Source: Streptomyces violaceusniger Tu 4113
GTDB lineage: Bacteria > Actinomycetota > Actinomycetes > Streptomycetales > Streptomycetaceae
Direction of reading: 5' to 3'
Assembly: GCF_000147815.2 (NCBI RefSeq)
Contig: NC_015957.1
Span: 3,534,001-3,598,000 of the forward strand
DNA: 64,000 nucleotides
The notes below the pieces were generated by a model that was given only the letters and a program-made list of their open reading frames with translations, was not told where the DNA came from and did no database searches. The translations under genes and the position numbers were made by a program. Of the stretch, positions 1 to 64,000 are shown piece by piece. The stretch's first letter is position 1. Each line of letters starts with the position of its first letter.

Positions 1-2
1 AC

Positions 3-875
3 CGCCTCAAGGACTCGGTCCAGACGATGCAGGCTCAGCTCACGGCGAAGAAGAACGATTTGCGGAGCGGGGCCTTCCGGGACGCCAGCATGGCGATGTG
101 TGCCTTGGTGGCGGCGGCGGACGGCACGATCGATCCGTCCGAGCGGCAGCGCGTCGCCCAGCTCATCGCCACCAACGACGTGCTCCAGAACTTCGCCCCG
201 GACGAGCTGCACCGCCGCTTCGAGGACCACCTCGACGAGCTCACCACGGACTTCGCCCTCGGGATGGCGAGCGCCATGCGGGAGATCGGCAAGGCGAAGA
301 GGAGGCCCGCCGAGGCCCGGGCCGTCATCCAGATCGGCATCGTCATCGGCTGCGCCGACGGTTACTTCGACGACAGCGAACGGGACGTCGTCCGCGAGGC
401 TTGCTCAGCCCTGGACATCCCTCCGACCGAGTTCGACCTCCACCGCCCCCTCCGCGTCCCCCGCCCGTACCGGGGCCCGGACGAGCTCCCACCGGCGGCC
501 GGCGACCAGGCGTCCGAGCGGACGGGCTCCGGTACGGCACAGGGGATACGCCCCGGGGGCGCCGTACCCGGCGACGACCTCCAGGTCTTCCTCAAGGCGC
601 TGACCAGCGGAACCCGGCAGAGGCTCTTCGCGCACTTCCTCGATGGCGAGGAGCTGACCGTCGGCGAGGTCGCCGAGCGTGCCGGGCTCGGCCCGTCGAC
701 CACCTCCGAGCACCTCGCGGTCCTCCGGCGCGGTGGCCTGCTCCAGTCGACGCGCAGCGGCAAACTGGTCCGCTACCGCGCCGACCGGGAAGGCATCGCC
801 GAACTGCTCGGGCAGCTCCACTCCTACCTCCTCGCCCCCTCCGGGCCACAGGACCCCCCTCTTACCCAGGGCTGA
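3..875 (+). CDS. TerB-like tellurite-resistance domain fused to a C-terminal ArsR-type helix-turn-helix (5' end outside window)
   Basis: The frame is open to the left edge, so the true start lies upstream and the gene is partial. The first ~150 visible residues are a TerB fold with its two pseudo-repeats (CALVAAADGTIDPSER and IGIVIGCADGYFDDSERD, acidic metal-binding-like loops). After a Pro/Gly-rich linker of ~45 residues comes a winged HTH of ArsR type (VGEVAERAGLGPSTTSEHL then a basic wing). Ordinary Streptomyces TerB proteins are ~151 residues and stop after the EFDL motif; here translation continues another ~130 residues. TerB proteins are cytoplasmic and linked to tellurite/stress resistance. 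The fusion suggests a DNA-binding TerB, which is inference. Confidence 0.85.
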   Translation, partial: RLKDSVQTMQAQLTAKKNDLRSGAFRDASMAMCALVAAADGTIDPSERQRVAQLIATNDVLQNFAPDELHRRFEDHLDELTTDFALGMASAMREIGKAKRRPAEARAVIQIGIVIGCADGYFDDSERDVVREACSALDIPPTEFDLHRPLRVPRPYRGPDELPPAAGDQASERTGSGTAQGIRPGGAVPGDDLQVFLKALTSGTRQRLFAHFLDGEELTVGEVAERAGLGPSTTSEHLAVLRRGGLLQSTRSGKLVRYRADREGIAELLGQLHSYLLAPSGPQDPPLTQG

Positions 876-912
876 GCGGCCGGCCTCCCGCCCTCATCGG
901 ATGCGACGCGGG

Positions 913-2028
913 TCAAGCTATGAGCAGGCGGAGGCCGAGATCTGCCGCGTCGAGGTCGGCGAGGTCGCTGTTGCGCCTGGCCCACCGGCCGGAGTCGAGG
1001 TCGTCGCCGAGGCCTCGCACCGCCCGCTGCTCGGCCTTGGGTCCGACCCTCGTCCACACCGACACCGCACGGCGCACGTGATCCTCCAGATACGCCCCCG
1101 GTCGGCGCCAGTATGCCTCGAACAGGCCGTCGGCGCAGTCCCACGGGATGGGCACCGGCTCAGCGCGGGCGCCGATCGCGTCGGCCATCCCAGCAAGCGA
1201 GGGAAACTCCGCGAGGACGGCGGCGAACTCGGGCAGGTAGTCGCGGGTGAGCCAGAACCGGTCCTGCCATCCCGGCTCGTCGGTGTCGAACGTGAGCACC
1301 ACCACACGTCGGGCCACGCGCCGCATCTCGCGCAGCCCCGCTATCGGGTCCCCCCAGTGGTGAACGGTGGAGACGGCCATCGCGACGTCGAAGGACTGGT
1401 CCTCGAACGGCAGACTCTCCGCGGCGGCGGCCACACACGGCGCCGAGCCGGCAGGCCGCTGCCCCCGCATGACCGCCGATGGCTCCACCGCGGTCACGTC
1501 GCGATCAGCAGGCTCGTAGGAGCCGGTGCCCGCCCCGACATTCAGCACCGTTTCCGCGTCGCCGAGCGCGTCCCAGATCTGCCCGGCGATCCGCGGCTCG
1601 GTACATCGCGTCGCGGTGTAAGCGCCGCCGATCGCGTCGTACAGCCGTGCACCGAGCATCTCCAGTTGCTCCTCCGGTGTCACCATCAGTCCCTTCGCCC
1701 GTGCCTCCAGTTCTCTGTCGATGGCCGCCACCATGGCGTCAGCGCGATCGCGCCGCTCCAGCAGGAGGCCTCGCAGTCGGCGCAGGTGCGCGACCGCGTC
1801 GGTGGACGGGTCGCCGACCAGTTCCGCAACCTCCCGCAGCCCGAAGCCCAGCCGCCGATAGGCCAGCACCTCCCGCAGCCGCTCCACGTCGCCCGCCGAA
1901 TAGGCCCGGTACCCGGCCGTGGTCCGCGCCGACGGCCGAACGAGCCTGATCTCGTCATAGTGATGCAGCGTGCGGACACTCACGCCGGCCAGCTCGGCCA
2001 CGCGTCCCACAGTCCAGTGATCTTCCAC
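913..2028 (-). CDS. MerR-family HTH fused to class I SAM-dependent methyltransferase
   Basis: Residues 1-70 form a MerR DNA-binding domain (TVGRVAELAGVSVRTLHHYDE). Residues ~80-125 are a dimerisation coiled coil and a short TipA-like linker (VTPEEQLEMLG). Residues ~130-250 are a Rossmann methyltransferase with motif I VLNVGAGTGS at 161-170 and a downstream VSTVHHW segment. The GTG start at 2028 is preferred over ATG 2079 because a MerR-type promoter (-10 at 2036-2041) places transcription initiation at about this codon, giving a leaderless mRNA. The protein may sense or modify a small molecule and regulate its own gene. The methyl acceptor is unknown. Confidence 0.85.
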   Translation of the reverse strand: MEDHWTVGRVAELAGVSVRTLHHYDEIRLVRPSARTTAGYRAYSAGDVERLREVLAYRRLGFGLREVAELVGDPSTDAVAHLRRLRGLLLERRDRADAMVAAIDRELEARAKGLMVTPEEQLEMLGARLYDAIGGAYTATRCTEPRIAGQIWDALGDAETVLNVGAGTGSYEPADRDVTAVEPSAVMRGQRPAGSAPCVAAAAESLPFEDQSFDVAMAVSTVHHWGDPIAGLREMRRVARRVVVLTFDTDEPGWQDRFWLTRDYLPEFAAVLAEFPSLAGMADAIGARAEPVPIPWDCADGLFEAYWRRPGAYLEDHVRRAVSVWTRVGPKAEQRAVRGLGDDLDSGRWARRNSDLADLDAADLGLRLLIA

Positions 2029-2035
2029 GGCACCG

Positions 2036-2066
2036 ACTATGCAGCCTGACGTGACGTGAGGGTCAA
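2036..2066 (-). promoter_or_regulatory. MerR/TipA-type promoter with 19-bp spacer, leaderless
   Basis: On the minus strand a -35 TTGACC (2061-2066) and a -10 CATAGT (2036-2041) are separated by exactly 19 bp, the over-long spacer used by MerR activators. The spacer begins CTCACGTCACGT, very like the ptipA operator. Only 7 nt separate the -10 from GTG 2028. Autoregulation by the MerR-methyltransferase is the natural reading. Confidence 0.8.
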
Positions 2067-2101
2067 GAGCCCTACTCAAGGGCCCTGCTCAAGAGCCCTA
2101 C
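2063..2101. repeat. Three tandem 13-bp iterons beside the MerR promoter
   Basis: Three head-to-tail copies of TCAAGRGCCCTRC lie at 2063-2075, 2076-2088 and 2089-2101. The outer two are identical and the middle one differs at two positions. The first copy overlaps the -35 of the MerR-methyltransferase promoter, so the array could be an additional binding site or simply a slippage product. Confidence 0.7.
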
Positions 2102-2192
2102 GGGTGCGCCGGATTCGAACTGCTCCGCAAGATGATCCTGCTTCAGTAACCCTCCGCGACCACTCCCCAAGATCTGTGCCAGAACCCAAAAG

Positions 2193-2378
2193 TCACTGAT
2201 ATTGATCACGATGCCCGCTCCAAAACGACTCCCGAAGTCGCGGGTTGGCCCGCGCCGCGAGCTGCACGGTGAGCAGGAACCGATGGTGGCGGCGGCGGGC
2301 CAGATGCGCGTGCTCGTGAGCGAACAGTGCCCGGCGCTCGGCCGCATCCAGCCCGGTGAGCATCCCGGTACTCACCAC
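2193..2378 (-). pseudogene. Fragment of an M56/BlaR1-type membrane metallopeptidase
   Basis: The translation VSTGMLTGLDAAERRALFAH followed by EHAHLARRRHH matches the catalytic region of M56 peptidases, with the zinc-binding HExxH helix seen as HEHAH. After about 50 residues the similarity stops (ANPRLRE, then unrelated sequence to a stop). No membrane segments precede it. M56 proteins are ~300 residues, so both ends are missing. It lies between the MerR promoter and the RidA terminator and is probably not functional. Confidence 0.7.
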
Positions 2379-2402
2379 GCCCTCACGTCAGTCGCCGATG
2401 GG

Positions 2403-2430
2403 CTCGTGGGCCCGGGAGCGGGCCCACGAG
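2403..2430 (-). terminator. Intrinsic terminator hairpin after the RidA gene
   Basis: A perfect 12-bp stem (CTCGTGGGCCCG at 2403-2414 pairing with 2419-2430) with a GGAG loop begins 6 nt after the RidA stop codon. No long U-tract follows, as is usual in Streptomyces. Confidence 0.85.
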
Positions 2431-2436
2431 CGGTGG

Positions 2437-2859
2437 CTACCGGGATGAGTCGGGGTACGCGGCGGTCGCGCGGATTTCGACGAGGAGTCCCGGGCTGGCG
2501 AGGCCGCTGACCCCGATGATCGTCCAGGTCGGGTAAGGCGCTTCGACGAGGCGCTGCTTGGCCTCGATGAAGCCGGGCAGGTGCTGGCGGATGTCGACGT
2601 GGTAGCTGGTGACGTCGACGAGGGCGGACAGGTCGAGGTTCTCCAGTCGAAGGATCTCCTCGATCTTCCGGATGGCGATCTCGGTCTGCTCCTCGATGGT
2701 GTCCGGGATGGTTCCGTCGGCTCGGCGGCCGATCGTTCCCGCGATGAACAGGAGGCCGTGCGCGCGGACCGCGGCGGAATAGCCGAAGCCCGCGAAGGCG
2801 CTGGTGGTTTGCCCGAAGACTGCGTTGTCCTCAGGGATCTCGACGGTGTGGACGGTCAT
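2437..2859 (-). CDS. RidA/YjgF/YER057c/UK114 family protein
   Basis: A 140-residue single-domain RidA protein of typical family length. The C-terminal VEIRATA carries the conserved Arg (R130) that in RidA enzymes binds the carboxylate of the enamine/imine. The YPTWTIIGVSGLASPG segment is the conserved trimer-interface region. RidA proteins hydrolyse reactive 2-aminoacrylate-type imines in the cytoplasm. It is the second gene of a two-gene unit with the HD-domain protein (48-bp gap) and ends in a strong hairpin. The exact substrate cannot be read from sequence. Confidence 0.9.
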   Translation of the reverse strand: MTVHTVEIPEDNAVFGQTTSAFAGFGYSAAVRAHGLLFIAGTIGRRADGTIPDTIEEQTEIAIRKIEEILRLENLDLSALVDVTSYHVDIRQHLPGFIEAKQRLVEAPYPTWTIIGVSGLASPGLLVEIRATAAYPDSSR

Positions 2860-2907
2860 GGCGGTGCTTCCTTTTCTCTGTTGATGAAAGGCGTGGAGTC
2901 CGCGGAG

Positions 2908-3582
2908 TCAGTTGCCCCAGCGGGACGAACGGCAGGCGTGCTCCAGCCGGGTCCGGCCGAAGGTCTCGCGTTCGCGGAGGAATTCGCCGGGAATCGCGTA
3001 CCGGGGTGCGTTCGTCGGGTTCTTCGCGGCCTGCGCGACGATCGCGTCGGTGAGTGAGCGGATCATGTCCAGCCGTGGATAGGCGGCGTGCACGGCGTCG
3101 GCCTGCTCATCGGTGACGGCGTCGACGTGGTCGGCACCCAGTGCGCCGCCGAAGTCGAGGGCGACGCCTTCGCGGACGAGCACGCACAGCGTGCCGCGGC
3201 GTTCCGCGATGCCCGGTGAGGTGTGCAGGGCGATGGCCTGCCAGACCTGGTCGGCGTCGGCTGCGGGCACTCCGCGTTCGATGAGGAATGTGGCGGCCCG
3301 GTCGGCGCCTTCGACCTCGAACCGCTGGCTGTGCGGGCCGTCCGACGCCACGCCGAGGTCGTGCATCGCGCACGCGGCGAACAACAGGTCGTCGTGGTAG
3401 TCGTGGCCGACGGCCAGGCCGAGGCGGCCGGCCACCAGCCGGGCGAACAGATAGCTGCGGACGCTGTGGTTGAACACGGACGGCGTTTCCACCGGTCGGA
3501 TGAAGTTCACGACGGCGTCGGCAAGTGGTGTGCCGGGCAGCGTGATCAGGTCGGCGGTCGCCTCGTGGGTAGATCCGGTCAT
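2908..3582 (-). CDS. HD-domain hydrolase, cyanamide-hydratase-like
   Basis: A 224-residue protein when started at ATG 3582; the longer open frame to 3636 runs into the divergent promoter and is not used here. It shows the HD-superfamily metal ligands: H39 in FNHSVRS, H74-D75 in CAMHDLG, and a later ALHTSPGIAE segment. The arrangement resembles small HD proteins annotated as cyanamide hydratases. It is divergent from a GlxA-type regulator, which probably controls it, and is followed by a RidA gene. Together they may detoxify a nitrogenous metabolite (inference). Confidence 0.85.
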   Translation of the reverse strand: MTGSTHEATADLITLPGTPLADAVVNFIRPVETPSVFNHSVRSYLFARLVAGRLGLAVGHDYHDDLLFAACAMHDLGVASDGPHSQRFEVEGADRAATFLIERGVPAADADQVWQAIALHTSPGIAERRGTLCVLVREGVALDFGGALGADHVDAVTDEQADAVHAAYPRLDMIRSLTDAIVAQAAKNPTNAPRYAIPGEFLRERETFGRTRLEHACRSSRWGN

Positions 3583-3620
3583 GTCCTCAGCCTGGCCGCG
3601 ACCGCCCTGACCTGGCGAGA

Positions 3621-3653
3621 GGCAAAATTTCCTCACTTCGATAGAATCTTGCC
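3621..3653. promoter_or_regulatory. Palindromic operator/promoter in the HD-glxA-like divergent gap
   Basis: GGCAAAATT (3621-3629) and AATCTTGCC (3645-3653) form an inverted repeat with one mismatch, the right arm abutting ATG 3654. TAGAAT (3642-3647) is a good -10 hexamer 6 nt before that ATG, implying a leaderless mRNA for the regulator. Binding here would block that promoter and could also affect the divergent HD-domain gene. Confidence 0.6.
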
Positions 3654-4622
3654 ATGACAGTGCATCGAGTCGCGGTCCTGGCGCTGGACGGGGTCACCCC
3701 GCTCGACCTGGCGATCCCGACGCAGATCTTCACCACCCGGCCGGAAACCCCTTACGAGATGACCCTGTGCGCGCTGGACGCGAAGGTGGTCACCAGCGCG
3801 GGGTTCGCCCTGGTAGCCGACGGGGAGCTGGAGCAGGTGCGCACCGCAGACACCGTGGTCGTGCCGGGATTCGAACCGATCCTCCAACTGCCGGACGCCG
3901 TGCTCGGCACGCTTGCCGAGGCCCGCGACCGAGGCACGCGTGTGGTGTCGATCTGCACGGGCGCCTTCGCACTGGCCGCGGCGGGCGTGCTGGACGGGCT
4001 GCACGCCACGACTCACTGGAAGCACATCGACGAGCTCCAGCGGGGCTTCCCGGCCGTCAAGGTCGACCGCGACGTGCTCTACGTCGACGAGGGCGACGTG
4101 CTCACCTCGGCCGGGGTGTGCTGCGGCATCGACCTCTGCCTGCACCTGGTGCGCCGCGACCTGGGGGCGGTGGTGGCCAACGAGATCGCCCGCGGTCTGG
4201 TGGCCGCCCCCCACCGGGACGGTGGGCAGGCCCAGTACGTGCCGGCTCCGGTCGCGGTGGCCGGTCAGGCGTCGCTGTCCGGTACCCGGGGATGGGCCCT
4301 GCACCGGCTCGGCGAACCGCTCACACTGCGCGTGCTCGCCCGGCACGCGGGTCTCTCGCAGCGCACCTTCATGCGCCGGTTCACCGAGGAGACGGGCACG
4401 ACCCCGTTGCAGTGGTTGCAGGGCGCCCGCCTCAGCAGGGCGCGGGAACTGCTGGAAACCACGGACCACCCGATGGATCGGGTGGCGCGGGACTGCGGAC
4501 TGGGCACGGCAGCCAACCTGCGGCTGCACTTCCGACGCGCACTGGGCACCACCCCCACCGCCTACCGCCGCACCTTCGGACGCTCGACGTCGCGCGGTCC
4601 GGCCTGTTCACGTACGAGTTGA
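3654..4622 (+). CDS. GlxA/FtrA-type regulator: DJ-1/PfpI domain plus AraC HTH
   Basis: A 322-residue two-domain regulator. Residues ~3-170 form a DJ-1/PfpI amidotransferase-like fold with the nucleophile-elbow Cys C101 (VVSICTGAFALAA). Residues ~215-305 form a double AraC HTH (LTLRVLARHAGLSQRTFMRR and a second helix pair ending PTAYRR). Such proteins sense small amines, betaines or aldehyde-like ligands and regulate adjacent catabolic genes. The divergent HD-domain/RidA pair is the likely target. Start ATG 3654 is supported by the leaderless promoter just upstream. Confidence 0.9.
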   Translation: MTVHRVAVLALDGVTPLDLAIPTQIFTTRPETPYEMTLCALDAKVVTSAGFALVADGELEQVRTADTVVVPGFEPILQLPDAVLGTLAEARDRGTRVVSICTGAFALAAAGVLDGLHATTHWKHIDELQRGFPAVKVDRDVLYVDEGDVLTSAGVCCGIDLCLHLVRRDLGAVVANEIARGLVAAPHRDGGQAQYVPAPVAVAGQASLSGTRGWALHRLGEPLTLRVLARHAGLSQRTFMRRFTEETGTTPLQWLQGARLSRARELLETTDHPMDRVARDCGLGTAANLRLHFRRALGTTPTAYRRTFGRSTSRGPACSRTS

Positions 4623-4670
4623 GGCGTATGCGGGCACCGGAACAGCGGGCTGTCCGGTGACCGCGTGGCG

Positions 4671-5144
4671 TCACAGGCGCTCTGTCTCTGTGGGCAGCGG
4701 GTCGAGCACTGGGTTGGTGAGGTGCTGGTAGATGATCGAGGTGCGGAAGCTGAGAATCTCCCGGCGGTTGGTGAACTGGTCCAGGAGGAAGGCGTGCAGG
4801 TGGTCGATGTCCGGGGCGGTGACGTGGACGAGGAAGTCGTCGCTGCCGGCCATCGTGTAGACGGAGACCACCTCTGGTAGCTGGGTCACCGACCGTTCGA
4901 AGGCGGCGACGACATCCCGGCGCAGAGGCCGGACCTGGGTGAAGACCATCGCCTGCACGGAGCGGTTGAGTGCCCGCAGGGAGACTTGGGCCCGGTAGCC
5001 CTGGATGATGCCGCGCTTGTGCAGCAACCTGGTGCGTTCGAGGCAGGTGGAGGGGGCGATACCGAGCTTCTCGGCGAGGGCCCGGTTGGACTGCCGACCA
5101 TCGGCCTGCAGATGGTGCACGATCGCCGAATCAAGTTCATCCAT
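4671..5144 (-). CDS. Lrp/AsnC family transcriptional regulator
   Basis: A 157-residue protein with an N-terminal AsnC HTH (LAEKLGIAPSTCLERTRLL) and a C-terminal RAM domain (VSVYTMAGSDDFLVHVTAPD). Start ATG 5144 is chosen over ATG 5159 because AGGAGGT lies just upstream at the right distance. It is divergent from valine dehydrogenase, and a 15-bp palindrome with an AT core occupies the gap. This suggests regulation of branched-chain amino acid catabolism, as seen for Lrp-family regulators beside such dehydrogenases. Confidence 0.92.
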   Translation of the reverse strand: MDELDSAIVHHLQADGRQSNRALAEKLGIAPSTCLERTRLLHKRGIIQGYRAQVSLRALNRSVQAMVFTQVRPLRRDVVAAFERSVTQLPEVVSVYTMAGSDDFLVHVTAPDIDHLHAFLLDQFTNRREILSFRTSIIYQHLTNPVLDPLPTETERL

Positions 5145-5166
5145 GGCTACCTCCTGCATCGCGATA

Positions 5167-5216
5167 CCGAATTTACTTCGGCGTCACGTCGACCGTTCCG
5201 TGCATCAGCCTAGCTT
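5167..5216. promoter_or_regulatory. Lrp-like operator and vdh promoter
   Basis: CCGAATTTACTTCGG at 5167-5181 is a palindrome with AT-rich centre, the shape of Lrp/AsnC sites. Downstream for the + strand, TCGACC (5189-5194) and TAGCTT (5211-5216) with a 16-bp spacer are a plausible promoter. The -10 is 7 nt before ATG 5224, again a leaderless arrangement. Confidence 0.5.
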
Positions 5217-5223
5217 CGGGGGC

Positions 5224-6282
5224 ATGAGCCAAGCACTTGCACATGAGGACGTGATCATTCGACGCGGACGCCGTTCTGGGCTGCCGCTGATCGTGGCAGT
5301 CCACTCCCGGGCCCTGGGCCCGGCGGTCGGCGGCTGCCGACTGCGCCGCTACGACACCTGGCAGCATGGACTGGCTGACGCGCTGCGCCTGTCGGAGGCG
5401 ATGACCTACAAGGCCGCGGTCGCCGGTCTGGACTTCGGCGGCGGCAAGAGCGTGATCGCCCTCGACAACGACACCGCACTCACTCCACAGTTGCGTGAGA
5501 CCGCACTGGAGGATCTGGGCGAGTTGATCGCCTCCTTCCAGGGTTCCTACCGCACCGGCCCCGACGTCGGCACCGGCCCCGAGGACATGGTGGTCCTGCG
5601 GCGTTTCTCGCCGTACGCGTACTGCGCGCCCGAGGGGCACGGCGGTACCGGCAATTCCGGAGGCCCGACCGCCACCGGCGTTCTGGCGGCCCTGCGCGCC
5701 GGTGCGCGGCATGTATTCGGCGATGCCTCCTGCACCGGACGGACCGTGGTGATCAGCGGCTTCGGGTCGGTGGGCAGCGGTATTGCCGCCGGCCTGGCCG
5801 CCAAGGGCGCGCATGTCGTCGTGTCGGACCTGGAAGCCTCCCGTAAGGAGGCGGCCCTGGCGAGCGGGTACGGATGGGTCGAGCCCGGTCAGGCTCTGTC
5901 CGCGCCGGCCGACATCCTGGTCCCGGCTGCCGTCGGCGGTGTACTCAATGACGTGACCGTCCCGCAGATCACCGCGCGCCTGGTCGTCGGCCCGGCGAAC
6001 AACCAGCTCACCGAGGAGCGCGTGGCCGATGCCCTCGCGGAGCGGGGCATTGTCTGGGTGCCCGACTATGTCGCCAGTGCCGGCGGTATCGCCTACGCCC
6101 TGAGCCGGGAGTCGGAGAACTACAGCCACGAGGCCGCGCAGAAGCGGGTGGAGGGCATCGGCGACACCGTGACCCGCCTCCTTGACCTGGCGCTCTCGGC
6201 CGGCACCACCCTGCTGCGGGCGGCCCAGCAGATTGCCGAGCGCCGACTGGCGTCCTCGGACTTGGAGGCCCACGCCGTCTGA
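5224..6282 (+). CDS. vdh: Valine (Leu/Phe/Val-type) dehydrogenase
   Basis: A 352-residue Glu/Leu/Phe/Val dehydrogenase, the size of Streptomyces valine dehydrogenase. K63 (AMTYKAAVAG) and K75 (FGGGKSV) match the substrate-binding and catalytic lysines. GFGSVGSG at 179-186 is the NAD-binding loop. It would oxidatively deaminate branched-chain amino acids to 2-oxoacids plus NH4+ in the cytosol, feeding acyl-CoA precursors. ATG 5224 is chosen because the in-frame extension upstream overlaps the Lrp gene on the other strand and shows no homology. The neighbouring Lrp gene is the likely regulator. Confidence 0.9.
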   Translation: MSQALAHEDVIIRRGRRSGLPLIVAVHSRALGPAVGGCRLRRYDTWQHGLADALRLSEAMTYKAAVAGLDFGGGKSVIALDNDTALTPQLRETALEDLGELIASFQGSYRTGPDVGTGPEDMVVLRRFSPYAYCAPEGHGGTGNSGGPTATGVLAALRAGARHVFGDASCTGRTVVISGFGSVGSGIAAGLAAKGAHVVVSDLEASRKEAALASGYGWVEPGQALSAPADILVPAAVGGVLNDVTVPQITARLVVGPANNQLTEERVADALAERGIVWVPDYVASAGGIAYALSRESENYSHEAAQKRVEGIGDTVTRLLDLALSAGTTLLRAAQQIAERRLASSDLEAHAV

Positions 6283-6778
6283 TGGCCGGCGGGCACGTCG
6301 GACATGCACTTCGCCGGCGCCTTGGACCAGGAGTCCGGTATCCGGCCAGTGCTCTGCCTCTTGCCGGGGCACCGGCTCGCCGATCCGGTTACGGTCGGCC
6401 ATGGTCGTGCTCGCGTCCGCCGGCGGCAACACGGTGCCGGCCATCGTCCGCCTCGTGCAGGCGGACGGGCAGGTCACCCACCGGACCGCGCGGGGCTGCC
6501 GAGGGCATCCAGTGACGGGCGGAGTCCCGGCAGGGACGATGAGCCGCTCCCTCCTGGAGCGGCTGTCCCGGACCTGCGGGAACGTCTCAGGCCCGCCGCT
6601 TCGGACAGGACCGGGCAGGTGGCTGAGAAGCCCATGCCGGCCGCCCTCAGACCGCCGCTCCTTCGACGACCGGCAGGGCGCGTGCCGACGCCGCGCCGAA
6701 GGAGCCATCTCGGTGGGCTGGGCCGGGCGTTGGCTCCGGCGCGGGTCCCGGCGGCGCATCGGCTGACTCGGGGCGGAG
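6283..6778. other. Intergenic stretch without a recognisable gene
   Basis: About 500 bp between vdh and rheA. Open frames exist on both strands but are Arg/Pro/Gly-rich shadows without recognisable domains, ribosome-binding sites or plausible starts. No convincing hairpin or RNA gene was seen. Confidence 0.5.
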
Positions 6779-7456
6779 TCAGTCCGTGCCGCGGCGCTGG
6801 TCGCCGCTTGTCTGCCGGAGCCGGTCGGCGTGGCGGGCTACGGTGTCGACGCGGTCCGCGAGGTCGGTATGACGTGCTGACAGGTGCTGATGGGCTTCGG
6901 CGAGCGGGGTGACGAGCTGGGCGGCGTCGTCGTGGGCGAGGGCGTCCGTCAGCCGGGCGATGTGGTTACGGGCCTCGGCGGGCAGATCGGTGAGGGAGGT
7001 GACTTGCCCGGCGAGCCGACGCAGGTCGGCCGCGTTGCCCCGGGCCCATGAGGTGACGGTGCGGTCGGCGGCGCGGCGGTCGCGGGTGGCCTGTACTCGC
7101 TGCTCCCCGGTGGCGCCGGGGGTTCCGGGGCGTACGCGCAGGTAACGACGCTCGGCGGCCTGGCGGCTCGCCACGCCCAGGGGGTGTGCGAGCTCGGCCC
7201 AGCTGGCGCCCGCCTCGCGAGCCGTCTCGATCAGCCACGGTTCCCACCCGGCGAGTTGGTCCCTGACCTCCCGCAGCAGCAACAGCGCGGCCAGGGCCTC
7301 CTCCGAGCTGGTCCGGTGCGGCTCCGGCCCTCGGCCCGGTGGGGCGGTGGCGGTGCGCACGACCTCGTTGATGGCCTCCAACGCCGCCGAGGTGGCGTGG
7401 AACGACGTGGGGGCGGGGTGGGTGTCGGGTTCGCGAGACTCCTCCGGGCTGACCAT
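6779..7456 (-). CDS. rheA: RheA-like repressor of hsp18
   Basis: A 225-residue soluble protein with a central helix-turn-helix-like region at ~77-105 (ETAREAGASWAELAHPLGVA followed by SRQAAERRY) and a helical C-terminus. Start ATG 7456 is preceded by GGAGG; the two ATGs further upstream (7477 and 7504) lack this and the outer one lies inside the operator. RheA of Streptomyces albus represses hsp18 and itself and releases DNA reversibly on heating. Divergent orientation next to an Hsp20 gene and an exact RheA-type operator support the assignment. Annotated homologues are also called 'HSP18 transcriptional regulator'. Confidence 0.82.
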   Translation of the reverse strand: MVSPEESREPDTHPAPTSFHATSAALEAINEVVRTATAPPGRGPEPHRTSSEEALAALLLLREVRDQLAGWEPWLIETAREAGASWAELAHPLGVASRQAAERRYLRVRPGTPGATGEQRVQATRDRRAADRTVTSWARGNAADLRRLAGQVTSLTDLPAEARNHIARLTDALAHDDAAQLVTPLAEAHQHLSARHTDLADRVDTVARHADRLRQTSGDQRRGTD

Positions 7457-7498
7457 GGCGTATCCCTCCTTCGTCATCGGGTTGACGACAGAATCATT

Positions 7499-7517
7499 TG
7501 TCATCGTTCCGATGACA
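7499..7517. promoter_or_regulatory. RheA operator
   Basis: The perfect palindrome TGTCATCGTTCCGATGACA lies in the rheA-hsp18 divergent gap. It has the form TGTCATC-N5-GATGACA that I recall for the S. albus RheA site. A GTCATCG half-site recurs at 7474-7480. Confidence 0.85.
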
Positions 7518-7593
7518 TGCTACAACGGAGGGCAGGTTACAGCGCATTGGCGGTACTGCCCAAAGCAGACAAGCACACTGGAGGTGTTTCACG

Positions 7594-8028
7594 ATGTTGA
7601 TGCGCACCGACCCGTTCCGCGAGCTTGACCGGCTCACCCAGCAGCTCATGGGCTCGTCCGGCACTTGGTCCAGGCCGTCCACCATGCCGATGGACGCCTA
7701 CCGTGAGGGTGACGACTATGTGATCGCCCTCGACCTCCCCGGCGTCTCGACCGATGCGATCGACATCGATGTCGAGCGGAACATGCTCACCGTCAAGGCA
7801 GAGCGGCGGCCGGTCGCCAAGGCCGACGATGTGCAGATGGAGCTGTCCGAACGGCCTCTCGGAGTCTTCTCCCGCCAGCTGATGCTGGCCGACACCCTCG
7901 ACACCGAGCACATCACGGCAGACTACGAAGCCGGTGTCCTGACGCTGCGCATCCCCGTCGCCGAGCGGGCCAAGCCCCGCAAGATCGCCATCGGCGAGGG
8001 CGCCGGGCGCAAGCAGATCAGCGGCTGA
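7594..8028 (+). CDS. hsp18: Small heat-shock protein, Hsp20/alpha-crystallin family
   Basis: A 144-residue cytosolic chaperone with an alpha-crystallin domain at ~32-125 ([31 protein letters not shown] near the end with the conserved G-V-L-x-L-x-I/V-P signature). The N-terminal arm is short and hydrophobic. GGAGG precedes ATG 7594. These proteins hold unfolding proteins during heat stress and associate with membranes in S. albus. Expression should be heat-induced through the RheA site upstream. A hairpin follows the stop codon. Confidence 0.92.
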
Positions 8029-8055
8029 CGCCGGGGGTATGCACCATCGCGGGCG

Positions 8056-8094
8056 GAGGACGCCAGGAAGGCCGGGCGCTTCCTTCCCGTCCTC
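8056..8094 (+). terminator. Hairpin after hsp18
   Basis: GAGGACG (8056-8062) pairs with CGTCCTC (8088-8094), and an inner GGAAG/CTTCC extends the stem. It sits 28 nt after the hsp18 stop. Confidence 0.6.
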
Positions 8095-8151
8095 TGCCCC
8101 GTCCTCCGCGACCTCCGCGATCACTCGCGTACACCATCATGACAAGCAAGC

Positions 8152-8613
8152 ATGACGAGAAAGGCAATCGACCCAGCCATGCCGGTCCAGTCCGAATACG
8201 CCCCGACCGCAGCGGAGATGAGGTTCGACCAGATGCTGGAGAAGGTCCGCTATGAAGGGGCCTACCCCACCCGTGAACGGGCCGAGACGGTCGTCCGTGC
8301 CGTGCTCGCCGGCCTGGGCCGGCAGCTCACCGGCGATGAGCGGGTCGACCTCGCCGCCTGTCTGCCCGTGGAGGCGGCCCGGGCGCTCGCCGACCAGATC
8401 CCCGCCCCCGAGCCCCTCACCGGCTGGGGCTTCGTCAAGGACATCGCCACCCGGGTGGGCGGCACTCCCGCCACCGCTCGCTGGGACACCGGCTCCGTCC
8501 TCAAGGTCGTCACGCAACTCGCGGGAGACGGGCTGGTGGACCGTATCCTCGCCCAGCTTCCCTCCGGCTATGCCCTCCTGTTCGGCCGGATCGAGTTGAC
8601 GCGCGCGGCCTGA
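8152..8613 (+). CDS. DUF2267 domain protein
   Basis: A 153-residue protein consisting mostly of a DUF2267 domain (FDQMLEKVRYEGAYPTRERA near the N-terminus, RADxx-like helical repeats, then VLKVVTQLAGDGLVDRILAQ). DUF2267 proteins are small helical proteins of unknown function, frequent near stress and heat-shock genes in actinobacteria, which fits this position after hsp18. A 10-bp hairpin follows. There is no signal peptide. The start could also be ATG 8179 (MPVQSEYAP). Confidence 0.8.
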   Translation: MTRKAIDPAMPVQSEYAPTAAEMRFDQMLEKVRYEGAYPTRERAETVVRAVLAGLGRQLTGDERVDLAACLPVEAARALADQIPAPEPLTGWGFVKDIATRVGGTPATARWDTGSVLKVVTQLAGDGLVDRILAQLPSGYALLFGRIELTRAA

Positions 8614-8632
8614 CTGCCGACGCCTTTCAGCA

Positions 8633-8667
8633 GCGCCATCCGTACCTCAGTGTGGTGCGGATGGCGC
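8633..8667 (+). terminator. Hairpin after the DUF2267 gene
   Basis: GCGCCATCCG (8633-8642) pairs perfectly with CGGATGGCGC (8658-8667) around a 15-nt loop that can itself pair partly. It begins 20 nt after the stop. Confidence 0.75.
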
Positions 8668-8814
8668 CCGGGCATGCCTCGACGTACCAGCTCAGGTTGG
8701 AGTCCTTGTCCCTGGTGCCGGTGGCCCCGCCGCGCTGGGGGATGCCGGCGGGGAGACGAGGGCCGTCCGTGTGGAGACCCCGGAAGAGCGGGCCGACCGT
8801 AGGTGAGCCGAGTT

Positions 8815-8850
8815 GCAGGGGCGGGGGCAGGGGCGGGGGCAGGGGCAGGG
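8815..8850. repeat. Six 6-bp G-rich tandem repeats
   Basis: Six units of GCRGGG (A or G alternating at the third base) run uninterrupted in the gap before the PLP-enzyme operon. Repeated G3-4 runs could form a G-quadruplex in the + strand. Confidence 0.75.
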
Positions 8851-8939
8851 GTGAGCCTACGGGCCGGGTGGCTGCGGCTCGGAAAGAGGCCGAAACGATC
8901 GGCGACAGCGTCTTGCGCCGGGGCTTAATGACGTTTGTA

Positions 8940-8957
8940 GGCGGAAATGATTACGCC
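8940..8957. promoter_or_regulatory. Weak Zur-box-like palindrome upstream of the PLP operon
   Basis: GGCGGAAATGATTACGCC is an imperfect palindrome whose AAATGATT core equals the centre of the actinobacterial Zur consensus, but the outer bases do not match (about 9 of 17). It lies ~50 bp before GTG 9006. Only a candidate. Confidence 0.25.
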
Positions 8958-9005
8958 CGAACGGTTGTCCCGGTTACGGTCGGTTGGTTCTGAGGGAAGG
9001 GACCT

Positions 9006-10514
9006 GTGGTGGGTGTGCCCCTGTACCTGCGGCCGCGACTGGAACCACCGCTCACCGGGCTGCTGGACGCCGGACCGTTCCTGCACTCCCTTGTCGACGC
9101 GCTCGGATCTCCGCTCAACGTGCTGCTCCCGGAGCGGATCGCCGAGAACACCGAACGGTTTCGCGACGTCTATCGCCGTCACCACCTCGCCGGGCGGGTG
9201 TACTTCGCGCACAAGGCGAACCGGTCCAGCTCCCTGGCGCGGCGGCTGGCGGCGGAGGATCCGGCCGCGGTGGGGGTTGACGTGGCCTCGCTGGGGGAGT
9301 TGCGGCACGTCCTGGGGTGCGGCTTCACTCCGGAGCGGATCATGGCCACCGGGCCCAAGGATCCGGAGTTCCTGTGGCTGGCCGCCCGCGTCGGGGTGAC
9401 AGTGAACCTCGATTCACGCGGCGAGCTGGAGCAACTGGCCGATCTGGTACGCAAGTACGCCTTGCCCCGGGTCGATGTCCTCCTGCGCCTCTCCGAGTTC
9501 GAGTCGGCCGCGGGTCCCGAGGCGTCCGGTGTGCGGGTGCTCTCACGGCGCAGCCGCTTCGGCTCCCCGGCAGGGGAGGCGGGCGAGCTGCTGTCCGCTG
9601 TGGAACGCCACCGTGACGCCGTGGAGCTGACCGGTGTCGCGTACCACCTGGACACCACCGGTTTCGCCGAGAAGGTCCGCGCGCTGGAACGCTGTGTGAT
9701 GGTCATGGACGAGTGCCGGGCCCGGGGCTTGGCGCCGCGCGTCGTCGACATCGGCGGCGGCTTCGGGGTCGGCTACGTCGCCGACGCCGGTGAGTGGGAG
9801 AGCTACACCACCGCGCTGACCGAGGCGGTGCTCGGCACCCGTCCGGCCCTGACCTGGCGCGGGCACGGCTACGGGCTGCGCAACGAGGGCGGCACGGTGC
9901 GCGGGGCCGCGGCGCTCTACCCGGCGCACCGCCCCACCGCCGGGCCCGGCTACCTCGATGAGCTGCTCTCGCTGTCCGCACCCGCGCTGGGCCGCCCGTC
10001 GGCCACCCTGCTCCTGGAGCACCTTTACGACCTGTGTGCCGAACCGGGCCGGGCCCTGGTCGACCAGTGCGGGCTCTCGCTGGCGCGAGTCCTGGACGTA
10101 CGGCGTACGGGGGAGGGGGCGGGGCCGGGGGAGTATCTGGTGCGTCTCGGCATGAACGCCGGGGACGTGAGCCTGGAGGAGCACGGTGTACTCGTCGACC
10201 CCGTCCTGCTGCCCCGTACCGGAGGGGGAGGGGAGAGAGACGAGGAACCGGTGGGGGTGTACCTCGTCGGCAATCTCTGTCTGGAGGCCGATCTGATCAC
10301 GCGGCGCATGGTTTTCCTCCCCCGGCTGCCGCGCACCGGCGACCTGCTGGCCTTCGCCAACACCGCGGGCTATGCGATGGACTTCCACGCCCATCACGCA
10401 CAACGGCAGCCGGTCGCCCGCACGGTCGCGGTCGTACGGGAGGGGGGCTCCTGGCGCTGGTGCCTGGACGAGGAGTACTGGCCGATCACCAACGCGGGGG
10501 GAGCGTTGTCATGA
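9006..10514 (+). CDS. Y4yA-family fold-type III PLP-dependent decarboxylase-like enzyme
   Basis: A 502-residue protein of the alanine racemase N/ornithine-DAP decarboxylase fold. K70 in YFAHKANRSS is the Schiff-base lysine. DIGGGFGVGY is the glycine-rich phosphate loop, and CEADLITRR-like and cofactor-binding C-terminal segments follow. NCBI calls this branch Y4yA family after a Rhizobium symbiotic-plasmid protein. The reaction is unknown; decarboxylation of an amino-acid-derived intermediate is the family expectation. GTG 9006 follows GGGAAGGGA closely. It is first in a three-gene operon with ATGA overlap to the next gene. Confidence 0.85.
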   Translation: MVGVPLYLRPRLEPPLTGLLDAGPFLHSLVDALGSPLNVLLPERIAENTERFRDVYRRHHLAGRVYFAHKANRSSSLARRLAAEDPAAVGVDVASLGELRHVLGCGFTPERIMATGPKDPEFLWLAARVGVTVNLDSRGELEQLADLVRKYALPRVDVLLRLSEFESAAGPEASGVRVLSRRSRFGSPAGEAGELLSAVERHRDAVELTGVAYHLDTTGFAEKVRALERCVMVMDECRARGLAPRVVDIGGGFGVGYVADAGEWESYTTALTEAVLGTRPALTWRGHGYGLRNEGGTVRGAAALYPAHRPTAGPGYLDELLSLSAPALGRPSATLLLEHLYDLCAEPGRALVDQCGLSLARVLDVRRTGEGAGPGEYLVRLGMNAGDVSLEEHGVLVDPVLLPRTGGGGERDEEPVGVYLVGNLCLEADLITRRMVFLPRLPRTGDLLAFANTAGYAMDFHAHHAQRQPVARTVAVVREGGSWRWCLDEEYWPITNAGGALS

Positions 10515-11848
10515 GGTACGACAGCATCACGGAGGCCATCGGCAACACGCCGCTGGTACGCATCGACCCGGCCGTGCACGGCCTGCGCCACATCGACCTG
10601 TACGCGAAGCTGGAGATGCTCAACCCGTTCGGCTCGGTCAAGGACCGGCCCGCCTGGAACATGGCCCTGCCTCATCTGGAGGCCGCGGGCCGGCGCGGTG
10701 AGACGGTCGTGGAACTCTCCAGCGGCAATACGGCCAAGGCTCTCGCCCTGCTGGCGGGCATGCACGGGCTGCGGTTCAAGAGCGTGACCAACCGGATGCG
10801 GGTGCCGGAGATCAAGGAACTGCTTCTGCTGCTGGGCGCCGAGATCGAGGAACTGCCCGGGCAGAGCGAGTGCCTCGACCCGACCGACACCGACGATCCC
10901 CTGACCCGCTTCCACCAGGCGCTGACGGAGCCGGGCAGCGCGTATCTGCACACCGATCAGTACTTCAACCCGCGCAACACCGAGGCGCACGCGGCGGGCA
11001 CCGGCCCGGAGATCGTCAAGGACCTGGACGGGCGGGCGCCCGACTGGTTCATCGCCTGCGTCGGCACGGCCGGTTCGTCGACCGGCGTGGCCAGGGTGCT
11101 GCGCGAGCACGACCCGGAGGTACGGGTCCTCGGCCTGGTCGCCCACAAATCGGACTTCATCCCCGGCATCCGCACCATCGACGAGGTGCGCCAGGTCGGC
11201 CTGTTCGACCCGGCGACGTACGACACGATCGAGTCGGTGACCTCCGAGGAGGCCATCGACGGCATGCTGACGCTCATCCGGCGCTGCGGACTGCTGTCGG
11301 GACCGACCGGAGGCGCCGCCTACCAGGGGGCGATCCGCCATCTGCGGGCGGTGGACGCGGAGTTGACGGATCCGGGGTTCCGCCGGACAGCGGTCTTCAT
11401 CGTCTGCGACCGGGCCGAGAGCTATCTGAGCTATGTGCGCCAGCGCCGGCCCGAACTCCTGGGGCAGCCCCGCCGCGGACACTTAGCCGCCGCCCTCACC
11501 GGCGCCGAGGTGGCGGCCCAGGCCAAGGTCATCGGCGTCGACGACGCCCGGCGGTGGATCGCCGACGCAGAGCCGCCCCCGCTCGTGGTCGATCTGCGGG
11601 GCCCGCACGCGTACGCCGCGCTGCACATCGAGGGCTCGGTCAACTTCGTCGACGAGCTTTTCGAGGAACTCGTCCGGGGCGGACTGCCCTTCAGCAAGCG
11701 GCGGCCGGTGCTGCTGGCCTGCCCGGTCGGCGAGAAGTCCGCCCGGTACGCCGCGCTGCTGACCCGGATGGGGCATCCCGATGTGCGCAGCCTGGCCGGC
11801 GGCATCGTCGCCTGGCGGGACGCGGGCGCGCCGCTGGTGAGGGAATGA
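10511..11848 (+). CDS. Cysteine synthase-like PLP enzyme with C-terminal rhodanese domain
   Basis: A 445-residue fusion. Residues ~1-325 are a fold-type II beta-family synthase (PLP lysine K44 in PFGSVKDRPAWN; SGNTAKAL substrate loop; GTAGSSTGVARVL phosphate loop) resembling SbnA/CysM-type enzymes. Residues ~335-445 are a rhodanese domain with active-site C404 (LACPVGEKSARY). It overlaps both neighbours by ATGA, so the three proteins are probably made together. A beta-replacement enzyme joined to a sulfur-transfer domain suggests sulfur incorporation or diaminopropionate-type chemistry (inference). Confidence 0.88.
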   Translation: MRYDSITEAIGNTPLVRIDPAVHGLRHIDLYAKLEMLNPFGSVKDRPAWNMALPHLEAAGRRGETVVELSSGNTAKALALLAGMHGLRFKSVTNRMRVPEIKELLLLLGAEIEELPGQSECLDPTDTDDPLTRFHQALTEPGSAYLHTDQYFNPRNTEAHAAGTGPEIVKDLDGRAPDWFIACVGTAGSSTGVARVLREHDPEVRVLGLVAHKSDFIPGIRTIDEVRQVGLFDPATYDTIESVTSEEAIDGMLTLIRRCGLLSGPTGGAAYQGAIRHLRAVDAELTDPGFRRTAVFIVCDRAESYLSYVRQRRPELLGQPRRGHLAAALTGAEVAAQAKVIGVDDARRWIADAEPPPLVVDLRGPHAYAALHIEGSVNFVDELFEELVRGGLPFSKRRPVLLACPVGEKSARYAALLTRMGHPDVRSLAGGIVAWRDAGAPLVRE

Positions 11849-13071
11849 ACGCGGTGGACCCCGTGTGCGGGGAGGAGCGGGCCGAAGCGGCGGACTGGCA
11901 GCGCGAGGCGCGGGAGCAGTTCCCCATCATCGCCGCCCACCCCGAGCTGGCCTACCTCGACAGCGCGGCCACTTCCCAGAAGCCCAGAGCCGTCCTGGAA
12001 GCCGTCCAGGCATATCTGACGACCTCGAACGCCAACGCGGGGCGGGGCACCTACCCGTGGGCCAACCGCACCACGGAACTGGTGGAAGGGACCCGCCAGA
12101 GGGTCAAGGACTTCCTCGGCGACCCGGAGCCGCAGCGGTCCGACGTCCACTTCACCAGTGGCACCACCGAAGGGCTGCGCACCATCGCCCGTGACTGGCT
12201 CACCACGTACCTCGCCGACGGTGACGAGATCCTCGTTCCGTTCGGCGACCACCAGGCGAATCTGGACCCCTGGCTGGAGGCCCGGCGGCTGCTGGCCGAC
12301 CGGGGAATCGACATCCGCGTGCGGGCACTGCCGTACCAGGTGGAGTCGGGTGACTACCACCACCGGGCGCTGGACCGGGTCGTCGGCCCGCGCACCCGCT
12401 TCGTCGCCGCCACGCACATCCACCACGTGTACGGCGGCGACATGAACGTGCACCGCATCCGTGCCGCCGTCGGCCCGGACGTCCCGATCGCTCTGGACGC
12501 CGCCCAGAGCGTGGGCCATCTGCCGGTCCGCGTCGACCAGTCCACGCTCGACGTGGACTTCGTGGTCTTCTCGGGGCACAAGGCCCTCGCGCTGCCCGGC
12601 TCCGGGGCGGTCTGGGCACGGAACTCGCGAGGGCCGGTGTTCCGGCCCGGCGGCTGGCACGGCACCCCCAACACCGTGGGCATCGCGTCTCTGGAAGCCG
12701 CGTTCGACTGGCTGGACACGGTCGGTACGGACCGGATCGCGCGCTGGACCGCCGCCCTCACGACCCGGCTGACCGACGGGCTGCGACGCCTTGCCGCGTA
12801 CGAGATCCTGGGCTGCCAGTCCAGCCTGGCCGCCGGCTCCGTCGTCCCCGCCGCGCAGCGGCGCCACGGCATCGTCACTTTCCGGCACCACGACATCCGT
12901 TCGGATGACCTCGGCTTCATTCTTTTCAGCCATGGCTTCATGGTGCGGGCCGACAGTCTCTGCCAGGCCGGGGCGGCCGAGAAGGACGGCTCGGTGCGGG
13001 TCAGTCTGCACGTGTACAACACCGTGGACGAGATCGACCGCCTGCTGACTGTACTCGCGTCGCTCATGTAA
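11845..13071 (+). CDS. Class V aminotransferase / cysteine desulfurase-like enzyme
   Basis: A 408-residue fold-type I PLP enzyme of the SufS/CsdA branch. K246 in VFSGHKALAL binds PLP. HIHHVYG and DAAQSVGHLPV are conserved cofactor segments. C373 (RADSLCQAG) aligns with the mobile-loop cysteine of cysteine desulfurases, though the RxGHHC context is changed. It could mobilise sulfur for the rhodanese domain encoded just upstream, or act as a beta-lyase/aminotransferase. It is the last gene of the operon; the stop lies 8 bp before a Zur-like box. Confidence 0.87.
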   Translation: MNAVDPVCGEERAEAADWQREAREQFPIIAAHPELAYLDSAATSQKPRAVLEAVQAYLTTSNANAGRGTYPWANRTTELVEGTRQRVKDFLGDPEPQRSDVHFTSGTTEGLRTIARDWLTTYLADGDEILVPFGDHQANLDPWLEARRLLADRGIDIRVRALPYQVESGDYHHRALDRVVGPRTRFVAATHIHHVYGGDMNVHRIRAAVGPDVPIALDAAQSVGHLPVRVDQSTLDVDFVVFSGHKALALPGSGAVWARNSRGPVFRPGGWHGTPNTVGIASLEAAFDWLDTVGTDRIARWTAALTTRLTDGLRRLAAYEILGCQSSLAAGSVVPAAQRRHGIVTFRHHDIRSDDLGFILFSHGFMVRADSLCQAGAAEKDGSVRVSLHVYNTVDEIDRLLTVLASLM

Positions 13072-13079
13072 AGCTGGAA

Positions 13080-13094
13080 TGAAAACCGTTTCCA
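13080..13094. promoter_or_regulatory. Zur box upstream of the methyltransferase gene
   Basis: TGAAAACCGTTTCCA is a 7-1-7 palindrome with a single unpaired position, close to the consensus TGAAAATGATTTTCA. TACATT (13099-13104) may be the -10, placing GTG 13110 at or near the transcript start. Confidence 0.65.
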
Positions 13095-13109
13095 CCTGTA
13101 CATTCGGCG

Positions 13110-13919
13110 GTGTCCGCGACAGGTGACAGACGGAAGAGGTGGCGCGACCAGATGGGCGTGAGCATGGCGACGGCCAAAATGTGGGTGGAGCGCTGGGAGC
13201 GACAACAGCAGCACTACGCCGTCGACCGCGAGGAGCGGTTCACCGTGGTCGCCGATGTTGTCGAACACGTTACGGCCGGCCGCGACCGGCCTCTCGTCCT
13301 GGACCTGGGCTGCGGACCCGGCTCCCTGGCCGCCAGACTCGCCGAGCGCCTGCCGGACGCGGAGATCGTCGCCGTCGACATGGACCCGCTCCTCCTGGAA
13401 CTCGGCCGCACCCACCACGCGGGCGCCGCCCGCTACGTCGACACCCTGATCGGCGACGACGGCTGGACCGACGCCCTCGAACTGGGCCGCCCCCTGGACG
13501 CGGCCGTCTCGACGACAGCCCTCCACTACCTCCCCGAGCCGACGCTCCTGTGCACGTACCGCCGTCTCGGGTCACTCCTGCGCTCCGGCGGTGCCCTCGT
13601 CAACGGCGACCACTTTCCCCAGGACGGCCCGCTCTGCTCGGAGCTCACCGCGCATGTGGGGCGCCGCCGGGCCGAGCGGGCAGGCAGTCACGGCCACGAG
13701 GACTGGGAATCCTGGTGGGCCGCGGCGGCCCGGGACCCCGAACTGGCCGACCTGTTCACCCAGCGTGAGCAGCGCCGCCCCGCAAGCGGCGGTGGCAACG
13801 AGGGCGGCCACCTGACCGCGGCCCGCCATGCGGAACTGCTGCGACAGGCGGGCTTTGGCCAGGTCGCCCCGGTCTGGCAGTTCGGCGACAGCCACGTCCT
13901 TGTGGCGGTCAAGGACTGA
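13110..13919 (+). CDS. Class I SAM-dependent methyltransferase
   Basis: A 269-residue Rossmann methyltransferase. Motif I LVLDLGCGPG at 62-71, acidic motif II (IVAVDMDP) and motif IV (AAVSTTALHYLP) are visible. The substrate is unknown. The start is GTG 13110 if leaderless; ATG 13152 or 13164 are alternatives. A Zur-like box overlaps its promoter, so it should be expressed in zinc limitation. It follows the PLP operon by only 38 bp and could act on the product of those enzymes (inference). Confidence 0.85.
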   Translation: MSATGDRRKRWRDQMGVSMATAKMWVERWERQQQHYAVDREERFTVVADVVEHVTAGRDRPLVLDLGCGPGSLAARLAERLPDAEIVAVDMDPLLLELGRTHHAGAARYVDTLIGDDGWTDALELGRPLDAAVSTTALHYLPEPTLLCTYRRLGSLLRSGGALVNGDHFPQDGPLCSELTAHVGRRRAERAGSHGHEDWESWWAAAARDPELADLFTQREQRRPASGGGNEGGHLTAARHAELLRQAGFGQVAPVWQFGDSHVLVAVKD

Positions 13920-14013
13920 TACGCCCGGATGTCTCCGTGAGGTCCCGCCCGGTGCCGGGAGGCACACCCCGGCCGGGGGCGGCAGCCGGTGACCTTCCTC
14001 GTCCAGAGGGTTG

Positions 14014-14574
14014 TTACAGGGCCAGGCTCATCAGGATCTCGTCCCGGTCGTCGCCGGGGGCCACCCGCAGTGCCCCCGGCCATCGGCCGATCTCCGCCCA
14101 GCCCAGCTTGGCGTAGAACTCCTCCAGCCCCAGACCCGCCCTCGCGGCGAGCCCCAGCCGTTCCAGGCCCATCTCGTCGCGTGCGATGCCGGGGACGCGG
14201 CGCATCAGCGCGGCGCCGATGCCCAGACCGCGGAAACGGGTGTGCGTCTGGACGTGGTTGACCACGCCGCAGTGTGTGACGAGCGGATGTGGATCGCGGC
14301 GAAGGATGAGCCAGCCCGCGAGCACACCCTCGACGGCGGCCACGAGCAGCCTGCCGCGTCGCGGATCAAGTCCGTGGACGATCTGGTCCACCACTGGTCC
14401 GACGTCCCGCGTGCTCACGGGCGGCAGCGGGAAGCCGCCCGCGAGAACCGCCCCGCCCGCGTTGCTCACGGCCGTCCAGCAGTCGATCAGCTCCCGCCTG
14501 AGGGCAGGGGTGATCTCCTGGGGCCGGGAGAACTGTGCGAACTCGGGTGACTTCACCGTCTCGTGCGCTGCCAT
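14014..14574 (-). CDS. GNAT-family N-acetyltransferase
   Basis: A 186-residue single-domain GNAT protein. Acetyl-CoA-binding motif A reads RFRGLGIGAALMRR at ~118-131, followed by motif B with LEEFYAKLGWAEIG typical of small-molecule or amino-group acetyltransferases. It is cytosolic. It is convergent with the methyltransferase gene. No promoter motif was recognised. The substrate is unknown. Confidence 0.85.
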   Translation of the reverse strand: MAAHETVKSPEFAQFSRPQEITPALRRELIDCWTAVSNAGGAVLAGGFPLPPVSTRDVGPVVDQIVHGLDPRRGRLLVAAVEGVLAGWLILRRDPHPLVTHCGVVNHVQTHTRFRGLGIGAALMRRVPGIARDEMGLERLGLAARAGLGLEEFYAKLGWAEIGRWPGALRVAPGDDRDEILMSLAL

Positions 14575-14653
14575 GACGAGCAGCCTGCCAGACGGCGCGG
14601 CCGCGCGTGGGTCACCTCTGCTCCTCCCCTCAAAGGCAGGTCGGCGCCGTCGT

Positions 14654-15046
14654 TCAGGTGGGTTGGGGCGTTGCCTTCCTGGCTCCCCACCGTCGGGTGC
14701 GGTAGGTGCCCGCCAGCCGGCAGACGATGTAGATGGTGAACGAGATGGTCGTCACGTAGGGGCTGATGGGGATGGAGCTGCCGAGAGCGAGCAGGATGCC
14801 GCCCTCGATCGAGGCGACGGCGAAGACCACACTGAGCACCGGCAGCAGCACGGGCGACGCGGTGATGCGGGCGGCCGCCGCGGCGGGGGTGACGACGAGG
14901 GTGAGGACCAGCAGCGCGCCGACGATCTGCACCGACAGGGCGACCGCGAGTCCGAGCACGATCATGAAGGCGATGGACAGTGCGTGCACCGGCACCCCGC
15001 GGGCCTCGGCGACGTCCGGATCGGCGCTGGCCGACGAACTGTGCAT
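14654..15046 (-). pseudogene. znuB: Truncated ZnuB-type metal ABC transporter permease
   Basis: The 130 residues match only the C-terminal part of ZnuB/ABC-3 permeases: EARGVPVHALSIAFMIVLGL, VQIVGALLVLTLVVTPAAAA and two further membrane segments. Intact ZnuB proteins are ~280-290 residues with eight or so helices; the first half is absent and no znuA or znuC lies alongside. A Zur-box-like site remains ~50 bp upstream of the fragment. It is most simply a relic of a Zur-controlled zinc importer after a deletion. Confidence 0.75.
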
Positions 15047-15093
15047 GACGCTTGCCTCCCGCTACACAGGCATCGATCTGTTGCGCATGCTAG

Positions 15094-15110
15094 TTGAACA
15101 TGACATCCAT
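15094..15110. promoter_or_regulatory. Zur-box-like site upstream of the znuB relic
   Basis: TTGAACATGACATCCAT matches 13 of 17 positions of the extended Zur consensus TTGAAAATGATTTTCAT. Confidence 0.5.
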
Positions 15111-15218
15111 GACCAGGATTGTTGTGCTGTCACATGCCCGGCTGCAGGTGGGGGTGGGGAGCGACGGCGCGTTGTCCGAGCGGTTACGCATGGCGCCCGC
15201 TTCGCGGCACGCCGTTGG

Positions 15219-16442
<1,224 letters not shown>

Positions 16443-16449
16443 CGGGCGG

Positions 16450-16620
16450 TCAGCCCTCGGGGCTCAGCAGTCCGCGCCGATAGGCGGGGACGAGGTTGCG
16501 CGGCACCCGGTGTTCGCGGCCGTCGATGGTGATCGTCACCAGTTCCGGCGTGTTCGCCTTCCACTGGGCGCGGCGGTGGCGGGTGTTGCTCCGGGACATC
16601 TTCCGCTTGGGCACGGCCAT
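16450..16620 (-). CDS. rpmF: Ribosomal protein bL32, zinc-free form
   Basis: A 56-residue protein beginning [20 protein letters not shown], diagnostic of L32. The CxxC pairs that bind zinc in the common actinobacterial L32 are absent; the C-terminus is instead [18 protein letters not shown] and onward. Such paralogues replace the zinc-bound form when Zn is scarce, freeing the metal. It is read away from the Zur box at 16.67 kb and is followed by the COG0523 GTPase. Confidence 0.92.
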
Positions 16621-16668
16621 GACGTCAAGGGTCCTTTCCTGTTCGGCGGGTGGTCACCTGCAGCCTAT

Positions 16669-16691
16669 ATGAAAATGGGTACCGTTTCCAT
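16669..16691. promoter_or_regulatory. Zur-type palindrome between rpmF and the CobW-like gene
   Basis: A 23-bp interrupted palindrome begins ATGAAAATG and ends CGTTTCCAT, with 8 of 11 pairs matching. It lies between two divergent genes and can control both. The same 23-bp layout recurs at 18769-18791. Confidence 0.65.
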
Positions 16692-16734
16692 GTAGTCTCC
16701 GCGGTGACACTGTGACGTCGTCATCCAGGAGGAG

Positions 16735-16785
16735 ATGTGCCGCTGGTGCTGCTACGGGTGCGCAGAACCGCCCATGCCGTCGTGA
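16735..16785 (+). CDS. Possible cysteine-rich 16-residue leader peptide
   Basis: ATG 16735 directly after AGGAGGAG opens MCRWCCYGCAEPPMPS, with four Cys in nine residues. An overlapping GTG frame from 16737 (24 residues) ends at 16811, sharing GTGA with the start of the CobW-like gene. Either frame could couple translation to the downstream gene. A Cys-rich leader in a Zur-controlled transcript could respond to cysteine or zinc. No homologue is recognised, and the ribosome-binding site is very close to the ATG. Confidence 0.35.
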   Translation: MCRWCCYGCAEPPMPS

Positions 16786-16807
16786 CCGCCCTTGCCCAGG
16801 TGGCGGA

Positions 16808-18022
16808 GTGAGCGCCGGTGCGAACGCGAGCCGGGGTCTCCTGGGCCTGGTGTGCGGTAACACCCCGGAGGTCCGGGGGCGCGTACTGGACCTGCTGCGG
16901 TGTGCCTCGCCCGACGCGCTGGTGCTCTCGGTCTCGGTCCACGCCGACGGGACGGGGCGGTACCCCTTCGTACAGCGCTTCGTCATGGGCGGTGAGGAAC
17001 GGCGGCGCGCCTCGCTGTGCCAAGGAGCGACCGGAGACCCGGCTGTGATCATCCGGCAGGATCTCGACACCATCGCCCGGACCGCCTCGCGTCCGCATGT
17101 CGTGCTCGCGCTCCCTGACACCGTGGACACCGCGCCGTTTCTCGCCGAGCTGTGGCGGACCCCACTGGGCAGGACTCCGCTGTCGCACCACTACGAACTG
17201 GCCCCGACCGCCGTCGGCGTGGACCCCGGCCGCCTGCTCAACGATCTGCGCTGTGTGCACCGCGCCACCCGCGTCTTCGGTCACGACCCGACTGCCGCGC
17301 CCCTCACGGTCGCCGAAGCCGCCGCCCGCCAATTGGAGGCCGCCCAGGTGATGGTCCTGCGGGGCGGGCCGGGGGATGGGGACGGCCGCCGGGAAGGGTG
17401 CCGCGCCCTGCTCGGCCATCTCAACCCGTCGGCGGTGGTGCATCTCGACTCGGACGACGCCGATGTCACCGCGCTGACGGCTCTGGCGCGGTCCGACTCC
17501 GGCTGGAGCACGGCCGGACCGGCCGACCGTCTCGACGTCGTCGCCCCCGTCATACGCCGCCGTGGCATCGACCACGGCGTGACCTCGGTGCTCTGGCGGT
17601 CCCGGCGCCCGCTGCATCCCGAGCGGCTGGCGGCGAGCCTGCCGCGCGTCATGCCGTCGGTGATACGCAGCCGCGGACGCCTGTGGATGGCCACTCGCCC
17701 GCGGACGGTCATCTCCTGGCGCTCGGCCGGGCGCCACCTCGAACTGCACGAGGCGGGAGGCTGGTTGGAGGACGGGGACACCGTGGCATGGCGCGCCGCC
17801 TCGCCCCAGCGCCGGACGCTCGCCTCGTGGTACTGGGACGACTACTACGGCGAACGGCGCAACGAGATCGTCTTCACCGGTGCCGACCTGGACCTGGACC
17901 GGCTGCGGGCCGCGCTGGACTCCGCCGTGCTCGACGACGGTGAACTGGCCCTCGGCGCCGACCGCTGGGCCCGCCTGCCCGATCCGCTGCTCGGCGACGC
18001 GGCGCCGGGCCCGGAGAGCTGA
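16808..18022 (+). CDS. COG0523-like protein lacking Walker A (pseudo-GTPase)
   Basis: A 404-residue protein with a clear CobW C-terminal domain (VTSVLWRSRRPLHPERLAAS; the RSRGRLWMATRP segment; final IVFTGADLDLDRLRAALDSA). The N-terminal Rossmann region survives, but the expected GxxGxGKT is GLLGLVCGNTPEVRGR and the CxCC motif is lost. It therefore probably does not hydrolyse GTP and may be a partner or zinc carrier (inference). GTG 16808 overlaps a short upstream frame. The gene is read from the Zur-type palindrome at 16.67 kb and ends in a 13-bp hairpin. Confidence 0.82.
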   Translation: MSAGANASRGLLGLVCGNTPEVRGRVLDLLRCASPDALVLSVSVHADGTGRYPFVQRFVMGGEERRRASLCQGATGDPAVIIRQDLDTIARTASRPHVVLALPDTVDTAPFLAELWRTPLGRTPLSHHYELAPTAVGVDPGRLLNDLRCVHRATRVFGHDPTAAPLTVAEAAARQLEAAQVMVLRGGPGDGDGRREGCRALLGHLNPSAVVHLDSDDADVTALTALARSDSGWSTAGPADRLDVVAPVIRRRGIDHGVTSVLWRSRRPLHPERLAASLPRVMPSVIRSRGRLWMATRPRTVISWRSAGRHLELHEAGGWLEDGDTVAWRAASPQRRTLASWYWDDYYGERRNEIVFTGADLDLDRLRAALDSAVLDDGELALGADRWARLPDPLLGDAAPGPES

Positions 18023-18040
18023 CACGGCACCGTGAGGGCG

Positions 18041-18071
18041 TGGCCGGCCTCGACGGTGTCGAGGCCGGCCA
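18041..18071 (+). terminator. Strong hairpin after the CobW-like gene
   Basis: TGGCCGGCCTCGA (18041-18053) pairs perfectly with 18059-18071 around a CGGTG loop, 18 nt after the stop. Confidence 0.85.
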
Positions 18072-18143
18072 CGACGGTGTCGGCCTCGCCGCTGCGCGGG
18101 GCGGTGTGTGGGGGCGTCGCCGGATCTCGTGCTGGGGTGGGTG

Positions 18144-18173
18144 GCCGGGCCGACCGACGGGAGGCGGCCCGGC
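18144..18173 (-). terminator. Hairpin after rpsN
   Basis: GCCGGGCC (18144-18151) pairs with GGCCCGGC (18166-18173) just downstream of the S14 stop on the minus strand. Confidence 0.55.
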
Positions 18174-18178
18174 GATGG

Positions 18179-18484
18179 TCACCAGCTGCTCTTGGTCACT
18201 CCGGGGAGTTCGCCCGCGTGTGCCATTTCGCGCAGGCGGATGCGGGAGAGGCCGAAGGCGCGCAGGTGGCCGCGGGGGCGGCCGTCGATGGAGTCGCGGT
18301 TGCGTACGCGGGTGGCGCTGGCGTCGCGGGGCTGGCGGCGCAGTTCCCGCTGGGCGTCGAGTCGTTCCTCCGCCGAGGCGCGGGGGTCGGCGATGAGCGC
18401 CTTCAGTTCGGCGCGGCGTTTGGCGTGACGCGCCACGATCACCCGTCGCTGCTCGTTCTTTGCGATCTTGCTCTTCTTGGCCAT
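18179..18484 (-). CDS. rpsN: Ribosomal protein uS14, long zinc-free form
   Basis: A 101-residue S14 of the long class ([40 protein letters not shown] near the C-terminus). The ~61-residue zinc-binding S14 has two CxxC pairs; none is present here. The start ATG shares one base with the L28 stop, so the two are translationally coupled. The pair is transcribed away from the Zur-type box at 18.77 kb. Confidence 0.95.
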
Positions 18485-18720
18485 CAGACCTTCCCTCCCC
18501 GGGCGCGGATGCGGGCCACGGCGGCCTCGATGCCGATCGTGTCGACCGTCTTGATGGCCTTGGTGCTGAGGGTGAGGCGGATGTGGCGGCCTTCGCTCGG
18601 CAGCCAGTAGCGCTTGTGCTGGATGTTGGGGTCGAACCGGCGCTTGGTGCGGCGGTGGGAGTGGGAGATGTGGTGGCCGAAGCCGGGCTGTCGGCCGGTG
18701 AGTTGGCAGTGGGCGGACAT
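18484..18720 (-). CDS. rpmB: Ribosomal protein bL28, zinc-free form
   Basis: A 78-residue L28 ([20 protein letters not shown] then [13 protein letters not shown]). The CxxC pairs of the zinc form are missing. ATG 18720 is preceded by GAGG at a suitable distance; the in-frame extension upstream runs through the Zur-type box and is not coding. It is the first gene of the L28-S14 unit divergent from L33-L31. Confidence 0.95.
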
Positions 18721-18768
18721 GGTTCCTCTTTCTCGTGCGGGTTGCGACGGCAGCACCGTATCAGCTAA

Positions 18769-18791
18769 ATGAAAATGAAAATCGATCCCAT
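18769..18791. promoter_or_regulatory. Zur-type box between the rpmB and rpmG operons
   Basis: A 23-bp site beginning ATGAAAATG and ending GATCCCAT, with a direct TGAAAA repetition that gives two overlapping half-sites. For the + strand TATGCT (18793-18798) is a -10 seven nt before ATG 18806, implying leaderless rpmG mRNA. It can serve both divergent ribosomal protein operons. Confidence 0.65.
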
Positions 18792-18805
18792 GTATGCTGT
18801 CGTCC

Positions 18806-18970
18806 ATGGCACGCAATGAACTACGCCCGATCATCAAGCTGAGGTCCACCGCGGGCACCGGCTACACGTATGTGACCCGCAAGAACCGTCGGAACGACCC
18901 CGACCGGATGACCCTGCGCAAGTACGACCCCGTCGCCGGCCGCCACGTCGACTTCCGTGAGGAGCGCTGA
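18806..18970 (+). CDS. rpmG: Ribosomal protein bL33, zinc-free form
   Basis: A 54-residue L33 ([40 protein letters not shown]) without the CxxC pairs of the zinc form. It is the first gene of an operon with L31, a COG0523-like protein and S18. The promoter is leaderless and lies next to the Zur-type box. Confidence 0.96.
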
Positions 18971-18975
18971 CCGCC

Positions 18976-19233
18976 ATGAAGCCCGGCATTCACCCCGCGT
19001 ACCGGCCCGTCGTCTTCCGTGACCGGTCGGCCGACTTCGCCTTCCTCACCCGCTCCACCGCCACCAGCGACAAGTCCGTGGAGTGGCAGGACGGCAACAC
19101 CTATCCGGTCATCGATGTGGAGATCTCCTCGGCGAGCCACCCCTTCTACACCGGCAACCAGCGCGTCGTGGACACCGCGGGCCGCGTCGAGCGGTTCGAG
19201 CGGCGCTACGGACGCGGACGGGGGGACCGGTGA
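18976..19233 (+). CDS. rpmE2: Ribosomal protein bL31 type B, zinc-free form
   Basis: An 85-residue type B L31 ([40 protein letters not shown]) lacking the CxxC motif of type A L31. It follows L33 by 5 bp and its stop overlaps the GTG of the COG0523-like gene (GTGA). In Bacillus and Streptomyces, type B L31 displaces zinc-bearing L31 under Zur derepression. Confidence 0.96.
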
Positions 19234-20396
19234 GCGTGACGGAGGGGCGGCTGCCCGTCGCCATAGTCGGCGGGCTGCACGCCGACGCGCGCCGGGCGGC
19301 CGTCGAGGAGATCCTGCGCACGGTGCCCGGCTCCGTGGCGCTGCACCACGACCTGTCCGCCGCCACCGACCGCGCCGTGCGCCGCACCGTGCGCGATGCC
19401 TCGGGATCGCTCGGCGAGGGCGAGGCGCCGCTGGTGAACGACTGCGCGTGCTGTGCGCTGCGCGAGGACATGGTCCCCGAACTGCTGCGCCTGGCCACCG
19501 GGGGCGGCCACCGGCTCGCGGTCGTCGAGCTGTGGGAGTCGGTCGAGCTCCAGGCCATGGCCGCCGTCATCGCGGCCGAGGGCGCGCCGCTGGAGCTGAC
19601 CGGGGTGGCCACCGCGGTCGACCCGGCCCTGATGGTGCCGTATCTCGCCAACGGTGACGACCTCGCCGATGTGGGCTTCGCCGCCGCCCCGACCGACCAG
19701 CGCACCGTCGGTGACACGTTCGCCCGGCAGTTGGAGTACCCCACCGTGATCGCCGTCGCCGAGGACGAGACGTGCGAGGAGTCCGCGGACGACGGCGATC
19801 TCGCCCTGCTGACCCAGCTCACTCCGGGCGCACGGCAGGTGCGTGTCGGCGATGGGGCTCTGGTGGCGGCTCTGCTGGCCGGGTTCGATGTCGAGGCGGC
19901 GGCAGCCCGTCAGCATCCGGCGTGTGCGCTGCTGCCGCAGGAGAGCGAAGAACACGGGGTGAGCACCCTGGTCTGGCGCCGTGACCGCCCCTTCCATCCG
20001 GATCGGCTGTATGAGGCGCTGGAAGACCTGAGCTGTGCCGCCGCCCGCAGCCGGGGGCGCTTCTGGCTGGCCGACCGGCCCGACACCCTGCTGTCGTGGG
20101 ACGCGGCGGGCGGCGCCCTGTGTGTGGAATCCGCCGGGCCCTGGCTGGCAGCGCTGCCGGACGCCGCCTGGGACATGGTGCCGGCCGAACGGCGGGTGGC
20201 CGCTTCGATGGACTGGCATCCCGAACACGGCGACCGCTGTCAGCACATGACCTTCACCTCGCCCGGCCTCGACCGCGAAGGTCTGGTCGCCCTGCTGGAT
20301 TCGTGTCTGCTGACCGACGTCGAGTACGCGGCGGGGCCGGACGGCTGGAAGAAGCTGTCGCACGCCTTCGACGAACTGCTCGACCCGGTGTCCTGA
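19230..20396 (+). CDS. Second COG0523-like protein lacking Walker A but keeping CxCC
   Basis: A 388-residue G3E-related protein. The nucleotide loop is degraded to [13 protein letters not shown] at 13-25, without GK(S/T). The metal-binding CACC (C72, C74, C75; [11 protein letters not shown]) is kept, and the CobW C-terminal domain ([31 protein letters not shown]) is complete. It thus retains zinc-binding potential without obvious GTPase chemistry, the converse of the 16.8-kb paralogue, which lost both. GTG 19230 is translationally coupled to L31. Confidence 0.85.
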
Positions 20397-20430
20397 ACGC
20401 GGACGGGCACCGTACGGAAAGGAACTGATC

Positions 20431-20673
20431 ATGTCCCGACGCATCGGCACCAAGCGCCCGGACCCCAAGCGTCGCCGTGTCAACCCGCTCGACGCGGCGG
20501 GCATCACCTACGTGGATTACAAGGACACCGACCTGCTGCGGAAGTTCATCTCCGACCGCGGCAAGATCCGCAGCCGCCGGGTGAGCCATGTGACGCGCCG
20601 GCAGCAGCGCCAGATCGCCCGCGCCATCAAGAACGCCCGCGAGATGGCCCTGCTCCCCTACGGCTCCCGATAG
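20431..20673 (+). CDS. rpsR: Ribosomal protein bS18, zinc-free paralogue
   Basis: An 80-residue S18 ([34 protein letters not shown]). Standard actinobacterial S18 has CxxC and a further Cys; this copy has none. GGAAAGGA precedes ATG 20431. It ends the L33-L31-COG0523 operon and is followed by an 18-bp terminator hairpin. Confidence 0.95.
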
Positions 20674-20682
20674 GCGCTCCGG

Positions 20683-20721
20683 CCGCTGGGGGTGGTCATC
20701 GACGATGACCACCCCCAGCGG
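20683..20721. terminator. Bidirectional terminator between rpsR and the ArsR gene
   Basis: An 18-bp perfect stem (20683-20700 with 20704-20721) and a GAC loop, followed by TTTCGTT on the + strand. It lies between convergent genes and should stop transcription from both sides. Confidence 0.92.
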
Positions 20722-20727
20722 CTTTCG

Positions 20728-21084
20728 TTACGTGTCGCGGATGCCGAGGCGCAGGTGTTCGATGTGGTGGACGGCCTGGTCGAGGAGTTGGGCGACGTGG
20801 TCGTCGTAGAGGCTGTAGACGATGCGGCGGCCGTTCCGGCGCCCGGTGACCAGGCCGAGAGTGCGCAGCAGACGGAGCTGGCGGGAGACGGCGGACTGCT
20901 CCATGCCGATGCCGGCGGCGAGTTCGGTGACCGAGTGCGGCGATTGCCGCAGGGTGGTGAGGATCAGCAGTCGGGACGGGGTGGCCAGGGCCTGGAGCGC
21001 GGCGGCGACGGATGCCGCCGTGGCATCGTCGAGGCGGACGGCCGCGCGGACACCGCGGCCGCCCAGGGCCTCATCGGCGTGCAC
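20728..21084 (-). CDS. ArsR/SmtB-family metal sensor with CzrA-type alpha-5 site
   Basis: About 118 residues with an ArsR HTH (VTELAAGIGMEQSAVSRQLR and a basic wing). The C-terminal helix DDHVAQLLDQAVHHIEH satisfies D-x-H-x10-H-x2-H exactly, the Zn(II)/Co(II) site of CzrA and SmtB. There are no Cys residues in the domain. It should repress genes until zinc is in excess. GTG 21084 gives a short overlap with the ferredoxin stop; GTG 21117 is also possible. It follows the ferredoxin gene on the same strand. Confidence 0.82.
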   Translation of the reverse strand: MHADEALGGRGVRAAVRLDDATAASVAAALQALATPSRLLILTTLRQSPHSVTELAAGIGMEQSAVSRQLRLLRTLGLVTGRRNGRRIVYSLYDDHVAQLLDQAVHHIEHLRLGIRDT

Positions 21085-21502
21085 GTCCGCGCCCGCGTGC
21101 CCGCGTCCGGGCTTCACCGGGCGGGCGGATGAACTGCAGCCGAAGCGTGGCCGGTGGTTCGGCGAGTCCGGGTCCGCCGCCGGCGGCCCAGCCGAGGATG
21201 TCGTCGGTGCAGTCGTCGTCGTTGGCCCAGCCGATCCAGGTGGCGCGGCCGCCGCTGCGGCGTCCGGCTCCGGAGGGCTGGACGACGATGACGTTGGCCT
21301 GGTCGCAGGGGCCGAGGCAGTCGGTCGTGCGGACGGCGAGCCGGCCACCGGATTCGGCGGCGGCGGCGCGCAGCCGGTCGAGTTGCCACTGGTGGTCGGT
21401 GCCGGGGTGCTTGCGCGGGTTGCCGCAGCAGCAGCCCCGGCAGACGACCAGGGTGCACGGCCGGTCGCGGGCGCCGCCGATCGTGGCCGTACGGGGGTTC
21501 AC
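21071..21502 (-). CDS. Thioredoxin-like (2Fe-2S) ferredoxin domain protein
   Basis: A 143-residue protein with the (2Fe-2S) ferredoxin pattern: CTLVVCRGCCCGNPRKHPG near the N-terminus and DCLGPCDQANVIVV ~40 residues later. The spacing of the two cysteine groups fits the thioredoxin-fold ferredoxins seen in metal and cofactor operons. GTG 21502 shares GTGA with the stop of the upstream WD40 relic, so it was once the second gene of that operon. Its electron partner is unknown. Confidence 0.8.
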   Translation of the reverse strand: MNPRTATIGGARDRPCTLVVCRGCCCGNPRKHPGTDHQWQLDRLRAAAAESGGRLAVRTTDCLGPCDQANVIVVQPSGAGRRSGGRATWIGWANDDDCTDDILGWAAGGGPGLAEPPATLRLQFIRPPGEARTRARGRGRARR

Positions 21503-21831
21503 AGCGCGGTCCGGGAGGGCAGCCGGTGGGCGCGTACGCGGCCGTCCCGGTGCGCGGCGATCAGCAGGTGGGGACCGGCCCAGGCGAGTGCCGCGACCGC
21601 CGCGTCGCCGTCCAGGGTGCGGACGGGGGAGAGCCGGGACCGGGGCCTGCCGGAGGTGGCCCGCCACAGTGCGACCGTGCCGTCGTGGCCGCCGCTGGCG
21701 AGGTGGCCGCTGTTGCCCGGCCGCCAGGTGAGCGCGGTGATCGTCTCGTGGCAGCGCAGGGAACGGGGCGCGGTGCCGGCGGGGCCCCTACCGGACCGGC
21801 GGTCCCCGCACGGCCATCTGCCGACCCACCG
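21499..21831 (-). pseudogene. C-terminal remnant of a WD40-repeat protein
   Basis: The frame reads ITALTWRPGNSGHLASGGHD then GTVALWRA, a WD40 blade, and ends in a second degenerate blade (LAWAGPHLLIAAHRDGRVRA). The open stretch starts after an in-frame stop at 21832-21834 and has no start codon before the homology. WD40 proteins have four to seven blades, so most of the gene is missing, apparently by a deletion that brought the permease gene close. The 3' end remains coupled to the ferredoxin gene. Confidence 0.75.
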
Positions 21832-21885
21832 CTAAGGTGTGGCTGCGGATGTCACCGTGGCGAAGAGCCGTGTGAGGGAGGCGTA

Positions 21886-22959
21886 GTGGACAGGGATGTC
21901 GACGTCGCGCCACCGCTGCCCGAGAGCCCTGCCCACGACCGGAAGCCGTCGGCCACACACCCCGACGGGGGCGGCGGACTGCGCGCGGCCGTACGTGTCG
22001 CCTCTCATGCGCTGATCGCGGGGCTGCCCGTGGCGGTGCTCGGTGTCGTCGCCATCGTGCTGGGGCCGGAGATCTCCGGCGGGCTCGACAGCCGGGCGGT
22101 GGCGGCGTGGCGGACGGTGTTCACCGCGATCGTCATCCAGGGGGTGCCGTTTCTGCTGCTCGGCACTTTGGTGTCGGCCGCGATCAGTGCCTTCGTACCG
22201 GCGTGGGTGTTCACCCGGGTGCTTCCGCGCAACCCGGCGCTCGCGGTGCCGGTCGCGGGGGTGGCCGGGGCGGTGCTGCCGGGATGTGAGTGCGCGTCGG
22301 TCCCGGTGGCGGGCAGTCTGATGCGGCGCGGGGTGACCCCGGCGGCGGCGCTTGCGTTTTTGCTGTCGGCCCCTGCCATCAACCCGATAGTGCTGATGGC
22401 GACGTACGTGGCCTTTCCCGGCAACCCCTGGATGGTCGCGGCTCGTCTCGTCGCCTCGTTGCTGACCTCCGTGGTGATGGGCTGGCTGTGGCTCCGTCTG
22501 GGCCGTGAGGAGTGGCTGCGCGCCCCGAAGGGGCCCACCGGGCACACCGCCGGTGTGAGCCGGGCGGAGGAGCTCCGGGTCTCGCTCCAGCACGACTTCC
22601 TGCACGCCGGGGGGTTCCTCGTGGTCGGTGCGGCGGCCGCGGCCACGTTCAATGTGGCGGTGCCGCATTCCGCGTTGCGGCTCTTCTCCGACTCCGTGTG
22701 GTTGTCGGTGCCCATGCTGGGGGTGCTGGCGGTGCTCCTCGCGGTGTGCTCCGAGGCCGATGCGTTCGTCGCCGCCTCGCTCACCGGGTTCTCGCCCAGC
22801 GCCCGGCTCGCCTTCATGGTGGTCGGGCCGATGGTCGACCTGAAGCTGATCGCGCTGCAGTCGGGCACCTTCGGGCGGGCCTTCGCGCTGCGCTTCTCGT
22901 CGGCCACCTGGGTGGTGGCGGTTTTGTGCAGTGCTCTGGTGGGGTGGTGGCTGCTGTGA
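21886..22959 (+). CDS. Predicted permease, PF03773 (ArsP_1/DUF318) family
   Basis: A 357-residue polytopic membrane protein with about eight hydrophobic segments. The family hallmark GCECASVPVAGSLMRRGVTP is followed by ALAFLLSAPAINPIVLMATY, and a second such half begins at CSEADAFVAASLTGFS. GTG 21886 is preceded by GGGAGG. It overlaps the next gene by GTGA. Members pair with TIGR03943 proteins; transport of metals or metal-thiol compounds has been proposed for the family. Position in the zinc island suggests metal transport (inference). Confidence 0.85.
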   Translation: MDRDVDVAPPLPESPAHDRKPSATHPDGGGGLRAAVRVASHALIAGLPVAVLGVVAIVLGPEISGGLDSRAVAAWRTVFTAIVIQGVPFLLLGTLVSAAISAFVPAWVFTRVLPRNPALAVPVAGVAGAVLPGCECASVPVAGSLMRRGVTPAAALAFLLSAPAINPIVLMATYVAFPGNPWMVAARLVASLLTSVVMGWLWLRLGREEWLRAPKGPTGHTAGVSRAEELRVSLQHDFLHAGGFLVVGAAAAATFNVAVPHSALRLFSDSVWLSVPMLGVLAVLLAVCSEADAFVAASLTGFSPSARLAFMVVGPMVDLKLIALQSGTFGRAFALRFSSATWVVAVLCSALVGWWLL

Positions 22960-23738
22960 AACGCAACATCCAGGTGCTGCTGCTCCTGTTCACCGGTGTC
23001 GGTCTGCTGCACATCTCGCTGCTGACCGATCTGTATCTGCGCTATGTGCGCCCGGGCCTGCGGCCCGCGCTCATCGCCTCGGGGGTGCTGCTGATCGTGC
23101 TCGGCGCGGTCAGTGCCGCCCGCGACGGCTTTCCCTTCAACCGCCCGCGTACGGACCACGACCACGGACACGGTGGCCACCAAGGCGGTGGCCACCAAGG
23201 CCACGGACACGATCACTCGCAGGGGCCGCGGATCGCCTGGCTGCTGTACGTACCGGCGCTGACCATCCTGTTCCTCGCGCCCCCCGCGCTCGGCTCGTAC
23301 ACCGCCGCCCGTGACGAGGCGAAGGCCAAGGCCCCCACTGCCGGAGACAGCCTCTTCCCCGCCCTCCCGCAGAGCGGGATCGTCGAGTTGTCGCTGAACG
23401 ACTTCAGCTCCCGGGCGGTCTGGGACACCGACGGCACCCTCAGGGGGCACACCGTGCGCCTCACCGGCTTCGTCACCCCCGGCCGCCACGGCACCTGGTA
23501 CGTCAGCCGCCTGGCCATCAGCTGCTGCGCCGCCGACGCGACGGTGCGCAAGGTGCGGGTGCACGGGGCCACGCCGCCGCCCGCCGATGCCTGGGTCACC
23601 GTCACCGGCACCTGGCACCCCACCGGCAAGGTCGGGACGGACGACGCGAGCCCGGCCCTGGACGCCACGACCGTCAAGCGCGTTCCCGCGCCCAAAGACC
23701 CGTACAACGATGCGGTGGCGACCCGGCCGGGCCGGTGA
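22956..23738 (+). CDS. TIGR03943-family putative permease subunit with His-rich loop
   Basis: A 260-residue protein: two N-terminal membrane segments, a cytosolic or external His-rich loop (DHDHGHGGHQGGGHQGHGHD), a third membrane segment, then an OB-like C-terminal domain (VRLTGFVTPGRHGTWYVSRL; ISCCAADATVRKV). TIGR03943 proteins accompany PF03773 permeases as a two-component transporter. The His-rich loop is an obvious metal-binding segment. Translation is coupled to the permease (GTGA). A terminator hairpin follows. Confidence 0.87.
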   Translation: MKRNIQVLLLLFTGVGLLHISLLTDLYLRYVRPGLRPALIASGVLLIVLGAVSAARDGFPFNRPRTDHDHGHGGHQGGGHQGHGHDHSQGPRIAWLLYVPALTILFLAPPALGSYTAARDEAKAKAPTAGDSLFPALPQSGIVELSLNDFSSRAVWDTDGTLRGHTVRLTGFVTPGRHGTWYVSRLAISCCAADATVRKVRVHGATPPPADAWVTVTGTWHPTGKVGTDDASPALDATTVKRVPAPKDPYNDAVATRPGR

Positions 23739-23764
23739 AAGGCGGGCACACGGTTCAGCGGTTC

Positions 23765-23789
23765 AGCCCCAGGCCGTTGGCCTGGGGCT
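23765..23789. terminator. Terminator after the permease pair
   Basis: AGCCCCAGGCC (23765-23775) pairs with GGCCTGGGGCT (23779-23789) around GTT, followed by TT. Confidence 0.85.
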
Positions 23790-23881
23790 TTCCGTATCCC
23801 GGGGGCGGGGAGCCGAGAGCCAGCAGTTGCGGGACTCGGGGGACTGGTCGAAGACGATCGTGGCGCCGGCCAGGGGCGTGG

Positions 23882-24175
23882 TCAGTGGTCGTCCCAGTGG
23901 CCCTCGTGCTGGGCGTGGCGGTGCCCGTCGTGGACGTAGTCCACATGCTTGCCGTGCGGTACGGCGACATGTCCGCAGTCGTCGTGGTGCTGGTGGTCGT
24001 GGCCTTCGTGGACGGTGTGCCCACTGGGCTCGCACTCGTCGACATGGTCGTCGTGTGTCCGGTGCAGATGGCCCTCGTGGACGTAGTCGGTGTGATCGTC
24101 GTGTGGGAGCGCGACGTGGCCGCAGCCGCTTCCATGCTGGTGGGCGTGGTCGGTGTGGGGAGCGTGCGTAGTCAT
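23882..24175 (-). CDS. Small His-rich repeat protein, putative metal buffer
   Basis: A 97-residue protein with 28 His. Two near-repeats read CGHVALPHDDHTDYVHEGHL and CGHVAVPHGKHVDYVHDGHR, joined by a third His-rich stretch (GHTVHEGHDHQHHDD) and flanked by His/Asp tails. No signal peptide or membrane segment is visible, so a cytosolic zinc or nickel buffer or donor is likely (inference). GAAGGTG precedes ATG 24175. It is convergent with the TIGR03943 gene, and an integrase relic lies upstream. No Zur box was found before it. Confidence 0.75.
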   Translation of the reverse strand: MTTHAPHTDHAHQHGSGCGHVALPHDDHTDYVHEGHLHRTHDDHVDECEPSGHTVHEGHDHQHHDDCGHVAVPHGKHVDYVHDGHRHAQHEGHWDDH

Positions 24176-24389
24176 GGGGGCACCTTCTTTCTCCCCCCTG
24201 GCCCATTCTGCACTCCGGCCACGGCCCGTGCCACGCTCCGTGATCAAGACATGGATCCGTGTCGCCCTGGGAGCTGCACCCCCGGACGGTTCATGGGCAT
24301 TCCTGCGGCCGGTTGGTGAGGTGGCCGTAGGTGTTGGCAGTGGTGGAGATCGTGGAGTGGCGCAGGGTCTTCGAGACGATGGGTGGATC

Positions 24390-24500
24390 GACCGTCTGCT
24401 CGGGTGGAGGTAGCGCTGGGTGGTGGCAAGCGAGCCGTGTCCGGCGATTCCCTGCAGAACGTGGACGGGGACTCCGGCGTCTGCCATCCAGGTCAGGCCG
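24390..24500 (-). pseudogene. Tyrosine recombinase/integrase C-terminal fragment
   Basis: LTWMADAGVPVHVLQGIAGH followed by GSLATTQRYLHP is the conserved C-terminal box of phage/ICE tyrosine recombinases, including the HxxR-region GHGS and the nucleophile Tyr of TTQRYLHP. Sequence on both sides is out of frame or unrelated, so only ~32 residues are recognisable. No intact integrase or attachment site was found. Confidence 0.75.
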
Positions 24501-24520
24501 CCGCTCTGGTCGCTGATCCG

Positions 24521-25000
24521 CAGGTGGCGAGCACGAGATCGGTACCCCTCGGGTGGCCTTCCCCGAGTTGCCGGTCGAGGTGAAGCTCGTCGCCCAGGTC
24601 TGGACGGATCGTGCGCAGGGCCTCGTTCAGCGCAGAGCGATGCCCGTGCCCGCGGAACGGAGTGCCTCCTCGAGGAGGCCCGCGCCAGGGCCCGCCAGCC
24701 AGCGGTCGAAGCGCAGCAGGAAGGGGAACTCGGCGCGCATCGCGTCGGGGTTCGCGTTTCCCACCAGCCTGCCGTTGTCGACGAGTGCTGCCGATTTGCC
24801 GAGGATCTCGTCCTGCGCCAGCAGCGTCGTGGGCAGGCGGCTGTAGGTGATCGGCCGACCAGCGGCCTGGGTCAGATGCGCTCAGAACCCGCCGGCCAAA
24901 GCGCTCACTCGCCAACTACGGCGCTCAGTCACAGTTGGGGGGGGCGGCACGCCACCTGCGGGGATGCGCCAGAATTCGAACACGTGATGCAATAGTCGGT
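24521..25000. other. Degraded or unrecognised stretch
   Basis: Minus-strand translations contain protein-like runs (TYSRLPTTLLAQDEILGKSA; ALRTIRPDLGDELHLDRQLG) in different frames separated by stops, suggesting a decayed gene or element next to the integrase relic. I do not recognise the family. Confidence 0.4.
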
Positions 25001-25231
25001 ATGTGTTGCCCTGCCTTCCCCGAAGACCTGGTCGCCGCGCAGTGTGCTTGGTACCGCACGTATCGTGCGCTCGCCGACCCGGCTCAGAGCGGACGGACGA
25101 CAGCGCTGCGGCGGCGCCTGCTGGCGTTGTCGGCGCAGGTGTGGTGGCACCCGTACTGGCGCAAGGCCGGGGCCGGCCACCGCCTGGCCCTGCGTACACA
25201 CGCGCGTGAGCTGGAGCGCGAGGTGCGGTAG
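25001..25231 (+). CDS. Small hypothetical protein
   Basis: A 76-residue basic protein (MCCPAFPEDLVAAQCAWYRT; LLALSAQVWWHPYWRKAG) with good GC3 bias. It resembles small actinobacterial hypotheticals with an early PEDLVxAQxAW and a later VWWHPxWR motif. No function is known. The frame extends upstream to 24935, but ATG 25001 begins the conserved-looking part. No clear ribosome-binding site is visible, so it may be leaderless. Confidence 0.6.
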   Translation: MCCPAFPEDLVAAQCAWYRTYRALADPAQSGRTTALRRRLLALSAQVWWHPYWRKAGAGHRLALRTHARELEREVR

Positions 25232-25484
25232 GTGGGTGAAGCATCCGGTGGCCCGCGGCAGGCGGTAGCCGCCACTCCAGCCGAGATTGCCCGCACCGGT
25301 GGCGTTACCTTGTCGGGGTGCCCTCCTCGCAGGCGCCGTTGGCGTGCGGTCGCGATGAGTTGGGCAGTGGCGCAGAACAGCCGCGGCCTCCCATGGCAGC
25401 AGCGACCGGCAAGTCAAGGTCCGTGGCTTCCGGGTCGAGACAGCGTGACGGCGGTGGTGGCGGCCGGGCCGGCACCAGTCGCGG

Positions 25485-27014
25485 TCACCTCATCACCCCA
25501 CTGCTCGCTCCCGGGCTGTTGGATCCAGGACCGGCCTTCGGAGCTGGGCCGTGGTCTCGGACATAGACGGTGACTCGCGCCCCGTTGACACGGGTTGTTC
25601 CGTACTCGCGGAAGTAGCGCCGCAGGGTGCTTGTTTTCGCTTCCTCCTGCGGGTTGGTCGGCGAGTGCGCACCCGCCGCGCGGACCGCGACGATCCGGTC
25701 GAATTCCAGCATGCGTGCCGCTATTTCCTGGGCGGGAAGCTCGACACCTGCAAGTGTGTTCGACGAAACGGCGTCCTGTGCCAGGGCGAGATCTGTCAGA
25801 AAACGGGTGTCCTCGGGGGTGGCCGCGGTCAAGATCCGGTGCCGGCCGGAGAGATAGAGCAGCCCGTCGCCGGGACGGCCTTCCTTGCGTACGGCGGCGC
25901 CGATGGCGGTGACGTCATTGCTCCGGCTCTGGGGCGTCCTCAGCGTAAGGCTCGGCGGGACGAGCGCGGCCAGTACGGCAACCGCCGCGATCCACGCGTT
26001 GCGGGAAGACCGCTGCCGCCGGTGGAAGTAATCCATCCAGGCGCCCAGCAGCAACGCGATTCCGATATTGCCGTAGAGCACATACCGGTCGACGAAAAGG
26101 GGCTTGACCAGTGAGACGATCAGCAGCAGAAGGCCCGGAAGCACAAGAATCGGCACAGCCAGCGCGGGGAGCCGCACGGGCCCCCTCACCCCCAGGGGCG
26201 CTCGGGCACACGCCACGCCCACGACCACCACAACCAGGAAATAAGGAAGCCGCACCGGTCCGCCGATCCAGGACACCTGCCCCGACTGCCCCGCACTGCA
26301 GATCGCCAGCGGCAACAGCCCGGCCACAACGCCCGCGGCCGTCACACTCCACGCCCTCAGCGCCGGTCGTGGAACACGGGAGACGACCAGTGTGACGCCG
26401 TGTGCGACCAGGGCGAGGACCGCGAACTCATGGAGCAGACAGGCCAGCAGCATGGTGGAGCCATAGACCGCCCACCGCCACCGGGCGCGATGCGGGACGC
26501 TGACCACGAGCGCATAGGAGGCCCAGGTGACCAGGGCACAGACCATGGCATACGAGCGGCCTTCCTGCGCGTACTTCTGTACCTGCGGAAGGAGCGGAAA
26601 CACCAGCCCGGCCAGCAGCCCGGCACGGGGTCCCGCCAGGCGTAGCCCCAGAAGCCCGACTCCGCTGGCCGCCACGGACATTGCCAGCACAGACGGCAGC
26701 CGCAACGTCAGCAGCCCTCCGCCGAAGAGACCGAAGATCTCATGCATCACGGCGTAGTAGAGGGCATGGACCAGATCAATCTGCTGGGCGGTGAGCCATA
26801 TCTGTGAAAGATCGCGGTGCGCGAGCTGATAGGTGACGGACTCGTCCCCCCACATGGTGTTCTTCCTGCGGATACCCCAGAGCCCCAGAGCGATGGCCAG
26901 CGACAAGGGCGCGATGACGACAACGGCTTTGGCCGGGCCCGGTGATCGTCGACGGACGGGTACGGGAGGGGAAACCGTCCTGGCCACGGCGGGGCCACGT
27001 TCAGCAACGGACAT
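25485..27014 (-). CDS. Polytopic GT39-like glycosyltransferase
   Basis: A 509-residue membrane protein with about ten hydrophobic segments. WGDES at 55-59 (D57, E58) in the first extracytoplasmic loop matches the catalytic acidic pair of GT39/ArnT-PMT type polyprenyl-phosphate-sugar transferases. The YAQEGRSYAM segment is another conserved loop. The C-terminal ~130 residues are a soluble extracytoplasmic domain. It would transfer a sugar from a lipid carrier at the outer face of the membrane. It is divergent from a two-component system that may regulate it. Confidence 0.8.
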   Translation of the reverse strand: MSVAERGPAVARTVSPPVPVRRRSPGPAKAVVVIAPLSLAIALGLWGIRRKNTMWGDESVTYQLAHRDLSQIWLTAQQIDLVHALYYAVMHEIFGLFGGGLLTLRLPSVLAMSVAASGVGLLGLRLAGPRAGLLAGLVFPLLPQVQKYAQEGRSYAMVCALVTWASYALVVSVPHRARWRWAVYGSTMLLACLLHEFAVLALVAHGVTLVVSRVPRPALRAWSVTAAGVVAGLLPLAICSAGQSGQVSWIGGPVRLPYFLVVVVVGVACARAPLGVRGPVRLPALAVPILVLPGLLLLIVSLVKPLFVDRYVLYGNIGIALLLGAWMDYFHRRQRSSRNAWIAAVAVLAALVPPSLTLRTPQSRSNDVTAIGAAVRKEGRPGDGLLYLSGRHRILTAATPEDTRFLTDLALAQDAVSSNTLAGVELPAQEIAARMLEFDRIVAVRAAGAHSPTNPQEEAKTSTLRRYFREYGTTRVNGARVTVYVRDHGPAPKAGPGSNSPGASSGVMR

Positions 27015-27142
27015 CAGCAGCAGGGCCTTTCAGCAGCGGCGAAGAAACTCCGCCAGCGTGCCCGGACCTCGTTGACCGGATGCTGATCCAACCTGACCGG
27101 CCGATCAGGAAGGCGGGCCGGCGCTGTGCAAGGCTGCACCGC

Positions 27143-27823
27143 ATGCGCATCCTGGTGGTCGAAGACGAGGTGGACCTTGCCCACACCCTGCACACCGGTC
27201 TCACCGCCGAGGGCTACAGCGTCGACCTCGCCCATGACGGCCGACACGGACTGTGGATGGCCCGGACCGGCGAATACGCCCTGGTCGTCCTGGACTTGAT
27301 GCTGCCCGGACTCAACGGCTACAAGGTCTGCGCCCAGCTGCGCCGGGAGGGCAACGCGACCCCCATCCTGGTACTCACCGCCAAGGACGGGGACTGGGAT
27401 CAGGCAGAGGCCCTGGACACGGGGGCCGATGACTACCTGGCCAAACCCTTCTCCTACGTGGTGCTCGTCGCACGGCTGCGGGCCCTGGTCAGACGAGCCG
27501 CCACGGTCGCCCCGCCCGTCCTTGCCGTGGGCGACCTCTCGTTGGATGTCGCCGGCCGGGTCTGCCGCCGGGCCGGGGCCCGGGTGGAACTCACACCCCG
27601 GGAGTTCGCCGTGCTGGAGCTGCTGGCCCGCCGGGCGGGCCAGGCGGTCTCCAAAACGGATCTGCTCTATCACGCGTGGCCCGACGAAGCCCAGGATCCC
27701 AACCTGGTGGAGGCGCGCGTCAGCGCCCTCCGCAAGAAGGTGGACACCGCGTTCCACCGGCAGTCCCTGCAGACCGTACGGGGTACCGGCTACCGACTGG
27801 TGGACGACCGTGAACGCGACTGA
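27143..27823 (+). CDS. OmpR/PhoB-family response regulator
   Basis: A 226-residue regulator: receiver domain 1-115 with phospho-acceptor D51 (VVLDLMLPG) and K101 (YLAKPFSY), then a winged-helix OmpR/PhoB effector domain ~128-222 (VELTPREFAVLELLARRAGQ; VRGTGYRL). ATG 27143 is preferred to the upstream in-frame starts that overlap the divergent gene. It overlaps the sensor kinase start by 14 nt. Confidence 0.95.
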   Translation: MRILVVEDEVDLAHTLHTGLTAEGYSVDLAHDGRHGLWMARTGEYALVVLDLMLPGLNGYKVCAQLRREGNATPILVLTAKDGDWDQAEALDTGADDYLAKPFSYVVLVARLRALVRRAATVAPPVLAVGDLSLDVAGRVCRRAGARVELTPREFAVLELLARRAGQAVSKTDLLYHAWPDEAQDPNLVEARVSALRKKVDTAFHRQSLQTVRGTGYRLVDDRERD

Positions 27824-29333
27824 GCCGCGACGCCGCTGGTGGCCGCGTTCGGTACGAGCCCGCGCGGCCCTGGCCGCCGCCTCGACCGCCGCCGTCATCC
27901 TGGTCGGCATCGGCTGGTGGGTACACCGCGACGTCTACCGCGAGAGCACGCAGGTCGCCGAAAAACAAGCCGAGACACAGCTCCGGGCTCTCGCTGATCA
28001 GCTGAACGAGGGTGTGGTTCCCGTTCGCAGAAGCGCCATGCCGTACGAGGTCGTCGCGACCGGCCGACGCACCGCCGTCGCCTACGGCGGAGGCATGGAC
28101 GCCTTCGATCCCGGCACCCGCCATGTGCTGCCCGCCCCATCGGAGGCCAGGGAGCCCGGGGGCTGGACGATCCGTCCCATCCGCATGCCGGTGCGCCGCG
28201 ACGACAACCCCAGGGACAGACTCAATATGGCCGGCGAGACCTACATGGTCATGTCCGCCGATATCAGCGCCGATGAACTCAGCGGCGACAAAGTCGCCGC
28301 TCTGGGCGTCGCCGCCGACGCCAAGCTGCGGGTCTATGTGGTGGTGCTCCCGCACACAGCCGAGGCAATCACCAAGACCACCGACCGCCTGCTGCTGCGG
28401 GCCGGGCTCGTCAGCCTCGTACTGATCGCCGCCGTCGCCTACTTCGCCGTCCGAATCGCGCTGCGGCCGGTCGAAGCCATCCGCGTCCTCACCGCCTCGG
28501 TCACCGCGAGCGACCCCCGCGAACGCGTCACCGTCCCCGCCACGGGACACGAGATCACCGCCCTGGCCACCACCATCAACACCACCCTCCAACGCCTCGA
28601 CAACGCCGCCGCCCAGCAACGCCGCTTCGTCGCGGACGCCGCCCACGAACTACGCAGCCCCCTCACCACACTGCTGGCCAGCCTGGAAGTCGCGCTCGCC
28701 TACCCGGAACGCACCGACTGGCCCGCCGCGGCCACCACCGCCGCACGACAGACCCGCCGCCTCCACGCCCTCGCCGAAGACCTGCTGCTCCTCGCCCGCC
28801 TCGACACCCGCACCCCCACAGCCGGCCCCGAAACCGTCGACCTGACAGCCCTCGCCTCCCGGCTGACCGAGCAATACCCCCTCACCGAACGGCCGTTGAC
28901 CCTCACCTGCGACAGCACCGCCCCCGCACACGCACACGGAAACCTCGACGAATACGAACGGCTGCTGCGCAACCTCATCGACAACGCCGCCCGCCACGCC
29001 GCGCACCGCATCCAGATCACCATCCGAAACCAGGACGCCTGGGTCGTCCTCACGGTGCACGACGACGGACCGGGCGTGCCCACCGACGACGCCGAGCGCA
29101 TCTTCGAACGCTTCGTCCGGCTCGACGACGCCCGCTCCCGCGACCACGGCGGCACCGGCCTGGGCCTCGCCATCGCCCGCGATCTGGCCCACCGCCACCG
29201 AGGCACCCTCACCCTCACCCCCCGGACCCTCGGAGCATGCTTCCAGCTACGCCTTCCCCGAGCCCCCACCCCGGGCCGAGAAATGACGCGCTTCACCGCG
29301 GCAGCCCTTCGGAACCGGAAGACCACCAGATGA
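27810..29333 (+). CDS. Sensor histidine kinase
   Basis: A 507-residue kinase. Membrane segments at ~21-38 and ~194-216 flank an extracytoplasmic sensor of ~155 residues. A HAMP domain (~217-268), HisKA with H279 (FVADAAHELRSPL) and HATPase (NLIDNAARHA, DDGPGVP, GGTGLGLAIA) follow. It should phosphorylate the response regulator whose gene it overlaps. The stimulus is unknown; the divergent GT39 gene suggests envelope sensing (inference). Confidence 0.95.
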   Translation: MNATEPRRRWWPRSVRARAALAAASTAAVILVGIGWWVHRDVYRESTQVAEKQAETQLRALADQLNEGVVPVRRSAMPYEVVATGRRTAVAYGGGMDAFDPGTRHVLPAPSEAREPGGWTIRPIRMPVRRDDNPRDRLNMAGETYMVMSADISADELSGDKVAALGVAADAKLRVYVVVLPHTAEAITKTTDRLLLRAGLVSLVLIAAVAYFAVRIALRPVEAIRVLTASVTASDPRERVTVPATGHEITALATTINTTLQRLDNAAAQQRRFVADAAHELRSPLTTLLASLEVALAYPERTDWPAAATTAARQTRRLHALAEDLLLLARLDTRTPTAGPETVDLTALASRLTEQYPLTERPLTLTCDSTAPAHAHGNLDEYERLLRNLIDNAARHAAHRIQITIRNQDAWVVLTVHDDGPGVPTDDAERIFERFVRLDDARSRDHGGTGLGLAIARDLAHRHRGTLTLTPRTLGACFQLRLPRAPTPGREMTRFTAAALRNRKTTR

Positions 29334-29503
29334 CCACGCCCACCGCCACTGCCGCAGAAACGATCATCCACCCGCCACCATGGGTTCAGATGCGGCGCCG
29401 ACCGATCTTCACCTATCTACCGCACCGAGCCTGCCAGGCGACCATCTGCCGGTGCGGACCGTCCTGGAGCTGTGACGCGCGGCGGCCGCGCCGGATGCCG
29501 TGA
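29330..29503 (+). CDS. Short ORF coupled to the kinase gene
   Basis: ATG 29330 shares ATGA with the kinase stop and opens 57 codons (TTPTATAAETIIHPPPWVQM, then Arg- and Cys-rich). The coupling suggests that a third gene once started here. The C-terminal half looks like noise, so it may be a truncated relic. No family is recognised. Confidence 0.3.
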   Translation: MTTPTATAAETIIHPPPWVQMRRRPIFTYLPHRACQATICRCGPSWSCDARRPRRMP

Positions 29504-29646
29504 TGCCGCCGATCCGCTCCTCCGGGGGCGGATCGAATGGTTCGCCGAACCGTGGGAGAAGCGCCGTGTCGCCGCGCCACCGCGCGGACGTCCCGTTACC
29601 GTGATGCGGCGCGGGCCAGGCCATGACATCACGGAAGGCGGGACGG

Positions 29647-30777
29647 GTGAGCCAGCCAACTCACGACGCCGGGGGTGAGCCGCCACCGCAGGTGACGGTG
29701 GGCCTCGTCGCCGATCCGGACGCCCCCGCGGAGCTGGCGGAGGAGCTGGCCGAGGACTTGCCCGACCTGCTCTCCGAGCAGATCGACCCGAACGTCATGT
29801 GGTCCGTGCAGGTCGTCCGCGACCCCACGACCGCCGCCCTGCTCGACAGCGCGAGCATCCTCGATGTGACGCGGGAGCGGAAGATCCGCGCTTCCTGGGA
29901 CATCGCCATCTGCCTCACCGATCTTCCCCTGTACGGCAACGGCAGGCCACTGGCGGTCGACGCGGACACAGCGGACCGGGTGGCCCTGGTGTCCATGCCC
30001 GCGCTCGGCGGGATCTTCCTGCGACGGCGGCTGCGCCGCTCGATCGTCCGGCTGGTGAGGGATCTGATGCGGGTGGATACGGGCCCTGTGGTCCCGCAGC
30101 GGACCGCCCCGCTGAAGCGCGCGGTGGCGGACGAGGACCTCATCGATCTACGGATCGTGGGATCCGCCGCGCGGGGGCGGCTGCGCCTGCTGCTGGGCAT
30201 GGTGCGGGCCAACACCCCCTGGCGGCTGATCCCCGCCCTGGCGAAGGCGCTCGCCGCCGCGCTGGCCACCAGCGCCGTCGTCCTCGTCAACGGAACGCTC
30301 TGGAACGTGTCCACCGCGATCGCGGTGGAGCGGCTCGCGGTGTTGTCGGTCTTTTCCACGGCGACCATGGTGGCCTGGCTCATCGTCCACCGGCATCTGT
30401 GGGAGCGCCCCGACTCCCCATCCCGCCAGGACCGGGAGAAGGCCGCGCTGTACAACGCCTCCACGGTGGTGACCCTGTCCCTGGGCGTCCTGGGGGGTCT
30501 CCTCGGGCTCTTCGTCGTGGACTTCGCGGTGGCGTCGTTCCTCATCGAGAGCGGAGTGCTGGCGAATCAGGTGAAGCGCCCGGTGGGATCCGGCGACTAC
30601 GCGCGTCTGGCGTGGCTGGCGTGTTCGGCGGCCATCATCGGCGGAGCGCTCGGCTCGGAGTTCGAAAGCGATGAAGCGGTCCGCCGCGCCGCCTATGGCA
30701 AACGGGAGAGGATGCGCCGCGAGCAGGCGGAGCGCAGACGTAAAGAGGCCGAGTCCGGCACCGCGCCCCCCTCTTAG
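29647..30777 (+). CDS. Four-helix membrane protein of unknown function
   Basis: A 376-residue protein started at GTG 29647. Residues 1-~190 are soluble and acidic at first (LAEELAEDLPDLLSEQID). Four membrane segments follow: ALAAALATSAVVLVNGTL, AVLSVFSTATMVAWLIV, VVTLSLGVLGGLLGLFVV and LACSAAIIGGALGSEF. The C-terminus is a basic helix (KRERMRREQAERRRKEAE). The start at 29623 is possible but weaker. I do not recognise the family; it has the look of an actinobacterial conserved membrane protein. Confidence 0.75.
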   Translation: MSQPTHDAGGEPPPQVTVGLVADPDAPAELAEELAEDLPDLLSEQIDPNVMWSVQVVRDPTTAALLDSASILDVTRERKIRASWDIAICLTDLPLYGNGRPLAVDADTADRVALVSMPALGGIFLRRRLRRSIVRLVRDLMRVDTGPVVPQRTAPLKRAVADEDLIDLRIVGSAARGRLRLLLGMVRANTPWRLIPALAKALAAALATSAVVLVNGTLWNVSTAIAVERLAVLSVFSTATMVAWLIVHRHLWERPDSPSRQDREKAALYNASTVVTLSLGVLGGLLGLFVVDFAVASFLIESGVLANQVKRPVGSGDYARLAWLACSAAIIGGALGSEFESDEAVRRAAYGKRERMRREQAERRRKEAESGTAPPS

Positions 30778-30849
30778 GCCAAGACGCGCCGGGCCGGGGC
30801 GAGCGACATGATGGAGGCGAACCGGAGCACGGAGGTGAGGAGCAACCGC

Positions 30850-31076
30850 ATGACGATCACCAAGCACCTCGCCACGCTGCAGTTCGGCGGGGGCGGCCCA
30901 GCATCGAGGCCGAATGGACCGCCGTCGGCACTGCTCAGCGCCGGTACGCGGAGTGGGTCGGGCGCTACGGAACCGACCCGGCCGTCGTGATCAAGCTCCT
31001 TGAGGAGACCGACGGCCGCCGCCGCGTTCGCGAGACCTGGACGGCCCAGGGCGAGACTGAGGAAGCGGCCACCTGA
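30850..31076 (+). pseudogene. Small hypothetical gene with a one-base frameshift
   Basis: ATG 30850 opens MTITKHLATLQFGGGG; the reading then continues in another frame from 30900 as SIEAEWTAVGTAQRRYAEWV and VVIKLLEETDGRRRVRETW to a stop at 31076. Loss of one C in the GGCCC run near 30896-30899 would explain it. Joined, the product is ~75 residues. A sequencing error is equally possible. Confidence 0.55.
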
Positions 31077-31186
31077 GCGTTGGCCGCAGCGTGACGCCGC
31101 TCCGGGCTTCACATCGCCAGGATCCGTATGCCACGGCGCGGCCGGCCGCCAACGCCACCGAGCTGGAGTCTGACGGGGCCCGGCTG

Positions 31187-31552
31187 TCAGCTTCCGGGGT
31201 GAGCGGCGGTCTTCAGCTTCCAGCCCCTACCGGTGCAGCCGGCTGGTAGAGGAGGGAACCGGTGACCCTTGACGTCCGTGCTGTAGCCGTGCGACTGGCC
31301 GCAGTCGCACTCGTAGATCCCGGACTCCGCCACGATCTCTCCCGGGTGGTGGACGTCGCCGCTTTCCTCGCTCATGCGTCTTGTGTACGGCAGGACCGGG
31401 CTGCCCGCGAGCCAGACGTGCCGTACGAGGTCGTCCGGGATACAACAGCCTGAGCCGCACTCACAGTCCGCTCCGGCCGCCGCGGGTTCATCGTCCCCCT
31501 GCCCGCCGCAGCGGCTGCCGGGGCCGGTCCCGGGGGTGGCGCTCTTGCCCAT
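31187..31552 (-). CDS. Small cysteine-rich protein
   Basis: A 121-residue protein from ATG 31552, or 62 residues from ATG 31375. The N-terminal part has DCECGSGCCIPDDLVRHVWL and the C-terminal part YECDCGQSHGYSTDVKGHRF followed by PPLPAGCTGRGWKL. The Cys-x-Cys groups and the late Cys/Trp resemble small zinc-ribbon-like proteins. No strong ribosome-binding site marks either start. Its function is unknown. Confidence 0.5.
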   Translation of the reverse strand: MGKSATPGTGPGSRCGGQGDDEPAAAGADCECGSGCCIPDDLVRHVWLAGSPVLPYTRRMSEESGDVHHPGEIVAESGIYECDCGQSHGYSTDVKGHRFPPLPAGCTGRGWKLKTAAHPGS

Positions 31553-31890
31553 CTGATCGGCGTCGGCGGGCGAGCCGTGGCCTGGGTACGACCCGGATCG
31601 CGCCACGCTGACCGAGCGCCGTCGGTGGAGGTGGCGATGCTGCTGCGGGACGTGCTGCTGCCGCTGCCCATGCGGCCGGGCTGGAGTCTGGAGATGGAGT
31701 GGCTGTATCCAGGGGTGCCCGCTGCTCTGGTCGCTGAGTTCGCCGGTTACCCGGTGGCGGGGCGGCCGTTCTTCGCGCCGGAGACGGTGACCAGCGACCA
31801 CGGCAGCGGCCGGGGCGTGGTGATGTGCTGGGTAGGACTCCCGGCGAGGAGCCTCGCCGCCGCCGGTGCACGAGGCTCTGCCAGAAGACG

Positions 31891-32790
31891 TCAGCCTGCC
31901 TGCCGGGTGCCCGGCTCCCGTTCCTCCTCCGCCGGGGCGACGGCCCGGCGCTCCTGCACGTGGGCGTAGGCCATCAGACCGAACAGGACGGCCAGCAGCA
32001 CGCCCGACGAGCCGGCCGTGCCCAGGTCCAGGCCGCCCTTGGCGACCGGCTTGGTCAGGAAGTCGCCCGCGGTGGCACCGAGCGGACGGGTGAGGACGAA
32101 GGCGATCCAGAACAGCAGCACATTGGGGACCGCGGGCACCTTCATCAGCGCCACGAGCACGGCGAGCACCCCGGTCACGAGCAGGGCGCCGCCGGCGTAC
32201 CCGAGGCCGGAGCTGTCGGACAGGAAGTCGCCCATCGAGGTGCCGAGCGTGTTGGAGACCAGGATCGCCGACCAGAACAGGGCCTCGCCCCGGAAGGTGA
32301 CGATCTCGGTGATCTGGAAGGTCATCCCGCTCAGCTTCCAGCCGAGGAAGATCAGCAGCAGGATCGAGATCAGGATCGCTGCGCCCTCCGGGTAGCCCAG
32401 GCCCAAGCCCTGCGGGCCCCAGCCCAGCTTCGTCGCGCCGCCCGAGAGGTACTTGGCGCTGGCGTCCCGGTTCATGAAGTCGGACATGGTCGTGCCGGCC
32501 ATGGAGGTCGACAGGATCACCGTCCAGTAAAAGAACGGGTTGTAGCGGCTCGATCGCAGCTGCACCACCAACGTCACCACGAAGGCCAGGAACAGCGCGA
32601 TCGTGGTGAGGAAGTAGCCGAGCTTCAGTGTCTGCGCGAAGAGGTCGCCCGCCGTCTCGCCCAGGGTCGTCGCCGCGATCTTCATGATCCAGAACGCGAG
32701 CGTCACCTCGGGCAGCTTCTTCATCACCGACTTGGTCTTCGTCGACGTGCTCGCCACGCCGAGGTCGGTGTGGACCTCAGGTTCCTTCAA
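31891..32790 (-). CDS. COG4705-family membrane protein
   Basis: A 299-residue protein with about eight to ten membrane segments. A GxxxGDxx motif recurs (GETAGDLF, GTTMSDFM, GTSMGDFL, GATAGDFL), one per repeat of two helices, so the protein is a fourfold repeat. COG4705 is an uncharacterised membrane family. The TTG start at 32790 follows AGGAG by 7-8 nt. The 5' region contains a 10-bp hairpin. A truncated paralogue lies just upstream. Confidence 0.78.
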   Translation of the reverse strand: MKEPEVHTDLGVASTSTKTKSVMKKLPEVTLAFWIMKIAATTLGETAGDLFAQTLKLGYFLTTIALFLAFVVTLVVQLRSSRYNPFFYWTVILSTSMAGTTMSDFMNRDASAKYLSGGATKLGWGPQGLGLGYPEGAAILISILLLIFLGWKLSGMTFQITEIVTFRGEALFWSAILVSNTLGTSMGDFLSDSSGLGYAGGALLVTGVLAVLVALMKVPAVPNVLLFWIAFVLTRPLGATAGDFLTKPVAKGGLDLGTAGSSGVLLAVLFGLMAYAHVQERRAVAPAEEEREPGTRQAG

Positions 32791-32818
32791 AACGACTACT
32801 CCTGTCCGGTCGAACGAC

Positions 32819-32853
32819 AGGGCGCTCGCCTCCGGAACCGGGACGAGCGCCCT
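32819..32853 (-). promoter_or_regulatory. Hairpin in the 5' region of the COG4705 gene
   Basis: AGGGCGCTCG (32819-32828) pairs perfectly with 32844-32853; the loop contains a further CCGG/CCGG pair. It lies ~30-60 nt before the start codon and could be a terminator of upstream transcription or an attenuator. Confidence 0.45.
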
Positions 32854-32942
32854 GTGAGATGAGCCGACTGCCGACGGCGGCCGAGATCTTCGACCGTGAC
32901 AGAGGAAACCTGAACGCATCCTGAATGAGGCCGAGCGGCAGG

Positions 32943-33185
32943 TCAGACAGCGTGTCGGGCGACCGGCTCCGGCTCGGAGACGTCCTCGCGTGTCACGCCG
33001 AGGTACCCGACCAGGCCCAGCATGACCGCCAGGAACAGCGCACCGGTCAGGCCCCTGCCCAGCCCCAGACCGCCACCACCGGTCGGCCGGGACAGGCAGT
33101 CGCCGATCGACGCGCCCAGCTGGCGGGTGAGGATGTAGGCGATCCAGAAGCTCCACACCAGACCTTCACGCACCTCGCGCTTCAA
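32943..33185 (-). pseudogene. Truncated COG4705 paralogue
   Basis: FWIAYILTRQLGASIGDCLS followed by a glycine-rich loop and one more membrane segment match the last repeat of the neighbouring COG4705 protein (GATAGDFL there, GASIGDCL here). The preceding three repeats are missing. The break lies near 33175, where a VOC-domain fragment on the other strand begins. Confidence 0.7.
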
Positions 33186-33344
33186 GTCCCAGATCTGGAC
33201 GCGGCGTTCGCGCGCCTGACCGCTGAGTGCGGTGCCGGGGCGGTGTCGCCGCCCGCGCCCGGCGCGACCGAGGGTATGCGGTACGCGTACGTCGCCGACC
33301 CGGAAGGCAACCTCCTCGAGCTGATCGAAACGGCACCGGGCTGA
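33160..33344 (+). pseudogene. C-terminal fragment of a VOC/glyoxalase-fold protein
   Basis: FTHLALQVPDLDAAFARLTA and YAYVADPEGNLLELIE are the second half of a vicinal-oxygen-chelate domain, with the DPEGNxxEL metal-ligand Glu. No start codon or first half is present. It overlaps the end of the COG4705 relic, marking a recombination junction. Confidence 0.65.
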
Positions 33345-33350
33345 TCAGCA

Positions 33351-34280
33351 TCAAGAGGCATCGGGCGTGCCGGAGCTGAGGGCCGCCGCGCGCAGGGCCG
33401 CCGCCACGCGAGTCACCGGCTCGGTCGGCGTCTGGGGAGGGTGGGCGAGAAGCAGGCGTCGCTGTTCCTGGGGGCCGCCGCGGACGGGCAGGATGCGGAC
33501 GCCGTGTGGTGCGGCTGGAGCGAGCGACGCGGGAACCGTGGTCAATCCGCAACCCGCGGCGACGAGTTGGAGTTTGGCGAGCCAGTCGCGGGCGGTGTGG
33601 GCGATCTCTGGCCGTTCGTCCAGTCCGGGCCACACGCCCATCAGCCGGTCCTCGCCCGAGGCCGAGCTCGCGATCCAGTGCTGCCCGCGCAGATCGGCCA
33701 CGTCGATGAAGTCGCCGCGGGCCAGCGGATGCGCCGCGGGCACGGCCAGGCACAGGGCGCGTTCGGTGAGGGTCTGCAGGGCGAGCGGGGGCGACTCGGC
33801 GTCTGGCGGCCGGAACGGCGGAGCCGAGGCGAGCAGGGCCAGGTCGAGGCTGCCGGCCCGCAGGGCGCGCACCAGCGCCGGGGTGCCGCCCTCCCGGCCG
33901 ACGACCCGAATGCCGGGGTCCGTATGGCGCAGGGCGGCCAGAGCGCGGGGCACGAGAGCGGCGCCGGCGCTGGGCAGCCAGCCGAGGCGTACCGTTCCTG
34001 CCTGCTCGGGCAGGCCGGACAGCTCGCGCGCGGTGGCGTCGATCTCGTCGAGCACGACCGTCGCGCGGCGCATGACGAGGTGCCCGGCCGTGGTGAGCCG
34101 TACGCCCTCGCGGCGCCGCTCGAGCAGCTCCGCGCCCGCGGCCCGCTCGATCGCGGCGATCTGCCGGGACACCGCCGACTGCGTGTAGCCCAGCGACGCG
34201 GCGGCCGCGGTGAAGGTTCCCTGCTCGGCGACGGCGCGGAAGACGCGCAGCGCGGTGAGTGACACATCCGTGAAGTCCAT
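33351..34280 (-). CDS. LysR-family transcriptional regulator
   Basis: A 309-residue LTTR: HTH at ~16-45 (QGTFTAAAASLGYTQSAVSR), linker helix, and a two-lobed effector domain (~90-295). It is divergent from the SDR gene at 34352 with a 71-bp gap, the classical layout for an LTTR and its target. Start ATG 34280 gives the usual DxxxLRxFxxVAE N-terminus (LTALRVFRAVAEQ). Confidence 0.93.
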   Translation of the reverse strand: MDFTDVSLTALRVFRAVAEQGTFTAAAASLGYTQSAVSRQIAAIERAAGAELLERRREGVRLTTAGHLVMRRATVVLDEIDATARELSGLPEQAGTVRLGWLPSAGAALVPRALAALRHTDPGIRVVGREGGTPALVRALRAGSLDLALLASAPPFRPPDAESPPLALQTLTERALCLAVPAAHPLARGDFIDVADLRGQHWIASSASGEDRLMGVWPGLDERPEIAHTARDWLAKLQLVAAGCGLTTVPASLAPAAPHGVRILPVRGGPQEQRRLLLAHPPQTPTEPVTRVAAALRAAALSSGTPDAS

Positions 34281-34351
34281 GACGTTTACGCATACTAGCC
34301 GTGCTGAACTTTCGTTGGACTCATGGACGTGGCGTTCTTAGCGTGGCGTGC

Positions 34352-35239
34352 ATGAACAGCTCACGCATCGCCCTTGTCACGGGCGCCAACCAAGGACTCG
34401 GCCGCGCTCTCGTCGAAGGGCTTGCGGCCCGTATGCAACCGGACGACCTGGTCCTGCTCACCGGACGCAATGACCAGCGGGTGACGGACGCCGCCCGCGA
34501 GGTCAGCCGGCTGCCCGGCACGAGGGCCCGCGTCGAGGGCCGGGTACTGGACGTCACCGACTCCGAGGCCGTCGCCCGTCTCGCCGATGACCTGCGCGCC
34601 CGGTACGGAGGGGTCGACATCGTCCTCTCCAACGCGGTTGCCCGGCTGCTGCCCGAGGAGTCGCAGGTCGAGCGGGCCGACGAGTTCATCGACGTATCGA
34701 ACACCGCCACGCACTCGATCCTGCGCGCCTTCGGCCCCGTCCTGCGCCCGGGCGGCCGGCTGCTCGTCGTGGCCAGCAGCCTGGGCACCCTCGGCCACCT
34801 CGATGCGCGCCTGCACCATCTCTTCGACGGCGCGACCCTGGACCAGGTCGAGTACGCCGTGGAGTCGTGGCGCAGCGCCATCCATCACCGGACCGCGCGG
34901 GAGGCGGGCTGGCCGGTTTGGCTGAACGTGCCCTCGAAGGTGGCCCAGGTCGCCGCCGTCCGCGCGCTCGCCGCCGAACGCCGCGAACATGACGTCGCCA
35001 CCGACACGCTGATCGCGGCCGTGTGCCCCGGCATGGTCGACACCGCCACCTCGCGCCCCTGGTTCAGCGACTACAGCCAGGCACAGTCGCCGGCCCAGGC
35101 CGCCGAAGCCGTACTCGACCTGGTCTTCTCCGACCACGTCGATCCCGCCCTCTACGGCGAACTCGTCCGGTCCGGCAAAGCCCTGGACTGGCACGACGGC
35201 ACGCCTCCGGTGGAGCAGGACCGCCTGGTCACGCCCTGA
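34352..35239 (+). CDS. Atypical short-chain dehydrogenase/reductase (carbonyl-reductase-like)
   Basis: A 295-residue SDR with TGANQGLG at 10-17 for NAD(P) binding and VASSLGTLG holding the catalytic Ser. The expected YxxxK reads NVPSK (N192, K196): the catalytic Tyr is replaced by Asn, and the NNAG motif is SNAV. Activity may be lost or changed. Its start follows the LysR-divergent promoter (TTGGAC at 34315-34320). A canonical SDR gene follows 49 bp downstream. Confidence 0.85.
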   Translation: MNSSRIALVTGANQGLGRALVEGLAARMQPDDLVLLTGRNDQRVTDAAREVSRLPGTRARVEGRVLDVTDSEAVARLADDLRARYGGVDIVLSNAVARLLPEESQVERADEFIDVSNTATHSILRAFGPVLRPGGRLLVVASSLGTLGHLDARLHHLFDGATLDQVEYAVESWRSAIHHRTAREAGWPVWLNVPSKVAQVAAVRALAAERREHDVATDTLIAAVCPGMVDTATSRPWFSDYSQAQSPAQAAEAVLDLVFSDHVDPALYGELVRSGKALDWHDGTPPVEQDRLVTP

Positions 35240-35288
35240 ACACGCGGCGCCGACGCACTCATCCCCGTACCCGGCAAGGAGTTCACGC

Positions 35289-36269
35289 ATGAGCAACACC
35301 ACCACGATCACCACCCCCTTCGGTTTCTCCAGCACGGCCGCCGAGGTGGCGGAAGGGATCGATCTCACCGGCCGCCAGGCGGTGGTCACCGGCGCCTCGT
35401 CCGGTCTCGGGGCCGAGACGGCCCGCGCCCTGGCCGGGACCGGCGCGAGTATCACCCTCGCCGTCCGTGACATGGCGGCGGGCGAGCACATCGCCAAGGA
35501 CATCACCGCATCGACCGGCAACCAGGAGGTGCGGGTCGCACAGCTCGACCTCGCCGATCCGGGGTCCGTCGCCGCCTTCGCCGCCGCCTGGCAGGGCCCG
35601 CTGCACGTACTGGTGAACAACGCCGGCGTGATGGCCTGCCCCGAGCAGTACACCGATCAGGGCTGGGAGTGGCAGTTCGCCACCAACCACCTGGGCCACT
35701 TCGCCCTTGCCACCGGCCTGCACGACGCGCTGGCCGCCGACGGCAACGCCCGTGTCATCGTGGTGAGTTCCACCGGCCACCAGCAATCCCCCGTCGTGTG
35801 GGACGACGTCAATTTCGCCTTCCGTCCCTACGACCCGTGGCTGGCCTACGGCCAGTCCAAGACCGCGAACGTCCTCTTCGCGGTCGAGGCGACCCGCCGC
35901 TGGGCCGACGACAACATCACCGCCAACGCCCTGATGCCCGGCGCCATTTACACCAATCTGCAGCGCCACACCGGGGGCCGGGGCAGTGGCAGGGTGCCCG
36001 CCGAGCTGATCAAGAGCGTCGAGCAGGGCGCCGCGACCTCGGTCCTCCTCGCGACCTCGCCGCTCCTCGAAGGCGTCGGCGGCCGGTATTTCGTCGACTG
36101 CAACGAGACCGAGGTCGTCGACCGGCGCTCCGGCACGCTGCACGGAGTCGCCCGGTACGCCGTCGACCCGGACAACGCCCGGCGTCTGTGGGACCTGTCG
36201 CAGGGCCTGCTCGCCCGGACAGGGTCCCTCTGGACGAGTTGCACCTGCCGCTCCAGTACGGCCGAGTGA
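35289..36269 (+). CDS. Short-chain dehydrogenase/reductase
   Basis: A 326-residue SDR resembling the retinol dehydrogenase/WWOX-like branch. TGASSGLG at 34-41, NNAG at 110-113, catalytic S160/S161, Y187 and K191 (AYGQSKTANVL) are intact. The last ~15 residues (TGSLWTSCTCRSSTAE) look out-of-family and are read from the start of a truncated TetR sequence, so the original C-terminus was probably altered by a deletion. GGCAAGGAG precedes ATG 35289. Confidence 0.9.
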   Translation: MSNTTTITTPFGFSSTAAEVAEGIDLTGRQAVVTGASSGLGAETARALAGTGASITLAVRDMAAGEHIAKDITASTGNQEVRVAQLDLADPGSVAAFAAAWQGPLHVLVNNAGVMACPEQYTDQGWEWQFATNHLGHFALATGLHDALAADGNARVIVVSSTGHQQSPVVWDDVNFAFRPYDPWLAYGQSKTANVLFAVEATRRWADDNITANALMPGAIYTNLQRHTGGRGSGRVPAELIKSVEQGAATSVLLATSPLLEGVGGRYFVDCNETEVVDRRSGTLHGVARYAVDPDNARRLWDLSQGLLARTGSLWTSCTCRSSTAE

Positions 36270-36685
36270 ATGCCGAGTACGCCTCCCTGATCGAGGCCGT
36301 CGAAGCGGCGCTGGACGCCGCGGTGGAAGGCACTGACCGGCTGGTGGTCGCCGGCGACGCGTACATCGCCTGGGCGCTGGAGCACCCCGGCGCCTACCAA
36401 CTCCTCTTCGAGAGCGGCGACGAACTCCCGGCCACCAGAGCCGAGCACGGCCCGCGCCTGCAGCGGCGGATCGTGGACCTGGCCCGCCGGGTCGATCCGG
36501 ACGCCCCGTTCGCCGCCGCCCTCCTGCTCCGGTCGGCCTGGCACGGCGTGGTCTCCCTGCGCCTGCACAAGGACGAGTGGGACTGGGGCATGACGGCGCA
36601 GGAGGCCACCTCCGACTGGTGGGCACTCACCGCCCGCCCCGCTGGACCGGCATCCACGTCCGATTCCAGGAACAGAAGTCAGTGA
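36266..36685 (+). pseudogene. TetR-family regulator lacking its HTH (WHG-type C-terminal domain only)
   Basis: YASLIEAVEAALDAAVEGTD, AYIAWALEHPGAYQLLFESG and LLLRSAWHGVVSLRLHK are the ligand-binding domain of WHG-type TetR proteins. The N-terminal DNA-binding domain is missing and the homology starts at the SDR stop codon. A GTG at 36266 overlapping that stop could still allow translation. Confidence 0.75.
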
Positions 36686-36686
36686 C

Positions 36687-36893
36687 ATGGAACATCTGGA
36701 GACCTCTGCCGGGACGTCAGGCCCGGACTGCCACATCAGCCGGGTCGAGCATGCCCTCGGCGTCATCCGGGGACGGTGGAAACTGCTGATCATCCACCAC
36801 ATCGGGGGTCGCTACCCGCTCAAGGACGCCGCCCAGGCCCACCGCGACATCGAGTCCCGGACGACCAGCGGCAAGCTCCTGGTGTACCCGTAA
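36687..36893 (+). pseudogene. Truncated HxlR-family regulator
   Basis: CHISRVEHALGVIRGRWKLL followed by IIHHI matches the start of the HxlR winged helix (CPVxxxLxxIGGKWxLLI). Similarity ends after ~40 of the usual ~100 residues, and the rest to the stop at 36893 is unrelated. Confidence 0.6.
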
Positions 36894-37035
36894 CACATAC
36901 TGTCCGATCCCCGTGTGAGGCCGGACATCAATACGTCGCCCCTGTCGATGACTTCGGTCCGGCTCAGTGCCCTGAGGTGGAGCATCAGCCGCGACGGGGC
37001 CGGGCCGGTCTGCCCAGGGGCGGCAGACGGGTCGC

Positions 37036-37710
37036 CTAGCATGTGGCCAGGCTCGACACCGCCGGCGTGAGCGCAGCGGGTACGGAACGAAGAGCGCCGT
37101 GCCATACACGGGCCATCTTCTCGTGACCCGCCTGGTTGGGGTGAATGCCGTCGGCGAGGTCGGCGGTGGTCAACGCGTCGTACATGTTCACGAGATGCAC
37201 CCGCTGCCCCTTTGCGGCGACCACCTCGGGAAGGGCCGCGTTGTAGGTCTTGACCCGCCGCTCCCGTGTGGGATCGGACTGCGGCGGAACCGTGGCGACG
37301 AACAGCTCACAGGCCGGCCTGGCCTCCTGGATGTGGTCGATCAGCCGGGCCAGGCACGTCGGGGCCTGCACGGCGTCGTGGTTCTGGTTCATGTCGTTCG
37401 TGCCGATCAGCAGCAACACGGTGTGGGGGACACTGTGCCGCAGCCATGCCCGTATGTGTGCGTCCAAATGGTCGATGCGCCAGCCGGAGTGTCCTTCGTG
37501 GTGGCGGGTGCCCAGTTCAACCGGGCCGTTGGCGAGGGAGCCGACGAAGTCGACGGCATGGCCGTCCGCGGCCAGCCGCTGCCATAGTGCGACGCGGTAG
37601 CCACCAGGGTAGGCGTTGTGCCCATCGGTGATGGAATCACCCAGGGGCATGATGCGCACGCTTCCTGCGGACGTGCTGGAGTGGCCATGAGGGTTGAGTG
37701 GCGCTGCCAC
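37036..37710 (-). CDS. SGNH/GDSL hydrolase without signal peptide
   Basis: A 224-residue SGNH hydrolase: block I GDSITDG, block III GTNDMNQN, block V DGIHPNQAGH with the catalytic Asp and His. GTG 37710 follows AAGGAG. Unlike its close paralogue at 39.2 kb it has no secretion signal. It lies downstream of a Tat-secreted glycosidase on the same strand. It would deacylate a carbohydrate or lipid ester. Confidence 0.87.
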   Translation of the reverse strand: MAAPLNPHGHSSTSAGSVRIMPLGDSITDGHNAYPGGYRVALWQRLAADGHAVDFVGSLANGPVELGTRHHEGHSGWRIDHLDAHIRAWLRHSVPHTVLLLIGTNDMNQNHDAVQAPTCLARLIDHIQEARPACELFVATVPPQSDPTRERRVKTYNAALPEVVAAKGQRVHLVNMYDALTTADLADGIHPNQAGHEKMARVWHGALRSVPAALTPAVSSLATC

Positions 37711-37788
37711 GAAGGGCTCCTTGGGGACGCGGGCGGTTGAAGGCCGTAGGGGGAGGGCGTCAGGTCTCCTCCGCCTACGGCAGCTCGG

Positions 37789-39123
37789 TCAGACCTTTGG
37801 CGGGATCGGCACGGTGGGGCTGATGCCGGTCGACCCGTTGATCATCTTGGTGACGGCGCCCGCCAGGCGCAGATAGAAGTCGGAGGAGACGCTCGTCCCG
37901 TCGGCGTCCAGGGTGAGGAAGTACTGGTTGGCGGGGATCATCGACTTGTCCGCCGCGGCCGGTGCGATGGCAGTGGCCTCGTCGTACTCGTCGAACATCG
38001 CGATGAAGGCGGACTTGGTGCCGCACCGGGCGGCGGCCACGGCCTGCTGCCACATGAAGTCACCGGCCCTGCGCGGGATCTCGTTGCGCGGCGCTCCTTC
38101 CTTCCAGTTGGACCAGGCGAATCCGGGATAGATCACGGGCTGGTAGTCCTGCCCGTTCGCCCTCAGCTTGGCCATGTCATCGTCGAACAGCTTCTGGTCC
38201 ACGGTGGCGTTGCCGACGTTCCAGGGAGAGACCATGTTCAGGGCGGCATAGACGGGACCGAAGCCGGGCTTGGCATTGGCATCGGTGCGCCAGCCTCTGG
38301 GGACGCCCCCGATGACGTAGGCGCCCTTGCTTTTGAACCAATTGACCAGTTCAAGGGAGCTGGCGACGTTGCCGGGCCGGTTGGTGAAGCCGAGGCCCCA
38401 CAGGTGGACGACGGGCTTTCCGCCCTCGCGCGTGTAGGCCGGGGAATCGGGCAGGTGCAGCGTGCCGTTGATGGTGTTGGTCCAGTCGCTCTGGATCGTG
38501 GCCACCAGATTGGTGTCGTTCAGGCCGCTGATGTCGTACTCGATATAGAAGCCGCGCCCGTACTTCTGGGCCGCGTCACGTGCCTTGCTCTGGATGTCAT
38601 TGCGTTGTCTGAGGCGCGGCTGGCCGACCGCGGCGATGTCACTGCCGAAACGCTGGAGGGCCGCGCCGTCTATCCCGTACTGCTGCATCCAGTGGAAGTG
38701 CTGGTCGATGACCGCGGTGGAGTAGGAGCTGAACAATGTGGCGGGCTTGCCGTTGCCCAACCGCGCGTACCCCGTCTGGAAGAGGGACCCAACGGGATAG
38801 GCCGATATATCCGGGTAGAGCTCGAACGTCTGGTTGCCGGGGGACGGTGTGGTGCCCTTGGACCAGTGCGTCCAGGTGTTGATCGGAGAGCCGTCGCCAG
38901 CGGCGGCGAACCACCCCTGGTATCCCACGTACACCTTCCCCTTGACCGCATCGGCCGCATATGTCCGCACGTGCTTGGGTGCGGGACGCGCGCCCGAGGA
39001 ACTTCCGGTCTGCGCATCGGCGGGCGTGAGGCTGCCGATTCCGGTCCAGGCTGCTGCCCCTGCCGCGCCGAGAGCGCCGGTACCGCGCAGGAAACTCCGC
39101 CGGTTGTGGGAGTGTTCAGCCAT
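37789..39123 (-). CDS. Tat-secreted glycoside hydrolase, GH71/99-like
   Basis: A 444-residue protein with a Tat signal (NRRSFLRGTGALGAAGAAAW). VYVGYQGWFAAAGDG near the start of the mature part, HFHWMQQYGIDGAALQRFGS and the C-terminal AMFDEYDEATA are typical of the GH71/GH99-like barrel, where a loop Glu is catalytic. The family includes alpha-1,3-glucanases and endo-mannosidases; substrate cannot be settled. It is flanked by two SGNH hydrolases on the same strand, suggesting joint action on an acylated glycan. Confidence 0.78.
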   Translation of the reverse strand: MAEHSHNRRSFLRGTGALGAAGAAAWTGIGSLTPADAQTGSSSGARPAPKHVRTYAADAVKGKVYVGYQGWFAAAGDGSPINTWTHWSKGTTPSPGNQTFELYPDISAYPVGSLFQTGYARLGNGKPATLFSSYSTAVIDQHFHWMQQYGIDGAALQRFGSDIAAVGQPRLRQRNDIQSKARDAAQKYGRGFYIEYDISGLNDTNLVATIQSDWTNTINGTLHLPDSPAYTREGGKPVVHLWGLGFTNRPGNVASSLELVNWFKSKGAYVIGGVPRGWRTDANAKPGFGPVYAALNMVSPWNVGNATVDQKLFDDDMAKLRANGQDYQPVIYPGFAWSNWKEGAPRNEIPRRAGDFMWQQAVAAARCGTKSAFIAMFDEYDEATAIAPAAADKSMIPANQYFLTLDADGTSVSSDFYLRLAGAVTKMINGSTGISPTVPIPPKV

Positions 39124-39212
39124 TTCAGCTCCTTGCTTGGCGCTGTGTGTGAGACGAATCGATAGGGCCGGGCGGCCGCTCCCGCACCCGGCCGCAGCGC
39201 GGCACCGTTGAC

Positions 39213-39986
39213 TCAGGCCGCACGGGATCGCAGGCGCCGGTGGTCATCGCGAGCGCTGGAGCTCTGGAGAAGCGGCACGAGCGAGCCGGGAACCGCGCGC
39301 AGCGCCTCGTACCAGACGGCGGCCATCTTCCCGTAGCCGGCCCGGGTCGGGTGAATGCCGTCGGCGAGATCCGCGGTGGTCATCGCGTCGTAGATCTTCA
39401 CCAGATGCGAGTGCGGCCCTTTCGAGGCCACGATCTGGGGAATCGCCGCGTTGTATGCCCTGACCCTGCTCTCGAGGGTGGCGTTGGACTGGGGCGGAAT
39501 GGTCGCGACGAACAGCTCGCACCTCGGCTTGGCAGCCCGGATGTGGTCGATCAGCCGCGACAGGCGTGCGGGCGCTTTGGCGATGTCATAGTTCTGGTTG
39601 AGGTCGTTGGTGCCGATGAGCAACAGGACCGTGCGGGGGTCGCTCTGCTGGAGCCAGGTGTTGATGTTGGCGTCCAGTTGGTCGATGCGCCAGCCGGAGT
39701 GGCCCTCATGGTCGTGATCGCCGAGCTCGGTGGGGCCGTTGGACTTGGAGCCGACGAAGTCCACGGTGTGGGCGCCGGCTGCCAGACGCTGCCAGAGACC
39801 GACGCGGTACCCGCCGGGGTAGGGGGTGAATCCGTCGGTGATGGAATCGCCGAGCGGCATGATGCGCACACCGCCGTTGGACTCTCCTGGGGTGTCCGCC
39901 GACGCTGGGGTCGATCGCAGTACGAGATCGGCGGCCACAAAGGCGCCGCAGAGAAGGGCTGCGCGTCTGGACATGGTGGCATTCAT
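39213..39986 (-). CDS. Secreted SGNH/GDSL hydrolase
   Basis: A 257-residue SGNH hydrolase with a Tat/Sec-like signal (SRRAALLCGAFVAADLVL and ASADTP cleavage region). Blocks GDSITDG, GTNDLNQN and DGIHPTRAG are present. ATG 39986 has GGGAG just upstream. It is ~60-70% identical by eye to the leaderless paralogue at 37.0 kb, so the two arose by duplication around the glycosidase gene. A palindromic element lies ~110 bp upstream. Confidence 0.88.
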   Translation of the reverse strand: MNATMSRRAALLCGAFVAADLVLRSTPASADTPGESNGGVRIMPLGDSITDGFTPYPGGYRVGLWQRLAAGAHTVDFVGSKSNGPTELGDHDHEGHSGWRIDQLDANINTWLQQSDPRTVLLLIGTNDLNQNYDIAKAPARLSRLIDHIRAAKPRCELFVATIPPQSNATLESRVRAYNAAIPQIVASKGPHSHLVKIYDAMTTADLADGIHPTRAGYGKMAAVWYEALRAVPGSLVPLLQSSSARDDHRRLRSRAA

Positions 39987-40091
39987 GGGACTCCCGCGAA
40001 GACGGCTGCGAAGGGGCGTGCGGATGCGCACACTCTCAGGCGCGAAATGGCACCTCGGTCACCGAGCGCCGGGAGTAAGAAAATGCATTGG

Positions 40092-40107
40092 ATTGCGTCA
40101 CGTCAAT
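40092..40107. promoter_or_regulatory. Palindrome-like element upstream of the secreted SGNH gene
   Basis: ATTGCGTCACGTCAAT resembles the perfect palindrome ATTGACTTACGTCAAT found upstream of the beta-helix glycosidase at 44.9 kb. On the minus strand it supplies TTGACG as a possible -35. Confidence 0.45.
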
Positions 40108-40299
40108 ACGGAAGGCGTGCTCTGCCTTGAAGAAGTCACGGCCGGAAAACTTATTTCCTTCCGCGGTGACGTGGGCATCTCGCGCGTGAACTGGTCACGG
40201 GCGCCGATCGGCGCCCGTGACGGCCGTCCTGCGGCACGCGCCCCCTCATGCGCGCGTGGGCAGTAAATACTTTTGCAGTCGTGTCCGGGTGAGTCACCT

Positions 40300-40675
40300 C
40301 GCGGACCTCATCTACGAGGCCGCGCGCGGTGCCTTGCCCGCCAGGAAGGAGAGGGCCTCCAGCCACTCGAAGTGGCTCGCACCGGTGCGCCACCAGGAGT
40401 GCGGGCGCGGTACGGGTGGCGCGCGCTGCGACGCCGGCAACCTTCCCGCCGGAGCTGCGTCGAGCACGCCCACGCCGAGCATCGGCAGTGGCGGCCCCTC
40501 CAGCGGTACACCGGACGACGCGAGGAGTACGGCGAGATCGATCGTGGAGCAGCCCGTTGGAGGATGCTGCACACCGGCCGCACGCTGCTAGTCGTCCTGT
40601 TCGGTGGGCGCGGTCGCCAGCAGCGGCCCGGAGTGGATCAATGGATTCGAGTTGTTGGGCTTGGCTGTCGAGCGG
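40300..40675 (-). pseudogene. Decayed heparinase II/III-like gene fragment
   Basis: Just after the ROK stop, the minus strand reads CAACAACTCGAATCC and ATCCACTCCG, aligning base by base with the STAKLNNWNPWIHSELLLAT region of the intact heparinase at 62.6 kb. Further on, PHSWWRTGASHFEWLEALSF matches PHYWWRAGASLFECLETLTS of that protein. Frames are interrupted and both ends are missing. Confidence 0.8.
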
Positions 40676-40681
40676 GCAGGT

Positions 40682-42859
40682 TCACCTCGCTGTGCCGCTG
40701 TGCGTGCGCAGGCGGGGAGCGAAAGCCATGTGGAACACGCCGGCCGCGGCGCCGACGGCCGCGGCGTTGGCGCTGAGTGTGGAGTAGGTGACCCGCACCG
40801 GGCGGACCCGTCGGGCGATCGGAAAGCGGTTGACCGCGGTGGAGATCTCCGCGAGATACAACTCCGCGACCTCGGGCGGGACCGCGGGCCCGCCGACGAT
40901 CATCAGGTCCGTGTCGTACAGCTCGGTCATCGCAACGGCACCGCGCGCGACGACCCGGGCGACGCCGCGGATCGCGTCGATCGCCCGTGCGTCGCCGTCG
41001 GCCGCCGCCGCGCACACCGCGCCGTAGGCGTGCCGGCCCGGCGCCGCACTCAGACCCGCCTGGGCCGCGCGCGCGACCACCGCGGACATCGGCGCGCACT
41101 CGGGAACCATCAACGGGCCACCCTCGGGAGTCACGTGACCGAGCGCGTAGGCGGCGAGCTCGCCGAACTCGCCGACGTTGCCCGAAGCGCCCCGGAACAC
41201 ATCGCCGTTGAGGAACGCGCCGCTGCCCGCCCCCGCGCCGAGATACAGGTACACGAAGTCGGTGCTGCTCTCGCCCGCGCCGAGCCACTGCTCGCCGATC
41301 GCCGCGGCCGTCGCGTCCTTCTCCAGGAGCACCGGCCGACCCAGCATTTTGCCCAGCTCGGCGCGGAGCGGCACCTCGCCCCACGCTGCCCACAACGGCG
41401 GATTGAGCAGCACGCCCTCCCGCGCGTCCAGCGGGCCGGGCGCCGCGACACCGACCCCGAGCAGATTCTGCCCGAGCTGCCCCGCGGCAGCGAGTGTGTG
41501 CTGGGTCGTGCGCTCCATCCACTCCATGCAGGACTGAGGGTCGCTGCTCTGTGTCACCGCGAGTGTGTGACGCGACCGTACGGTGCCGCACAGATCGACC
41601 AGTACATGGGTAATCAACTCGGGATCCACGTGGATGCCGATCGCACAGCCCGCCTCCGGACGCAGCCGCAGCGGCACCCGTGGCTTGCCGGTGCCGGTCG
41701 AGCGCCGCTCGTCGGCCACGAGGATCCCGGAGGTGAGCAGGTTGCGGGTGATCCGGGAGACCGCTTGCGGAGTCAGACCCGTGCGCTCGGCGATCTCGAT
41801 CCGGCTGAGCGAACCCGCCACCCTGACCGACTCGATGACCAGCTTCTCGTTGAACGACCCCAACGCAGGCTGATCGAAGGCGCGGTGCACCGCGCGCCGC
41901 TGCCCGGTCGCCGCCGCAAGGTCCGGGCGCAGCCACCAAACCGGAGCGCCGCCGGGTGTCCGGGACAGCTCACGCGCCGTGTCCGACAGTGCGTCGAGGG
42001 CCACCCGCGCGGCCTGCGGCTGATGCTCCAGCTCGAGCTGGGCGATCAGGGAGACAGTGGCGGCCCAACCCATCGACGCGGGCGCCACGTGCGTGCGGGT
42101 GTTAGCCGGCAGCCCGGCAGGTCCCGCCGCTCCACCCCAGGTGACGAGGTGGAGACGGTGCCCGGCCCAGCGGGCAAGCCGCCCCGCGGGCAGCGCCGGT
42201 GCCGGGCGGACGGCCGCGCCGGGCGGCGCCGCGCCCTGCTCCATGTCGCCGGGGTGCACGCCCCGCAGCGCGGCGCCCAACGCCGCGTAGCGCATGCGCC
42301 GTTCGTCCGCGGTCGCTGCTCTGGTGCGCGGCTGGCCGCCAGGGACGGCGTCGGCGACGACGAGGAACGCCGCGCCGTCCGCACGAGCCCACGTGGCCAG
42401 TAGCTCGGGCCGCGCGCAGGCCAGTGGTGGCTCAAGAGGCAGGCACGCAGGGGCCGTCGGGCCGTCGGGCCGGATCCGCCAGCGCTGCCACACCCGGCCG
42501 ACCGTAGTGTGCGAGATCCCGAGATGGTCGGCGAGCGCCCTCGCCGACCACGTGCGCTGCGGCGAGGGTGGGCCCGCAAGCGTCGCCGCGACGACGTCCG
42601 CCTCGTCGATGCGCACCGGGCGTCCGCTGCGCGGCCGGTGCTCGAGGCCGGCCAGGCCGTCAGCCGCATACCGCTGCCGCCAGGCGCTCACCGTCGGCCG
42701 CGAGATACCCAGCCGGTGTGCGCTCTGCGACACGGACAGCCCCGCAGCCGCATCCTGCACGATCGCTGCCCGCACCGCCCGCTCCGGTCTGTTCCCGGAC
42801 CACGCATCGAGCTCCGCCAGCTCCCGCTGGGTCAACGAAACCTCACCCGACGTAGACAC
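40682..42859 (-). CDS. ROK-family repressor fused to an IS630-transposase-type DNA-binding region
   Basis: A single 725-residue frame. Residues ~30-130 carry two helix-turn-helix units typical of IS630 transposases (HRLGISRPTVSAWRQRYAAD and ADHLGISHTTVGRVWQRWRI). Residues ~135-320 are of unknown origin. Residues ~335-385 form the ROK/NagC winged HTH (IAERTGLTPQAVSRITRNLL) and ~400-715 the ROK sugar-binding domain (GVGVAAPGPLDAREGVLLNP). The CxCGxxGC zinc motif of classical ROK proteins is absent. It likely represses sugar genes nearby using up to three HTHs. It is followed by a decayed heparinase gene. Confidence 0.85.
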   Translation of the reverse strand: MSTSGEVSLTQRELAELDAWSGNRPERAVRAAIVQDAAAGLSVSQSAHRLGISRPTVSAWRQRYAADGLAGLEHRPRSGRPVRIDEADVVAATLAGPPSPQRTWSARALADHLGISHTTVGRVWQRWRIRPDGPTAPACLPLEPPLACARPELLATWARADGAAFLVVADAVPGGQPRTRAATADERRMRYAALGAALRGVHPGDMEQGAAPPGAAVRPAPALPAGRLARWAGHRLHLVTWGGAAGPAGLPANTRTHVAPASMGWAATVSLIAQLELEHQPQAARVALDALSDTARELSRTPGGAPVWWLRPDLAAATGQRRAVHRAFDQPALGSFNEKLVIESVRVAGSLSRIEIAERTGLTPQAVSRITRNLLTSGILVADERRSTGTGKPRVPLRLRPEAGCAIGIHVDPELITHVLVDLCGTVRSRHTLAVTQSSDPQSCMEWMERTTQHTLAAAGQLGQNLLGVGVAAPGPLDAREGVLLNPPLWAAWGEVPLRAELGKMLGRPVLLEKDATAAAIGEQWLGAGESSTDFVYLYLGAGAGSGAFLNGDVFRGASGNVGEFGELAAYALGHVTPEGGPLMVPECAPMSAVVARAAQAGLSAAPGRHAYGAVCAAAADGDARAIDAIRGVARVVARGAVAMTELYDTDLMIVGGPAVPPEVAELYLAEISTAVNRFPIARRVRPVRVTYSTLSANAAAVGAAAGVFHMAFAPRLRTHSGTAR

Positions 42860-43034
42860 GGCCGCCCCTCACGCCCCCACTCGCACAGCATTTAATGGCC
42901 ACTACTGAGTCCCGTCACGCTGCGGAACTGCGGGCCCTCCGCGCCATGACCAGCCGCTCTCCGGTGGCGGCGGGGGAAGACGTGGACGCGCCCGGCGGTT
43001 CGCCCCGAGGTGGGGGCCGCCAGGCGCGCGCACG

Positions 43035-44861
43035 TCATTCCGTGATCTTGAACGTGTCCTTCGAGTCGTTCTGGAGCTCGACCTGCCCCGGCAGCAGGTT
43101 CTGCACCTTGTTGCCGGAGAACGCCCCGGTCCCGGTGACCCCCGAGGTGACCCAGATGCCCTGGTTCGCCGGGCCGTCGACCGTGTTGTTCCGCAGCGTC
43201 ACCTTTACGTTCTTCTTGGTGATGAACAGGCCCGCGCGCAGCGCGCCCCGCATGACGTTGTCCGTCATGGTGACGTTCGTGAACGCGTCGGGGAAGTTCG
43301 ACGTCGGGGACGGCGAGCCGATCTGCACCCCGTGCCGGATGCCGTTCCAGCCGCCGCCACCGAGCAGGACGTTTCCGCTGACTGTGGCGGATTCCAGCGG
43401 GTGGCCCGAGTCGCCGAACACGCCGACTTCCAGCGTGCTGTTCGAGGACACGCTCTTCACCAGGTTGTTCTTGAACTGGATGTCCTTGCCGCCGGCGATC
43501 CGGAGGCCATTGGCCCACCAGGGTGCGATCGCGGTGTTGTTCAGCACCCGGGCGCCGCTCAGCCGGCCGTTGTCGCCGTTGGTGCCGGAGTCGGAGTAGA
43601 CGGCGAAGGAGTCGTCGCCGGTGTTGCGGGCGAAGTTGTTCTGGACCGTGATGTTGTCGCCACGTCTGTCCGGGCTGGGTGTATTGCTGTTGTTGATGTT
43701 GAAGCCATCGCCGTAGGAGTCCGCGGTCCGGCTGTCGCGGATGGTGCCGCCTGTGCCGGACAGCCAGTTGGCATCCGTGTGCCGGGTCCAGATCCGCTCG
43801 ACCAGCCAGCCCTTGGCGCCGCTGGCGTTGATGCCGTAGTCGGAGCCGCCGGGGCCGCGGACGTCCCGGTAGATGGCGTTGGCGTCGATCTGGATGTCGC
43901 TCAGCCGGGTGCCGGAGCCGACCAGGATCTGGGAGCGCTGCCTGGCCGGCAGCGGCGGCTTGCGGTAGATCGTGGTGTACCACATGCCGGCGCCACGCAC
44001 GGTCACGCCGGTGAAGTCCAACGGCGCGGCCCCGTCGAAGCTGTTGGTGAGGTACTTGCCCTTCGGGATCCAGACCGATTTGCCCTGTTCGCGGGCGGTG
44101 TCGACGGTCTTCTGGATGGCGACCGTCGAGTCCTTCCCGAACGTCGGGTCGGCGCCGTAGTCGACCACGGAGAGCGAGTTCTCAGGGCGGGTGCGCGCGT
44201 CCCCGACGTTCTCCAGATCGACGGAGTCCACGTCGTAGTAGGCGGCCGTGTTGGCGGCATCCTTCTTGAGCGTGATGGTGCTGCCGTCGAGGATCGGGGC
44301 GCCCTCGATGCGGACGGGGAATTCGTTGTAGAAGCGGTAGGCCGCCCCGCCGGCGTTCGGGTCGTCCGCGTTGGTGCCGGCGTGACGGTAGTTCCATGCC
44401 TGCTTGGAGCTGATCGTGATCGCCTGGCGGTACGTGCCGTCGACGTAGAGGTTCAGCGAGGCGTCGATGCCGCCGCCTTGCGGCGCGTCGGGGATGGAGG
44501 CGCGCACGACGAGCGTGTTGGCCTGCTTGCCAGTCTTGTTCACCACCGCCACCGACTGGCCGGTCCGGTCCAGCTTGGCATAGGCGTAGCCGGATGCCTC
44601 GGTCTCCGGAGTGGCCTTGGTGGGCGCGGGATCGCCCGGCTTGATGGCGTGGACCTTGGCGCCACCGCCGAGTGTCCCGGACTCCGCCTCGACGGTCGCA
44701 AAGGGGGTACGGGCCCCGGCTTCGGCGGCGGCCTTGGCTTCGGAGCCGGCTCCGGCCGCGGCCTCCGCGCGCCCTTCGGTGCCGGGGAGGTCGATGAGGA
44801 CGCCGAGCAGTGCGGCACCGGCGACCCAGATGGAGAGTCGCCGGACTCTGCGGTGATGCAT
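43035..44861 (-). CDS. Secreted right-handed beta-helix glycoside hydrolase with CBM, GH87-like
   Basis: A 608-residue protein. An N-terminal signal (~1-35) is followed by a CBM35-like module (ATVEAESGTLGGGAKVHAI; DVDSVDLENVG) to ~215. A parallel beta-helix begins SLSVVDYGADPTFGKDSTVA and IQKTVDTAREQGKSVWIPKG and continues with repeated N-x-T/V coils to the end. The modular order resembles GH87 mycodextranases/alpha-1,3-glucanases; GH55 or polygalacturonase-like enzymes are alternatives. GAGAGG precedes ATG 44861. A 16-bp perfect palindrome lies ~80 bp upstream. Confidence 0.8.
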   Translation of the reverse strand: MHHRRVRRLSIWVAGAALLGVLIDLPGTEGRAEAAAGAGSEAKAAAEAGARTPFATVEAESGTLGGGAKVHAIKPGDPAPTKATPETEASGYAYAKLDRTGQSVAVVNKTGKQANTLVVRASIPDAPQGGGIDASLNLYVDGTYRQAITISSKQAWNYRHAGTNADDPNAGGAAYRFYNEFPVRIEGAPILDGSTITLKKDAANTAAYYDVDSVDLENVGDARTRPENSLSVVDYGADPTFGKDSTVAIQKTVDTAREQGKSVWIPKGKYLTNSFDGAAPLDFTGVTVRGAGMWYTTIYRKPPLPARQRSQILVGSGTRLSDIQIDANAIYRDVRGPGGSDYGINASGAKGWLVERIWTRHTDANWLSGTGGTIRDSRTADSYGDGFNINNSNTPSPDRRGDNITVQNNFARNTGDDSFAVYSDSGTNGDNGRLSGARVLNNTAIAPWWANGLRIAGGKDIQFKNNLVKSVSSNSTLEVGVFGDSGHPLESATVSGNVLLGGGGWNGIRHGVQIGSPSPTSNFPDAFTNVTMTDNVMRGALRAGLFITKKNVKVTLRNNTVDGPANQGIWVTSGVTGTGAFSGNKVQNLLPGQVELQNDSKDTFKITE

Positions 44862-44943
44862 GTATGGCCTCTCGTTCGCGTGAGCGGCGGTGGGGATGGG
44901 TGAGCCCTCAGGGCGTCACTGGGCGGACATGAAAGTCCATCCG

Positions 44944-44959
44944 ATTGACTTACGTCAAT
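44944..44959. promoter_or_regulatory. Perfect 16-bp palindrome upstream of the beta-helix glycosidase
   Basis: ATTGACTTACGTCAAT has 6-bp arms ATTGAC/GTCAAT around a TTAC centre. A similar element precedes the secreted SGNH gene, suggesting a shared regulator. Confidence 0.6.
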
Positions 44960-45320
44960 GCGGTCGACAGGCCCTATTCATCGGACGCTCGGGAGAGTTG
45001 ACCCGACGGCATGAGCCCGCACGTCCTGCCGGGATGCCGACGGAGCGGGTGGTACGGCACGCGATGCGGCAGGGGGCCGGGCAGTCGGCCGCCCTTCCGC
45101 AGCGCTCCTGCGATGTGGCTCTGACCAGCAGGGTCGCTACCGCATCCGTGGCGCAGGACCCCGGTCGGCAGGGCCTGATGGCATACGAGAAATCCTCCAA
45201 GCAGGGGTGAGGGCCGCCGACCGCGTCCGCATGACAACGACTTGCCGACGGCTTCGCCGAGTTCGTGTCACCGCCCGAGCGCACCACCCGGCACCCACCA
45301 CCGGGGCAGCGAGTTAGTAC
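44960..45320. other. Intergenic region without a gene
   Basis: About 360 bp between the two divergent carbohydrate units. Only shadow frames are seen; regulatory elements lie at each end. Confidence 0.5.
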
Positions 45321-45356
45321 AACGTATTGACAAAGAGCCGAGTCGGTTCATACGTT
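45321..45356 (+). promoter_or_regulatory. Promoter of the ThuA operon with a flanking inverted repeat
   Basis: TTGACA (45327-45332) and TACGTT (45351-45356) with an 18-bp spacer form a good promoter. Perfect 7-bp arms AACGTAT (45321-45327) and ATACGTT (45350-45356) overlap the -35 and -10, centre to centre 29 bp, about three helical turns. A repressor dimer bound here would cover both hexamers; a ROK protein is the obvious candidate. Confidence 0.6.
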
Positions 45357-45485
45357 CGCAACCTCGCGACCGGCACCGTCGATCGGTGGCACGTCTCCTC
45401 TCCCGCCAGACCTGCCGGGCGCAGCCCAGACCACCCCGAAAGCCGCGTCCTGCCACGCGGTGACGAATGGGAGCGTGTATCCACC

Positions 45486-46142
45486 TTGACCACCGACACC
45501 CGGCGGGCGCTGGTCGTCCGCGGCGGCTGGGACGGGCATCACCCCGTGACGATCAGCGACGGCTTCGTTCCGTACCTCAAGGATCACGGCTTCACCGTCG
45601 AGACCTCCGAGGACCTCGCGGTGTACGACGACGCGGAGCGCCTCGCCACCACCGACCTGATCGTCCAGTGCTGGACCATGGGCAGCGTCACCCGTGAGCA
45701 GAGCGCCAATCTCGCCGCCGCGGTCCGCGCCGGCACCGGCCTGGCCGGCTGGCACGGCGGCATCGTCGACTGCTTTCATGACCACGGCTACCACCTGCTC
45801 ACCGGCGGCAAGTTCGTGATGCACCCGCCCGGCTACCTCGACCACGGCTACGAGATCGTGCCCGAGCGCGCCGACCACCCCATCGTCGCCGGGCTCGGCG
45901 ACTTCACCCTCCACTCCGAGCAGTACTGGGTGCTCACCGACCCGCATATCGACGTGCTGGCCACCACCGTCTTCCCGCCGGACGAGTTCCACGACCGGCC
46001 CGCGGTGATGCCCGCGGTGTGGACCAGGACCTGGGGTCGGGGCCGGGTCTTCGTATCGACCATCGGGCACAAGCCCGACGACTTCGACGTGCCGGAGGTC
46101 CGGACGCTGACCGAGAGGGGACTGCTGTGGGCGAGCCGCTGA
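45486..46142 (+). CDS. ThuA-domain protein
   Basis: A 218-residue ThuA/glutamine-amidotransferase-like protein (RRALVVRGGWDGHHPVTISD; GWHGGIVDCFHDHGYHLLTG; WTRTWGRGRVFVSTIGHKPD). ThuA-like proteins act with Gfo/Idh/MocA dehydrogenases on 3-keto-sugars, as in trehalose ThuAB. TTG 45486 after GGGAG is the most likely start; the longer frame starts at the -35 hexamer and is rejected. It overlaps the next gene by 16 nt. First gene of the mannoside operon. Confidence 0.85.
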   Translation: MTTDTRRALVVRGGWDGHHPVTISDGFVPYLKDHGFTVETSEDLAVYDDAERLATTDLIVQCWTMGSVTREQSANLAAAVRAGTGLAGWHGGIVDCFHDHGYHLLTGGKFVMHPPGYLDHGYEIVPERADHPIVAGLGDFTLHSEQYWVLTDPHIDVLATTVFPPDEFHDRPAVMPAVWTRTWGRGRVFVSTIGHKPDDFDVPEVRTLTERGLLWASR

Positions 46143-47215
46143 AGCCACTGCGCGTAGGCATCGTGGGCGCGGGAAAGATCAGCGGCGCCTACCTCGCCAC
46201 CCTGACCAAGCTGATATCGGTGGAGCTCACCGCCGTCACCGACCTCGACCGTGGCCGCGCCGAGGCCGTCGCCGCGCAGTACGAGGGCCAGGTCGCCGTG
46301 GCGGACTCCGTGACCGACCTGGTGGCGCGTGAGGACGTGGACGCCGTCCTCAACCTCACCATCCCGGCCGCCCACGCCGACGTCGCGCTTCAGGCACTAC
46401 GCGCGGGCAAGCACGTCTACGGCGAGAAGCCCCTGGCTGCGAACCGCGAGGAAGCCGACGCCGTGCTCGCCGCAGCCCGCGAGACAGGTCTGCGGGTCGG
46501 TTGCGCGCCCGACACCGTCCTCGGCACCGGCACCCAGACCGCGCGCAAGGCAATCGACGACGGCCTGCTCGGCCGACCGGTCGCCGCTACGGCCTTCATG
46601 ACCGGCGCCGGCCACGAGAAGTGGCACCCGGACCCGGAGTTCTACTACCGGCCCGGCGGCGGCCCGCTGCTCGACATGGGCCCGTACTACCTCTCCGCCC
46701 TGGCGCACCTGCTGGGTCCGGTGGTCAAGGTGACCGGCGCGTCCTCCCGCTCGCGCACGGAGCGCACCATCGGCAGCGGCCCGCGCGCAGGGCACAGCTT
46801 CCCGGTGGAGGTGGACACGCACATCACCGGCACGCTGGAGCACGCCGGAGGCGCCTTGTCCACGCTCATCATGAGCTTCGACGTACGCGCCGCGCGCCTG
46901 CCGCGCATCGAGGTACACGGCACCGAGGCCTCGCTGTCCGTACCCGACCCGAACAACTTCGACGGCGCCGTCGAGCTGAACCGCGGCGACGGCTGGGAGA
47001 CGCTGCCGGCCTCGGCCGGCTACCCGGACGCGGGGCGCGGCGCGGCCCTCGCCGACCTGTCCGAGGCCCTGTCGGCCGGTCGCCCGCACCGCGCGTCCGC
47101 CGAACTCGCCGCCCACGTCCTGGACGTCATGCTGACGCTCATGGACGCGGCGGAGCAGGGCCGGGCCCTGCCGGTCAGCAGCACCTGCGAGCGCCCCGCC
47201 CCGGTCGCCCTCTGA
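46127..47215 (+). CDS. Gfo/Idh/MocA-family oxidoreductase
   Basis: A 362-residue dehydrogenase: Rossmann motif GIVGAGKISG at ~10-19, the EKPLA dinucleotide-binding/catalytic Lys motif (HVYGEKPLAANREEAD) and a GGPLLDMGPYYLS segment with the family's substrate-site residues. It would oxidise a sugar, probably at C3, using NAD(P). Translation is coupled to ThuA. A MITE-like element of ~150 bp separates it from the downstream mannosidase gene. Confidence 0.9.
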   Translation: MGEPLKPLRVGIVGAGKISGAYLATLTKLISVELTAVTDLDRGRAEAVAAQYEGQVAVADSVTDLVAREDVDAVLNLTIPAAHADVALQALRAGKHVYGEKPLAANREEADAVLAAARETGLRVGCAPDTVLGTGTQTARKAIDDGLLGRPVAATAFMTGAGHEKWHPDPEFYYRPGGGPLLDMGPYYLSALAHLLGPVVKVTGASSRSRTERTIGSGPRAGHSFPVEVDTHITGTLEHAGGALSTLIMSFDVRAARLPRIEVHGTEASLSVPDPNNFDGAVELNRGDGWETLPASAGYPDAGRGAALADLSEALSAGRPHRASAELAAHVLDVMLTLMDAAEQGRALPVSSTCERPAPVAL

Positions 47216-47234
47216 CCCGCCCCACCAGGAGATC

Positions 47235-47384
47235 CCAGGGCCTGTCTCTTCCGGATCTCGCCGGGTCCCGCACCGCCCGGAACGCACGCTCCGAACCACG
47301 GTCCCCTGCCACACCCCATCCGCGTCATCGCCCCGCTCGTCACCACCCCGTACTCGCCGACAAGACCCGAAAGACAGGCCCTGG
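47235..47384. mobile_element. MITE-like element with 13-bp perfect terminal inverted repeats
   Basis: CCAGGGCCTGTCT (47235-47247) and AGACAGGCCCTGG (47372-47384) are exact inverted repeats bounding 124 bp without coding capacity. The right end touches the ATG of GH38 (47385). AGGAG at 47227-47231 lies just outside the left end; removing the element would put it next to the ATG. The ends resemble those of IS5-type Streptomyces elements as far as I recall. No certain target duplication was seen. Confidence 0.7.
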
Positions 47385-50300
47385 ATGCACGACGACCGGA
47401 AGCTGGTCGAAGCCCGCCTGGAACGCGTCCTCAACGAACGCGTCCGTCCCGCCGTCCACCCCGCCACCACACCCCTGACCGTGGAGATCTGGTCCACGGC
47501 GGACGAGCCCGTCCCGGTGGCCGAGGGGCTGGTGGCACCGACCCGCCCGATTGTCACCGGCGCCCCCTGGGGCGCGCCGTGGGGGACAAGCTGGTTCAAG
47601 GTGACCGGCGAGGTGCCGGCCGAGTGGGCCGGAAGGACGGTCGAGGCCGTGCTCGACCTCGGCTTCACCCCGCGTACCCCGGGCTTCCAGTGCGAGGGCC
47701 TCGTCCACGAGCTCGACGGCACCCCGGTCAAGGGCCTCCACCCGCGCAACAACCACGTCCGCGTCGGCGCCCCGGCCGCCGGCGGCGAGCAGATCCACTG
47801 GCGCATCGAGGCCGCCTCCAATCCCGACCTCGAGGCGGACGGCGTGCCCTTCCGGCCGACCCGGCTCGGCGACAAGGCGACCGCGGGCGACGCGCCCCAG
47901 TACGTCCTCGGCGACATGGTGCTGGCCGTCTTCGACGAGACGGTGTGGAACCTGGTCATGGACCTGGAGGTGCTCGGCGAGCTGATGGCCGAGCTGCCCG
48001 TCGACGGCGCCCGCCGCTGGGAGCTCCTGCGCGCCGTCAGCCGTGCGCTGGACGCCATCGACCTGCAGGACGTGAACGGCACCGCTCAGGCCGCGCGGGA
48101 CGAGCTCGCCGAGGTGCTGGCCGCGCCCGCGAGCCCCGCGGCGCACCGCATCAGCGCCGTCGGCCACGCCCACATCGACTCCGCCTGGCTGTGGCCGCTG
48201 CGCGAGACGGTCCGCAAGGTCGCCCGCACCGCCTCGAACATGACCAAGCTCCTCGAGGACGAGCCGGACTTCGTCTTCGCCATGTCGCAGGCCCAGCAGT
48301 TCGCCTGGATCAAGGAGCACCGCCCCGAGGTCTACGCCAGGGTCAAGAAGGCGGTCGCGGACGGCCGCTTCGTGCCGGCGGGCGGCATGTGGGTCGAGTC
48401 CGACACCAACATGCCCGGCTCCGAGGCGATGGCCCGGCAGTTCGTCCACGGCAAGCGCTTCTTCCTCGAAGAGTTCGGCATCGAGAACGACGAGGCCTGG
48501 CTCCCCGACACCTTCGGCTTCGCGGCCGGCCTGCCGCAGATCATCAAGGCCGCCGGATCCGACCGCCTCCTCACTCAGAAGATCTCCTGGAGCAAGACCA
48601 ACCCCTTCCCGCACCACACCTTCCACTGGGAGGGCATCGACGGCACCCGGATCTTCACCCACTTCCCGCCGGTCGACTCGTACAACTGCGAGATGACGGG
48701 CGCCCAGCTCGCGCACGCTGCCCGCAACTTCAAGGAGAAGGGGGTCGCCAGGCGGTCCCTCGCCCCGGTCGGCTACGGCGACGGTGGCGGGGGCACCACG
48801 CGCGAGATGGTCGCGAAGGCGGCGCGGCTGCGCAGCATGGAGGGTGCGCCGACGGTCCAGTGGGAATCTCCTGCCGACTTCTTCGAGAAGGCCGAGGCCG
48901 AATACCCCGACCCGCCGGTGTGGGTGGGCGAGCTCTACCTGGAGCTGCACCGCGCCACCCTCACCAGCCAGGCGCAGACCAAGCGCGGCAACCGGCGCAG
49001 CGAGTCCCTGCTGACGGAGGCCGAGCTGTGGGCGGCCACGGCGGCGGTACGGGCGGGAGTTCCGTATCCGTACGAAGGGCTCGACCGGATCTGGAAGACG
49101 GTGCTGCTGCACCAGTTCCACGACATCCTGCCGGGCTCGTCGATCGCCTGGGTGCACCGGGAGGCGCGGAAGACGTATGCGCGGGTGGCGGAGGAGCTGG
49201 AGGGCATCATCGGGGGTGCGCAGCGGGCGCTCGCCGGTGCGGGCACCAGTGAGCTGGTCTTCAACTCGGCGCCGCACGCACGGCGCGGTGTCCCGGCCGG
49301 TGGCGCGTCGGCCGCGGCTGACGAGGGCGGCGTCGTCCCGGTCCCGCGCGACGGCGGCGGTTACCTCCTCGACAACGGCCTCCTGCGCGTCGAGATCGAC
49401 GCCCGCGGCCTGGTCGTCTCCGCGTACGATCGCGCTGCCGACCGAGAGGCGATCGCCCCCGGGCAGGCGGCCAACCTGCTCCAGCTACACCCCGACTTCC
49501 CCAACCAGTGGGACGCCTGGGACGTCGACGCCTTCTACCGCAACACCGGCAGCGACCTCACCGAGGTGGCCGCTCTGGGCGTCGAGGGCACCTCGGTGCG
49601 CATCGTGCGCGCCTTCGGCCGCTCCCGCGTCAGCCAGCTCCTGTCCGTACCGAAGGACGCCAAGCGGCTCGACATCGACACCGAGGTCGACTGGCACGAG
49701 ACCGAGCGCTTCCTGAAGCTCGCCTTCCCGCTGGACGTGAAGGCCGACCGGTACGCCTCGGAGACGCAGTACGGACACGTCTACCGGCCCACCCACCAGA
49801 ACACCAGTTGGGAGTGGGCGAAGTTCGAGGCCTGCAACCACCGCTTTGTGCATGTCGACGAGCCGGGCTGGGGCGTGGCAATCGTCAACGACGCCACGTA
49901 CGGCCACGATGTGACCCGCGCGGTACGGACCGGTGTCGACGCGGGGACCACCACCACTGTACGGGCGTCGCTGCTGCGCGCGCCCCGCTACCCGGATCCG
50001 GAGACGGACCAGGGCGTACACCGCTTCCACCATGCGCTGGTCCCCGGCGCCACGGTCGGCGACGCGGTCCGCGAGGGCTACCGCGCCAACCTGCCGGAGC
50101 GTCGCGTCACCGGCACCGCCGCCGAGGTGGCGCCCCTGGTCGGGGTCGACAACGACGCCGTCGTGGTGAGCGCGGTCAAGCTCGCCGACGATCACAGCGG
50201 CGACCTGGTGGTGCGCCTCTACGAGGCGAACGGCGCCCGCGCCCGCGCCACCGTCCGCGTCGACGGCTTCGCTGCCGACCGCGCGGTACTCACGGACCTG

Positions 50301-50408
50301 CTGGAACGCCCGCTCCCCGGCGCCGAACGGCCGACCGTGGCCGACGGTGGCGTGGCGCTCGCGCTGCGGCCGTTCCAGCTGGTGACCCTGCGGCTGCCGC
50401 GCGCCTGA
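47385..50408 (+). CDS. GH38 alpha-mannosidase (copy 1)
   Basis: A 1007-residue cytosolic GH38 enzyme without a signal peptide. An N-terminal jelly-roll-like domain occupies 1-~250. The catalytic domain starts with zinc-ligand motif HAHIDSAWLW at 261-270; the nucleophile is D375 (AWLPDTFGFA), and HTFHWEGIDGTRIFTHFPPV is the later active-site segment. C-terminal beta domains follow. It would hydrolyse terminal alpha-mannosides imported by the ABC system. A MITE-like element abuts the ATG, leaving no ribosome-binding site directly upstream. Confidence 0.93.
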   Translation: MHDDRKLVEARLERVLNERVRPAVHPATTPLTVEIWSTADEPVPVAEGLVAPTRPIVTGAPWGAPWGTSWFKVTGEVPAEWAGRTVEAVLDLGFTPRTPGFQCEGLVHELDGTPVKGLHPRNNHVRVGAPAAGGEQIHWRIEAASNPDLEADGVPFRPTRLGDKATAGDAPQYVLGDMVLAVFDETVWNLVMDLEVLGELMAELPVDGARRWELLRAVSRALDAIDLQDVNGTAQAARDELAEVLAAPASPAAHRISAVGHAHIDSAWLWPLRETVRKVARTASNMTKLLEDEPDFVFAMSQAQQFAWIKEHRPEVYARVKKAVADGRFVPAGGMWVESDTNMPGSEAMARQFVHGKRFFLEEFGIENDEAWLPDTFGFAAGLPQIIKAAGSDRLLTQKISWSKTNPFPHHTFHWEGIDGTRIFTHFPPVDSYNCEMTGAQLAHAARNFKEKGVARRSLAPVGYGDGGGGTTREMVAKAARLRSMEGAPTVQWESPADFFEKAEAEYPDPPVWVGELYLELHRATLTSQAQTKRGNRRSESLLTEAELWAATAAVRAGVPYPYEGLDRIWKTVLLHQFHDILPGSSIAWVHREARKTYARVAEELEGIIGGAQRALAGAGTSELVFNSAPHARRGVPAGGASAAADEGGVVPVPRDGGGYLLDNGLLRVEIDARGLVVSAYDRAADREAIAPGQAANLLQLHPDFPNQWDAWDVDAFYRNTGSDLTEVAALGVEGTSVRIVRAFGRSRVSQLLSVPKDAKRLDIDTEVDWHETERFLKLAFPLDVKADRYASETQYGHVYRPTHQNTSWEWAKFEACNHRFVHVDEPGWGVAIVNDATYGHDVTRAVRTGVDAGTTTTVRASLLRAPRYPDPETDQGVHRFHHALVPGATVGDAVREGYRANLPERRVTGTAAEVAPLVGVDNDAVVVSAVKLADDHSGDLVVRLYEANGARARATVRVDGFAADRAVLTDLLERPLPGAERPTVADGGVALALRPFQLVTLRLPRA

Positions 50409-50423
50409 GAGGACCGGACCGAT

Positions 50424-51440
50424 ATGACTGCCCCAGCGGCACGCCCGGACCGCCCCACGGCGGTGTGCGTGATGAGCCCCGACGTCGCCGGTCTCGTACT
50501 GCCGACGGAGCTGCGCGATGAGCTGGCCGAGATGGCCCGGCTGGTCACGGACCCCTCGGGTGCTCAGGTGCACGCCGCCTTCCCCGAGGCGCTTGCCGAG
50601 GCGGAGGTGCTGGTCAGCAGTTGGGGCTGCCCGCGGCTGACGGCCGAGGTGCTGGCGCGGGCCCCGAAGCTGCGGGCCGTACTGCACGCCGCCGGGACGG
50701 TCAAGTCGCTGGTGAGCGAGGCAGTGTGGGAGCGCGGCATCGTGGTCTCGTCGGCCGCCGATGCCAATGCCGGCCCGGTCATCGCGTACACCGCCGCTCT
50801 GATCACGCTCGCCGCCCGGCGGACGCTGACCATGGCGGCGGGATACGGGGTCGGGTGGCCGGACCACGCGCTCCGCTCGGGCGGCGACGGCCTGACGGTG
50901 GGCATCATCGGCGCCTCCCGCATCGGCCGCGGCGTGATCGCCCGACTGGCGCGCTCCGACGCGGGCTACCGGATCCTGCTCAGCGACCCGTACGTCACGG
51001 ACGAGGAGGCGCGGTCGCTGGGCGCGGAGCCGGTGGAACTCGCCGAACTCTGCCGCCGCTCGGCGGTGGTGAGCGTGCACGCGCCGCTGCTGCCGGAGAC
51101 GACGGGACTGTTGGACGCGAAGCTGCTGGCGCTGCTCCCCGACGGGGCCGCGGTGATCAATACGGCACGGGGCGCGATTCTCGACACCGAGGCACTGACG
51201 CGCGAATGCGCCTCGGGCCGGCTCGATGCGTACCTCGACGTGACGGACCCCGAGCCGGTGCCGCCGGGGCACCCGCTGGTTTCGCTGCCGAATGTGCTGC
51301 TCACTCCGCATATCGCCGGCGCCCAGGGCACAGAGGTGCGGCGGCTCGGGCAGTACGCGGTCGCGGAGGTCGCCCGCTGGGTGGCGGGCGAGCCGCTGCG
51401 GGGCGAGGTCACCCAGCAGGCACTGGTGCGCCTGGCCTGA
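50424..51440 (+). CDS. D-2-hydroxyacid dehydrogenase family protein
   Basis: A 338-residue NAD-dependent dehydrogenase. GIIGASRIGRG is the Rossmann loop (slightly changed from GxGxxG), NTARGAILDTEAL contains the catalytic Arg, and LLTPHIAGAQ the catalytic His. It reduces 2-oxoacids or oxidises 2-hydroxyacids. It follows GH38 by 15 bp and so belongs to the same transcript; it may act on a sugar-derived acid or keto-sugar (inference). Confidence 0.9.
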   Translation: MTAPAARPDRPTAVCVMSPDVAGLVLPTELRDELAEMARLVTDPSGAQVHAAFPEALAEAEVLVSSWGCPRLTAEVLARAPKLRAVLHAAGTVKSLVSEAVWERGIVVSSAADANAGPVIAYTAALITLAARRTLTMAAGYGVGWPDHALRSGGDGLTVGIIGASRIGRGVIARLARSDAGYRILLSDPYVTDEEARSLGAEPVELAELCRRSAVVSVHAPLLPETTGLLDAKLLALLPDGAAVINTARGAILDTEALTRECASGRLDAYLDVTDPEPVPPGHPLVSLPNVLLTPHIAGAQGTEVRRLGQYAVAEVARWVAGEPLRGEVTQQALVRLA

Positions 51441-51542
51441 GTGGTCCGGCTCAGGCCAGGAACTGGCGGAAGCCTGCCCCACCACAAGCATATCCACTGG
51501 ATTCACATCGTGACCCCACCGGCCGGGGAGGGCCGGAAGCCA

Positions 51543-51559
51543 CATTTCGTTGATGAAAG
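51543..51559. promoter_or_regulatory. Candidate operator before the ABC transporter genes
   Basis: CATTTCGTTGATGAAAG is an imperfect palindrome (arms TTTC/GAAA) 12 bp before ATG 51572, in the 131-bp gap between the dehydrogenase and transporter genes. It has the general form of sugar-repressor sites. Confidence 0.4.
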
Positions 51560-51571
51560 GGGCTCCACCTC

Positions 51572-52549
51572 ATGACAACGGTTCAACAACCGGCGGCCCC
51601 GCCGGCCGAGGAGGGCAGAAGGGCGGACAAGCGTCGGCCGCGTCGGCTGCGCCCGGTCGGCCGCCACGACTTGGCCCTGTTCTGGTTCGTGATACCAGGG
51701 CTCGTCGTGATGCTGCTGTTCCACTACATCCCGCTGCTCGGCAACATCATCGCGTTCCAGGACTATCAGCCGTTCATCGGCATCATGCACAGCCCCTGGA
51801 GCGGCTTCGACAACTTCAGCGTGATCTTCAACGGGGACGACGCCTTCCTCAAGGCGCTGGTCAACACCCTGGAACTCACGCTCATCCAAGTCGTGTTCGT
51901 CTTCCCGGTGCCGATCCTGCTGGCGCTCGCGCTGAACAGCCTGGTCAGCGAAAGCGTCAAGAAGTGGGTGCAGAACGTGCTGTACCTGCCGCACTTCCTG
52001 TCCTGGGTGGTCATCGTCGCGCTCTTCCAGCAGATGCTCGGCGCCACCGGCCTGCTCAACCTGTTCCTGCAGTCCCACAGCCTGGACACCTGGAACATCA
52101 TCGGCAACCCCGACTTCTTCAAGGGGCTGCTCACCTCCCAGGTGATCTGGAAGGACGCCGGCTGGGGCACGATCCTCTTCCTGGCCGCCCTCTCCCGTGT
52201 GGACAGCGATCTCTATGAGGCCTCCGCGATGGACGGAGCCAGCCGCTGGCGGCAGACCTGGCACGTCACCCTGCCCGCCCTGCGCGGCCTGGTGATCCTG
52301 CTGCTCATCCTCCGCCTCGGGGACGCCCTGTCCGTCGGCTTCGAGCAGATCCTGCTGCAGCAGCAGGCCGTCGGCCTGGACAGCAGCGAGGTGCTGGATA
52401 CCTATGTCTTCAACAACGGCATCGTCGGCGGGGCCTGGGGCGTCGCCGCCGCGGTCGGCCTGGTCAAGGGCATCGTCGGTGTCCTCCTCGTGCTGGGCGC
52501 CAACAAGGCCGCCCACTTCTTCGGCGAAGAAGGTGTCTACCGCTCATGA
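51572..52549 (+). CDS. Sugar ABC transporter permease, LplB-type
   Basis: A 325-residue CUT1-class permease with six membrane segments and the EAA loop YEASAMDGASRWRQTWHVTL, which contacts the ATPase. No ATPase gene is present in the window; Streptomyces CUT1 systems usually share MsiK. It overlaps the second permease by ATGA. The transport substrate is probably an oligomannoside-type sugar, judged from context. Confidence 0.93.
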   Translation: MTTVQQPAAPPAEEGRRADKRRPRRLRPVGRHDLALFWFVIPGLVVMLLFHYIPLLGNIIAFQDYQPFIGIMHSPWSGFDNFSVIFNGDDAFLKALVNTLELTLIQVVFVFPVPILLALALNSLVSESVKKWVQNVLYLPHFLSWVVIVALFQQMLGATGLLNLFLQSHSLDTWNIIGNPDFFKGLLTSQVIWKDAGWGTILFLAALSRVDSDLYEASAMDGASRWRQTWHVTLPALRGLVILLLILRLGDALSVGFEQILLQQQAVGLDSSEVLDTYVFNNGIVGGAWGVAAAVGLVKGIVGVLLVLGANKAAHFFGEEGVYRS

Positions 52550-53490
52550 CCACGCTGACTCCCGCCCGCCCCCTTGGCACCGGCAAACCGCGCAGGTCCT
52601 ACAGCGCCGTCCCCGGCGAGTCGCCCGGCACCCCGCCGTGGCGGGCCCTGAAGTCGCTGCTCCTGCTGATCTGTGTGCTGCTGGTCCTGCTGCCCTTCCT
52701 CGCGATCGTCGCGACCTCGGTCGCCGATTCCCACCAGGTCACCAAGGCCGGCGGGTTCGTGCTCTGGCCGCACAGCCCCACCTTCGCCTCGTACTCGGCG
52801 CTGCTCTCCGGCGGCCTGGTGTCCAAGGCGATGATGGTGAGCGTCGGCGTCACCGTCGTCGGCACCGCTCTCAGCCTCGTCACCTCCATCATGCTGGCGT
52901 ACGGGCTGAGCCGGCCCGGCTCCTTCCTGCACAAGCCGGTGCTTCTGCTGCTGCTGATGTCCCTGCTGTTCGTACCGGGCGTCATCCCGACCTATCTGAT
53001 GGTCAAGCAGCTCGGCCTGATCAACAGCTACTGGTCGCTGATCCTGCCCACACTGATCAACGCGTTCAACGTGATCGTGCTGCGCTCCTTCTTCATGAGC
53101 CTGCCGCGTGAGCTGATCGACGCCGCCCGTATCGACGGCGCTTCGGAGTGGAACATCCTCACCCGGATCGTGGTCCCGCTCTCCAAGGCGTCCATCGGTG
53201 TCATCGGCCTCTTCTACGCCGTGTCGTACTGGAATGCCTTCTTCAACGCCCTGCTGTTCATGAACGACGCGTCGAAGTGGCCCATGCAGCTCGTGCTGCG
53301 CTCCTACGTCGTCAACAACAACGCGATCAGCGGTGGCCAGGTCGACGCCGCCGCCGGAGCGCCGGTGCCGCCGACGCCTTCCCTGCAGGCGGCGATCCTC
53401 GTGCTGTCCATCGTGCCGATCGTGCTTGTCTACCCCTTCGTCCAGCGCCACATGAACAAGGGCGTCATGGTCGGGGCGGTGAAGGGATGA
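52546..53490 (+). CDS. Sugar ABC transporter permease, YtcP/MalG-type
   Basis: A 314-residue CUT1 permease with six membrane segments and EAA loop LIDAARIDGASEWNILTRIV. It forms a heterodimer with the preceding permease. Both ends use ATGA overlaps with neighbours, indicating coordinated synthesis. Confidence 0.93.
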   Translation: MTTLTPARPLGTGKPRRSYSAVPGESPGTPPWRALKSLLLLICVLLVLLPFLAIVATSVADSHQVTKAGGFVLWPHSPTFASYSALLSGGLVSKAMMVSVGVTVVGTALSLVTSIMLAYGLSRPGSFLHKPVLLLLLMSLLFVPGVIPTYLMVKQLGLINSYWSLILPTLINAFNVIVLRSFFMSLPRELIDAARIDGASEWNILTRIVVPLSKASIGVIGLFYAVSYWNAFFNALLFMNDASKWPMQLVLRSYVVNNNAISGGQVDAAAGAPVPPTPSLQAAILVLSIVPIVLVYPFVQRHMNKGVMVGAVKG

Positions 53491-55121
53491 ACATGAAGCC
53501 ACCACTCAGCCGCCGCGGTTTCCTCGGCGCGACCGCCGGTGTCGGCGCCGGCCTCGCCCTCACTGGCTGCGGCGACTTCAAGCCCAAGCCGGCCCGGCTG
53601 GCCAACGCGGACGCGCAGCTACCCACGTACATCCAGTACAAGGGCGTGCCGACCTCGATGCCCGCCACGAAGGACGGCGTCTCCGCCGGCTACACACACT
53701 TCCCGCACGAGCCCGCCAAGGCGTTCCCGGACGGCCCGCCCGCCAGGGGCGCCGCCATCAACATCATGAACCTGATCTTCAACCCGGTGCCGCCGCCAGT
53801 GGGTCGGAACGCCATGTGGCAGGCGCTCAACACATACGTCGGCTGCGACCTCAACTTCGAGATCACCCCTGTGAACGACTACCCGCAGAAGTTCGCGGTG
53901 GTCCTCGCCGGCGGCGATCTGCCGGACGCGATGCTGATGCTGCCGCCGGACCAGAACAGCGCCGCTACGCCGGACATGCTGGACATGCTCTTCGAGGACC
54001 TCACCCCGCACCTGTCCGGGAACAACATCCGCGACTACCCGTACCTCGCCAATATCCCCACCGACTCCTGGCGCCCTTGCGTGCGCAACGGAGGCATCTA
54101 CGCGATCCCGATGCCCCGCCCGGTCTCCGGCGGCCCGATCTTCACCCGGCTCGACCTGTTCAAGAAGAAGGGCCTCGACCCGAACCCGAAGACATGGCGC
54201 GAATTCGTCCAGCTCTGCAAGGACATCACCGACCCGAAGGTCCATCAGTACGCCCTCGGAGACCCCGTCACCACGTGGAACCTCGTGATGCAGATGCAGG
54301 GCGCGCCCAACTGGTGGCGCGCGGAGAAGGGCAGGTTCACCCACTACTACGAGACGGAGGAGTGCAAGCAGGCCCTGGACGCGGTCCACCAACTGAAGAA
54401 GGCCGGCGTACTGCACCCGGACGCCTTCGCCGTCAAGGGCAAGTTCAAGGACTGGTTCGGAAACGGTCAGATCGCCATGAACCCGGACGCGCCCGCGGCG
54501 TGGAATGACTACTACACGACCTACGGCCCGATCTCCAAAGGCCTGGATGTCGGCTACATGCTGCCGCCGGCGTGGGACGACAGCACCCGCGGTGGGCAGT
54601 GGCAGGGCCGGGCCAACTACGCCACGCTCATCATCAGGAAGGCCCCCAAGGCGCGCATCAAGCAGATCCTGCGCGCCCTGAATGCCCTCGCCGCCCCCTT
54701 CGGCACCGACGGCTATCTGCTGCGCAAGTACGGCGTCCGGGGCCCCGACCACACCGTCAAGGGGCCGGATCCGATCCTGACACCGAAGGGCACGGCCGAG
54801 ACCTATCTGCCGACGAACTTCGCCACGGATGCGCCGTTCACGCTCTACTACCCGCAGAAACCGGACATCGTCCCCACCCAATACGCCTTCCAGGAGGAGG
54901 CCGTCAAGCGGCTGATCCCCAACCCGGCGGAGGCCCTGTACTCGGCGACGGACGCCAAGCTGTCCAAGCTGTTCAACACGCAGCTCGACAGCCTCCGCTA
55001 CGGCATCATGGACGGCCGCAACCGCATGGCGGAGTGGGACGCCGCGATGAGGGACTGGCGGAAGCGGGCGGGCGACAAGATGCGTGCCGAGTACGAGCAG
55101 GCATGGGAGATCCGCCACTGA
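53487..55121 (+). CDS. Extracellular solute-binding lipoprotein of the sugar ABC transporter
   Basis: A 544-residue lipoprotein with a twin-Arg signal (SRRGFLGATAGVGAGL) and lipobox LTGC. The mature protein is of the LplA/YtcQ class of large binding proteins. It would capture the oligosaccharide outside the membrane for the two permeases. The stop TGA shares its last base with the ATG of the DUF2264 gene. Confidence 0.92.
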   Translation: MNMKPPLSRRGFLGATAGVGAGLALTGCGDFKPKPARLANADAQLPTYIQYKGVPTSMPATKDGVSAGYTHFPHEPAKAFPDGPPARGAAINIMNLIFNPVPPPVGRNAMWQALNTYVGCDLNFEITPVNDYPQKFAVVLAGGDLPDAMLMLPPDQNSAATPDMLDMLFEDLTPHLSGNNIRDYPYLANIPTDSWRPCVRNGGIYAIPMPRPVSGGPIFTRLDLFKKKGLDPNPKTWREFVQLCKDITDPKVHQYALGDPVTTWNLVMQMQGAPNWWRAEKGRFTHYYETEECKQALDAVHQLKKAGVLHPDAFAVKGKFKDWFGNGQIAMNPDAPAAWNDYYTTYGPISKGLDVGYMLPPAWDDSTRGGQWQGRANYATLIIRKAPKARIKQILRALNALAAPFGTDGYLLRKYGVRGPDHTVKGPDPILTPKGTAETYLPTNFATDAPFTLYYPQKPDIVPTQYAFQEEAVKRLIPNPAEALYSATDAKLSKLFNTQLDSLRYGIMDGRNRMAEWDAAMRDWRKRAGDKMRAEYEQAWEIRH

Positions 55122-57133
55122 TGCGCCACCGCACCCCCGCCGAGGACCGAGCCAACTGGGAGCGGACCGCCGACGACATGCTGCTCGCCGTCCGTCCGTA
55201 CGCCACCGAAGGGCACGACCTGATCCACCTGCCTGGTAGGCCGAGCCACAACGGCGCGCACAGCGACGGCCTGGAGGGGTTCGCCCGCACGTTCCTGCTG
55301 GCCGCATTCCGGCTGGCGGGGGCGGCGGGCGCGGATCCGCACGACCTTGCCGGGTGGTACGCGGCCGGCCTCGCCGCCGGCACCGACCCGAAGAACCCGG
55401 ACCGCTGGCCGGCCTTCGCCGAGTGCAACCAGGCGAAGGTCGAGGCGGCGTCCATCGCGCTGGCGCTGCACGAGACCCGGCCGTGGATCTGGGAGCGGCT
55501 GGAGGCGAAGGTCCGGCAGCGGGTGCTGGACTGGCTGGCGCCGATGGTCGGCAACCTGATGCCGGGGAACAACTGGATCTGGTTCCAGGGCGTCACCGAA
55601 GCCTTCGCCCGGACCGTTGGAGGCGAGTGGCGCCGGCAGGACCTCGACCGGACCATCGCGCTGACCGATGGCTGGTACGCGGGCGACGGCTGGTACTCCG
55701 ACGGGCTGACCGGCGCCGGACACCGCAACTTCGACCACTACAACGGGTGGGCGATGCACCTCTACCCGCTGTGGTTCTGCCGCATCCTCGGCGATGCGGC
55801 GCCCGCCGGGCTGCTGGACCGCTACCGGGAGCGGCTGCGACGGTTTCTGGCGGACCAGCGGCTGCTGGTCGGAGCCAACGGCTCACCGCTGATCCAGGGC
55901 CGCTCGCTCACGTACCGGCATGCGGCGCTGGCTTCCGTGTGGACCGGTGCCGTCTTCGACGCCACACCGCTGGCGCCGGGGGAGACCCGGTCGCTTGCGA
56001 CCCGCATGCTCGACCACTTCAACGGGCACGGGGCGCTGAATGCGCGGGGGCTGCTCACGCTCGGCTGGCACCGGCCCTTCCGCGGCATCCTGCAGAGCTA
56101 CTCCGGCCCTGCCTCCCCGTACTGGGCGAGCAAGGGCTTCATCGGTCTCGCCCTGCCGCCGGACCACCCGGTGTGGACGGAGGAGGCGACGCCGCTCGCC
56201 GTCGAAGAGGGCGACTTCGCACAGGCGTTGGCGACGCCCGGCTGGCTCGTCTCCGGCACCGCCGCCGATGGCGTCGTACGCGTCGTCAACCACGGCGGCG
56301 ACCACGCCGACCCGGCCCGTCCGCACGCCGACGACCCGTCCTACGCGCGCTTCGCCTACTCCACGCACACCGCGCCGGAGACCCCCGGCGACCCGACCGT
56401 CCCCGGCGGCAGCGCGGACACCGACCCGCTCGACAACGCGGTCGTGCTGCTCGACGCGGCCGGGCGCGCCTCGCATCGGCGCCCCGCCACCCGTATCTCC
56501 GTCGACGGCGCCACCGCCGTCTCGCGCTCGCGCGCGCACTGGCTCGACGACGCGACATGGGATGTGTTCGGTGGCCCCGACACCGACTACACCCTCGGCC
56601 CCTGGGTCACCGTCGGCTCCGCGCTGCGCGGCTCCGTCGAGGTCCGCGCCGTACGCGTCGACGGCGACCCCGGCCCCGGCCATGTGCTGCGGGTCGGCGG
56701 CTGGGCCCTGGCCGTGGGCGGCACGCCACCGGACGCCGGCACCGCCCGGGCCGCCGGCGCAGACGGCCTCGCATCCCCGGCCGGCGGCCCCGCCCGAGTC
56801 GAAGGCACCAACGGCCTCATCTCCCTCGTCGTGGGCGCGCAAGGGCTGCCCAACAGCGCGGTGCGCCCGGGCTCCGACAGCAACGCCCTCGGCCCCGCCT
56901 CTGCCACCCCCGTCGTGGAGACCGAAGGCCCCGTAGCCCACGGCACCCTCCACATCGCCCTGACGCACCTCGGCGGCACCGACCCCGCCGCCCTGCCGCA
57001 GGTCACCACCCGTGCCGACGGCACCACCCTGCTCGCCGACGTGACCTGGACGGACGGCACCCGGGACACGATCCGACTCCCCGCCCCCGATCCCGACGCG
57101 TACGACCCCTGGAAGGACTACCACCGTGCATGA
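55121..57133 (+). CDS. DUF2264 family protein
   Basis: A 670-residue cytosolic protein. Residues ~1-370 are an (alpha/alpha)6-barrel-like DUF2264 domain (GFARTFLLAAFRLAG; NNWIWFQGVTEAFARTVGGE; DGWYSDGLTG; FDHYNGWAMHLYPLWF), and the rest is beta-rich. DUF2264 proteins are predicted glycan-active enzymes related to heparinase/unsaturated-glucuronidase folds and are common in sugar operons. It overlaps the second GH38 gene by 8 nt. The reaction is unknown. Confidence 0.85.
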   Translation: MRHRTPAEDRANWERTADDMLLAVRPYATEGHDLIHLPGRPSHNGAHSDGLEGFARTFLLAAFRLAGAAGADPHDLAGWYAAGLAAGTDPKNPDRWPAFAECNQAKVEAASIALALHETRPWIWERLEAKVRQRVLDWLAPMVGNLMPGNNWIWFQGVTEAFARTVGGEWRRQDLDRTIALTDGWYAGDGWYSDGLTGAGHRNFDHYNGWAMHLYPLWFCRILGDAAPAGLLDRYRERLRRFLADQRLLVGANGSPLIQGRSLTYRHAALASVWTGAVFDATPLAPGETRSLATRMLDHFNGHGALNARGLLTLGWHRPFRGILQSYSGPASPYWASKGFIGLALPPDHPVWTEEATPLAVEEGDFAQALATPGWLVSGTAADGVVRVVNHGGDHADPARPHADDPSYARFAYSTHTAPETPGDPTVPGGSADTDPLDNAVVLLDAAGRASHRRPATRISVDGATAVSRSRAHWLDDATWDVFGGPDTDYTLGPWVTVGSALRGSVEVRAVRVDGDPGPGHVLRVGGWALAVGGTPPDAGTARAAGADGLASPAGGPARVEGTNGLISLVVGAQGLPNSAVRPGSDSNALGPASATPVVETEGPVAHGTLHIALTHLGGTDPAALPQVTTRADGTTLLADVTWTDGTRDTIRLPAPDPDAYDPWKDYHRA

Positions 57134-60100
57134 CGACCGCAGGATCATCGAGGACCGGATCCGCAAGCTGCTCGACCGGGTCGTCCGCCCCGCCCTGTAC
57201 AGCGCTGCCCGGCCGCTCTCGCTGAGCGCCTGGTTCGTGGACGGAGAGCCCGTGCCCGTGGCCGACGCGTTGACCGCCGCGTACGAGCCCTTCCAGCTCG
57301 GCTCGACATGGGGCGCGCCCTGGTGCACCACCTGGATGCGCGCGAGCGCCCAGATCCCCGCCGACTGGGCCGGCCGCCGAGTCGAGGCCGTCTTCGACCT
57401 GGACTTCGACCTCACCAAGGGGCCCGGCGGCCAGGCCGAGGGCCTCGTCCACGACGCCCACGGCGCGCCGGTCCAGGGCCTGCACCCGTACAACCGCAGC
57501 GTGCTCCTCGCCGACCCCGCCACCGGCGGCGACGGCGTCGACCTCCTCATCGAGCTCGCCGCCAATCCGCCCATCACCGGCAGTGCGGGGATCAACACCC
57601 ATTACGGTTCGCGGGCGACGGCCGGCCCCGACCATCTCTACCGCCTCAAGCAGGCCGAGATCGCAGTCCGCGAGGACGACGTCTGGCACCTCATCCACGA
57701 CATCGAGGTCCTCGACGAGCTGATGCGCGAGCTCCCGCTCGGCTCTGCCCGGCGGCACGAGATCCGCTACGCCCTGCGCCGTGCCGCCGACGCCGTCGAC
57801 CCGGCCGACGTGGCGAGCACGGCCGCGGCGGCACGCGACCGCCTCGCCGACGTGCTCGCCCGGCCGGCGCACGCCTCCGCGCACACCCTCGCCGCCGTCG
57901 GGCACGCCCATATCGACTCGGCCTGGCTGTGGCCGGTGCGCGAAACCGTACGCAAATGCGCGCGCACCTTCACCAACATGACGACGCTCGCCCAGGAGTA
58001 CCCCGAGCTGATCTTCGCCTGCTCCTCGGCGCAGCAGTACGCGTGGATGCGCGAGCAGCGCCCCGAGATCTTCGCCCGGATGAAGAAGGCGGCCGAGGAA
58101 GGCAACTGGGTCCCGGTCGGCGGTATGTGGGTCGAGGCCGACGGCAACCTCCCCGGCGGCGAGGCCATGGCCCGCCAGTTGGTGTACGGGCGGCGCTTCT
58201 TCGCGGAGGAGTTCGGTGTCGAGCAGAAGGGCGTGTGGCTGCCGGACTCCTTCGGCTACACCGCCGCCTACCCGCAGTTGGCCAAGCTCGCCGGCGCGGA
58301 GTGGTTCCTGACCCAGAAGCTCTCCTGGAACGAAACGAACAAGCTGCCGCACCACACCTTCCACTGGGAAGGCATCGACGGCACCCGCATCTTCACCCAC
58401 CTGCCGCCCGTCGACAGCTACAACGCGTCGCTCACGGCGGCCGAACTCGCCCACGCCGAGCGCAACTTCGAGGACAAGGGAGTGGCCACCCGCTCCCTCG
58501 TCCCCTTCGGCTACGGCGACGGCGGTGGCGGCCCCTCCCGCTCCATGCTGGAGAAGGCCCGCCGGCTGCGCGACCTGGAGGGCTCGCCCAAGGTCGTCAT
58601 CGAGGCGCCGGACACCTTCTTCGCGGCGGCGCGTGCCGAGCGCACCGAGCTTCCGGTATGGCGCGGCGAGCTGTACCTGGAGAACCACCGCGGCACCTAC
58701 ACCAGCCAGGCCCGTACCAAGCGCGGCAACCGGCGCAGCGAAGCACTGCTGCGCGAGGCCGAGCTGTGGGCGGCGACGGCGGCGGTACGGGCGGGCGCGC
58801 CGTACCCGTACGAGCGCCTCGAAGCGCTGTGGCAGCGGGTGCTGCTGAACCAGTTCCACGACATCCTGCCGGGCACCTCCATCGCGTGGGTGCACCAGCA
58901 GGCCGAGCGGGAGTACGGGGAAATCCGCGACGAGCTGGAGACGCTGATCGCGGATGCGGCGGGTCGGCTGCCGGGCGCTGCCGGAGCGCTGCTCAACGCG
59001 GGGCCGTACGCGCGCCGCGAGGTCGCCGTCGTGTCCGGCGCCGAACTCCCCGGTGCGCAGCGCCTGTCGGACGGGCGCAGCGCCGTCCTCGCCGAGGTGG
59101 ACGCCCTCGCCTCCGGCGGCACGGTGGCCGCGCCGCGGCAGGAGGTCACGGCTGCTTCCGAAGGCGGGGGCTTCGTCCTCGACAACGGCGTGGTACGGGT
59201 CGTGGTCGACCGGCGCGGTCTGATCACCTCGGTCCACCACCACGCCGCCGACCGGGAGTCGATCGCCCCGGGCAGCGCCGGCAACCTCCTCCAGCTACAC
59301 CCCGACGACCCCAACCTGTGGTCGGCCTGGAACATCGACACCTACTACCGCGACACCGTCCGCGACCTCGACGAGGCCGAGTCGGTGACGCTTGTCGACG
59401 AGGGCCCGCTGCTCGCCTCGGTGCGGGTGGAGCGCGCCTTCGGCGCCTCCCGGATCGTCCAGCACCTCGACCTCGCCGCCGAATCCCGTCAGGTGACGAT
59501 CCGCACCGACATCGACTGGCAGGAGCGCGACACCGTACTGAAGGCGGCCTGGCCGCTGGACGTGCACGCGGAGCGCGAAAGCGCCGAGATCCAGTTCGGG
59601 CATGTGCAGCGGCCCACGCACGAGAACACCAGCTGGGACGCGGCCCGCTTCGAGCTGTGGGCGCACCGCTGGGTGCACGTGGGGGAGCGGCGCTGGGGCG
59701 CGGCGCTGCTCACCGACTCCACGTACGGGCACGACGTCCGCCGCGACACCCGCGCGGACGGCGGCACCACGACCACGGTGCGGCTCTCGCTGCTCCGCTC
59801 GTCGCACAGTCCCGACCCGCAGGCCGACCGCGGGCGGCACAGCTTCAGCTACGCGCTGGTGGCCGGAGCCGGCATCGAGGAGGCCATCGCGGGGGGTTAC
59901 GCCCTGAACCTGCCGCTGCGCCCGGCCCCGGCGTCGGCCGCCGCCCTGGTGTCCGTCGACACCAGCGACGTCGTGGTGGAGTCGGTGAAGCTCGCCGACG
60001 ACCGGGGCGGCGACGTCGTGGTGCGGCTGTACGAGGCGTGCGGCGGGGCGGTGCGGGCGGCGCGGCTCACGGCGGGCTTCGAGCTCGCCGCCGCGTACGA

Positions 60101-60239
60101 CTGCGATCTGCTGGAGCAGCCGGGCGCGCGGCCGGCCGCGTCCGAGGACGGGACCGTGGTCCTGGAGTTCCGCCCATTCCAGATCCGTACGCTGCGGCTG
60201 CGGCCTACGATGCCCCCGAGCCAGGGGGAGGTACGTTGA
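57126..60239 (+). CDS. GH38 alpha-mannosidase (copy 2)
   Basis: A 1037-residue paralogue of the 47.4-kb enzyme, with the same layout: zinc motif GHAHIDSAWLWPV at 259-271, nucleophile D374 (VWLPDSFGYT), and the segment HTFHWEGIDGTRIFTHLPPV. It keeps its own GTG start inside the end of the DUF2264 gene. The two copies are strongly similar through the catalytic domain and diverge more in the C-terminal part, suggesting different linkages or substrates. Cytosolic; no signal. Confidence 0.93.
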   Translation: MHDDRRIIEDRIRKLLDRVVRPALYSAARPLSLSAWFVDGEPVPVADALTAAYEPFQLGSTWGAPWCTTWMRASAQIPADWAGRRVEAVFDLDFDLTKGPGGQAEGLVHDAHGAPVQGLHPYNRSVLLADPATGGDGVDLLIELAANPPITGSAGINTHYGSRATAGPDHLYRLKQAEIAVREDDVWHLIHDIEVLDELMRELPLGSARRHEIRYALRRAADAVDPADVASTAAAARDRLADVLARPAHASAHTLAAVGHAHIDSAWLWPVRETVRKCARTFTNMTTLAQEYPELIFACSSAQQYAWMREQRPEIFARMKKAAEEGNWVPVGGMWVEADGNLPGGEAMARQLVYGRRFFAEEFGVEQKGVWLPDSFGYTAAYPQLAKLAGAEWFLTQKLSWNETNKLPHHTFHWEGIDGTRIFTHLPPVDSYNASLTAAELAHAERNFEDKGVATRSLVPFGYGDGGGGPSRSMLEKARRLRDLEGSPKVVIEAPDTFFAAARAERTELPVWRGELYLENHRGTYTSQARTKRGNRRSEALLREAELWAATAAVRAGAPYPYERLEALWQRVLLNQFHDILPGTSIAWVHQQAEREYGEIRDELETLIADAAGRLPGAAGALLNAGPYARREVAVVSGAELPGAQRLSDGRSAVLAEVDALASGGTVAAPRQEVTAASEGGGFVLDNGVVRVVVDRRGLITSVHHHAADRESIAPGSAGNLLQLHPDDPNLWSAWNIDTYYRDTVRDLDEAESVTLVDEGPLLASVRVERAFGASRIVQHLDLAAESRQVTIRTDIDWQERDTVLKAAWPLDVHAERESAEIQFGHVQRPTHENTSWDAARFELWAHRWVHVGERRWGAALLTDSTYGHDVRRDTRADGGTTTTVRLSLLRSSHSPDPQADRGRHSFSYALVAGAGIEEAIAGGYALNLPLRPAPASAAALVSVDTSDVVVESVKLADDRGGDVVVRLYEACGGAVRAARLTAGFELAAAYDCDLLEQPGARPAASEDGTVVLEFRPFQIRTLRLRPTMPPSQGEVR

Positions 60240-61441
60240 CGACCGTGAAGCCCGAAAAGCCGGCCATCAGGCGCGGCACCAACCTGCCGCGGATGGCGGA
60301 CTTCAACGAGTCCGTGATCCTGGACGCCATCCGCCGGCACGCGGACGGCCTCAGCCGGGTGGAACTCGCCCAGGCCACTGGCCTGTCGGCACAGACCGTC
60401 TCGAACATCACGCGCCGGTTGCTCGACCAGGGTGTGGCGCGTGAGTCGGGCAAACAGCACACCGGCAGCGGCAAGCCCCGCACGCTGCTGGAGGTCGTGC
60501 CGAGCTCGCGCTACGCCGTGGGCATTCACCTCGACCCCGCCGTGATCACCACGGTCCTGGTGGACCTGGCCGGCACCGTCGTCGCCCGGCGCAGCCGGCA
60601 GACGCCGAGCGGCGGCGACACCGACCGGACCACCGCCGACATGGCGGCATCGGTGTCGGCGCTGGTGGCCGAGTCCGGCATCGACGACGCCCGGGTACTG
60701 GGCCTGGGCATCGCCGCTCCCGGCCCCATCGACGCGGAAGCGGGCTGGGTGGTGGACCCGCCGGAGCTGCCGGGCTGGGGCCGCTACCCGCTGCGCGATC
60801 GCCTGAGCGAAGCCACCGGCTTCCCGGCGCTGCTCGACAAGGACGTGACGGCGGCGGTGGTGGCCGAGCGCTGGGCAGGCGCGGCCACGGACAGCCGCAA
60901 CCTGCTCTTCTTCTACCTCGGCACCGGCTCCGGCATGGGCCTGGCGGTGGAGGACACGGTACTGCGTGGCGTGTCGGGCAACGCGGGCGAGGTCGGCGGC
61001 CTCGGCGCGTCCTTCTCGGCCCGTACGCTCGTCGACGAGGCCATCGCCCTGGGCGTGCTCGGCACCGAGTACACCTGCCTCGACCCGGCCGACGCCCAGC
61101 GCGGCCTGGAACGCCTGGCGGCGCCGGCCGCGGCCGGGGACGTACCGGCGGACGGCATCATCGAGCGCCTGGCCATCCGCATCGGCCGCGGCGTCTGCGC
61201 GGCGGCGACGCTCCTGGACGTGGACACGGTCGTGTTCGGCGGTCCGGTGTGGCAGCTTCTGTCCGATCGCCTCCTGACCACGATCGAGTCGATGGTGGCG
61301 CGGAGCCCATTCGTCAGACCGACCCACCCGACGACGGTCACGTCGACCACCCTGGGCGAAAACGTGGCGGCAATCGGCGCAGCCGCCCTGGTCCTGGACC
61401 GCACCCTGTCCGCTCAGCCCAGGTCGCTGCTGCTGGTCTGA
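60236..61441 (+). CDS. ROK-family transcriptional regulator
   Basis: A 401-residue ROK repressor: winged HTH at ~20-75 (RVELAQATGLSAQTVSNITR) and sugar-binding domain (GLGIAAPGPIDAEAGWVVDP; NLLFFYLGTGSGMGLAVEDT). The usual GEIGH and CxCGxxGC motifs are altered (GEVGG, no Cys cluster). TTG 60236 overlaps the GH38 stop (TTGA) and follows GGGGAGG; GTG 60245 is an alternative. It probably regulates the operon it ends, in response to a released sugar. Confidence 0.9.
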   Translation: MTTVKPEKPAIRRGTNLPRMADFNESVILDAIRRHADGLSRVELAQATGLSAQTVSNITRRLLDQGVARESGKQHTGSGKPRTLLEVVPSSRYAVGIHLDPAVITTVLVDLAGTVVARRSRQTPSGGDTDRTTADMAASVSALVAESGIDDARVLGLGIAAPGPIDAEAGWVVDPPELPGWGRYPLRDRLSEATGFPALLDKDVTAAVVAERWAGAATDSRNLLFFYLGTGSGMGLAVEDTVLRGVSGNAGEVGGLGASFSARTLVDEAIALGVLGTEYTCLDPADAQRGLERLAAPAAAGDVPADGIIERLAIRIGRGVCAAATLLDVDTVVFGGPVWQLLSDRLLTTIESMVARSPFVRPTHPTTVTSTTLGENVAAIGAAALVLDRTLSAQPRSLLLV

Positions 61442-61478
61442 AGCGCCCGAAAGCGCCCGGGCGCCACGCTCTCGGCCA

Positions 61479-61920
61479 TATGACGCCCGCGGGCGGCCCG
61501 CGTGTGGTGCCCGAGCGCGCGCCGATGTCCGCCGTCGTCGTGTGGGCCGCGGCCGCGGGCATGACCGCTCCGGACGGCGCGCTGCGGTACGGCACGGTGT
61601 GCGCGGCGGCCGCCGGGAACGTCCCCGGGCGGTCGATGCGATCCGGCACGTGGCGCAGGTTCTGGCGCGTGGCGCGGTCGCGAGGACCGATCCGTACGAC
61701 ACCGACCTGATGGTCGTGGGCGGCCCCGCGGTGCCGCCGAAGGCCGCCGAGCTGCACTTGGCGGAGATCTCCGCGGCAGTGAACCGCTTCCCGATGGCCC
61801 GCCGGGTGCGCCGATGCGGGTGACGTACTCGACGCTCAGCGCCTCCGCCGCGGCGGTCGGGGCGGGCGGGGGTCTTCCATATGGCCTTCGTGCCGCGGCC
61901 GCGCACGCACCGCGGGCCGT
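61479..61920 (+). pseudogene. C-terminal remnant of a second ROK repressor
   Basis: Segments in three frames (GPRVVPERAPMSAVVVWAAA; YDTDLMVVGGPAVPPKAAEL; MRVTYSTLSASAAAVGAGGG) match, in order, the C-terminal 140 residues of the ROK fusion at 40.7 kb, not the intact ROK just upstream. At least two frameshifts break it, and its N-terminus is absent. Confidence 0.85.
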
Positions 61921-61979
61921 AGCCCCGGCCCATCGCCTCCTGTCCGTCCCAAGTCCCCAACCCCCTGGAGCCCTACGCC

Positions 61980-63995
61980 ATGCCCGGCTATCCCCGTCTG
62001 ACAGAGCTGTTCCCGTCCTCGCTGGTCGCCGCCCGTATGCCGCGGATCGGCGAGTGGAGTCCCGTACCGCTTGCGGCGGACCGGGGCGCGTGGGAGGGCA
62101 TCGGCAACGACACCCGTGACCGCGTGCTGCAGGCGGCCGCCTCGACGCTCGAAGAGCCGTGGCCGTCCCTGCCCGCCTCGCTGTTCGCCCGCTTCGCGCG
62201 CGACGGCGACCGCTGGGATCACCAGGCGCCGGCCGCCGCGCGGCGAGAACGGCTCGGGTGGGCGGTGCTGGCCGCCGCCATAAGTCCCTCATCCGCGGAA
62301 TTCCTGGACGAAGTGATGGACGGCGTCTGGGCGCTGTGCGAGGAGACCAGTTGGGTGCTCCCGGCGCACGACTTCCGGGTCCTCGGCTCCCACGGCCGCG
62401 AACGCGGCCTGTTGCCGGACCCGGAGTGCCCCACCCTGGACCTCGGCGCCTCGATGACGGCCGTGCTCCTGGCGCTCACCGACGCGATCGTCGGCGAGGA
62501 GCTGGACCGGATCGACCCGCTGGTGCGCCGACGGCTGCGCCGGGAGGTCTCCACCCGGGTGCTGCAGCCGTATCTGCAACGCGACGACTGGGGCTGGTAT
62601 GACGGTTCGACCGCCAAGCTGAACAACTGGAATCCCTGGATCCACTCCGAGCTGCTGCTGGCCACCGCGCTGACAGAGGAGTCCGACGAGGTCCGTGGCA
62701 CATTGGTCTCCCGCATCGTCCAGGGCCTGGAGAACTACCTGGCGGCGCACCCGGAAGACGGCGGCTGCGACGAAGGGCCGCACTACTGGTGGCGCGCCGG
62801 GGCCAGCCTCTTCGAGTGCCTGGAGACCCTCACCTCGCTGCTCGGCACCGACGCGGGGGTCTTCGACCATCCGCTGATACGCGCCATCGCGCGCTATCCC
62901 CTGGCCACCTGGATCGGCGACGGCTGGGCGGTCAACTTCGCGGACGGGCCGGCGCGTCCGCGCGAGATGGGGCCGGCGGTGCTGCACCGGTACGGCCGCC
63001 GCACCGATCAGCCGGAGGTGTCCGCACACGCCCGGGCGCTGCGCGGCGGCGCCGATGCCGCGACCCCGGAGACCGGCGGGCCGTTCGACCTGCGCCGAAT
63101 CTCGGATGCCCTCTTCGACGCCGACTGGCAGGCGGCCGGGCCCGCCCCCTTCCCACTGCCCGTACGAAGCTGGCTGCCCGACACCCAGGTCCTGGTCACC
63201 CGCGCCGCGGCGGGCACGGAGCGCGGGCTGCTGCTCGCGGCGAAGGGCGGCCACAACGACGAGAGCCACAACCACAACGATGTCGGCACCTTCATCGTGG
63301 CCCTCGACGCCCGGCCGCTGCTGATCGACGCCGGGGTCGGCACGTACCGCAAGGAGACGTTCAGCCCGGAGCGTTACGGAATCTGGTCGATGACCAGCGA
63401 GTATCACAACGTGCCGATGGTCAACGGCCTCGGCCAGCCGCCGGGGCCGGGCTTCCGGGCGGCCGCGGTCGCCCACTGCTGCGACGGCACCACTGACGAG
63501 CTGAGGTGTGACCTGGCCGCGGCCTATCCGCCTGAAGCAGGGCTGACTCGCTGGCAGCGTACGTTCCGGCTCGTACGCGACGCGGACGACGACGAGCGCA
63601 TAGAGATCGGCGACGCCTGGGGCTGCTCCGCCCCGCCGGGCTCACTGGCGCTGCACCTCCTGGCCGGCGGGGATGTGGCCCTCGCGGACGGGGGCGGCCG
63701 GGCCGTCGTCAGCCCGTCGGCCGGGCGTGGGCTGATCCTGGGCTGGAACGCCGGGGCGTTCACCGCCTCAGTGGAGACGATCCCGCTCACCGACCCGGCC
63801 TTTACCCGCGTGTGGGGCTCGGCGATCCACCGGCTCGTCCTCACCGCCCGCCGGCCCGCGACCGAGGGTGAGCACACGCTGACGGTGCGGCCGGATTCCC
63901 GTCCTCCACGCCCACGCGGCGATCTCGACCCTGCGGCGGAGGGTGAGCTTGCGTTGGACGTTTCCTCCAGCGCCTCGTCAACCAGATCGCTGTAG
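61980..63995 (+). CDS. Heparinase II/III-like protein
   Basis: A 671-residue protein: an N-terminal (alpha/alpha) toroid to ~330 (AKLNNWNPWIHSELLLATAL; GPHYWWRAGASLFECLETLT) and a C-terminal beta-sandwich with the heparinase signature GGHNDESHNHNDVGTFIVAL holding the active-site and metal-binding His. No signal peptide is visible, so it may act on imported glycans. CTGGAG precedes ATG 61980 by ~8-10 nt. The last ~25 residues appear extra and may not be native. A decayed copy lies at 40.3 kb. Confidence 0.87.
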   Translation: MPGYPRLTELFPSSLVAARMPRIGEWSPVPLAADRGAWEGIGNDTRDRVLQAAASTLEEPWPSLPASLFARFARDGDRWDHQAPAAARRERLGWAVLAAAISPSSAEFLDEVMDGVWALCEETSWVLPAHDFRVLGSHGRERGLLPDPECPTLDLGASMTAVLLALTDAIVGEELDRIDPLVRRRLRREVSTRVLQPYLQRDDWGWYDGSTAKLNNWNPWIHSELLLATALTEESDEVRGTLVSRIVQGLENYLAAHPEDGGCDEGPHYWWRAGASLFECLETLTSLLGTDAGVFDHPLIRAIARYPLATWIGDGWAVNFADGPARPREMGPAVLHRYGRRTDQPEVSAHARALRGGADAATPETGGPFDLRRISDALFDADWQAAGPAPFPLPVRSWLPDTQVLVTRAAAGTERGLLLAAKGGHNDESHNHNDVGTFIVALDARPLLIDAGVGTYRKETFSPERYGIWSMTSEYHNVPMVNGLGQPPGPGFRAAAVAHCCDGTTDELRCDLAAAYPPEAGLTRWQRTFRLVRDADDDERIEIGDAWGCSAPPGSLALHLLAGGDVALADGGGRAVVSPSAGRGLILGWNAGAFTASVETIPLTDPAFTRVWGSAIHRLVLTARRPATEGEHTLTVRPDSRPPRPRGDLDPAAEGELALDVSSSASSTRSL

Positions 63996-64000
63996 GCCAG

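Follow-up and report, generated by a model that had tools for sequence, protein, structure and literature searches.

A four-gene cassette in Streptomyces violaceusniger Tu 4113 may direct the synthesis of a zinc ligand. It lies in the window analysed here, a 64,000-nt stretch of NC_015957.1 (3,534,001–3,598,000; all coordinates are within the window), and joins the genes of a Y4yA-type enzyme, a CysK-like enzyme with a rhodanese domain (CysK-rhodanese), a SufS-like class V PLP enzyme and a SAM methyltransferase (Table 1). The gene anatomy, the catalytic residues, the cassette as a whole and its Zur box are conserved among relatives. The reading towards which we lean, at a little less than even confidence, is that this is a zinc-starvation cassette making a small NRPS-independent aminopolycarboxylate-type zinc ligand, akin to aspergillomarasmine and EDDS.

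Table 1 Features of the cassette and its surroundings in the window.
Feature	Position	Strand	Details
Promoter-like conserved block	8920–8951	+	GGCTTAA, TGTAG, then GGAAATGAT at 8943–8951
Cassette	9006–13919	+	Four genes: Y4yA-type, CysK-rhodanese, SufS-like class V PLP enzyme, SAM methyltransferase
Y4yA-type fold-III PLP decarboxylase-like enzyme, 502 aa	9006–10514	+	Pfam Orn_Arg_deC_N 3.3e-27
CysK/CysM-like PLP enzyme with C-terminal rhodanese domain, 445 aa	10511–11848	+	Pfam PALP and Rhodanese
SufS-like class V PLP enzyme, 408 aa	11845–13071	+	Pfam Aminotran_5 5.8e-66; best PDB sequence relatives SufS
Zur box AATGAAAACCGTTTCCACC	13078–13096		21.4 bits
Extended -10-like element TGTACATT	13097–13104	+	Directly 3′ of the Zur box
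SAM-dependent class I methyltransferase, 255 aa from ATG 13152	13152–13919	+	Pfam Methyltransf_25; GTG 13110 start possible
GNAT acetyltransferase	14014–14574	-	Pfam Acetyltransf_1 3.8e-10; frequent cassette neighbour
Zinc-starvation island	14654–20673		ABC-3 permease fragment, CobW, CobW_C proteins, S14, L28, L31, S18 (Pfam)
Island Zur boxes	16674–16692 and 18774–18792		23.9 and 27.7 bits

Gene order and conservation of the cassette

ATGA overlaps (10511–10514 and 11845–11848) link the three PLP-enzyme genes, as the first-pass annotation had stated. Pfam searches of the four proteins returned the families given in Table 1 and no NRPS or PKS, in agreement with that annotation within the scope of these four proteins. 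An IucA/IucC synthetase and salicylate or thiazoline enzymes are likewise absent from the four by Pfam, and the canonical four-gene cassette has no transporter gene. The first three genes are kept in 78 of 80 named loci and all four in 73; these loci were the top 80 among 115 relatives, a choice that leaves distant cassettes under-represented. The two loci short of three genes (L060 and L068) both stop at a contig edge. Among 199 sampled Streptomyces genomes, 45 contain the CysK-rhodanese gene. A conserved, NRPS-independent gene set is well supported by these sequence comparisons. In two variants, L084 and L110, the set is enlarged by two further proteins, one ATP-grasp and one with weak likeness to that family, and by an MFS exporter, as judged by family scans of the L084 copies. 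The CysK-rhodanese and class V genes also stand together in the divergent loci L150–L152, the rhodanese domain being Pfam-confirmed in L150 only.

Genes were called with our own codon-usage caller, which left some truncated or split (the class V gene of L065 and L099, the CysK gene of L161), and short proteins were removed by length filters before residues were counted. L001 comes from the same genome as the window and was excluded from residue and box counts. The pairs L002/L052, L004/L080 and L006/L091 also share genomes and may count twice in the totals of 83, 89, 92 and 94, but not in the 80-locus counts.

The PLP enzymes and their putative product

Over 470 columns the Y4yA-type enzyme shares 28% identity with a rhizobial protein that carries the Y4yA family annotation. 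It retains the fold-III decarboxylase residues, and K70, H214, C425, E427, D429 and Y456 are kept in all 94 aligned relatives. The Y4yA C-terminal signature (CL..D, NT.GY.MD) is present, with C425, L426, D429, N452, T453, Y456, M458 and D459 invariant across 18 aligned sequences, the annotated rhizobial Y4yA among them; the signature was picked from this same alignment, and the Pfam/NCBIfam results held no curated Y4yA model. Against the NCBIfam equivalog for diaminopimelate decarboxylase (LysA), the enzyme scores 109.7 bits, below the cut-off of 297.9.

The PALP domain of CysK-rhodanese is by sequence nearest to CysM/O-phosphoserine sulfhydrylase, and the rhodanese Cys404 is invariant (92 of 92 aligned relatives). 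The closest full-length structural match of its predicted model is aspergillomarasmine A synthase (8h4q, chain named 'Rhodanese domain-containing protein'), which has the same architecture of PALP and C-terminal rhodanese. By sequence, the two match at 4.3e-25 over residues 14–379, and the rhodanese part alone did not retrieve 8h4q at 1e-6. Ordinary cysteine biosynthesis as the sole reading was rejected, since no equivalog cut-off was reached (162 against 394 bits for NCBIfam CysM) and the gene is tied to a Zur box and to the gene of a decarboxylase-like enzyme. R221 aligns with a residue of the M. tuberculosis O-phosphoserine sulfhydrylase that we take to be R220 in native numbering. We dropped R221 as proof of O-phosphoserine use because the O-acetylserine enzyme 2jc3 carries the same Arg.

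In the SufS-like enzyme, H136, K246, R368, C373 and R385 are kept in all 89 aligned relatives, the window included, and C373 aligns with the SufS loop Cys, so the PLP Lys and loop Cys recognised at first pass hold throughout. The protein scores 234 bits against the NCBIfam sufS cut-off of 475.1. A comparison with 5.8 billion proteins gave at least 994 matches at E ≤ 1e-50 among 8000 candidates scored; the source names among the best 120 matches listed are aminotransferase class V, cysteine desulfurase or selenocysteine lyase.

We favour a diamine-type zinc ligand as the product, because known PALP+rhodanese enzymes form C–N bonds and the Y4yA-type enzyme keeps its fold-III residues. CysK-rhodanese would turn an activated serine into aminoacrylate by loss of phosphate or acetate, and would then add the amine of an amino acid to form an N-(2-amino-2-carboxyethyl)-amino acid. 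Decarboxylation of the Dap-type centre by the Y4yA-type enzyme would yield the ethylenediamine ligand core, an N-(2-aminoethyl)-amino acid. The SufS-like enzyme may modify this core or feed in sulfur via the rhodanese Cys, and the methyltransferase, with a Zur box in its promoter, would methylate it when zinc falls. We infer each of these reactions, the product, its zinc binding and zinc-dependent expression from the genes. The earlier proposal of an NRPS-independent route to a sulfur- or diamine-containing molecule, possibly a zinc ligand, stands as to the gene set, and its diamine branch is now preferred on the sequence comparisons. Given the SufS-like gene and the fully conserved rhodanese Cys, the product may yet contain sulfur.

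Taken further, the sulfur branch would have the SufS-like desulfurase load the rhodanese Cys with persulfide and the CysK domain make a C–S bond, yielding a decarboxylated, methylated aminoethyl-thiol-type sulfur ligand. The invariance of the SufS-like catalytic positions and of Cys404, the nearness of the CysK domain to CysM, and the pairing of CysK-rhodanese with the class V gene in 78 of 80 loci and in L150–L152 are all consistent with such a route, as is a rhizobial cysteine synthase whose 336 aa leave no room for a rhodanese domain and whose gene lacks a class V (SufS-like) neighbour. However, a serine acceptor and a cysteine donor merely give cysteine back, so an unusual acceptor is needed, and the PALP+rhodanese enzymes of known activity make C–N bonds on O-phosphoserine (available part of PMC12751119). 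We consider this route rather unlikely.

Zur sites in the cassette and its flanks

The good Zur box seen earlier before the methyltransferase was recovered with a motif trained without that gene or the operon's first gene, its palindromic form being imposed. The start most often called in relatives is the ATG at 13152, which leaves a gap of 80 bp after the class V gene rather than the 38 bp first read from the GTG at 13110. The strict 15-mer TGRAAAYSRTTTYCA, a pattern composed after the motif was known, has exactly one match in the 11.14-Mb genome, at 13080–13094. A box of at least 10 bits precedes the methyltransferase in 70 of the 73 loci in which that gene was called, including loci far from zinc genes; left out were L060 and L068 (contig edge), L052, L080, L084, L098 and L109. 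L052, L080 and L109 have a 15–19-bit box after the class V gene, L084 lacks one and L098 gave no score. After mononucleotide shuffling of the upstreams, the 99% and 99.9% quantiles are 7.4 and 11.9 bits, and 1.60 Mb of loci hold 189 sites of at least 10 bits, true boxes counted in. Overlap with the class V stop codon, seen in 19 of 89 loci (some genomes twice), has not led to loss of the box. The adjoining TGTACATT probably has a promoter role; many relatives have TGTAGATT or something close to it behind the box, except those with a box overlapping the stop codon. A Zur site at the methyltransferase promoter is well supported by this conservation.

Upstream of the Y4yA gene, the conserved block is predicted to act as a promoter, and GGAAATGAT within it might be a degenerate Zur half-site. 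The weak Zur-like core formerly assigned to this region is no match to the motif: the best site there scores -6.6 bits, close to the shuffled-upstream median of -5.9. However, GGAAAYGAY is present in the 150 bp ahead of Y4yA in 42 of 80 cases (the window plus 79 loci), whereas 1 of 1157 other genes is preceded by it. This pattern was picked after inspection, known zinc genes were excluded from the comparison, and the upstreams are not independent because the loci are related. Boxes of at least 10 bits precede the first gene in only 10 of 79 loci, the window not among them. A zinc response confined to the methyltransferase, with the PLP genes under their own promoter and zinc starvation merely adding methylation of the product, or an unrelated methylation, would suit this scarcity, the box placed directly before the methyltransferase, and L148, where what follows the class V gene and the box is a different small gene. 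It is unlikely in our judgement, since L060, L085, L103 and L106 have a strong box ahead of the first gene (in a region shared with a divergent gene in L060 and L106), a box precedes importer or GNAT genes running into the cassette in L110 and L083, and the Zur-like half-site at the Y4yA promoter is a recurrent one.

The zinc-starvation island said to follow the methyltransferase was found, with its CobW, CobW_C and ribosomal protein genes; its two boxes fall outside the strict pattern. Three sites in the genome lie within one mismatch of the strict core, and they precede the cassette methyltransferase, an apparent znuA–znuCB with a FUR-family gene, and a NikA-like SBP_bac_5 importer. They are not the whole regulon, because a looser Zur pattern matches this genome 60 and 71 times per strand, against 4 and 7 for the reversed control. 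A zinc-regulon family, named by clustering with window genes (CobW, L28, S14, L31, S18) or by look (FUR, ZnuB), occurs in the flank of 28 of 80 loci, and any zinc sign outside the cassette in 39. Homologous operons lying mostly away from zinc genes had been named as evidence against a zinc link: 41 of 80 loci indeed show no flanking sign, which agrees with this in part, yet the cassette's own box is kept in 70 of 73.

Some loci carry an SBP_bac_5 importer with a Zur box next to the cassette. Importer genes, listed by hand, adjoin it in L110, L046 and L060, and in L110 a Zur box precedes SBP_bac_5 importer genes that run into it. Zinc-uptake-like ABC genes (named by look) lie a few genes behind the cassette in L109. 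Importer co-occurrence with CysK-rhodanese was not significant (23/45 against 60/154 genomes, p = 0.17), nor was that of strict importer orthologues (3/11, p = 0.71). The GNAT family is found in the flank of 33 of 80 loci, mostly adjoining the cassette and often outside the operon, lying either behind the methyltransferase in convergent orientation or ahead of the cassette on its strand. Instead of a metallophore, the product might be a metabolite or antimetabolite that acts inside the cell under zinc stress, either as a buffer (thiol or amine) or as a toxic analogue of an amino acid against which the GNAT protects the producer. This would fit these GNAT genes and the transporter-free canonical cassette, but is improbable given the MFS exporter of L110 and L084, the importer and uptake-like genes just described, and zincophore-type marker genes beside the cassette in four loci.

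Comparison with known systems

The cassette was described in no title or abstract opening of the literature searched, a search with subscription journals and preprints mostly outside its scope. Methyltransferase is mentioned zero times in the available text of PMC6103462 and PMC5472717, and cysteine synthase zero times in that of PMC5472717. A link to a rhizobial zinc paper was rejected, the terms zincophore, opine, cysteine synthase, decarboxylase and PLP occurring zero times in the available main text of PMC7029138. BelI/CysG carboxylate O-methyltransferases (belactosin, cystargolide) have a His-His-Asp metal motif (PMC11408123, in part); membership of this family was ruled out for the methyltransferase, in which the motif is incomplete, with H-Y at the H-H position and the Asp outside the aligned stretch. 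SufS/CsdA match the SufS-like enzyme in Lys, His, two Arg and the loop Cys, the sufS cut-off being missed, and CysM and the M. tuberculosis O-phosphoserine sulfhydrylase are the best PALP relatives of CysK-rhodanese, which has the extra rhodanese domain.

Salicylate synthase and thiazolinyl imide reductase are typical of coelibactin-like clusters, and genes for one or the other adjoin the cassette in 4 of 80 loci. The coelibactin cluster of S. coelicolor shares the regulator Zur, and a review names coelibactin, EDDS and pseudopaline as three Zur-controlled metallophore systems (PMC6103462, in part). Staphyloferrin B (SbnA, SbnB, SbnH), Fur-controlled in S. aureus, combines a CysK-like enzyme acting on O-phosphoserine with PLP decarboxylase logic (available part of PMC12414870). 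The cassette would follow similar logic, but no SbnB-like or IucA/IucC protein is among its four, and a simple IucA/IucC siderophore was ruled out for want of the synthetase. A rhizobial operon unites Y4yA and a cysteine synthase (28% and 35% identical to their cassette counterparts) with an opine-dehydrogenase-family protein, IucA/IucC and an MFS protein. [S,S]-EDDS of Amycolatopsis japonicum is a zinc-repressed, Zur-controlled chelator (PMC9252823 and PMC6103462, in part) whose diamine core would fit condensation and decarboxylation, a likeness of chemistry and regulation.

Aspergillomarasmine A synthase (8h4q, 8h4h) and Fda4 share the PALP+rhodanese architecture of CysK-rhodanese; the synthase is fungal and 24% identical (rmsd 12.8), and the cassette's PALP domain is nearer to CysM. 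In the available part of the published description, the synthase condenses O-phosphoserine with Asp, Fda4 uses Ala in fusadapamide biosynthesis, and neither system has a Y4yA decarboxylase or SufS-like partner (PMC12751119). Our preferred ligand could more specifically be a bacterial aspergillomarasmine-type zincophore, built by a PLP-rhodanese synthase, decarboxylated by Y4yA to an ethylenediamine-like ligand, possibly given sulfur by the desulfurase–rhodanese pair and methylated under Zur control, a version that we find possible but doubtful. If it holds, it would represent a widespread NRPS-independent class of zinc ligands, which standard cluster finders may well miss. Aspergillomarasmine draws interest for stripping zinc from metallo-beta-lactamases. 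A bacterial counterpart would reveal what the Y4yA family and bacterial PALP–rhodanese fusions do and, with zinc depletion as a clear induction cue, would be easy to look for.

Architecture and conservation of the cassette

The cassette opens with three genes joined by ATGA overlaps, and a SAM methyltransferase gene (assigned from Pfam and the closest structures by sequence) comes after the class V gene. None of the four proteins reaches an NCBIfam cut-off among the matches listed, and all four thus look like unassigned subfamilies. Residues K70, H214, C425, E427, D429 and Y456 of the Y4yA-type protein, K44, N73, T74 and the rhodanese C404 of the CysK-like protein, and H136, K246, R368, C373 and R385 of the SufS-like protein are invariant across 94, 92 and 89 aligned relatives, respectively, sets in which up to three genomes are present twice.

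Features of the cassette and of related loci (L-numbers); window coordinates refer to G000:C3:3534001-3598000 of the 11.14-Mb genome
Feature	Location	Basis or remark
Y4yA-type gene, fold-III PLP decarboxylase-like	9006-10514	Pfam and closest solved structures by sequence
Cysteine-synthase-like gene with rhodanese domain	10511-11848	Pfam and closest solved structures by sequence
SufS-like class V PLP enzyme gene	11845-13071	Pfam and closest solved structures by sequence
Inverted repeat CACCTGT...ACAGGTG	13094-13134	Varies among relatives
ABC-3 permease piece, 130 aa	14654-15046	Covers only positions 152-254 of a 258-position profile
NikA-like SBP_bac_5 importer, own genome	L186:6573-10116 (G000:C3 about 4204572-4208115)	Near-perfect Zur core
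YcaO cluster	L047:223-8140	Pfam on L047 only; same block in L050, L051, L053, L055, L061, L064, L067, L069
Lant_dehydr_C and LANC_like proteins	L039:14228-16749	Inserted between class V gene and methyltransferase

With the genes of each locus called and clustered by protein in this analysis, the CysK and SufS-like genes adjoin the Y4yA-type gene in 78 of 80 loci (the best 80 of 115 from one scan of species genomes), the other two stopping at contig edges, and the methyltransferase is also called in 73. The gene cassette described in the first-pass annotation, with its predicted zinc-starvation switch, is real and well conserved. A GNAT family gene lies in the flank of 33/80 loci, mostly adjoining the cassette.

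Streptomyces is the source of nearly all relatives among the matches listed. The CysK-rhodanese gene is found in 45/199 Streptomyces genomes (own genome counted; one match partial), the SufS-like gene in 5/396 genomes sampled from the phylum (own counted), and the Y4yA-type gene, at a looser cut-off, in 24/394 genomes of the class, six of which hold only distant relatives (36–41% identity). The cassette is therefore patchy within Streptomyces and rare outside it. Two genomes (loci L130, L133 and L147) carry an in-frame stop in the Y4yA-type gene; some cassettes may thus be degenerating or have been misread.

A predicted Zur box at the methyltransferase

A palindromic motif trained solely on 71 upstream sequences of L28, L31, S18 and CobW genes, AATGGAAATCATTTCCATT, resembles a Zur box. 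Upstream of the methyltransferase, 70 of the 73 loci score at least 10 bits with it, the 99% quantile of shuffled upstreams being 7.4 bits. Among the exceptions, L091 scores 7.8 bits before the methyltransferase, and L103 and L110, which lack a box there, score 26.6 and 8.1 bits upstream of the Y4yA-type gene. The box overlaps the class V stop codon in 19/89 loci, so it is kept despite its shifted position, and in L109 and L148 it precedes a different gene standing in the methyltransferase's place. As counter-evidence, the motif scan found no box near the cassette in L084 and L149, and an absent or weak one in the divergent loci L150–L152.

A strict 15-mer pattern, written after the motif had been seen, matches the window's own genome once, at the cassette. 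Allowing one mismatch adds two further sites, one upstream of genes reading as znuA, znuC and znuB with a FUR-family gene, and the other upstream of the NikA-like importer, which falls below its family cut-off. These three are the only near-perfect Zur cores in the genome. Judged by sequence, the methyltransferase promoter almost certainly carries a functional Zur site. The inverted repeat in the methyltransferase leader lies directly after this box.

Evidence for zinc control is weaker before the first gene, where a box of at least 10 bits occurs in 10/79 loci. The half-site GGAAAYGAY is present in 42/80 first-gene upstreams compared with 1/1157 other upstreams.

Zinc-related surroundings

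A zinc-regulon family lies in the flank of 28/80 loci; 39/80 show some zinc sign outside the cassette and 41/80 show none. In L109 (Paractinoplanes), another methyltransferase-like gene and one more gene are followed by genes reading as zinc-uptake ABC genes, which are accompanied by Zur boxes. L110 runs in one direction from a Zur box through SBP_bac_5 importer genes, Y4yA, CysK-rhodanese, SufS-like, two putative ligases and MFS to the methyltransferase. L084 carries the same insert, its first protein being ATP-grasp by Pfam and its second giving only weak ATP-grasp-like NCBIfam matches. In L046 and L060 a Zur box separates the cassette from a divergent SBP_bac_5 importer; a test of importer co-occurrence with the cassette was negative across 199 genomes. 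Salicylate synthase or thiazolinyl imide reductase family genes lie near the cassette in L048, L063, L079 and L106.

The permease piece in the window's zinc island is apparently a remnant. Just upstream of the cassette, 9/80 loci carry a YcaO, nitroreductase and S15-peptidase cluster that also includes ABC genes and a small ORF resembling a precursor gene. A 27–33-bit Zur box is listed near this ORF in seven of the nine, making the cluster a candidate Zur-controlled RiPP whose product is possibly a metal ligand.

Product and cousin operons

We infer that the cassette encodes a metallophore-like pathway that is Zur-controlled and NRPS-independent. Among the open-access papers listed, none describes it in its title or in the opening of its abstract. 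A zinc ligand, as the first-pass annotation guessed, is the best current inference for its product. We lean, short of even confidence, towards C–N bond formation, in which the CysK-rhodanese protein would join an amine to activated serine to give an aminopolycarboxylate-type ligand. The SufS-like enzyme is the main difficulty. Its desulfurase residues and the rhodanese Cys, all of them invariant, indicate sulfur, as does CysM being the nearest relative of the PALP domain; the SufS-like enzyme would then load the rhodanese Cys and a C–S bond would form, giving a sulfur-containing ligand. Weighing these features, we regard this sulfur route, a possibility named in the first-pass annotation, as the less likely of the two and tentatively retain C–N bond formation.

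Related gene sets occur in other contexts. In Sinorhizobium, a Y4yA family enzyme (28% identity to the window protein) and a cysteine synthase family protein (35%) lie beside an opine dehydrogenase family protein, IucA/IucC and MFS. The divergent cassettes L150–L152, from another family of the class, encode SufS-like, Y4yA-like and CysK-like proteins at 37–49% identity, with an extra protein of ~430 aa encoded between the SufS-like and Y4yA-like genes. A heavy-metal-associated domain at the C-terminus of this protein passes the Pfam cut-off in L151 and narrowly misses it in L150. In other Streptomyces (L153–L157; families scanned in L153 and assigned by look in L154–L157), Y4yA-like and CysK-like genes accompany an SbnB-like dehydrogenase, a VioC/GntD-like oxygenase and a MATE exporter, adjoined by genes resembling those of a peptide-type ABC importer. 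This operon possibly makes another Dap-based product.
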